Shown here piece by piece: positions 1 through 30,474 of a DNA stretch of 30,474 bases. This stretch comes from a virus. The notes beneath the pieces were generated by a model. That model worked only from the letters and a program-made list of their open reading frames with translations, was not told the origin of the DNA and did not search any database. The translations under genes were made by a program, and so were the position numbers. The stretch covers positions 1 to 30,474 of the IMG/VR virus record IMGVR_UViG_3300030117_005245. One strand, given 5' to 3'. Each line of letters starts with the position of its first letter. Within the stretch, counting starts at the first letter, position 1.

Positions 1-552
1 GCCTATGGTAAGAAGGTTGCATTCAGTCCTTACTTAGGATATAATATACAGAAGTTCTGTGATCCAAGGAGAGTTGTTGATGCACTCCTCGAAAAAAGAG
101 TCGTGGGGGTTGCAAATGGCCGTGCTGAGTTTGGTCCTCGTGCTTTGGGTAATAGAAGTTTACTGGCGGATCCGAGGGAAGCTTCAACAAAAGACCTAGT
201 AAACGAAATAAAGAGGAGAGATAAGTTCAGACCTTTTGCACCTGCAGTTCTTGAAGAACACGCTCAAGATTATTTTGATATGCCCAAACAATCAAGGTAT
301 ATGTCCTATGTTTATAAATGTAAGCAGCAGAAGGCGATACCTGCCTGTGTACACGTCGATGGATCTGCTAGGGTACAAACAGTACCAAAAGACTCAGAGA
401 GTATTCTAAGACCCATATTGGAGTGCTGGTACGAACGTACTGGATGCCCTGTATTATTGAATACATCTTTGAATATAAAAGGTAAACCTATGGTAAACAC
501 CATAGGAGATGCAATACAATTTTCACATAAGTATGATGTCACTGTGTTTTAG
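1..552 (+). CDS. Carbamoyltransferase, C-terminal part (NodU/CmcH family), open at the left edge
   Basis: The reading frame is open from base 1, so the gene begins outside the window; the GTG at 103 is internal, because the upstream codons continue the family sequence. The key signature is FGPRALGNRSLLADPR at nt 130-177, the hallmark of the C-terminal domain of NodU/CmcH/TobZ-type O-carbamoyltransferases. It is followed by KFRPFAPAVL and, near the end, CPVLLNTSLNIKGKPM, both also typical of this domain. Family members move a carbamoyl group from carbamoyl phosphate, through carbamoyl-AMP, to a hydroxyl on a sugar, antibiotic or Nod factor. The N-terminal Kae1-like half is not in the window, so activity cannot be judged. 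The 3' end overlaps the next gene by about 20 bases, which suggests coupled expression. In a phage the likely target is a glycan or other small acceptor (inference). Confidence 0.9.
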   Translation, partial: AYGKKVAFSPYLGYNIQKFCDPRRVVDALLEKRVVGVANGRAEFGPRALGNRSLLADPREASTKDLVNEIKRRDKFRPFAPAVLEEHAQDYFDMPKQSRYMSYVYKCKQQKAIPACVHVDGSARVQTVPKDSESILRPILECWYERTGCPVLLNTSLNIKGKPMVNTIGDAIQFSHKYDVTVF

Positions 553-1183
553 CGGATGTAGTATCACATGGGGTGATGAACTAAAAATGAGGTATATTGA
601 AAGATATAGCACTCTTGTGTCACAACACTATGACACGAAACATGTAAACCTATCAGAATGCGGTATTAGTAATGATACCATTGTAAGAAATACAATAAAC
701 CATTTAGAAACTAATAAACATGATGTAGTGGTCATACAATATACTGTTCATCCTAGAATAGAATATTTCAATGATCAAACTAATATGATAGAAAATTGGA
801 CACCACAGGATGCAAAAAAATCTCAAAAACGTAGAAACTACTATTTGTCCGTTTACAATGATATAATGGCTGCTGAAAATATGTGGAAGAATATATTTTT
901 ATTTGACACCTACTGTAAGAGTGTTGGTCAAAAGTATGTCTCTCTGATTGCAGATCACTTTGAACGTATTATAGTAAAACCTGAAATGTTTTATAATGGT
1001 CATATCGGATATTGGAGAAGTATGTTGAAAGACTACAATCCCACTTACATACAGAAGGAGTTACTTGGTATGGAATTTAAGCAACCAGAAAACTATGCTA
1101 GGGGTATGAATGGTGGACACCCAAGTGCAGAAGGTCACAATAAAATGGCGAATAAAGTTATTGAGTTGATAGACGCTATATAA
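533..1183 (+). CDS. SGNH/GDSL-hydrolase-like protein
   Basis: About 216 aa. Three blocks match the SGNH fold. Block I is FSGCSITWGDEL near the N-terminus, with Ser in the nucleophile position. A following NLSECGISNDTI segment supplies the block II Gly. The C-terminal GGHPSAEGHNKMA carries the block V His. A VVVIQYTVHPR strand sits where block III normally provides Asn, and I see no clear GxND, so the oxyanion hole may be altered. Family members are esterases, lipases or glycan O-acyl transferases/deacetylases. I chose the ATG at 533 (ATG at 536 is equivalent) because it sits just before block I. An in-frame ATG at 509 has an AGGAG that directly abuts it, too close for normal spacing. The gene overlaps the carbamoyltransferase and is followed by a glycosyltransferase, so a role in glycan modification is plausible but inferred. 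Confidence 0.62.
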   Translation: MMSLCFSGCSITWGDELKMRYIERYSTLVSQHYDTKHVNLSECGISNDTIVRNTINHLETNKHDVVVIQYTVHPRIEYFNDQTNMIENWTPQDAKKSQKRRNYYLSVYNDIMAAENMWKNIFLFDTYCKSVGQKYVSLIADHFERIIVKPEMFYNGHIGYWRSMLKDYNPTYIQKELLGMEFKQPENYARGMNGGHPSAEGHNKMANKVIELIDAI

Positions 1184-1194
1184 AGTGTTATAAT
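1166..1194 (+). promoter_or_regulatory. Sigma70-type promoter before the glycosyltransferase
   Basis: TTGATA at 1166-1171 (five of six bases match TTGACA) and a perfect TATAAT at 1189-1194 are separated by exactly 17 bases. Transcription would start near 1201, some 15 bases before the glycosyltransferase ATG. The -35 element lies in the end of the upstream coding region. This is the only clear host-type promoter I found in the window, and it implies expression of the glycosyltransferase by unmodified host polymerase. Confidence 0.6.
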
Positions 1195-1215
1195 GATTAT
1201 GACTGAACTCTAATT

Positions 1216-1968
1216 ATGGCTAAAGGATTTAAGGTGGTGTCTAAACCACCAACCGTGACGGAAGAAACTTTTGATATTCAAGCAGCAAAAGAACTTCTAA
1301 AAGGTAAAAGTATTGTATTCTGCTTACCTGGCAGAGGTGTTTCATACATCTTTCTAAAGAATTTCGTATCACTCTGTTTTGAGTTGGTACAGAACGGAGC
1401 AAATATTCAGATAGCACAAGACTATAGTTCTATGGTGAACTTTGCAAGATGCAAGTGTCTTGGTGCAAATGTGCTCAGAGGACCTGATCAATTACCTTGG
1501 GATGGTAAACTTGAGTATGATTATCAACTATGGATTGACAGTGACATCGTATTCTCAAACGAATCATTCTATCGTGTTCTTGCAATGCAAAAAGATATTG
1601 CAGGTGGTTGGTATGCAACTGAAGATGGTAGAACAACATCATGTGCACATTGGTTAGAAGAGGATGATTTCAAAGAAAATGGTGGTGTGATGAATCATGA
1701 GATGGTTGAAGGTATTGTCAAGAGACGCAAACCATTTACTGTTGACTATTCTGGATTTGGTTGGTTGCTCATCAAGAAAGGTGTATTTGAACATGCAGAG
1801 ATGAAGTATCCTTGGTTTGCACCACAGATGCAGGTGTTTGATTCTGGTGAAGTGCAAGATATGTGTGGTGAAGATGTTTCATTCTGTCTTGATGCGATCA
1901 AAGCAGGTTTTGAAATATGGATAGATCCACAATGTAGAGTTGGACATGAGAAATCTAGAATCATATAG
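1216..1968 (+). CDS. Glycosyltransferase, GT-A-like fold
   Basis: 250 aa. An N-terminal strand KSIVFCLPGRGVSYIFLKNF resembles the opening nucleotide-sugar-binding strand. The segment SSMVNFARCKCL is typical of phage and bacterial GT-A enzymes of this kind. WIDSDIVF (residues about 106-113) carries the DxD metal- and sugar-nucleotide-binding motif. Later come FGWLLIKKGVF, CGEDVSFC (a candidate catalytic acidic pair) and a C-terminal VGHEKSR whose His may complete metal binding. The length is usual for a single-domain enzyme. Donor and acceptor sugars cannot be read from the sequence. A sigma70-like promoter ends about 20 bases upstream, and no Shine-Dalgarno sequence is visible before the ATG. 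Neighbouring carbamoyltransferase and SGNH-like genes suggest a glycan-modifying group. Confidence 0.82.
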   Translation: MAKGFKVVSKPPTVTEETFDIQAAKELLKGKSIVFCLPGRGVSYIFLKNFVSLCFELVQNGANIQIAQDYSSMVNFARCKCLGANVLRGPDQLPWDGKLEYDYQLWIDSDIVFSNESFYRVLAMQKDIAGGWYATEDGRTTSCAHWLEEDDFKENGGVMNHEMVEGIVKRRKPFTVDYSGFGWLLIKKGVFEHAEMKYPWFAPQMQVFDSGEVQDMCGEDVSFCLDAIKAGFEIWIDPQCRVGHEKSRII

Positions 1969-1970
1969 AT

Positions 1971-2165
1971 ATGGTGACAACAAGTGCAATACACATGGAC
2001 TTATATGACATATACATCAAAGGATCGCTAGAGTTTGAGTCAATCACGGAAGAAGAGATGGAAGAAAAAATACAAGAGTTGGCAGACGATTATTACAAGG
2101 AAGGGTTCCCACATCCAGACGAAATAGAGGTTAGATACCTTGGACATGAAGAAGACTCTCAATAG
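1971..2165 (+). CDS. Small acidic protein of unknown function
   Basis: 64 aa from the ATG at 1971, two bases after the glycosyltransferase stop. An internal ATG at 1995 (giving MDLYDIYIKGSLEFESITEE) is a good alternative start, because the first eight residues look unlike a conserved N-terminus. The protein is rich in Glu and Asp, has a predicted helix EEEMEEKIQELADDYYKEGF and ends in a beta-like EIEVRYLGHEED. There is no membrane segment or cysteine. I do not recognise a family. The stop codon lies inside the loop and stem of an intrinsic terminator, so this is the last gene of the left block. Confidence 0.6.
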   Translation: MVTTSAIHMDLYDIYIKGSLEFESITEEEMEEKIQELADDYYKEGFPHPDEIEVRYLGHEEDSQ

Positions 2166-2179
2166 AGGGTCTTTTTTTT
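2154..2179 (+). terminator. Intrinsic terminator ending the left accessory block
   Basis: GACTCTC (2154-2160) pairs with GAGGGTC (2165-2171) in a 7-bp stem with one G-T wobble and an AATA loop. Eight T residues (2172-2179) follow directly. The structure overlaps the stop codon of the upstream small gene. It separates the accessory block from the late baseplate block. Confidence 0.85.
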
Positions 2180-2182
2180 GCT

Positions 2183-2199
2183 CTAAATAATGATAAATA
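2183..2199 (+). promoter_or_regulatory. Paired late-promoter boxes before gene 25
   Basis: CTAAATA at 2183-2189 and GATAAATA at 2192-2199 resemble the T4 late promoter TATAAATA and the relaxed NATAAATA form described for marine T4-like phages. They lie 20-35 bases before the gp25 start and directly after a terminator. This is where the baseplate transcript should begin. Late transcription would need phage-encoded gp55-type sigma and gp33/45 factors, which are not in this window. Confidence 0.6.
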
Positions 2200-2220
2200 T
2201 ACCCAGACTATAAAGATCTA

Positions 2221-2625
2221 GTGCCAGCACAGAAGTTTTCGCAGGGTTTCAAAGACGTATCTTTGTCTTTTAAAAAACATCCAGTAACAAGTGACATCCT
2301 TACATTAAAAAATGAGGATGCCATCAAACGTTCTGTGCAAAATTTAGTTCGTACTATTAGAGGTGAAGTTTTTTTCAACGAACTTCTTGGCACAAGAATA
2401 AGTGGATCGCTCTTTGAGTTGGCAAATAGTGATTATATCGATCCCATGAAAACAGAGATAGAGACTGTTCTCAAAAACTTTGAACCAAGAGTAAGATTGA
2501 CTGGTGTAGATTTCAAATCTTTTCCTGATCAAAATGCAGTAGATGTCACAATAAGATATGACATCATTGGACTGTCTGCTCCTACACAATCTGTCAACTT
2601 CATACTAGAACCAACAAGGTTATAA
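2221..2625 (+). CDS. 25: Baseplate wedge subunit gp25
   Basis: 134 aa starting at GTG (2221). The sequence has the gp25/GPW pattern: SLSFKKHPVTSDILTLKNED at the N-terminus, a central VRTIRGEVFFNELLGTRIS, then GSLFELAN and a terminal strand pair with VDVTIRYDI. In T4, gp25 is a small baseplate wedge protein related to the sheath-initiator component of other contractile tails. It sits with gp6 and gp53 in the inner baseplate. The length matches T4 gp25 (132 aa). Its stop TAA overlaps the gp6 ATG by one base (TAATG). Late boxes lie just upstream. I see no Shine-Dalgarno sequence before the GTG. Confidence 0.93.
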   Translation: MPAQKFSQGFKDVSLSFKKHPVTSDILTLKNEDAIKRSVQNLVRTIRGEVFFNELLGTRISGSLFELANSDYIDPMKTEIETVLKNFEPRVRLTGVDFKSFPDQNAVDVTIRYDIIGLSAPTQSVNFILEPTRL

Positions 2626-4745
2626 TGGCACTGCAACAATTTACAAATCTAAACTTTGAGGATATAAAAACCTCAATCAAAGATTATTTACGACAAAACT
2701 CAAATTTCAGTGATATGGATTTTGAGGGGTCAAACCTTTCTGTCATTGTAAATCTACTTGCGTATAATTCATACACTACAGCATATAATACCAACGCAGT
2801 TGTAAACGAGACATTCATAGACAGTGCTACACTAAGAGAAAACGTCGTATCACTAGCAAGAAATATAGGTTACGTTCCACGCTCAAGAAGAGCAGCGAGA
2901 ATGGTTATTGATTATCATATTACTGGTATTACCTCTACAACTGAAACCATAACATTCCAACCAGGTTTGATTGGTAATGGAGCAGTGTCCAATGTCAATT
3001 TTCTATTCTCATTACCTGAGAAAGTTACAGCTTCAGCGTCTGAAGGAACAGCATCAGGTAACTTCGAGGTCTACCAAGGACAATATCTTGAATCTAGATT
3101 TGTTGTCAATGATTCTCTACCAAATCAAAGGTATATACTACCTAATAATGGTGTAGACACATCTACTATAAGAATAAACGTAAAAGAGAATAATGCAAGT
3201 ACAACAGTAACAGAATATAAGTTAGTTGATAATATAATAGGTGTTACATCTACATCAAACATATATCTCATACAAGAAACGACAGATGAGAAGTATGAGG
3301 TGCTATTTGGTGATGGTATATTTGGACAGAAGTTGAATAGTGGTAATGTCATAGAGATATCTTACATAAAGACAGAGGGTAAAGAAGGAAATGGTGTATC
3401 TAGATTACAATTCTCTGGCACAGTGACAAATGAGAACGGTGCTACAGAATCTAGTTTAATTCCATCTATCATCCCACAGTCACCTTCACAAAACGGGGAT
3501 GATATAGAGGATATAAGGAGCGTTAGATACTATGCACCTAGATTATACTCTTCACAGCATAGAGCAGTCACAGCGAACGACTATGAGGCAATCGTGCCAT
3601 CTGTGTATCCCAATATTGAATCTATAAGTGCATTTGGTGGTGAGGAGTTGACACCTCCTAAGTATGGTAGAGTTTATATTGCTGCAAAACCAAAGAACGG
3701 ATCATTCTTATCAGAATTTACAAAGAAACAGATACTATCATCTCTAAAGAATTATTCTGTGGCAGGTATAGTGCCAGAGATCATTGATTTGAAGTTCTTG
3801 TATGTAGAACTTGATTCTTATGTGTATTATAACTCAAACTTTGTTGGTGATACGCAGAACTTGAAAACAGATGTCGTAAACGCAATGAGTTTGTTTGCAA
3901 GTGGCACAGAACTCAATAAATTTGGTGGCAGATTCAAATACAGTAAAGTTTTATCACTTATTGATAGGGTAAGTGACTCTATAACATCGAATATAACAAC
4001 AATCAGAATCAGAAGAAACCTAGTAGCACAGTTGAATGTGTTTAGTCAGTACGAGATATGTTTTGACAATACCTTCCATAGAAATGAGTCATCTTATAAT
4101 ATCAAGTCCACTGGTTTCAATATATCTGGTGTGTCTGGTACAGTTTACTTCTCTGATCAGCATGTATCTGGTGACACAGGTAATCTCTTCCTATTCCAAC
4201 TTGACTCTGATACTAATGTCAAGATTTTATCTACCACATTTGGATCTGTGGATTATAAGAAGGGAGAGGTCATAATTGACACAGTGAATATCACAGGTAC
4301 AGTATTGTCTGACAATATTATTGAAATACAGGCAATACCTCAGTCAAATGATGTGCTGGCAAGAAAGGAACTGTATCTACAGTTTGACATATCCAATAGT
4401 AACTTCTTTATGAGGGAAGATCCTATATCAACAGGTGCAAATACATCTGGTACAAGATACAATCCACAATCAAGTTACAGTAATGGTGCAAAAGTAAGAG
4501 GTGCTATTATAACAAGCACATCCAGTGCTACCACACTTGTTGGGTATGTGAATGGTCAACCATATTACGGTGCATTCCATACAATGTCGAATGGAAACCG
4601 CATGACAGGTGCTTTCCACTCTGAATCGAGTGTTCTCATAAGTAGCACTCCGACAACTGCCATAGATAGTTCATCAACAAGTCAGTCACAGACATCATCT
4701 ACATCATCATCTTCCTCAAGCAGCAGTAGTGGATACGGATACTAA
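2625..4745 (+). CDS. 6: Baseplate wedge subunit gp6 (baseplate J-like)
   Basis: 706 aa. The N-terminus MALQQFTNLNFEDIKTSIKD, followed by SDMDFEGSNLSVIVNLLAYN and ATLRENVVSLARNIGYVPRS, is characteristic of T4-like gp6. The middle holds the baseplate-J-like core with YEVLFGDGIFGQKL and RAVTANDYEAIVPSVYPNI. gp6 dimers form the ring that ties wedges together in the baseplate. The length is near T4 gp6 (660 aa). The extra part is the C-terminus: a PYYGAFH...RMTGAFH motif at about nt 4560-4617, then a low-complexity Ser/Thr/Gln tail encoded by TCA/TCT/AGC repeats and ending GYGY (about nt 4666-4742). Both junctions are TAATG overlaps, so translation is probably coupled to gp25 and to the next gene. 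Confidence 0.93.
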   Translation: MALQQFTNLNFEDIKTSIKDYLRQNSNFSDMDFEGSNLSVIVNLLAYNSYTTAYNTNAVVNETFIDSATLRENVVSLARNIGYVPRSRRAARMVIDYHITGITSTTETITFQPGLIGNGAVSNVNFLFSLPEKVTASASEGTASGNFEVYQGQYLESRFVVNDSLPNQRYILPNNGVDTSTIRINVKENNASTTVTEYKLVDNIIGVTSTSNIYLIQETTDEKYEVLFGDGIFGQKLNSGNVIEISYIKTEGKEGNGVSRLQFSGTVTNENGATESSLIPSIIPQSPSQNGDDIEDIRSVRYYAPRLYSSQHRAVTANDYEAIVPSVYPNIESISAFGGEELTPPKYGRVYIAAKPKNGSFLSEFTKKQILSSLKNYSVAGIVPEIIDLKFLYVELDSYVYYNSNFVGDTQNLKTDVVNAMSLFASGTELNKFGGRFKYSKVLSLIDRVSDSITSNITTIRIRRNLVAQLNVFSQYEICFDNTFHRNESSYNIKSTGFNISGVSGTVYFSDQHVSGDTGNLFLFQLDSDTNVKILSTTFGSVDYKKGEVIIDTVNITGTVLSDNIIEIQAIPQSNDVLARKELYLQFDISNSNFFMREDPISTGANTSGTRYNPQSSYSNGAKVRGAIITSTSSATTLVGYVNGQPYYGAFHTMSNGNRMTGAFHSESSVLISSTPTTAIDSSSTSQSQTSSTSSSSSSSSSGYGY

Positions 4746-7700
4746 TGATACAAACATCATTGACCAAAGTCAAAATACACGAAATAATCGAGAGTCAAAT
4801 ACCTGAAGTAATTGGCGATGATAATCCTCTTTTAGGTGAATTTCTAAAACAGTATTATATTTCACAAGAACATCAAGGTGGACCTATAGATATCGCTGAA
4901 AACCTTGTTGAGTACAAGGGTTTAGACTTTTTGAACACAAAAAACCTTATAGGTTTTACATCAGTTACTAAGTATGCAAGTGCGAGAGATGACGTAATAT
5001 ATGTGAATTCAACCGATGGTTGGCCTAATCAATATGGTTTATTGAAGATTGATAATGAGGTAATTTCATACACAGGTATAGGTTCAACATCATTTGAGGG
5101 TTGTATCAGAGGTTTCAGTGGTATTGAAAATAATAATAGAACTAATCAACCAGAATATCTTACATTCACACAAACAGGTATAGGAACACATGGTGTGGAT
5201 TCTAGAGTCCACAATTTGAGTAATGTTTTCTTGCAAGAGTTTATGAAGAAACTCAAAAAGCAAGTATTGTCAGGATTTGCTGAGAGAAAACTTGATGAGA
5301 AACTTGATCAATCTAATTTCATAAGACAATCAAAGGATTTCTACAAATCTAAGGGTACAGAGGAAGCGTTCAAGATATTATTTGGTGCACTGTATGGTGA
5401 GAAGGTTGAAATGATTCAACCATCGAAATATATCATAAGTCCATCAGATGCTGAGTATAGAGTCAATGAGGTATTGATATGTGAGTTGATAAGTGGTGAT
5501 CCACTCAAGATAACTGGTGAAAGTATCATACAGAAGACTACACCATTAGAAACAAGTGGTTCTATCACAGGTGTAGAGAAAGCAGTATTTGGTGGTAAGA
5601 CATATTATAAGATCGCACTGTCAAAAGGAACTATCATTGGTAAGTTTCAGCAAGTAGGTAAAACATTTATTACAAGATCAGCAACCACTGGATCAACAGT
5701 TATAGATGTAGATTCAACTGTAGGATTTGGTGCTACTGGATATATTGAGTTTGAAGATAGACTGATATCATATTCTGGTAAGTCACTCACTCAGTTTACA
5801 GGTATATCAACACTTACATCACCATGTGGTATTGGTTCAACTGTAAGGTCTGGTCTAATTGCAACTTCATATGAGGAAGGTGATCTAGGACTACCTGTTA
5901 GATTCAATGTATTGGGAGTTCTCAACAAATTTGTAGGATCTGCAATCAATCAGCAAGAAGAATCCGAGCTCAATATAAAACAGCTGGGAAGAATAGAGAA
6001 TGGCCTGAAGTATAGTACATGGATTTATAATACATCATCTACCTACGCCATTGAGAGATACACACTAAAAAGTGCTAACAGTTATAACTTCAAACTAGCA
6101 GCATCAAACTTCTCTCTCTATGTGGGTGATGAGATAGAGGTTATTGACCAGACTGACCCTGATAACAAGTTGAATGGTACGATAACATTCGTATTTGATG
6201 AATCACAAGACGATTCAATATCAGTCAGTGTGCCGACTCTTGATACTACAAAGAAATATAAGATAAGAAGAAAACTAAAAATACAAAAAGATAGAACAGC
6301 TGACGTACAGAACACATACACAGATGGTAGTGCTGTTCATGTTGCATCTAATAGTCTACCTCACTGGACAATTGATCCACAAAAGAGAATTCGCTCATTT
6401 ACCAATGTCGGTGTCAACACCACCACAGTCGAGATAAATGTCCCAGACCATGACTTCTATGATGGTGACCTTGTAGCATATTCGTCTTCAGGTATAGGCA
6501 CACTCGCTAATCTGAATGAAGGTGAGTCTTACTATGTAAAGAGAGTTGATAGTAGTACTGTCAAACTGGCATTTACTGGAGAGAACGTAAGAAGAGGACA
6601 GTTTATAACAGCGTTTACGGGTAGTGATATTGGATCTCAGACATCACATACACTTACACCTGACTCACTCTTTGGCACTGACCTTGGTGCACAAAAGATA
6701 ATAAGGAAGTTTAGTGAACCTGAATTTGGTGATGTAAAAGATAAGACAGTGCAGGGTGGTGTTGGATTATTCGCTAATGGTGTAGAAGCATATTCATATA
6801 AGTCATCGGACGTTGTATATTTTGGACCTTTAGAGAGTGTAGAGGTATTGAATACAGGTTCAGACTATGATATTGTCAGTCCTCCTAGATTGACTGTCAG
6901 TCAGGATGGTCACAATGGTATAGGTGCGTCTGTGATAGCACAGGTAGAGGGCACACTACAAGAAATACTAATTGATAATGAAGGTTCTGATTATGAAGAA
7001 ACACCAACAGTAAAAGTTATTGGTGGTAACAATTCTACAGCCATAGTCAAGGCAAAGATGAAGTTTGTCAATCAAGTTGTAGAGTTTGACGCAACTTCTA
7101 CAGGTGGTGTTGTTAGAACAGCAGCTAACGACTTCTCATTCTCATCTCCTCATAATTTGATTGCTGGTGAACAAGTAATTTACGAAACTAATGGTAGCAC
7201 ACCCATAGGTATAGGTGTAACACCAGGTACATTAGTTGATACTGCAACTTACTTCGTAGTCAAAAGAAATCCTAACACTATAATATCACTAGCAGATAAC
7301 AAAGAAGATGCTCTTGCTGGTATAGGTACGATTCCACTTACTACAAATGGTGGTGGTATACAGAGACTTAGAACTGTAGATAGAAGACTGAAAGTTGATA
7401 AGATATTGGTTGAAGATTCTGGATTCTTTAAAAACAGAGAAGTGCATACAAGCACTGGTATCAATACATTCACTGATACTATCAATATAAAATCTCATGG
7501 ATTTAGTAATTTTGAGACTGTCAAGTATTCTTCTACTGAATCTGCTATAGGTGGACTCACAAACAATAGTCAATACTTTGTTGATAAGATAGATGACGAT
7601 TCTTTCAGATTATCTGATAATAAGGATCTCACATCATTCATAAGTTTGACTGATGATGGATTAGGTGAGCACATCTTCCAAGATCCTCCAATATCAATTG

Positions 7701-10700
7701 ATATAAGTGGTAGAAAAAGAGATGAATCTGATTTTTCAGATATCACCACTGCTACTCCTGTCATAAGAGGAAAAATTGTTTCTGTTCATGTAAATCAGAA
7801 GGGTAGTAACTTTGGTTCAACAGTTATCAACGATAACTACAAACCAGTAATAGAACCTACTACTGGAGATAAGGCATTCTTACAACCATTCATTGTAAAT
7901 GGACAGGTTGATCAAATCATCATCAAGCATGGAGGTGAGAACTTCTTTAATACAGATATAATCATCACAGGTGATGGTATAGGAGCAAAAGCAAGAGCAA
8001 ATGTTTCTAATGGTGTTATAACCAGTATTGATATGATAGAAAAGGGTGCTGGATATACTCAACAAAGAACTACTGCTACAGCAAAAACGCCAGGTCAAGG
8101 TGCTATCTTCTCAAGTGAGGTCAAGAAGTGGACTATCAACCAAGTAGAGAGATATGCCAAGTTTGGTGACGTAAAAGAAGATGATGGATTCTTAGAGACA
8201 CCAAGAGATTTTGATTTAGGTAATCCATATGTAAATTATTACGTGCCACGAAATCTAAGAAACTTCTTAGGTGACTTTGGACAAGATCACTCACCTATTC
8301 TTGGTTGGGCGTATGATGGCAACCCAATATACGGACCTTTCGCTGTAGTGGATGGTAAGAAAAAGTATATTGAATCAAGTTATCGTAAGTTAGCGAGTTC
8401 AAGAGTTGACGGACCTAATATTAGCATTTACCCTGCTGGATTCTTCGTAGAAGACTTCACATACGTAGAAGGAACAGGTGATCTTGATGAACATAATGGT
8501 AGATTTGCTCCTACACCCGAATATCCAAATGGTGTGTATGCATACTATACAACACTTGAAGAGACAGAGGTTATCAACCCTACCAGTCCATTCAACAACT
8601 CTAGGACACCAGTTTTCCCATATATTGTTGGTGATACATATCACTCTAAACTACAGACATTCAATAATACATATGAGGCAAATCAAGACTTAGATTTGAT
8701 CTCTCTAAATCTTGTAAGAAATACTGAACCTTATAATATTACTGAGTATGAGTATGTTGCACAAGCGAATAGGAACACACTTATAAACTCTAAAGTTGAG
8801 AAGACAAGTAGTGGTAGTATTGATAGAATTGATATTGTTACTGCAGGTAAAAATTATAATGTTGGTGATAAGTTAGTATTTGACAATAATCTTACTGGTG
8901 GTTTTGGTGCTATAGGTAAAGTAAATCAAGTTGAAGGAGTTGGTATTACTACACTTACTTCTACAATCACTGAAATAGAGGACATTGTTCTCGTTGCGAA
9001 TGCAAGTAAAGTTACTGGTATTCACACAGGACCTATAGGCATTGCTGATAATTCTTATGTTGAGATTATAGGTATATCAACAACCACTCACTCTAATCTT
9101 GCTGTACGTAATGCACGAATCAACCTAAAAGAAGTAAGCACTGGTCTTGGTGTTTCTATGGGTCACATAGGACTCACCACGAGTGTTCTAATCACTGATT
9201 GGATACCAGATGTTATAAAAGGATATAAGTTCAAGGTCAATGACACTGTACAGATTGATAACGAGCAACTCAAGATAATAAATTTTGACGTAAAGAATAA
9301 TAGACTAGAATTACTAAGAGCACAGCATGGCACAGCAGGTGCTGCACATACATTTGGGTCTAATATTACCAGAGTAGAAAATGAATTTACATATCAATTA
9401 GACAAACCAATCAATCTGACTACTGATGAAGATGTTTCTTATTACTTCAGTGCTGAATCAGTGGTTGGTACAGGAAATACATTTGGTGTTGGAATTGGTA
9501 CTACAGTCACAGTAGCTGGAAGAGGTGGGCATCAATTAGTATCATTCTTTGGAAATGAGACAAAAGATATATTCATACCGACAAGATCAATCTATATGCC
9601 ACGTCATCCATTCAAAACAGGTGACAAAGTAGAGTATAGTCCTGGTGCAGGTACATCTATAGGATATCAAACAGATGCAATGAAGAGAGTGGCAACATCA
9701 TTCATTAGACCTCTACCACCTGAAGTGTATGTACAGGTTTTGGATAATAATCTTATTGGTATTGTGACTACACAAACAGGCATCGGTTCTGACCTTGATA
9801 GAGTGATGTTTATGGGTAATGTATCAATTGGAAATACACACTTCTTCAAAACTAAGAAAGATGTTGTCACAGGCACACTAAGAATTATTAGCGTTACAGC
9901 GTCTTCTCCAAATCATACATTTGAAAGGAATGACACTCTTGATTTGACTGTTGTATCATCTGCAACCAGCTCTGTCACTGCACAATATGATTCTGGGTCT
10001 AGATACGTAAGTATAGGATCTTCAGTCAATCCACCAATATCACTTATAAGAGGTGATACACTAGAAATAAACACAGAAGATATATCTTTAGAAAATACAA
10101 AATTATCATTCTTCTTAGATCCAGATTATAAAAAACCTTTTGTAGGAACAGGTAAATCTGCTATTGAAATAGTCAATACGGGTATACCTGGCAATGCTGG
10201 TTCTTTGACAACGATCAACTTCACTGATCGTGTACCAGATGTATTGTATTATAAGTTTTTACCACTACAGAATACAAAAACAATTGAAGTCAATAAAGAG
10301 ATAAAAGATTATTCTAAGATATTTGTGAATCCAAGTAAATTTACAGGTAAACATACTATCTTATCAAAAACCAGTGATACCTTCAATTTCAACTTATTCA
10401 CTGTGCCTGAAAAGGTAGGATACACAAGTGAGTCGCAGATTTCTTACAGAACAAATTCACCAAACGTCAGAGGTGGTGTTGTAAGAGTATTGTTGCAGGG
10501 TGGTGGATCAAATTACACAGATATCCCTCAGGTTTCAGTAGCATCCACAACTGGATCATCTGCTAACCTCAAAGCATTTGGTTCTAATGTTGGTAAATTG
10601 GATGATGTAAAATTAGTTGATACTGGATATGATTATCCATCTGATTTGACGTTACAACCACAGGCAGCAGTGCCACAAGTATTGTTCTTGAAGGATAACT

Positions 10701-13018
10701 TTGCTGTTGATAGTGTAGCAATCACATCAACAGGTAGAAATTATCTTTCACCACCTGACTTTGTTGTTTACAATAGTAAAACAGATACTATAAACGAAAA
10801 TGCAGAATTTGAAGCAGAACTTATAGGTGGATCTGTATCAAATGTCAAAGTTATATTTGCTGGTGGTAATCTAAGTTCAGGTGATGTTGAATTATTTGCT
10901 GTCAATAATACTAACGGTATTGGTATTATAAGTTGCACCTATTCTGACCCCAATGTAACACTAAGACTACAAACTCCTCTAGGAGGATTCAACACAGCCA
11001 CACCGCTACCATTTGAAGTTGGTGATAAGGTGTTTGTGGAGAACACAGGTGTTGCTACAGGTAATGGATACAACTCTGCTGACTATGGATATCAGTCATT
11101 CACACTAACTGGTGTCAATACAGCATTTGGTAATGTCAACCAAGCAACATTGACTTATGAAGTTGATAAAGATCCTGGCATCCACGATCTCGCAAAGTAT
11201 GGTGTAGTAGTAAAAGACAAAGATCTTGCTAAATTTGAAGTCAATTTGATTGAAAGTTCATTCTTGAATGGTGAACCAGTTGTTTCATCATCAGGACAAG
11301 AGTCAAGAGTTATAATAGGTAAAGGAAAAACAAGAAATGTACTAAGAGTTGATTCTCTAGTTGGATTCAATACAGGTGATGTTGTTACTGGTAAGTTCTC
11401 TAAAGCAGGTGGTACAATTGAATCATCACAGGCATATGAAGGATACTTTACTCTTGATACTTCATTTGAGAAGGCATTTGGTTGGGAAAGAGATACAGGT
11501 AAACTCAATGACTTCTATCAAAGAGTTCAAGACAATGATTACTATCAAAACTTTGCATACTCACTCAAGAGTTTTGTAGGTATCAATAGTTGGAGTGAAC
11601 CAGTTGACTCTCTCGCTCACATAGCAGGTTTCAAAAAACACTCTGATCATCTTATCAACTCTGTGCCTACCACCAGTTCACAACCTGCAGGTATATCATC
11701 AGGGGCTGGTAATGTTGTGGTTATTGATTCACAAGCATCATTACTTGATACACATAACTTTGATCTTGTTAGTGAAAATACTAACCTTGATGAGAATATA
11801 AGTGACGAAGTTCAATTCTTATCTGGTAGATTTGGTGATGGTCTAATATGTAAGACAAACCGTGTATTAGAACTAGATGACATCAGTCCTCAGTTCTATT
11901 CAGATCCAAACCTTATTAGGTCAGTTGAACTTGATACATTTGACATGTTGACAGGAGGACCTGCAGGTGATGGTATTAGTGCTATCAAATATTATGCTCA
12001 AGTTGTCCTTGATGTGGCATCTGGTGTAGCATTCAATGCTACTCAGTATTCAGAGTTCGTTGTCTTCCATGATGGCACAACAGCATACCTCAACACATAT
12101 TCAGAACTATCTGATGCTGACGACTTAGGTGAATTTTCGGCAGAAGTGAACGGACCTCTTGCCAGTGTTCTATACATTCCTACCAACTCAGCGTTAGAGT
12201 ATGACATTACCTTCCATAAAGAGATAATTACAAACGGTGTGGGTGTAGCATCTACTGCTTTTGGATTGATGGAATACAAGGGTATAACTAAGTCACTTGC
12301 AGTAAGTAATACACTACAAGATGTTGATGAAATAGATGCCACCATGTATAAGTCTGGAAGTATCCTAGTATCAGCAAGAGGACCTAATGGTGAGAAAGAA
12401 ATTGATGAATTCTTATGGTTGGTTGATGGAACTGACAATGTGATATTCACTAATACTGGTAATATGGATGCTGATACAGATATAGGTACATTTTCATTGA
12501 ACAATGTCAGTAACGTATTGAAGTTACAGCACACACCTCCTGTAGGTATGGCAGTGACAGTATCATCTCTTACTAGGGCAGTAGGTGTGGCACAAACACA
12601 TGGTAATTCTGGTATTGTTGATGAATATCATATTGGTGACACTATGTTAGACAGTTCATTTATACAATTACCTGCCAATGGATCACCAAGTCAACAGATT
12701 ATATCAGAGAAAGCATATGCGAACTATACAACATGTAGATTCCATGTTGAGATACACAACACAACTGATGATGAGTATTCTGTATTCATAGTTGGTTCAA
12801 ACTCATACGGTGGTAATGCAACGTATAACACATATAATAACCTGTACACAGATGATACTATGAAGAGAAATATGACAAATACTATCATACATATTACAAG
12901 TACAAGCACTCAATTAAAATTCTTACCCGTTGCGAATAAAGCGTATACGATAAGAACTCATGAAATCAAAATTGATAAACCAGATATGGTCGCAAACAAC
13001 GAAACCGTAACATACTAA
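4745..13018 (+). CDS. 7: Giant baseplate wedge protein in the gp7 position, with YHYH domain
   Basis: 2757 aa, far longer than T4 gp7 (1032 aa). The N-terminus has IPEVIGDDNPLLGEFLKQYY, then DFYKSKGTEEAFKILFGALYGE (residues about 199-220), a segment shared by phage wedge proteins. A YHYH-type domain spans roughly residues 1160-1285, with GWAYDGNPIYGPF (about 1187-1199) and TPEYPNGVYAYY (about 1256-1267). Several beta-rich modules recur: IDNEVISYTGI-type (about 95, 332 and 1505), YFVxxxDxxxxxL-type (about 590, 835 and 940) and GSxYxxxPxxxV-type (about 705-775, 1020-1110 and 1915-2050). The C-terminus holds three degenerate copies of one beta-sandwich-like domain (about 2411-2505, 2528-2615 and 2655-2752). 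By position it should nucleate the wedge and reach the baseplate rim. The gp7 name rests on position and N-terminal resemblance. Confidence 0.78.
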   Translation: MIQTSLTKVKIHEIIESQIPEVIGDDNPLLGEFLKQYYISQEHQGGPIDIAENLVEYKGLDFLNTKNLIGFTSVTKYASARDDVIYVNSTDGWPNQYGLLKIDNEVISYTGIGSTSFEGCIRGFSGIENNNRTNQPEYLTFTQTGIGTHGVDSRVHNLSNVFLQEFMKKLKKQVLSGFAERKLDEKLDQSNFIRQSKDFYKSKGTEEAFKILFGALYGEKVEMIQPSKYIISPSDAEYRVNEVLICELISGDPLKITGESIIQKTTPLETSGSITGVEKAVFGGKTYYKIALSKGTIIGKFQQVGKTFITRSATTGSTVIDVDSTVGFGATGYIEFEDRLISYSGKSLTQFTGISTLTSPCGIGSTVRSGLIATSYEEGDLGLPVRFNVLGVLNKFVGSAINQQEESELNIKQLGRIENGLKYSTWIYNTSSTYAIERYTLKSANSYNFKLAASNFSLYVGDEIEVIDQTDPDNKLNGTITFVFDESQDDSISVSVPTLDTTKKYKIRRKLKIQKDRTADVQNTYTDGSAVHVASNSLPHWTIDPQKRIRSFTNVGVNTTTVEINVPDHDFYDGDLVAYSSSGIGTLANLNEGESYYVKRVDSSTVKLAFTGENVRRGQFITAFTGSDIGSQTSHTLTPDSLFGTDLGAQKIIRKFSEPEFGDVKDKTVQGGVGLFANGVEAYSYKSSDVVYFGPLESVEVLNTGSDYDIVSPPRLTVSQDGHNGIGASVIAQVEGTLQEILIDNEGSDYEETPTVKVIGGNNSTAIVKAKMKFVNQVVEFDATSTGGVVRTAANDFSFSSPHNLIAGEQVIYETNGSTPIGIGVTPGTLVDTATYFVVKRNPNTIISLADNKEDALAGIGTIPLTTNGGGIQRLRTVDRRLKVDKILVEDSGFFKNREVHTSTGINTFTDTINIKSHGFSNFETVKYSSTESAIGGLTNNSQYFVDKIDDDSFRLSDNKDLTSFISLTDDGLGEHIFQDPPISIDISGRKRDESDFSDITTATPVIRGKIVSVHVNQKGSNFGSTVINDNYKPVIEPTTGDKAFLQPFIVNGQVDQIIIKHGGENFFNTDIIITGDGIGAKARANVSNGVITSIDMIEKGAGYTQQRTTATAKTPGQGAIFSSEVKKWTINQVERYAKFGDVKEDDGFLETPRDFDLGNPYVNYYVPRNLRNFLGDFGQDHSPILGWAYDGNPIYGPFAVVDGKKKYIESSYRKLASSRVDGPNISIYPAGFFVEDFTYVEGTGDLDEHNGRFAPTPEYPNGVYAYYTTLEETEVINPTSPFNNSRTPVFPYIVGDTYHSKLQTFNNTYEANQDLDLISLNLVRNTEPYNITEYEYVAQANRNTLINSKVEKTSSGSIDRIDIVTAGKNYNVGDKLVFDNNLTGGFGAIGKVNQVEGVGITTLTSTITEIEDIVLVANASKVTGIHTGPIGIADNSYVEIIGISTTTHSNLAVRNARINLKEVSTGLGVSMGHIGLTTSVLITDWIPDVIKGYKFKVNDTVQIDNEQLKIINFDVKNNRLELLRAQHGTAGAAHTFGSNITRVENEFTYQLDKPINLTTDEDVSYYFSAESVVGTGNTFGVGIGTTVTVAGRGGHQLVSFFGNETKDIFIPTRSIYMPRHPFKTGDKVEYSPGAGTSIGYQTDAMKRVATSFIRPLPPEVYVQVLDNNLIGIVTTQTGIGSDLDRVMFMGNVSIGNTHFFKTKKDVVTGTLRIISVTASSPNHTFERNDTLDLTVVSSATSSVTAQYDSGSRYVSIGSSVNPPISLIRGDTLEINTEDISLENTKLSFFLDPDYKKPFVGTGKSAIEIVNTGIPGNAGSLTTINFTDRVPDVLYYKFLPLQNTKTIEVNKEIKDYSKIFVNPSKFTGKHTILSKTSDTFNFNLFTVPEKVGYTSESQISYRTNSPNVRGGVVRVLLQGGGSNYTDIPQVSVASTTGSSANLKAFGSNVGKLDDVKLVDTGYDYPSDLTLQPQAAVPQVLFLKDNFAVDSVAITSTGRNYLSPPDFVVYNSKTDTINENAEFEAELIGGSVSNVKVIFAGGNLSSGDVELFAVNNTNGIGIISCTYSDPNVTLRLQTPLGGFNTATPLPFEVGDKVFVENTGVATGNGYNSADYGYQSFTLTGVNTAFGNVNQATLTYEVDKDPGIHDLAKYGVVVKDKDLAKFEVNLIESSFLNGEPVVSSSGQESRVIIGKGKTRNVLRVDSLVGFNTGDVVTGKFSKAGGTIESSQAYEGYFTLDTSFEKAFGWERDTGKLNDFYQRVQDNDYYQNFAYSLKSFVGINSWSEPVDSLAHIAGFKKHSDHLINSVPTTSSQPAGISSGAGNVVVIDSQASLLDTHNFDLVSENTNLDENISDEVQFLSGRFGDGLICKTNRVLELDDISPQFYSDPNLIRSVELDTFDMLTGGPAGDGISAIKYYAQVVLDVASGVAFNATQYSEFVVFHDGTTAYLNTYSELSDADDLGEFSAEVNGPLASVLYIPTNSALEYDITFHKEIITNGVGVASTAFGLMEYKGITKSLAVSNTLQDVDEIDATMYKSGSILVSARGPNGEKEIDEFLWLVDGTDNVIFTNTGNMDADTDIGTFSLNNVSNVLKLQHTPPVGMAVTVSSLTRAVGVAQTHGNSGIVDEYHIGDTMLDSSFIQLPANGSPSQQIISEKAYANYTTCRFHVEIHNTTDDEYSVFIVGSNSYGGNATYNTYNNLYTDDTMKRNMTNTIIHITSTSTQLKFLPVANKAYTIRTHEIKIDKPDMVANNETVTY

Positions 13019-16000
13019 TGACATTTCAATTAGGATCAGTCAATAAACAATTCAATACTGCCAGTGAGAGCTTTTCAAGTTCTTTTAGGTTGACACATAA
13101 GGGTGACCAATTATTTTCTCATGAGTTTGATGCTGGATCATCATCAGATGTCCTAATCGGTAAAGATACATTTGTTGTAGAGAATCATTTCTATACCTCT
13201 GGTGAAGAATTGACATATGAGGCATTTGATGGCAGACCTATTGGAATAGATCATAATAGTCCTGGTGTTGGTGCTGCTACCACTCTACCATCAAGTGTAT
13301 TTGTTATAAAATTAGATGAGAATAAATTCAAGCTTGCTGCTACCAGAGACTTAGCAATATCTGGTAGTCCAATAGGATTGACAACAGTTGGTGTTGGAAC
13401 CACGCAAAGTTTCACTACACAAAAACTTGATACTAAGTGTATTATCACTATTGATAATGTTATACAATCACCTCTTCTTACAAATACGAACGTATCAACA
13501 ACGCTGACAAGCACGATGTTCAATCGTGAGGCAAGATTTGCGGATGTTCACAAATTCAAGCAATATGACATTATCAAAATGGGTAATGAAATTATGCGAA
13601 TACAAGTCATAGGATTTGGTACTATGTCTGATAATGTTCTTGTGGATCGTGCATGGATGGGTACACAGGAGGAGGCACACTTAGTCAATGACCCAGTAAA
13701 TTTGGTAAGAGGAGATTATAATATAAGAAAAAATAAAATACACTTTGCTGATACACCGTTTGGTGGTACGAGGCAGAAGGTAGGAATTCAATCTGGTGCA
13801 GTAAACGTATCTGCAAGTAGATTTACTGCGTTGACTGAGATATTCAGCACTGGTACACAAGTAAAATTAAGATCAAGAACACCACCTGCTCCTCTTGTAG
13901 GTAACAATGATTATTTCATAATCAAAAACGGTAATAACGATTTCTCATTTGCAAGAACAAAACCTGAGGCTTTGACAGGTGTTGGTATCACACTTACATC
14001 TGCTGGTATTGGTACACACAATCTCCTAGTTGCTGATGTGGTGGATGGTAGTGAATTTCAGGGTAGAGCATTCATGAGATCTGATTACAGAGGTAACTTT
14101 GTATTAGATGATATTTCAAGTGGATTTACAGGTGTTGGAAAAACCTTTACACTGACAAGTAACGGGTCAAATATCACAGGTATCAATACTGATTTTGGTG
14201 TTATATTAATCAATAACACATTCCAGAAACCTGATATTGATTACAATTATGAGGAAAACTCTGGCATCACTTCAATAACATTTTCTGGTAATGACATATC
14301 TGGTCAAACAGAAACTTATAGCACATCTGATGTCAATGCGAATAGATTGCCTAGAAAAGGTATTATATCTGGTATTGGTAATTCTCAAGGATTTGGATAC
14401 CAGCAGTTACAAACTGGTTTTGGAACTGCAGTAGTATCAGGTTTTGGTACTATAACTGTTGCTATGGGATTCACTGGCGGTGGATATAGATCTGCTGGCA
14501 CACAATTCAAGGTAAGAGTCATTGGTGGTAATCCTACAACTGCTGCTGCAGGTACGTTCTCTGTGCAAGATGGTAGAATAAAGAAAGTCTTTATGGATGG
14601 AACGCCAGGTGTGGGTTATACACACACAAATGTTCCACTGTTAGAATTTGACTCACCATATGCTTATGATGATATAAAACTTATAAGTGGTAGCACTGGT
14701 ATAGGAGCGTCAGTATCAATCACAATCGGTGTGGGTGACAGTGTATCGGAACCTGTTCTAACTAATGTAGGATATGGATTCACAGTTGGTGAAGAACTTA
14801 CAATTGCAGGTATACCTACAAACTTTAGTGCTGGAACTAATTTCCAACCTGCCACATTTACCGTAACATCAACAAGTGACGATAAGTTCTCAGGATGGGT
14901 TCTAGGTAAGTTCCAAATACTTGATGATTTCTCAAGTGAATTTAATAGTAGTAAAACACAGTTTACGCTAAGAGAAAATGGAGAAAATATTAGTATAGAG
15001 AAGACTGCAGGTAGTCCTATTAGTCTTGATGATGTATTACTAATATTCATCAATGATGTATTACAAAAACCTGGTAAAGCATATAAGTTTGACGGTGGTT
15101 CACAACTGAAATTTACAGAAGCACCACCTACAGGTGCAACATTACAAGTTCTATTTTATAGAGGAACTGACGCTGACATAATAAATGCAGAGGCAGTTGA
15201 GACTATATTGAAGGGTGATACTATAACGATAGATAGTCCTTCAAAAGATAGATCTATATTGAAACAAGATCCTAGAACCATTAGAGAGGTGGTGTTTAGA
15301 GACACGTTACAAACTACCATTTATAAAGGACAGGGAATCACAGCAGCTAAGGAACCTCTTAGACCTGTGACATGGAGAAAACAAGAAGATGACAAAATTG
15401 TTGATGGTGTAAAAGTAAGTAAGGCAAGAGGATTGTATGCTGGTAGAATTTTACCTGCAACAAGAATCATAGCTGGTGTGAGCACTACAGATACTGTGAT
15501 GTATGGACAATCAGGTATAATTGGATTTACAAAAACTGAAGATCCAAATACAACTGAATTTTCTATAAAAGTTGTAGATGCCGATAAGAACAATACTGGT
15601 TTTGGTACAACAGGATTTGATTATCCTTACAAGTCAATAAACGAAGTGACCTTAGAAGGTGATCAAGGAGTCATTGTTGGTGTTGGATCTACTGCGAAAG
15701 GTCTACAGTTTGAATTTTCTATACCAACTAACTCAGTCCTGAGAGATAATGCGTTTGGTGGGTTTACTGAGACTGGTATAGGAACAGGTGACTTCTTCCT
15801 TGTAAGTAGATCAAATATTGGAGATGGTGTTACTGCTATGTCAACTGATGGTTCAGGAACTGTTGGTGTGACTACAATTTGCGTTGACGGTGTATTCCAA
15901 GTCAGTAACATTGAGAGAGTGGGTGCAGGTTCAACAATCAGAGTATTCACTGAGATAGCATCAGATCATGGAGTGAACGTAACTGGACTAAGTTCAGGTG

Positions 16001-16152
16001 CAGGTAACTTCTATGGTGCCTATTCATACGCCAAATTTACAACGGGAGCTGTAGGTATGGCGTTTACTGTGAACCCTATGAACGGTCTAACTGGATTATC
16101 AACTGCTCCTCAAATCCAAAGGGCAACGAAATTGTCACTGGATTACACATAA
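13018..16152 (+). CDS. Large virion structural protein built of repeated beta modules
   Basis: 1044 aa. I cannot tie it to a T4 gene. The N-terminal 60 residues (LGSVNKQFNTASESFSSSFR) look like an attachment segment. A VFVIKLDENKFKLA module lies near residue 95 and a YFIIKNGNNDFSFA module near 300. An IIKMGNEIMRIQVIG segment (about 185) recalls the IDNEVISYTGI modules of the preceding giant protein. Two copies of a 'FTLxxNGxxI ... INxxxQKPxxxY' module lie at about 378-425 and 649-721, the second ending in TGATLQVLFYRG. This module is common in phage tail and fibre proteins. No catalytic motif is visible. It lies between the gp7-position gene and gp8, joined upstream by TAATG. I infer a baseplate or fibre-network component. 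A late box overlaps its stop codon. Confidence 0.72.
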   Translation: MTFQLGSVNKQFNTASESFSSSFRLTHKGDQLFSHEFDAGSSSDVLIGKDTFVVENHFYTSGEELTYEAFDGRPIGIDHNSPGVGAATTLPSSVFVIKLDENKFKLAATRDLAISGSPIGLTTVGVGTTQSFTTQKLDTKCIITIDNVIQSPLLTNTNVSTTLTSTMFNREARFADVHKFKQYDIIKMGNEIMRIQVIGFGTMSDNVLVDRAWMGTQEEAHLVNDPVNLVRGDYNIRKNKIHFADTPFGGTRQKVGIQSGAVNVSASRFTALTEIFSTGTQVKLRSRTPPAPLVGNNDYFIIKNGNNDFSFARTKPEALTGVGITLTSAGIGTHNLLVADVVDGSEFQGRAFMRSDYRGNFVLDDISSGFTGVGKTFTLTSNGSNITGINTDFGVILINNTFQKPDIDYNYEENSGITSITFSGNDISGQTETYSTSDVNANRLPRKGIISGIGNSQGFGYQQLQTGFGTAVVSGFGTITVAMGFTGGGYRSAGTQFKVRVIGGNPTTAAAGTFSVQDGRIKKVFMDGTPGVGYTHTNVPLLEFDSPYAYDDIKLISGSTGIGASVSITIGVGDSVSEPVLTNVGYGFTVGEELTIAGIPTNFSAGTNFQPATFTVTSTSDDKFSGWVLGKFQILDDFSSEFNSSKTQFTLRENGENISIEKTAGSPISLDDVLLIFINDVLQKPGKAYKFDGGSQLKFTEAPPTGATLQVLFYRGTDADIINAEAVETILKGDTITIDSPSKDRSILKQDPRTIREVVFRDTLQTTIYKGQGITAAKEPLRPVTWRKQEDDKIVDGVKVSKARGLYAGRILPATRIIAGVSTTDTVMYGQSGIIGFTKTEDPNTTEFSIKVVDADKNNTGFGTTGFDYPYKSINEVTLEGDQGVIVGVGSTAKGLQFEFSIPTNSVLRDNAFGGFTETGIGTGDFFLVSRSNIGDGVTAMSTDGSGTVGVTTICVDGVFQVSNIERVGAGSTIRVFTEIASDHGVNVTGLSSGAGNFYGAYSYAKFTTGAVGMAFTVNPMNGLTGLSTAPQIQRATKLSLDYT

Positions 16153-16155
16153 ATA
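16148..16155 (+). promoter_or_regulatory. Late-promoter box before gene 8
   Basis: CATAAATA fits the NATAAATA late consensus. Its bases 3-5 (TAA, 16150-16152) are the stop codon of the upstream gene. The gp8 ATG lies 31 bases downstream, a normal leader length. The 33-base gap here is the first real intergenic space after gene 25, which supports a separate transcript start. Confidence 0.6.
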
Positions 16156-16185
16156 ACAATTACGAACTAATTTAGTTTCAAAATA

Positions 16186-17724
16186 ATGCCAGCGATCATC
16201 ACTGATCAGATAAGAGTATTGAATGCGACGAATTTCGTTAGTGGAATTTCGACGACTGACAATAGTTATTATGTCTTCATAGGATTACCTAATGCAACTG
16301 AAGTTGCATCAGATTGGAACACAGCAACTCCTGCCCCTATTGACAATTTTGACGAACATGATAACACATATGATTCTCTAATATCTGCTAAGAAAATAAC
16401 CTCATCCGACGTGTTGAGAGTAATCAAAAAGATTACATGGACAACAGGTACGATATATGAAATGTATCGTCCAGATTATAGTATTGATAAGTTGAGTCCA
16501 CAGACCAGTTCTTCAAGTTTGTATAAAGCAAACTTCTATGTGATGAACTCAGACTTCAGAGTCTATGAGTGCATCTACAATGGTGCATCACCATCCAATA
16601 GTGGAGGTGGTGTTATATCTCTTGAAGAACCAACACATACAGATTTGCAACCAAGGTTAGAGAGTGATGGTTATGTTTGGAAGTATCTTTATACTATAAA
16701 ACCAAGTGATATCATCAAGTTTGACAGTGCTGAGTTTATACCAGTACCTGCAGACTGGGGTACAAACACTGATGTAGCGGATGTAAGAAATGCTGCTGTA
16801 GATGGTAAGATAGAAACTGTTGTGATTGAAGATGTCACGAATGCGACATATCAGTTCAATGGTACGAAGAACGCTGTTCCTATAAGAGGAGATGGATCTG
16901 ATGGTCTGGCATCTGTCACATTCATCAACGGTAAACCCTCTGCTGTTCAGGTGACGAATGGTGGTAGTGGTTATTCTTTTGGAACTCTTGATCTAGATGA
17001 TGTAGTTACAGGAAGCGGTGCTTCATTCTCGGTCATCGTGCCACCACCAGGCGGTCACGGTGCTGACATATACAGAGAACTAGGTGCTAATAAAGTGCTT
17101 GTATATTCTCGTATTGAGAACAGTGATGTCACAAACCCAGACTTTCCAACTGGTAACCAGTTCGCAAGAATAGGTATTATAGAAAACCCACAGCAATTTG
17201 GTAGTACAAATTTACTTACTTCCTCATCTGCATCAGGTGTTTATGGTATCAGATTGACTGGTGCAGCAACAACCAGTATGTCAGTTGCTGTAGATGGTCA
17301 GGTCACACAAACAGTGGGAGTTGGTTCCACTGCTGTAGGTCAAATCATAGGATATGATCCAATCACAAAATCATTACAGTATTGGCAAGACAGATCCCTT
17401 GCTACCAATGACAGTTTGGATAATAAACCGACCTATGGATACAAACTAAATAGATTTACTGCGAACCCTGCAAGTGGAGGCAATACAAATATTATTGTCA
17501 CTACCACAGGAGGAACAGAAACCTTATCTATCGATACAGGTTTCACGGGAGTTTCAACTACAGTGAATTCAAGAACATACTACTTTGGACAAACATATAA
17601 TAATGGATTGGCAAATCCAGAGATCAAAAAATACTCTGGTAATATAATCTACGTTGACCAAAGACCTGAAGTAACTAGAGCGACAAACCAACGAGAAGAT
17701 ATTAAAATCATCTTAGAATTCTAA
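16186..17724 (+). CDS. 8: Baseplate wedge subunit gp8
   Basis: 512 aa against 334 in T4. The N-terminal half has the gp8 pattern seen in marine T4-like phages: SYYVFIGLPN with a following W (residues about 27-45), YDSLISAKKI, RVIKKITWTTGTIYEMYRPD, YVMNSDFRVYECIYN and DGYVWKYLYTIKPSDIIKF. gp8 dimers sit at the middle of each baseplate wedge and bind gp7, gp10 and gp6. The added length comes mainly from an insertion near residues 240-300 containing VTNGGSGYSFG and the sequence PPPGGHGADIYRELGA. The Gly-Tyr module also occurs in the neighbouring giant proteins. The C-terminus FGQTYNNGLANPEIKKYSGN, then a DQRPEVTRATNQREDIKIIL segment, is typical. The gene is preceded by its own late box and followed after 2 bases by the DUF4815 gene. 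Confidence 0.9.
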   Translation: MPAIITDQIRVLNATNFVSGISTTDNSYYVFIGLPNATEVASDWNTATPAPIDNFDEHDNTYDSLISAKKITSSDVLRVIKKITWTTGTIYEMYRPDYSIDKLSPQTSSSSLYKANFYVMNSDFRVYECIYNGASPSNSGGGVISLEEPTHTDLQPRLESDGYVWKYLYTIKPSDIIKFDSAEFIPVPADWGTNTDVADVRNAAVDGKIETVVIEDVTNATYQFNGTKNAVPIRGDGSDGLASVTFINGKPSAVQVTNGGSGYSFGTLDLDDVVTGSGASFSVIVPPPGGHGADIYRELGANKVLVYSRIENSDVTNPDFPTGNQFARIGIIENPQQFGSTNLLTSSSASGVYGIRLTGAATTSMSVAVDGQVTQTVGVGSTAVGQIIGYDPITKSLQYWQDRSLATNDSLDNKPTYGYKLNRFTANPASGGNTNIIVTTTGGTETLSIDTGFTGVSTTVNSRTYYFGQTYNNGLANPEIKKYSGNIIYVDQRPEVTRATNQREDIKIILEF

Positions 17725-17726
17725 CG

Positions 17727-20700
17727 ATGCCACAGAACACCAACCTAAACGTCAGTCCATATTTTGATGATTTTGATTCATCAAAGAACTTCAATCGAGT
17801 TCTTTTCAAACCTGGCAGTCCGATACAAGCAAGAGAACTAACCACACTTCAATCTATTCTGCAAAATCAGGTAGAGAAGTTTGGTAAACACATCTTCAAA
17901 GAGGGATCTATGGTGATTCCTGGTGTGTTCAAATATGACAACCAATACACTTCTATCAAAATTGAGTCTACATTTTTTGGTGTTCCTGTAGAATTATATT
18001 ATGATAAGTTGGTTGGTGTCAGTATAAAAGGAAAAAATTCTGGTATCACAGCGAAGGTAGTAAAGGTGTTATCTTCAGCTAATTCTGAAACTAATAATAC
18101 TACCTTATTTGTCAAATATGAAAAGAGTTCTGATGATTATTTGTCTGAACAATTTTCAGATGGTGAGACACTTACTACATTAGCAGACATAAACTATGGT
18201 GTAACAACCATTTCAAATGGTTCTGACTTTGCAACTGCAATAAATTCTAATGCGACATCTATTGGTTCAGCATTTACTATTACACGAGGTGTATTTTTTG
18301 CTAGAGGTGTATTTGTAGAAGTATTACCCGAAACACTTATACTTGATCAATATGATAATTTACCATCTTACAGGGTAGGATTCAATGTCAAAGAGGAGAT
18401 TGTCACTGCTGTTGATGATAACAGTTTATATGATAATGCTGCTGGATTCTCCAATTACACTGCTCCTGGTGCTGATAGGCTCAAGATTAGTTTATCTCTC
18501 ATTAAAAAACAATTAGATGATTTCCAAGATGAAAGTTTTATTGAGTTGCAGAGACTTGATGCAGGTGAATCAAAGAAAATTATCGAGACAACATTATATG
18601 GCGAATTAGCAAAAGAATTTGCGAGAAGAACATATGACGAGAGTGGTGATTATTATGTCACTAAGTTTGATTTAGAAGCAAAAGAGTGTTTGAATGATAG
18701 ACACTCTGTGTTCGGCACATTCTTCCCTGAGAACAAAACAGATGAGGGTAATGTACCATCAAAAGATTTATTGAATATAAGAGTAGGTCCAGGTAAGGCA
18801 TACGTAAAAGGATATGAAACTAAAACAGTAGGATCAAACTATATTGATGTAGAGAAACCTAGAACAACAAGATTAGTTGAGTCTTCTGCGGTTCCTTTCC
18901 AAGCAGGGAATAGACTAAGATTGAATAATGTTCTTAGTTCAGCAAGAATAAATCTATCTGCTTCTACATCAGACTACCTTGACTTACGTAGTGCAAGATT
19001 AGGTGCAACTAAATCGACTGCTGCTGGTAGTTCTATTGGTAGGGCAAGAGTATACGATTACAAACTACAGAATGCAGGTTACACAGGTAACTCAAGTGTG
19101 TTTGAAATATTCCTTTTTGACATACAAACAGACACTCAAATTACTATAAATCAAGCACACAGTATTGCTTTACCTGCTGTGATAGAAGGTAGAAATAGTG
19201 GTGCAAGAGGTTTCTTACGCACTGCCCTTTCAAGCAATACTGTATTGCAATTGAATCAAGTTTCAGGTTCTTTCTTACAAGATGAGCAAATAATAATAAA
19301 TGGAGAACTAAATGGTAGGGTTATTACATCCGTAACTGACTATGACCTAAGTGATGTCAAATCAGTTAGATCTACAGCAGGTGGTAGAACATTCTCTGCT
19401 GATGTTTTATTAGAAACTAAGAAAGATTTTACAGGTAGATCATTTACCATAGCAGGTGCATCTGGTGGCACATCAATCGTCACCAGTGGTACAGCTGGTT
19501 GGGTATCAAGTTTCAAAGTTGGAGATGTAGTGGCATATAAACGTGCTAGTCAAACTGATGTCACATTCAACGTTGTAAGTGTTATAAGTCCCACTAATAA
19601 TAATATTACTATTACAGCAGCACCAAACACAATTTCAGGTATATGTCATAAAGCACTTCCTACTGCTGCGGTAACTGTGAGTGACCTCAAGATTGTATCT
19701 GGTAAATTGAGAAACTCTTCAAGTGGTTTCTTATACTCAGAATTAGCAAATAAAAATATAGAATCTTTAGATCTCACTGATTCACTATTACAAACAAGAG
19801 TAGAAAATACAGGTCAAAGTACAGATGGTAGTGGTCAAATGGACTTGCCATCATTGACTGGCACAGACGTAGTTTATGCACCATTTGATGAAGAAAGATA
19901 TACAGTCGTATACTCTGACGGAACTGTAGAAGACCTTACATCAGATCAAGTTGTTATTACAGGTGGTGGTAAAGGTGTCACATTATCAGGTTTGACTGCT
20001 TCTCAATCTAGTGTAGTTGTACATAGCACACAACAAAAATCAAAAGTAAAATCTAAACAAAAGACTCTTGTCAGAGAAGCGAAAAAAATAATTACTGGAT
20101 CAAGTAGAACAAACTCAGGTATATCTACAGGTGTCGGTGATGGTCTTACACCAAGCACTGTGTTTGGTAAGAGAGTTCAAGACAGAGAGATATCTCTAGA
20201 TGTTCCTGATGTTGTAAACATAGTTGCTGTATTTGAATCATCTGGCACAGGTGATGCGGTTGTACCTAACATGACACTAGGTTCATTCAATGGACCTAAC
20301 GGTAATAATACTGATGTTATTGTTGGTGAGATTGGGGTAGGAAAGAGTTCTGGTGCATCAGCACAGGTGTTAGCAAGAAGTGGAACAACTAAAGTAGATG
20401 TGCTATTCAAAAATAATTCAGCGTTTGTAGAGAATGAAGAAGTGATATTTGAAGAGAGTGGTGTAAGAGCAATACTATCAAATGTAGAATCAGGTGATCC
20501 TAATATCAGAAATAATTTTATTCTTGATACAGGACAGAGAGCCGAGTATTATGATTTTGGTAGATTAGTTCGTAAGCAAGGGTTCCCAGAACCTCAAGGT
20601 AAACTCACAATCTTCTTTGATCATTATATTATAAACTCAGAAGACTCTGGTGACATTCTTACAGCCAATAGTTATACAAAGAACAATTATGATGGTGTAC

Positions 20701-23700
20701 CTGCTTTTGATAACATAAGAAATACTGACGTTATTGATCTAAGACCAAGAGTAGCAGCGTACAGTGGCACTAGATCTCCATTTGAATTTGATTCAAGAGA
20801 TTTTAGTGGAGGTGGACAATCACCTGTAGTTCTAGTTACTGATGAGAATATAACTTTTGATTACAATCACTACCTTGGTAGGATAGATAGATTGTTCTTG
20901 AATAGAGACTCAACATTCACAATACAGCAAGGAACACCTGCTGTAAAACCAGTTGAACCAGAGAGTATATCTGAGTCATTTGAATTGGCAAAGATAACCT
21001 ATCAACCATATGTTTATAATGCAAAACGTGAAGTAAAAATTGATTTCCGTGCTAACAAACGTTACACGATGAAGCAGATAGGTGACCTTGATGAGAGAAT
21101 AAGAAACATAGAAGAAGTCACAGCACTATCTCTTCTAGAAAACAAAACTGAAAGTCTTGTAATTACAGATCCTACTACAGGTCTTGATAGATTCAAAAAC
21201 GGTTTTGTTGTAGATCCATTCCAGAATTTCCTTGTTGCAGACAAGACAGTTCCATTCCTCAAATATGATATAAATGAAGGAAAACTCACAGCAAGGAAAC
21301 ACTCTGATAGTGTCGATCTCCTTATTGGTTCTGCTAGTGTTGTGGGCACTAATGGCAGCCCAGATCTTTCAGTTGACCCTAGATTCGCAACCGATTTAGG
21401 TTCACCAAATATCAAGATGACAGGCGATCTTGTCACTTTGGATTACACTGAGGTGTTGGATAGAGAGCAACCTTTTGCTACAAGAGTTGAAAATATAAAC
21501 CCATACATGATGAGGAGTTGGAACGGTAATCTCGTTCTAAATCCAGAATCTGATGTCTTTACCGAAAGAGTATTTGAGGTGCAAGATGATGGTATAGGAT
21601 TCTCTAATGACATAATCATAGAAGAAGAAGCAATACCAAATATGAGAGAGCAGAACATTGCGTTTACTGCTACTCGTCTAAAACCTGGTACAAATCACTA
21701 CAATTCATTTGCTGGTGAGGATATGATTGAAAATAATATCCGTACCATACCAAAACTATTAGAGGTAACACCCATACAGGGTGCTTTCCAAGTAGGTGAA
21801 ACAGTAAGAGGTATCTCAGTATCTACACAGAATGCAAGTCAGGGTGTGGATCTTAGATTTAGATTAGCATCACCAAACCATAAAGAAGGACCTTTCAACA
21901 ATCCTACTATCACGTTCCTCAATAATCCATATGCAGCGAACGTGGGTTTATCATCTGCATACTCTGAAACTACAACTGTATTGAACGTTGATATACAGTC
22001 ATTGAACCAGAAGTCTGATGGTAACTTCTTTGGGTTCGCACTTGTAGGTATGAAATTGGTTGGAGAAACCAGTGGAGCTGAGGCAGAAATAAATCAACTC
22101 AGATTGATAACTGATGAGCTTGGTGCGGTATTGGGATCATACTATATTCCGTCAGATAGATTTGAAAATGGTACAAACACTGCATTGCTCTCTAGTCTAA
22201 GACCTCAGGATAGTTTTCCTGGATTGAACTTCTCTAGAGCTGCAGCAGACCACTTCTCTGAGGGTACTTTGATAACAAATACTACCCTTGAGAGAACAGA
22301 GCCAGCACCTCCTGTAATACCTGAACCTATAGTATTCAATATCACTAATATAACAAACAATATTACAAGGATACAAAATACTGTTATCAACAACTTTCAA
22401 GAGGATGATGATGACCCACTAGCACAGACATTCCAAGTAGAAGAAAATCCTGGTATCTTTATGACATCAGTAGACTTCTTCTTTGCAACTAAGTCGGACA
22501 CTATACCGTTAGATGTTAGAGTTGTGAATGTGGTCAATGGATATCCATCAAGAAACATTGTTAAAAATGGACAAGTAATATTGAATCCTGATCAAGTCAA
22601 TGTATCATCAGATGCTACTGTACCAACTACATTTACATTCCCATCTCCAATCTACTTACCTAGAGGAGAGTATGCTTTTGTTGTAGTAACTGCAACATCT
22701 GAATATAATCAGTGGATCTGTCAAGTGGGTGAGGCTGACATATCGACAGCTGAAAACACTGAACTTGGAAAAGTTATAGTAACAAAACAACCGTCACTAG
22801 GTTCGCTGTTCAAGGGTCAGACAGCTGGAACATGGACTCCATCTCAGTTGGAGGATATGAAGTATGTGGCAAGGAAGGCGAAGTTTACACTGAACTCAGG
22901 TACAGTCAGATTGTATAATCCTCAATTAGATACATTCGACAGTAGAAATAATCTTTCAGAAAATCCTATAGAAACATTCTCAAAGCGTGTGACAGTAGGT
23001 CTTGGATCTGCCATCGCTGATGGTATCATAGACCTTGGTACAGAGATCAAACAAGATGCCAATACGGGAGCATCAGGTATTGTGGCAGCAAAACTTGGAC
23101 ATCTTGGACAAAATACCAGCACACTTTCTATCACGAATGGGGGAGCAGGTTACGAGGATTCAACATATACTGTTACTTTTGTAAATCTTACTGGTAGTGG
23201 ATCAGGAGCTGTAGGTGTTGTCACTGTCTCTGGTGGTGAAATCACTCAGGTTACAGTGGTAGATGGTAGCACTGGAACTGGATATCAGGTGGGTGATACT
23301 TTGACTGCTTCTCTTGGTACTAAGGGATTAGGACAGAATCTACGTCTAACTGTTGGTGTCACAACTGGTATAAACTCACTTCTTCTTACCAATAGTAAGG
23401 GCACATTTGATACAACAAATCCAATACAGTATCATGATGCTACGTTAGGTTATGGTGTTACTGTCAACAATATCATACCATCCACAGTAACAACAAATAC
23501 TGATCAGTATGATGGACTACATTTCAAAGTCTCTCATCCTAATCATGGAAACTATGCTGCAAATAATACAGTCAAGATAAATGGTATCACTGGTGATACT
23601 GTCCCAACAAAAACAACTGTTGCGTATGGGGTAAGTGACACGAGTGTGGTTAGTGTGGCAAGTAGTATAGGATTCAATTTCTTTGAGGGAGCACAAGTAA

Positions 23701-24806
23701 CAGCCAGCAATCCTGGTTTTGCATTACTAGGTGATGAAATCATACAGTATACATCTGTTGGTGCCAACCAGTTGAGTGGTACTATAACCAGAGGTAATGA
23801 TGATACGTTTGCAAGGACCTATCCAGTAGGAACACCTGTACAGAAATATGAATTGTCTGGTGTATCTCTTAGAAAGATAAACACACAGCACTCTTTGATA
23901 AATGTATCCACATCTATTGAAGATAAAGTTACTCTCGATTCATATCATGTCAAGATCACTGGTTCTACCTTATTCTCTAAGGACAAACCTGGTGGTGGAA
24001 CAAGAGGTAAAGGAACAACAAACGTATTATTCGATACTGTTTCACCTGCAATTGCACACAGTATACCTAAGGGTACAGTTGTCAATGCAAGTTTGAGAAC
24101 TACATCTGGCACAAGTGTAAGTGGTAGTGAGGCATCATTTGCAGATAAGGGTTATGAAAGTATCTCCCTTGTAAATAAAACAACATTCCCCTCAGTCCGT
24201 ATGGTTGCTTCTAAGGCAAATGAGGCACAACAACTTACAGCATTACCTGGTGAAAAATCAATGACACTTGATTTGAATTTATCTACAGATAATGAAAACG
24301 TATCACCTGTCATTGATGCATTCAAGAGTTCCATCAATGTAACAACAAATAGGATAAATAGACCTGTTGATAACTATGCTCTAAGCAGTAGATCTAATCA
24401 ACTTGATGATCCACATAATCAATTATATCAAACTAAAGTGATCATGTTGGAGAACCCTGCTACATCACTCAAAGTGATATTCGGTGCGTTCAGACCACCA
24501 GCTGCAGACATCAGAGTATTGTATAGATTGTTTAGAGCAGACAATGATTCTCTAGATAAGGTGTTTGAATTGATGCCAGGTTATGAGAACTTAGACTCTG
24601 CTGGATTTGTTATTTCAGAGAAAAATAATACTGGTAGACCTGATAGGAACGTAGTTCCTAGTTTGGAAGATCAGTTCTTAGACTATGAATTCACAAAGAA
24701 TGGTTTACCACCATTTACAGGATTCCAAGTGAAAGTTGTCTTCTCATCAACAAACCAAGCACAAGCACCAGAACTTCTAGACTTTAGAGCAATCGCAGTA
24801 GCCTAA
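17727..24806 (+). CDS. Giant DUF4815-containing baseplate/tail-fibre network protein
   Basis: 2359 aa. The N-terminus YFDDFDSSKNFNRVLFKPGS, then QARELTTLQSILQNQVEKFG and HIFKEGSMVIPG, is the DUF4815 signature found in tail proteins of marine T4-like phages. A hydrophilic NIT-rich helix or coiled coil (about residues 1536-1560) precedes DDDPLAQTFQVEENPGIF and SVDFFFATKSDTIPLDVR. This block recurs in large phage fibre-connector proteins. A Gly-Tyr module (ITNGGAGYEDSTYTV, about 1802-1880) and an RGNDDTFARTYPVGTPV module (about 1972-2048) echo modules in the other giant proteins. The C-terminal VIMLENPATSLKVIFGAFRP region is also family-like. It follows gp8 where T4 has genes 9 and 10, which link wedges to tail fibres. 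I infer that role but do not assign a T4 name. Confidence 0.82.
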   Translation: MPQNTNLNVSPYFDDFDSSKNFNRVLFKPGSPIQARELTTLQSILQNQVEKFGKHIFKEGSMVIPGVFKYDNQYTSIKIESTFFGVPVELYYDKLVGVSIKGKNSGITAKVVKVLSSANSETNNTTLFVKYEKSSDDYLSEQFSDGETLTTLADINYGVTTISNGSDFATAINSNATSIGSAFTITRGVFFARGVFVEVLPETLILDQYDNLPSYRVGFNVKEEIVTAVDDNSLYDNAAGFSNYTAPGADRLKISLSLIKKQLDDFQDESFIELQRLDAGESKKIIETTLYGELAKEFARRTYDESGDYYVTKFDLEAKECLNDRHSVFGTFFPENKTDEGNVPSKDLLNIRVGPGKAYVKGYETKTVGSNYIDVEKPRTTRLVESSAVPFQAGNRLRLNNVLSSARINLSASTSDYLDLRSARLGATKSTAAGSSIGRARVYDYKLQNAGYTGNSSVFEIFLFDIQTDTQITINQAHSIALPAVIEGRNSGARGFLRTALSSNTVLQLNQVSGSFLQDEQIIINGELNGRVITSVTDYDLSDVKSVRSTAGGRTFSADVLLETKKDFTGRSFTIAGASGGTSIVTSGTAGWVSSFKVGDVVAYKRASQTDVTFNVVSVISPTNNNITITAAPNTISGICHKALPTAAVTVSDLKIVSGKLRNSSSGFLYSELANKNIESLDLTDSLLQTRVENTGQSTDGSGQMDLPSLTGTDVVYAPFDEERYTVVYSDGTVEDLTSDQVVITGGGKGVTLSGLTASQSSVVVHSTQQKSKVKSKQKTLVREAKKIITGSSRTNSGISTGVGDGLTPSTVFGKRVQDREISLDVPDVVNIVAVFESSGTGDAVVPNMTLGSFNGPNGNNTDVIVGEIGVGKSSGASAQVLARSGTTKVDVLFKNNSAFVENEEVIFEESGVRAILSNVESGDPNIRNNFILDTGQRAEYYDFGRLVRKQGFPEPQGKLTIFFDHYIINSEDSGDILTANSYTKNNYDGVPAFDNIRNTDVIDLRPRVAAYSGTRSPFEFDSRDFSGGGQSPVVLVTDENITFDYNHYLGRIDRLFLNRDSTFTIQQGTPAVKPVEPESISESFELAKITYQPYVYNAKREVKIDFRANKRYTMKQIGDLDERIRNIEEVTALSLLENKTESLVITDPTTGLDRFKNGFVVDPFQNFLVADKTVPFLKYDINEGKLTARKHSDSVDLLIGSASVVGTNGSPDLSVDPRFATDLGSPNIKMTGDLVTLDYTEVLDREQPFATRVENINPYMMRSWNGNLVLNPESDVFTERVFEVQDDGIGFSNDIIIEEEAIPNMREQNIAFTATRLKPGTNHYNSFAGEDMIENNIRTIPKLLEVTPIQGAFQVGETVRGISVSTQNASQGVDLRFRLASPNHKEGPFNNPTITFLNNPYAANVGLSSAYSETTTVLNVDIQSLNQKSDGNFFGFALVGMKLVGETSGAEAEINQLRLITDELGAVLGSYYIPSDRFENGTNTALLSSLRPQDSFPGLNFSRAAADHFSEGTLITNTTLERTEPAPPVIPEPIVFNITNITNNITRIQNTVINNFQEDDDDPLAQTFQVEENPGIFMTSVDFFFATKSDTIPLDVRVVNVVNGYPSRNIVKNGQVILNPDQVNVSSDATVPTTFTFPSPIYLPRGEYAFVVVTATSEYNQWICQVGEADISTAENTELGKVIVTKQPSLGSLFKGQTAGTWTPSQLEDMKYVARKAKFTLNSGTVRLYNPQLDTFDSRNNLSENPIETFSKRVTVGLGSAIADGIIDLGTEIKQDANTGASGIVAAKLGHLGQNTSTLSITNGGAGYEDSTYTVTFVNLTGSGSGAVGVVTVSGGEITQVTVVDGSTGTGYQVGDTLTASLGTKGLGQNLRLTVGVTTGINSLLLTNSKGTFDTTNPIQYHDATLGYGVTVNNIIPSTVTTNTDQYDGLHFKVSHPNHGNYAANNTVKINGITGDTVPTKTTVAYGVSDTSVVSVASSIGFNFFEGAQVTASNPGFALLGDEIIQYTSVGANQLSGTITRGNDDTFARTYPVGTPVQKYELSGVSLRKINTQHSLINVSTSIEDKVTLDSYHVKITGSTLFSKDKPGGGTRGKGTTNVLFDTVSPAIAHSIPKGTVVNASLRTTSGTSVSGSEASFADKGYESISLVNKTTFPSVRMVASKANEAQQLTALPGEKSMTLDLNLSTDNENVSPVIDAFKSSINVTTNRINRPVDNYALSSRSNQLDDPHNQLYQTKVIMLENPATSLKVIFGAFRPPAADIRVLYRLFRADNDSLDKVFELMPGYENLDSAGFVISEKNNTGRPDRNVVPSLEDQFLDYEFTKNGLPPFTGFQVKVVFSSTNQAQAPELLDFRAIAVA

Positions 24807-24988
24807 TGAAAACATTCAGACAATACCTCTCCGAGGTCTCACCAACACTGAAATTAAAGGAGGTTTTAAATCCTCTTCTCCCTGTAAAAATAAACGATCA
24901 AAGTAAAAAGGACATCGCTAGAAAAGCAGCTGATGAAGTAGAAGATAAAATGGTCAAGAAGTACCAACTTCCTACAAAAGTGGTATAA
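24806..24988 (+). CDS. Small protein with MKTF-type N-terminus
   Basis: 60 aa. It opens MKTFRQYLSE, an N-terminal motif that recurs in unrelated small proteins of T4-like phages, followed by a basic and acidic helical segment DQSKKDIARKAADEVEDKMV. No membrane segment or cysteine is present. Its start overlaps the DUF4815 stop by one base (TAATG), and its stop overlaps the next start the same way. Function is unknown; virion packaging or a propeptide-like role for the N-terminus would be speculation. Confidence 0.7.
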   Translation: MKTFRQYLSEVSPTLKLKEVLNPLLPVKINDQSKKDIARKAADEVEDKMVKKYQLPTKVV

Positions 24989-25131
24989 TGAAGAAGTTCC
25001 TTTCTGCATTGAAGGTTCGTCGTTGGCCAGTTGAATGGTGGAATGAGGAAGTAGAGATGCGAAGAAAGAAGGAACAACTACGTAAAAAGAGAATCAAATC
25101 TCTTTATCCTAGCAACGGTAAAAAATCATGA
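24988..25131 (+). CDS. Very small basic protein, unknown function
   Basis: 47 aa. The frame begins at the ATG inside TAATG (24988) and ends at TGA 25129-25131. The peptide has an aromatic patch RRWPVEWWNEE, then a strongly basic helix RRKKEQLRKKRIKS. The overlaps at both ends with adjacent frames, and the absence of any other good frame here, support it as a gene. The basic helix could bind nucleic acid or an acidic protein surface, but nothing in the sequence decides this. Confidence 0.6.
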   Translation: MKKFLSALKVRRWPVEWWNEEVEMRRKKEQLRKKRIKSLYPSNGKKS

Positions 25132-25268
25132 TCAACGCATGGGCACTTGCAGCAGAAGTATTGGAGGGCACACTCGATGAAACATACCCAATCAAAAAAG
25201 ATCAAAGTGGAAAATCATCCGTCACTGATGAGGGATGTAAAGACGACAGCGATAGTGAACATGGATAA
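25128..25268 (+). CDS. Very small acidic protein, unknown function
   Basis: 46 aa. The ATG at 25128 overlaps the previous TGA (ATGA arrangement), and the TAA at 25266-25268 overlaps the next start by 8 bases. The peptide begins MINAWALAAEVLEGTLDETY, predicted helical, and has a polar Asp/Ser-rich C-terminus. It fills what would otherwise be a gap of about 130 bases in a region with no other spacing. It is supported by the tiling of starts and stops rather than by recognised homology. Confidence 0.5.
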   Translation: MINAWALAAEVLEGTLDETYPIKKDQSGKSSVTDEGCKDDSDSEHG

Positions 25269-25389
25269 TGCAGCGTACCAACGCTACATGAACGATAAGA
25301 ATTCACGACTATCACAGAGAGATGAAATAGATAGATTGAAGGGTGAGATAGAGATGTTGAAGCAACTAATTACTAAACAGAATAAATAA
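25261..25389 (+). CDS. Small coiled-coil protein
   Basis: 42 aa from the ATG at 25261. The same frame is open further upstream, from TTG 25147, but that stretch is covered by the previous gene, and MDNAAYQRYMNDKNSRL is a far more natural N-terminus. The C-terminal half, RDEIDRLKGEIEMLKQLITK, has Ile/Leu at heptad spacing, so a short parallel coiled coil is likely. No enzyme motif is present. Small coiled-coil proteins in this position could be assembly or trimerisation helpers (inference). Confidence 0.58.
   Translation: MDNAAYQRYMNDKNSRLSQRDEIDRLKGEIEMLKQLITKQNK
25381..25388 (+). promoter_or_regulatory. Possible late-promoter box
   Basis: AATAAATA fits NATAAATA but lies only 5 bases before the next ATG (25394) and forms the last codons (Asn-Lys-stop) of the coiled-coil gene. 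A transcript starting about 7 bases after the box would lack the leader or miss the start, so it may serve genes further downstream or be chance in AT-rich DNA. Confidence 0.28.
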
Positions 25390-25393
25390 TATC

Positions 25394-25735
25394 ATGGCAG
25401 TTCCATCAGTCAATATTCAAATAGAACAAGGGGCAACCTTCTCTTCAACATTCGATGTGAAGAAGCAAGATAACTCCCCGTTGAATCTCAATGGATTCAG
25501 TTTTAGTGCGAAGATGAGGAAGCATGCCACAGCAGCAGGTTCAATAGGATTTGCTGTGACTTATGGATCTACACCTACTGACGGTCAGGTGACTTTATCC
25601 ATGACACCTGCACAAACTGGTATCATAACCTCTGGTAGATACGAGTATGATGTGCTGATCACTAATAACTTTTCTGGTGCAAAAACTAAGATTTTCACTG
25701 GGCAAGTAATGGTAAACCCTACATCGGCATTATGA
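25394..25735 (+). CDS. Small beta-sandwich virion protein
   Basis: 113 aa. The pattern VNIQIEQGATFSSTFDVK, then LNLNGFSFSAKMRKH, QVTLSMTPAQTG, SGRYEYDVLITNN and KIFTGQVMVNPT alternates beta strands. It resembles the N-terminal domain of phage baseplate upper proteins, which have the form 'xGxTFxxxFxVxxxDGxPxxLtGyxxxaxxR'. Related small proteins are common between the baseplate genes and the tail fibre in marine T4-like phages. No signal peptide or catalytic motif is seen. It is followed after one base by another small virion-type protein. I infer a structural role in fibre attachment; homology is by pattern only. Confidence 0.65.
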   Translation: MAVPSVNIQIEQGATFSSTFDVKKQDNSPLNLNGFSFSAKMRKHATAAGSIGFAVTYGSTPTDGQVTLSMTPAQTGIITSGRYEYDVLITNNFSGAKTKIFTGQVMVNPTSAL

Positions 25736-25736
25736 T

Positions 25737-26156
25737 ATGTCTAATATTAGACTAAGTTCATCACATGCTGACGACGACATAGGGGCACAACCATCAGTTA
25801 GATTTTCTAGAGACAAAGAAGTACTTGACATTGCACGAGATGATGAGTTCTTTATTGTGAGTCTAGGTGAACAGAGAACTGTATTCACTGCTGGAGACGA
25901 AGAAGTGGCAAATCTAAGAGACATCTCAGATATTAATTCAAGTATGATAAGTGCAGGGATAGGCACAAGCTTTATCCTAACTTATGATGCTGTAGAAGAT
26001 AATTTCAAATTTGTTTCTCCAGATGCTATTGTAGACTCTGCTGTAGGTAATGTATCAGGTCCTGCTGGATTCAGTGATCAAGTTATAAACAACCTTGTCG
26101 ATACCCTTGACGTAGAACTAGATGATAAGATTGATCTCGACGCTGGAACTTGGTAA
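25737..26156 (+). CDS. Small virion-associated protein, unknown role
   Basis: 139 aa, acidic. It begins MSNIRLSSSHADDDIGAQPS and has a central GIGTSFILTYDAVEDNFKFV strand region of the kind found in phage fibre proteins that describe a parameterised beta surface. It ends DDKIDLDAGTW. The closing IDxGx-aromatic motif also ends the following tail fibre (TIDGGSF), which suggests a shared C-terminal docking or folding feature. The gene starts one base after the preceding stop. No enzyme signature is present. I infer a minor tail component or a partner of the fibre. Confidence 0.62.
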   Translation: MSNIRLSSSHADDDIGAQPSVRFSRDKEVLDIARDDEFFIVSLGEQRTVFTAGDEEVANLRDISDINSSMISAGIGTSFILTYDAVEDNFKFVSPDAIVDSAVGNVSGPAGFSDQVINNLVDTLDVELDDKIDLDAGTW

Positions 26157-26159
26157 TTT

Positions 26160-26167
26160 AATAAATA
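26160..26167 (+). promoter_or_regulatory. Late-promoter box before the tail fibre gene
   Basis: AATAAATA, extended as TTTAATAAATATAT, matches the late consensus NATAAATA. It lies 22 bases before the tail fibre ATG at 26189, in the 32-base gap after the previous stop. An AGGA at 26172-26175 is too far from the ATG to be a strong ribosome site. Confidence 0.6.
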
Positions 26168-26188
26168 TATTAGGAAAAACAAACAGAA

Positions 26189-27751
26189 ATGGCTGCTCCA
26201 GTATTACAGTTTAAAAGAGGTAACCTTGCGAGTTTGCCAGGTTTACAAGCAGGTGAACCAGGTTTCACCGTAGATAAAAATGATCTATATGTTGGTATAG
26301 ACTCTACAACAGGTAACAACCAATTCATAGGATCAGGAAGATTTTGGGATAAAGGAGATGCCACTAACGCCTCAGGTGTAAAATTAGTAGAGGCACAGAA
26401 CAATGGTGCAAGTGCTATCACTCTCAAGGCACCTGCTTCATTGTCAGACAACCAAACCTACGTGATGCCAGCAGAGGCAGTCAATAATGGTTTCTTGAAA
26501 TGTAATTCATCAGGAGAATTCTCATGGGATACTGCACCTCAAAACTCTGGAGCAGTTAGCGATATTGCAGTAACAGACGAATCATCTGATACTACATGTT
26601 TCCCGATGTTTTCTACCAGTGCAACAGGTGACATTCAACCTAAGACTGGATCTAACCTCACATTCAATTCATCATCAGGACAACTCACAGCGTCAACATT
26701 CTCAGGTAACCTCACAGGTGCTGTCACTGGTAATGTCACAGGAAATGTGACGGGTGATTTGACTGGTAATTCTTCTGGAACACATACTGGTGCTGTCACT
26801 GGTAATGTCACAGGAGATCTCACAGGAGATGTCACAGGAGACGTAACTGGTGATCTAACAGGAAACGTAATTGGTAATATAAGTTCTGCATCTAGTGGTG
26901 TTGTGATAAGTCCAGCTAACGGAAAACTTGTAGTTGAGGGTGATACTGGAAGTTCAAAAGTAGGAAGAATACAACTACAATGTCATGTAAACAGTCATGG
27001 TCAAACAGTAAGTTCTCAACCTCATAGTGAGTCAGCAACTAACGACCTGAAGTTACCAGGTGGAAGTACAATAGGTAATTCTGACGCAACTCTCGTTTCT
27101 GATACAGGTACACAGACACTCACCAACAAAACTCTAACTGCACCTACTATTACTGGTGCTGGTGCAATCGCTGGTGTGTTCACTGGTAACATCACTGGTA
27201 ATCAGTCAGGTGGTACAGTTTCTGCTACATCAGCAGCAGTAGCCGACCTTACATCTGGAAGAGTTGTACTTGCAGGTACATCAGGTGAATTAGAAGACAG
27301 TGGTAATCTTACCTTTGACGGTTCTACAATGACAGTCACAGGTGCTGCAAGCGTAACAACCAACTTGACTGTTGGTGGTAACTTGACAGTAAACGGTACT
27401 ACAACACAGGTCAATACAACAAACACAACTATTGAAGATGTTCTTCTTGAACTACAAGTGGTTGACGGTGGAGCACTTAGCAGTGACACAGATAAAGACG
27501 TTGGTCTTGTATTGAACTACTACAGTGGTTCTGCGAAGAAAGCAGCAATATATTGGGATGACTCAGCAGGTAGAATAGTACTAGGTGGAGAAGTATCTGA
27601 ATCAGCAGGGGTATTGACAGCGAGTGCATACTCAGGACTAGAGATTGGATCTCTATATGTAAATGACTGTGCAGGTCAAACACAAGTTATATCTTGCTCT
27701 GGCACAACAAGATCATTAGAAAATATAACCATAGACGGTGGCTCGTTCTAG
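26189..27751 (+). CDS. Tail fibre-like protein with Val-Thr-Gly repeats
   Basis: 520 aa. The N-terminus PVLQFKRGNLASLPGLQAGE, then PGFTVDKNDLYVGI, is the attachment-type domain found on many cyanophage fibres. It resembles the N-terminal domain of phage tropism determinants. Residues about 172-230 form a shaft of GxVTGxxTG repeats, for example AVTGNVTGNVTGDLTGN. Further on come TQTLTNKTLTAPTITGAG and NLTVGGNLTVNGTTTQVNT followed by NTTIEDVLLELQ, a module shared by many phage fibres. The C-terminus carries two Cys (DCAGQTQVISC) and ends ITIDGGSF. Such proteins form trimeric beta-helical fibres that bind the host surface. The gene has its own late box upstream and a stem-loop after it. No chaperone gene or reverse transcriptase is visible next to it. 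Confidence 0.8.
   Translation: MAAPVLQFKRGNLASLPGLQAGEPGFTVDKNDLYVGIDSTTGNNQFIGSGRFWDKGDATNASGVKLVEAQNNGASAITLKAPASLSDNQTYVMPAEAVNNGFLKCNSSGEFSWDTAPQNSGAVSDIAVTDESSDTTCFPMFSTSATGDIQPKTGSNLTFNSSSGQLTASTFSGNLTGAVTGNVTGNVTGDLTGNSSGTHTGAVTGNVTGDLTGDVTGDVTGDLTGNVIGNISSASSGVVISPANGKLVVEGDTGSSKVGRIQLQCHVNSHGQTVSSQPHSESATNDLKLPGGSTIGNSDATLVSDTGTQTLTNKTLTAPTITGAGAIAGVFTGNITGNQSGGTVSATSAAVADLTSGRVVLAGTSGELEDSGNLTFDGSTMTVTGAASVTTNLTVGGNLTVNGTTTQVNTTNTTIEDVLLELQVVDGGALSSDTDKDVGLVLNYYSGSAKKAAIYWDDSAGRIVLGGEVSESAGVLTASAYSGLEIGSLYVNDCAGQTQVISCSGTTRSLENITIDGGSF
26704..26880 (+). repeat. Tandem Val-Thr-Gly-encoding repeats in the tail fibre
   Basis: Units of about 12 bases of the form GGT(A/G)ANGTCACA encode G-N/D-V/L-T. 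A 27-base stretch at 26717-26743 recurs exactly at 26789-26815, 72 bases further on. Smaller near-copies fill the rest. The stretch codes for the fibre shaft, and slippage or recombination between copies could change shaft length. Confidence 0.8.
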
Positions 27752-27753
27752 CA

Positions 27754-27779
27754 TATATAATTGGTATTATATAATTTTT
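27754..27779 (+). terminator. Possible AT-only terminator after the tail fibre
   Basis: TATATAAT (27754-27761) pairs with ATTATATA (27766-27773) around a TGGT loop, and TTTTT follows at 27775-27779 after one A. The stem has no G-C pairs, so it is weak. The two TATAAT hexamers it contains (27756-27761 and 27770-27775) could instead be a -10 element for the next gene, but no fitting -35 is seen. Confidence 0.35.
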
Positions 27780-27783
27780 CATC

Positions 27784-27966
27784 ATGAATGAAGAAGTAAA
27801 TTCAGTTCTTCAAGTATATCAAACCAGAATCAACGCTCTCACTGCTCAGAACATTGCTTTTGAGGCGAGGATTTTGACGCTTACTAAACAGATACAAGAA
27901 CTTCAAGCACCTGCACCTGAAGTAGATGGTGGGGAGATAGAAGATAAGGCAGCATCTAAAGAGTAG
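27784..27966 (+). CDS. Small coiled-coil protein
   Basis: 60 aa. The segment VYQTRINALTAQNIAFEARI, followed by LTLTKQIQELQ, has a clear heptad pattern, then a Pro/Glu-rich acidic tail. There are no Cys, no membrane segment and no Shine-Dalgarno sequence. The last 64 bases overlap, in antisense, the end of the reverse-strand deoxyribosyltransferase-like gene. It lies directly after the tail fibre. An accessory or trimer-forming role is possible but unproven. Confidence 0.6.
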   Translation: MNEEVNSVLQVYQTRINALTAQNIAFEARILTLTKQIQELQAPAPEVDGGEIEDKAASKE

Positions 27967-28307
27967 AACATATCTGCAACTTGATTCATAACTGGATGTT
28001 TGTGCACAAACTCATCATCTGAAATGATGATTACTTTTTTGCCGAGTGCATGACCGTATGATATCTCAAATATCGTACCGTAAGATGGTCTTCTCTCATT
28101 TATTGACTTAGGTAGATGGGCAAAGACTATATCACAATTCTCAACATTCAGTTTTGTATCTTCAAATATTTCAGACTGACTACCTAAATGATATTTGGGT
28201 ACGATAGTTTCTATCGTGTCTGGTACTTTACTTTGTACGTAAGATCTCCATAGGAATATTTCTTCTTCCGTGCATATTTCTATAGGTCCTGCCAAATAAA
28301 TTTTCAT
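27903..28307 (-). CDS. Nucleoside 2-deoxyribosyltransferase-like protein
   Basis: 134 aa, the only reverse-strand gene I accept in the window. It begins MKIYLAGPI, the first strand of the nucleoside 2-deoxyribosyltransferase family. It continues with an NCDIVFAHL strand and the signature YGTIFEISYGHALGKKVIII, where the Glu of 'GTxxE' is the usual catalytic nucleophile and Asp of the CDIV strand is a substrate contact. The length fits the family. Enzymes of this fold exchange or hydrolyse bases of deoxynucleosides or their monophosphates. The fold is related to TIR domains. The C-terminus (SPPSTSGAGA) is encoded antisense to the small coiled-coil gene and may be disordered. The start ATG shares CATG with the divergent sulfotransferase-like gene. 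Roles could be nucleotide salvage, modified-base metabolism or counter-defence; only the family is supported. Confidence 0.72.
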   Translation of the reverse strand: MKIYLAGPIEICTEEEIFLWRSYVQSKVPDTIETIVPKYHLGSQSEIFEDTKLNVENCDIVFAHLPKSINERRPSYGTIFEISYGHALGKKVIIISDDEFVHKHPVMNQVADMFYSLDAALSSISPPSTSGAGA

Positions 28308-29055
28308 GATAAAGGACGAACAACTTATATTTTATATAGCAGTGCCTGGTAGTGGATGGGCAAAACTTTCACTACTACTGGGATGTTGTGCTAAGATGAA
28401 TCTCAATAAATCTGATAGAAGAGGGGATAGAGAGGAGACAGGTAAAGATGGAGATACAGGATGTGTTCATCATAAGGGAGCATTCTGGGATCCTCTTATG
28501 GAATTTGGTGAGGGTTTTGATGATCTAGAGAAAAATCATACTAGAGAATCTTTCAAGGCTGAATGCCTTAGACCATTCACTGAAATCAATGACCAGAACT
28601 ATCTAATTAGATCACACTTTTTTGCAGAGACTAAGAACCTGAATTGGCTGCGGAAGAATTTTCCCAATAATAAAATAATCTTGGTACTAAGAGATACTAA
28701 GTTATGTTATGAAGGGTGGAATATTGCCATGACTTTTACTGGTAATTATCCAAAGTACAAAGCATGGATGAAGGTAAAAACACAGGAGCACCATCCACTG
28801 AACTATGAGAAACTAAAGATGCTCATTGAGAGACATGATAAAATGATAAGAGAATTTGTAAGAGATAATGATTGTTATATAATCCAACCTAATAAAACTT
28901 TCATCAATAAATTAGGATATATCTGGGATGATGAAGGTAAAGAGGAATATGAAAAATTGATTATGGTGCATCAGTTTTTCAAATCTGAAGTTCCAATGTT
29001 TGACGCACCTTTTGCATTTTATAATTGCGATGACTTATTCACAATTCAGGCATGA
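28306..29055 (+). CDS. Sulfotransferase-like protein, first of two tandem paralogs
   Basis: 249 aa. After DEQLIFYIAV comes PGSGWAKLSLLLGCCAKMNL, a loop in the place of the 5'-phosphosulfate-binding loop of PAPS-dependent sulfotransferases (usual form PxSGTT). A strand with Arg, KIILVLRDTK, is where the 3'-phosphate-binding R-D-P motif sits. The conserved block HKGAFWDPLMEFGEGFDDL and the SHFFAE segment are shared with the next gene. The basic residue before SG in the loop is absent, and no Ser follows the Arg at the usual spacing, so sulfuryl transfer is uncertain; a P-loop kinase-like fold is the alternative. The ATG lies in the CATG shared with the divergent gene. Confidence 0.5.
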   Translation: MIKDEQLIFYIAVPGSGWAKLSLLLGCCAKMNLNKSDRRGDREETGKDGDTGCVHHKGAFWDPLMEFGEGFDDLEKNHTRESFKAECLRPFTEINDQNYLIRSHFFAETKNLNWLRKNFPNNKIILVLRDTKLCYEGWNIAMTFTGNYPKYKAWMKVKTQEHHPLNYEKLKMLIERHDKMIREFVRDNDCYIIQPNKTFINKLGYIWDDEGKEEYEKLIMVHQFFKSEVPMFDAPFAFYNCDDLFTIQA

Positions 29056-29803
29056 ACAACTTATCTTTATGATTGGACTGCCTGGTTCAGGCTGGTCTAA
29101 GATGGATAATCTGCTGAGATGTTGTAGTAAGTTCAGAGCAAACAAATCTGATTATGAGGGTAGATGGGAGTCTTATGGTAATAAGACTTTGTATAGAGAG
29201 CACAAGGGTGCTTTCTGGGATCCAGGTATGGAGTTTGGTGAGGGGTTTGATGATCTTAGGAATCACACTAAAGAAACTTTTATAGAACAATGCTTAGGTC
29301 CGTATACAGACATAAACGAGGATGATAATTACTTTGTCAAATCACATTTTTTTGCTGAAAAACATAATCTGGAATGGTTAGATACAAATTTTCCAAACAA
29401 TAAGATGGTATTTGTATTACGTCCTAAAGAGTATTGTGATGATAGGTGGTTATCTACCATGACATTTACTAAACACTATCCAAAATATACTGCATGGCAA
29501 GTAGAAGATGATCCAGACGAGGAAGTTGGTGATCATAAAAAAATAAATCAGGACAGCATGAGAGAGATCAATAGAAGACATGATTTATCAATGAGATCTT
29601 TTATAAGAGAAGCGACAAAACAAACCATAATATTATCTCCCACAAAATCATCTCTTGATCAAATGGGTATGGTGTGGGATAAAGATGGTTACCTTGAATA
29701 TGCTGCATATATAAAAAACTACGCTGTAAGTAAAGCACTCACTCTATCTCCATCATGGGACACATCTTTTTGTTTGTATAATTGTAATGGAATCTTATTT
29801 TAA
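29030..29803 (+). CDS. Sulfotransferase-like protein, second of two tandem paralogs
   Basis: 257 aa from the ATG at 29030. An earlier ATG at 29000 would overlap the previous gene by 56 bases, and the paralog alignment favours the start just before FRHEQLIFMIGLPGSGWSKM. The loop PGSGWSKM, HKGAFWDPGMEFGEGFDDL, the SHFFAE and NFPNNK segments, and VFVLRPKEYC all align with the preceding protein. The RP in VLRPKE is closer to the sulfotransferase 3'-phosphate motif than in copy one. The region after MTFTKHYPKYTAW carries an acidic insertion (DDPDEEVGD) not found in the first copy. It overlaps the first copy by 26 bases and the methyltransferase by 17 bases. Enzyme class is motif-based only. Confidence 0.5.
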   Translation: MTYSQFRHEQLIFMIGLPGSGWSKMDNLLRCCSKFRANKSDYEGRWESYGNKTLYREHKGAFWDPGMEFGEGFDDLRNHTKETFIEQCLGPYTDINEDDNYFVKSHFFAEKHNLEWLDTNFPNNKMVFVLRPKEYCDDRWLSTMTFTKHYPKYTAWQVEDDPDEEVGDHKKINQDSMREINRRHDLSMRSFIREATKQTIILSPTKSSLDQMGMVWDKDGYLEYAAYIKNYAVSKALTLSPSWDTSFCLYNCNGILF

Positions 29804-30293
29804 TGGAATCTGGAAAGACACGAATTATCAATACCTTGAGCATTCTGGCTATTCTTTGGTCGATTACGTTAATAATAAAAAACCATCTAGTGTCTTAGAT
29901 GTAGGGTGTGGGTATAATAGACTCAAAAGTTTGATTCCAAATCTCATTGGTATAGATCCTTTCAATGATGCTGCAGACATCAAGACATCATTAGAAGAAT
30001 ATAAGTCAGTGCCATATGATATAGCACTGTGTTTAGGTTCTATAAATTTTGGTGATGAGGAAACTATTGATAAACAGATAGATAAACTACACACACTGTG
30101 GAGAAGAGAAGCAATATTCAGAGTCAATCCTGGCATACCTCATGCAGGGTGGGATGACTTCATTGAGTGGTATCAATGGACACCAGAAAAAATAAAAGAT
30201 ATTGCGAAACGATACAATTACACTTTAGAATGCTTGAAAATGGAATATACAAAAGAAAATGCTCTCAGGTATTTTTTCATATATACTAAATAA
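29787..30293 (+). CDS. SAM-dependent methyltransferase (class I-like)
   Basis: 168 aa. Motif I, SSVLDVGCGYNRLKSL (about residues 34-49), has the Gly-rich loop, and the second strand NLIGIDPF ends in the acidic residue that binds the ribose of SAM. YDIALCLGSINFG is the motif IV strand. The C-terminal KMEYTKENALRYFFIYTK forms the last beta hairpin. The protein is short for the family, so the substrate-binding part is minimal. It starts inside the end of the second sulfotransferase-like gene and is probably translated with it. Acceptor unknown; carbohydrate or small-molecule methylation is an inference from the neighbours. Its stop codon overlaps a late-type box for the next gene. Confidence 0.72.
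   Translation: MESYFNGIWKDTNYQYLEHSGYSLVDYVNNKKPSSVLDVGCGYNRLKSLIPNLIGIDPFNDAADIKTSLEEYKSVPYDIALCLGSINFGDEETIDKQIDKLHTLWRREAIFRVNPGIPHAGWDDFIEWYQWTPEKIKDIAKRYNYTLECLKMEYTKENALRYFFIYTK
30286..30292 (+). promoter_or_regulatory. Late-promoter-like box before the last gene
   Basis: CTAAATA, identical to the box at 2183-2189, spans the last Lys codon and stop of the methyltransferase. The next ATG is 24 bases downstream. It implies that the following gene is expressed late. Confidence 0.5.
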
Positions 30294-30315
30294 CATTGTA
30301 GAAACTTTTATAAAA

Positions 30316-30474
30316 ATGCTTTCAGGAACAGATTTCGTCAAGAAGATCAAGGAAGGTAACAAGGAACTATTTGAAGCATCACGCTCAAATGTTCGTCGTT
30401 TCTTTGCATCAAAGCCAAGCGACGAGTATCTTGTCGAGCACTTCCGTGGACGTATGGTCAACGAAGCTCAGAAC
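30316..30474 (+). CDS. Start of an unidentified, probably highly expressed gene, open at the right edge
   Basis: 53 codons from ATG 30316 to the window end with no stop: MLSGTDFVKKIKEGNKELFE, then a basic segment with NVRRFFASKPSDEYLVEHFR. All five Arg codons are CGC or CGT and all five Lys codons are AAG, whereas the upstream genes use mainly AGA and mixed AAA/AAG. Such a shift often marks abundant structural proteins. The N-terminal part is helical and charged. I do not recognise the family from 53 residues. A late-type box lies just upstream. Confidence 0.7.
   Translation, partial: MLSGTDFVKKIKEGNKELFEASRSNVRRFFASKPSDEYLVEHFRGRMVNEAQN

Follow-up and report, generated by a model that had tools for sequence, protein, structure and literature searches.

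A sulfotransferase-like and methyltransferase gene pair and a cassette exchange slot beside the tail fibre of a probably T4-like marine phage

Do the small group-transfer enzyme genes found next to a phage tail fibre act together, and on what? The question is raised by IMG/VR record IMGVR_UViG_3300030117_005245, an uncultured viral fragment that we analysed over its whole 30,474 bases (hereafter the window). Near its right end, four ORFs are bordered by a tail fibre gene (26189-27751) on one side and, on the other, by a gene that begins at 30316. A preliminary description had read them as one compact operon, composed of a deoxyribosyltransferase-like gene, two sulfotransferase-like genes and a methyltransferase, that would decorate a glycan or a small molecule or, alternatively, produce something nucleotide-based, either a modified nucleotide or a signal in defence. 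The four ORFs and their coordinates were confirmed: all of them, which we call NDT, ST1, ST2 and MT, have homologues in other viral contigs, and dN/dS ranges from 0.04 to 0.13 wherever it could be computed, a sign of purifying selection indicating that all four are working genes and not chance ORFs. The interest attaches to the ST-MT pair, which is conserved, and to the exchange slot adjoining MT, rather than to a four-gene operon.

The large protein encoded at 17727-24806 shares about 42% identity with its counterpart in T4-like Synechococcus phages such as S-CAM9. In addition, psbA is present in two related contigs (L008 and L096; L numbers designate the contigs and loci compared), and the island of a third, L028, includes a ferredoxin-dependent bilin reductase gene (PF05996, 91.6 bits; 10787-11413, minus strand) between two P-loop genes of the GSGNH type described below. 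The psbA genes and the bilin reductase indicate cyanobacterial hosts. We consider the source to be probably an uncultured, marine, T4-like phage of cyanomyoviral lineage, and a cyanobacterial host is likely for the window fragment too, judging from these relatives. The island lineage is almost absent from the 50,697 phage records searched: megablast with positions 26100-30474 returned zero matches to phage records, tblastn with NDT, MT, FERR (the gene at 30316) and one GSGNH protein found none, and ST homologues appeared only in the single-cell virus AG-345-D19.

The upstream border of the island is the tail fibre, a plus-strand gene for a 520 aa protein with PHROG structural and tail-fibre matches, whose N- and C-termini are conserved among relatives. 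It is followed by a small coiled-coil-like ORF (27784-27966, plus strand, 60 aa), which the preliminary description did not include; its Pfam coiled-coil matches are weak, and homologues occupy the equivalent place in nearly all relatives. Next come NDT, of the nucleoside 2-deoxyribosyltransferase superfamily (27903-28307, minus strand, 134 aa), and then, all on the plus strand, the predicted sulfotransferase-fold P-loop protein ST1 (28306-29055, 249 aa), its tandem paralogue ST2 (29030-29803, 47% identity to ST1), the compact methyltransferase MT (29787-30293, 168 aa) and FERR, of which the first 53 residues (30316-30474) are encoded before the window ends. For ST2, the mechanically called TTG at 29000 lies upstream of a conserved ATG at 29030, and the latter was used. 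The overlaps reported for the forward junctions hold, with 26 nt shared by ST1 and ST2 (29030-29055) and 17 nt by ST2 and MT (29787-29803). The divergent start codons of NDT and ST1 share the palindrome CATG (28305-28308), with no intergenic room, and the 3' end of NDT overlaps the coiled-coil-like ORF by 64 nt; because of this arrangement and its minus-strand orientation, NDT falls outside the forward unit. The late-promoter-like sequence TATAAATA was found 55 times against 66 expected, with no signal above chance, and sigma-70-like sites also occurred only at chance level. Since both promoter scans remained at chance, timing is not readable from the sequence, and late expression is suggested by gene position alone.

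To compare the locus among relatives, we used ST, NDT, MT and FERR each as a seed of its own to retrieve related viral contigs, and mapped their gene order. A recurrent backbone was found, consisting of fibre, coiled-coil ORF, MT, FERR, two minus-strand GSGNH P-loop genes, a second fibre and a neck gene, with a variable slot between the coiled-coil ORF, its conserved left border, and MT. Among the 60 distinct MT alleles with a visible slot, 35 slots are empty, 14 hold ST without NDT, 8 hold NDT without ST and 3 hold both, counts which are pooled from several seeds and are therefore not population frequencies. The stretch from the coiled-coil ORF to MT is thus a cassette exchange slot beside the fibre, which may be empty or hold ST genes, NDT or both. 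Presence of NDT is unassociated with that of ST (Fisher P=1.0), and the eight NDT-only slots carry the gene in either orientation (five plus, three minus). Since NDT and ST occur independently, an outcome that the preliminary description had itself named as refuting, NDT is independent optional cargo and the four genes are not one unit, so the four-gene operon first proposed is not upheld by its conservation in relatives. ST2 is missing from L001 and L004 through an exact start-codon-to-start-codon join. Most close relatives have MT without ST (the 35 empty and 8 NDT-only slots), showing that ST is not required for MT and that their coupling is not absolute in the close lineage. We also detected, in the window's closest relative, a nitroreductase-like gene (L001:4680-5446, sub-threshold PF00881) between the fibre and the coiled-coil ORF.

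Structure prediction was needed for the pair, since its sulfotransferase and methyltransferase Pfam matches are below cut-off by sequence; a PDB sequence search with the ST and MT profiles gave no convincing match. The AF2 model of MT (pLDDT 87.4) retrieved methyltransferases with a Foldseek E-value of 3.4e-7 and a VIA Z of 14.6. The residues D38, G40, C41, G42 and N44 of motif I (D-x-GCG-x-N), together with D57, are invariant in 17 sequences. The predicted fold is unambiguously that of a class I SAM-dependent methyltransferase.

When distant loci were fetched by the MT profile alone, an ST homologue was found within 2 kb of MT in 23 of 26 distinct alleles, and in 16 of the 17 loci with at least 2.5 kb of flanking sequence on both sides. 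This proximity indicates that the ST-MT link predates the cyanophage lineage. The part of the proposed gene set that survives is this pair, coupled in distant phages, while close ones frequently have MT without ST. Two distant loci, L104 and L119, have the pair between fibre genes and near a GT8-like protein, a radical SAM enzyme and a Tyr-rich YTG-repeat protein. The repeat proteins (L104:3342-4400 and L119:3508-4503) look structural and contain long (Y-T-G)n repeats; they are candidate substrates for sulfation or glycosylation.

Our leading idea is that the pair decorates a surface glycan, the fibre or a small molecule. We hold with moderate confidence that the locus joins a sulfation-methylation module to a fibre-side slot with exchangeable cassettes, with the fibre or a glycan as the likeliest acceptor. 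ST1, ST2 and MT would form a forward unit, probably co-transcribed and translationally coupled through the overlapping ORFs. ST1 and ST2 would move a sulfuryl group from PAPS, which presumably comes from the host, and MT would use SAM as its methyl donor, all three acting on a common acceptor. That acceptor would most likely be the neighbouring tail fibre, or a glycan carried by the fibre or the host surface, and its modification, presumably late in infection, would alter adsorption or receptor availability. FERR may oxidise the same acceptor. A narrower version holds that the phage sulfates and methylates its own tail fibre, at tyrosine or at fibre glycans, by means of a divergent sulfotransferase and a methyltransferase dedicated to the task, while swapping of slot cassettes changes adsorption. 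It seems to us unlikely; sulfated phage virions, if it were true, would be new.

Another set of distant loci points in a different direction. In these, ST-MT lies beside genes for TctA/TctC (matches of 307.8 and 76.4 bits, respectively), a glutamine amidotransferase-like protein of class I or a tryptophan dioxygenase, contexts more in keeping with small-molecule metabolism than with decoration of the fibre. The nearest folds of MT also include the small-molecule methyltransferases ChlM and NodS. The pair, possibly with FERR, might accordingly make or modify a metabolite or signal that carries sulfate or methyl groups, the side of the fibre being a tolerated insertion site. However, fibre genes lie on both sides of the pair in the window lineage as well as in L104 and L119, and a complete pathway was recognised in none of the loci, so that we judge this explanation possible but rather improbable. 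The phage-encoded TctA- and/or TctC-like transporter genes adjoin ST-MT at L126:3746-6218 and in L099, L109, L111 and L191, and the dioxygenase gene, a short tryptophan 2,3-dioxygenase homologue (PF03301, 147 bits), is located between ST and MT at L100:6324-6830. L099, L111 and L186 have APS-kinase-like genes close to their ST homologues. The proteins encoded by these genes score far under the NCBIfam cut-offs, and for this reason we do not take this linkage as strong support for sulfation.

The chemistry of the module depends on the nature of ST1 and ST2, neither of which matches a Pfam sulfotransferase model above its cut-off. The AF2 model of ST1 has a pLDDT of 89.4 and a pTM of 0.90. Its 17 best VIA entries are all sulfotransferases, with Z decreasing from 9.7, to the tyrosylprotein sulfotransferase TPST1, to 7.5; tyrosylprotein sulfotransferases are the top matches. 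Foldseek returned nothing below E 0.001 (best E 0.065). Both genes are constrained, with dN/dS of 0.04-0.10 for ST1 and 0.06 for ST2 against L026. In the family, PGS.W, H104 and R129 are invariant. The 5'-PSB loop reads PGSGW where P[KR]SGT is usual, keeping P14 and S16 and having Gly15 at the place of the usual basic residue; a lysine is found at position 20, or at position 17 in L035-L037. H104 is present in 34 of 34 ST sequences within the motif [KR][SC]H. This motif resembles the K-[ST]-H that holds the catalytic base in cytosolic sulfotransferases, a putative equivalence drawn by motif and not by superposed coordinates. Arg129 occupies the presumed 3'-phosphate position, and the 3'-PB motif is incomplete, with Gly, Arg or Trp and never Ser eight residues further on. 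Owing to these atypical motifs we term ST1 sulfotransferase-like and do not file it among the PAPS-dependent sulfotransferases. Searching bacterial and archaeal genomes by tblastn with the ST profile found no relative, and thus no host homologue is available to lend ST a function. In terms of the identities first given to the genes, the assignments broadly stand: NDT passes its Pfam cut-off and the MT model is clear, while for ST the agreement extends to the modelled fold, the motifs being atypical.

We conclude that ST1 and ST2 are tandem paralogues with a predicted sulfotransferase-type fold, which most likely transfer a sulfuryl group with PAPS as the presumed donor. They could instead be P-loop proteins of another chemistry, either similar to kinases or serving as fibre chaperones that need a nucleotide, as the atypical 5'-PSB and 3'-PB positions, the weak Foldseek E-values and the adenylate kinases that come next in the VIA ranking (Z 7.3) would suggest. 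Nevertheless, the loop PGSGW[AS]K lacks the GK[ST] of a Walker A motif, sulfotransferases rank above all kinases in VIA across 170-190 residues, and the invariant His and Arg stand at sulfotransferase-like positions, which makes such a chemistry doubtful in our view.

Additional P-loop genes occur in the relatives. A second sulfotransferase-like family, with a CRDPVRRSWS motif and sub-threshold PF00685 matches, is not detectably related to ST1/ST2; it is found in tandem in the slot of L032 (8507-9730 and 9742-10938) and also between MT and FERR in L068, L069, L141 and L158. In most relatives FERR is followed on its 3' side by two P-loop families with a near-invariant GPQGSGNH motif, encoded on the minus strand (L002:8698-9318 and 9490-10275, for example). 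In hhalign the two families come out as homologues (E 6e-58); neither has a Pfam or NCBIfam identity. A sulfotransferase label for them, as ST3 and ST4, is not upheld, because profile comparison detects no homology to ST1/ST2.

As for FERR, the gene at 30316 is the one that the preliminary description called the next late gene; the sequence predicts a ferritin-like diiron protein, enzyme-like and part of the same island. Its 53 residues within the window are 92-100% identical to homologues, and a ligand set of two Glu and two ExxH (E50, E83xxH86, E143, E173xxH176) is present in 57 of 57 homologues. Pfam matches are weak and all below cut-off.

NDT scores 29.6 bits against PF05014 (gathering cut-off 28.8), with relatives reaching 34.5 and 45.1 bits, and it aligns with solved deoxyribosyltransferases (PDB 6qai, E 9e-4). 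The catalytic-triad positions Tyr4 and Glu81 are invariant in the alignment; the Asp/Asn column holds Thr51, with Asp or Asn at the neighbouring position 50, leaving a register doubt of one residue. The gene has a dN/dS of 0.06-0.12, and its product most likely acts on a nucleotide as an N-glycoside hydrolase or transferase. A nucleotide-based function would apply at most to NDT alone, and the suggested defence signal found no counterpart, as no defence family was matched at the locus by PADLOC. In another phage group (L043-L045), NDT-family genes lie amid PhoH-like, ThyX-like and exonuclease-like genes, named by eye from their translations. That the four genes, NDT included, form a dedicated operon for a modified nucleotide or defence signal is very improbable: adjacency in the window, L001 and L002/L003 and the precedent of DmtZ, whose family serves modified-DNA synthesis in phages (PMC12884076), would favour it, but NDT is on the opposite strand and independent of ST, its L043-L045 homologues have replication and nucleotide gene surroundings without ST or MT, a PADLOC match is absent, and the phyletic pattern largely refutes it.

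These results define a testable candidate for the purpose of phage sulfation. An ST-like gene and MT remain associated in distant marine phages, and such genes are swapped at a fixed slot on the side of the fibre, in phages whose hosts probably include some of the most common photosynthetic bacteria of the ocean. Should virions or the glycans of the host surface prove to be sulfated, this would represent a new layer of phage-host recognition.

The proteins of the locus can be compared with known enzymes. ST1 resembles TPST1 and TPST2 (PDB 5wrj and 3ap1) in its predicted fold across about 180 residues (Z 9.6-9.7, rmsd 3.6-3.8), in the PxSG loop and in a conserved Arg in the second nucleotide motif; it differs from them in sequence (11-15% identity), and it has neither the Lys/Arg of the 5'-PSB loop nor the 3'-PB Ser. 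The MT model shares its fold with the class I SAM methyltransferases cg3271 (3h2b), ChlM (4qdk) and NodS (3ofk) at Z 14.5-14.6, as well as the LDVGCG motif and an acidic residue after strand 2, whereas it is merely 168 aa long, is 10-18% identical to them and matches no named family in Pfam or NCBIfam. NDT has in common with its superfamily, including the trypanosomatid enzyme 2a0k and the phage enzyme DmtZ (PMC12884076), the PF05014 match and the aligned catalytic Tyr and Glu; its third triad residue is one position out of register, and it adjoins tail genes instead of a nucleotide cluster.

At the level of gene arrangement, no published description of the ST-MT pair or of the gene set was found in the open-access literature. 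OM43 phages carry a sulfotransferase-like gene similar to that of S-SRM01, with a function called unclear (PMC10580990); these proteins are members of Sulfotransfer_3, unlike ST1/ST2, and a methyltransferase is not mentioned in the text of that paper. The stretches of S-SSM7 and S-CAM9 that we examined contain no ST or MT homologue. Enzyme genes 3' of the fibre, as in the window, are known in T4-like cyanophages; in S-SSM7, for example, the fibre is followed by genes for a carbamoyltransferase, a halogenase and a nucleotidyltransferase.
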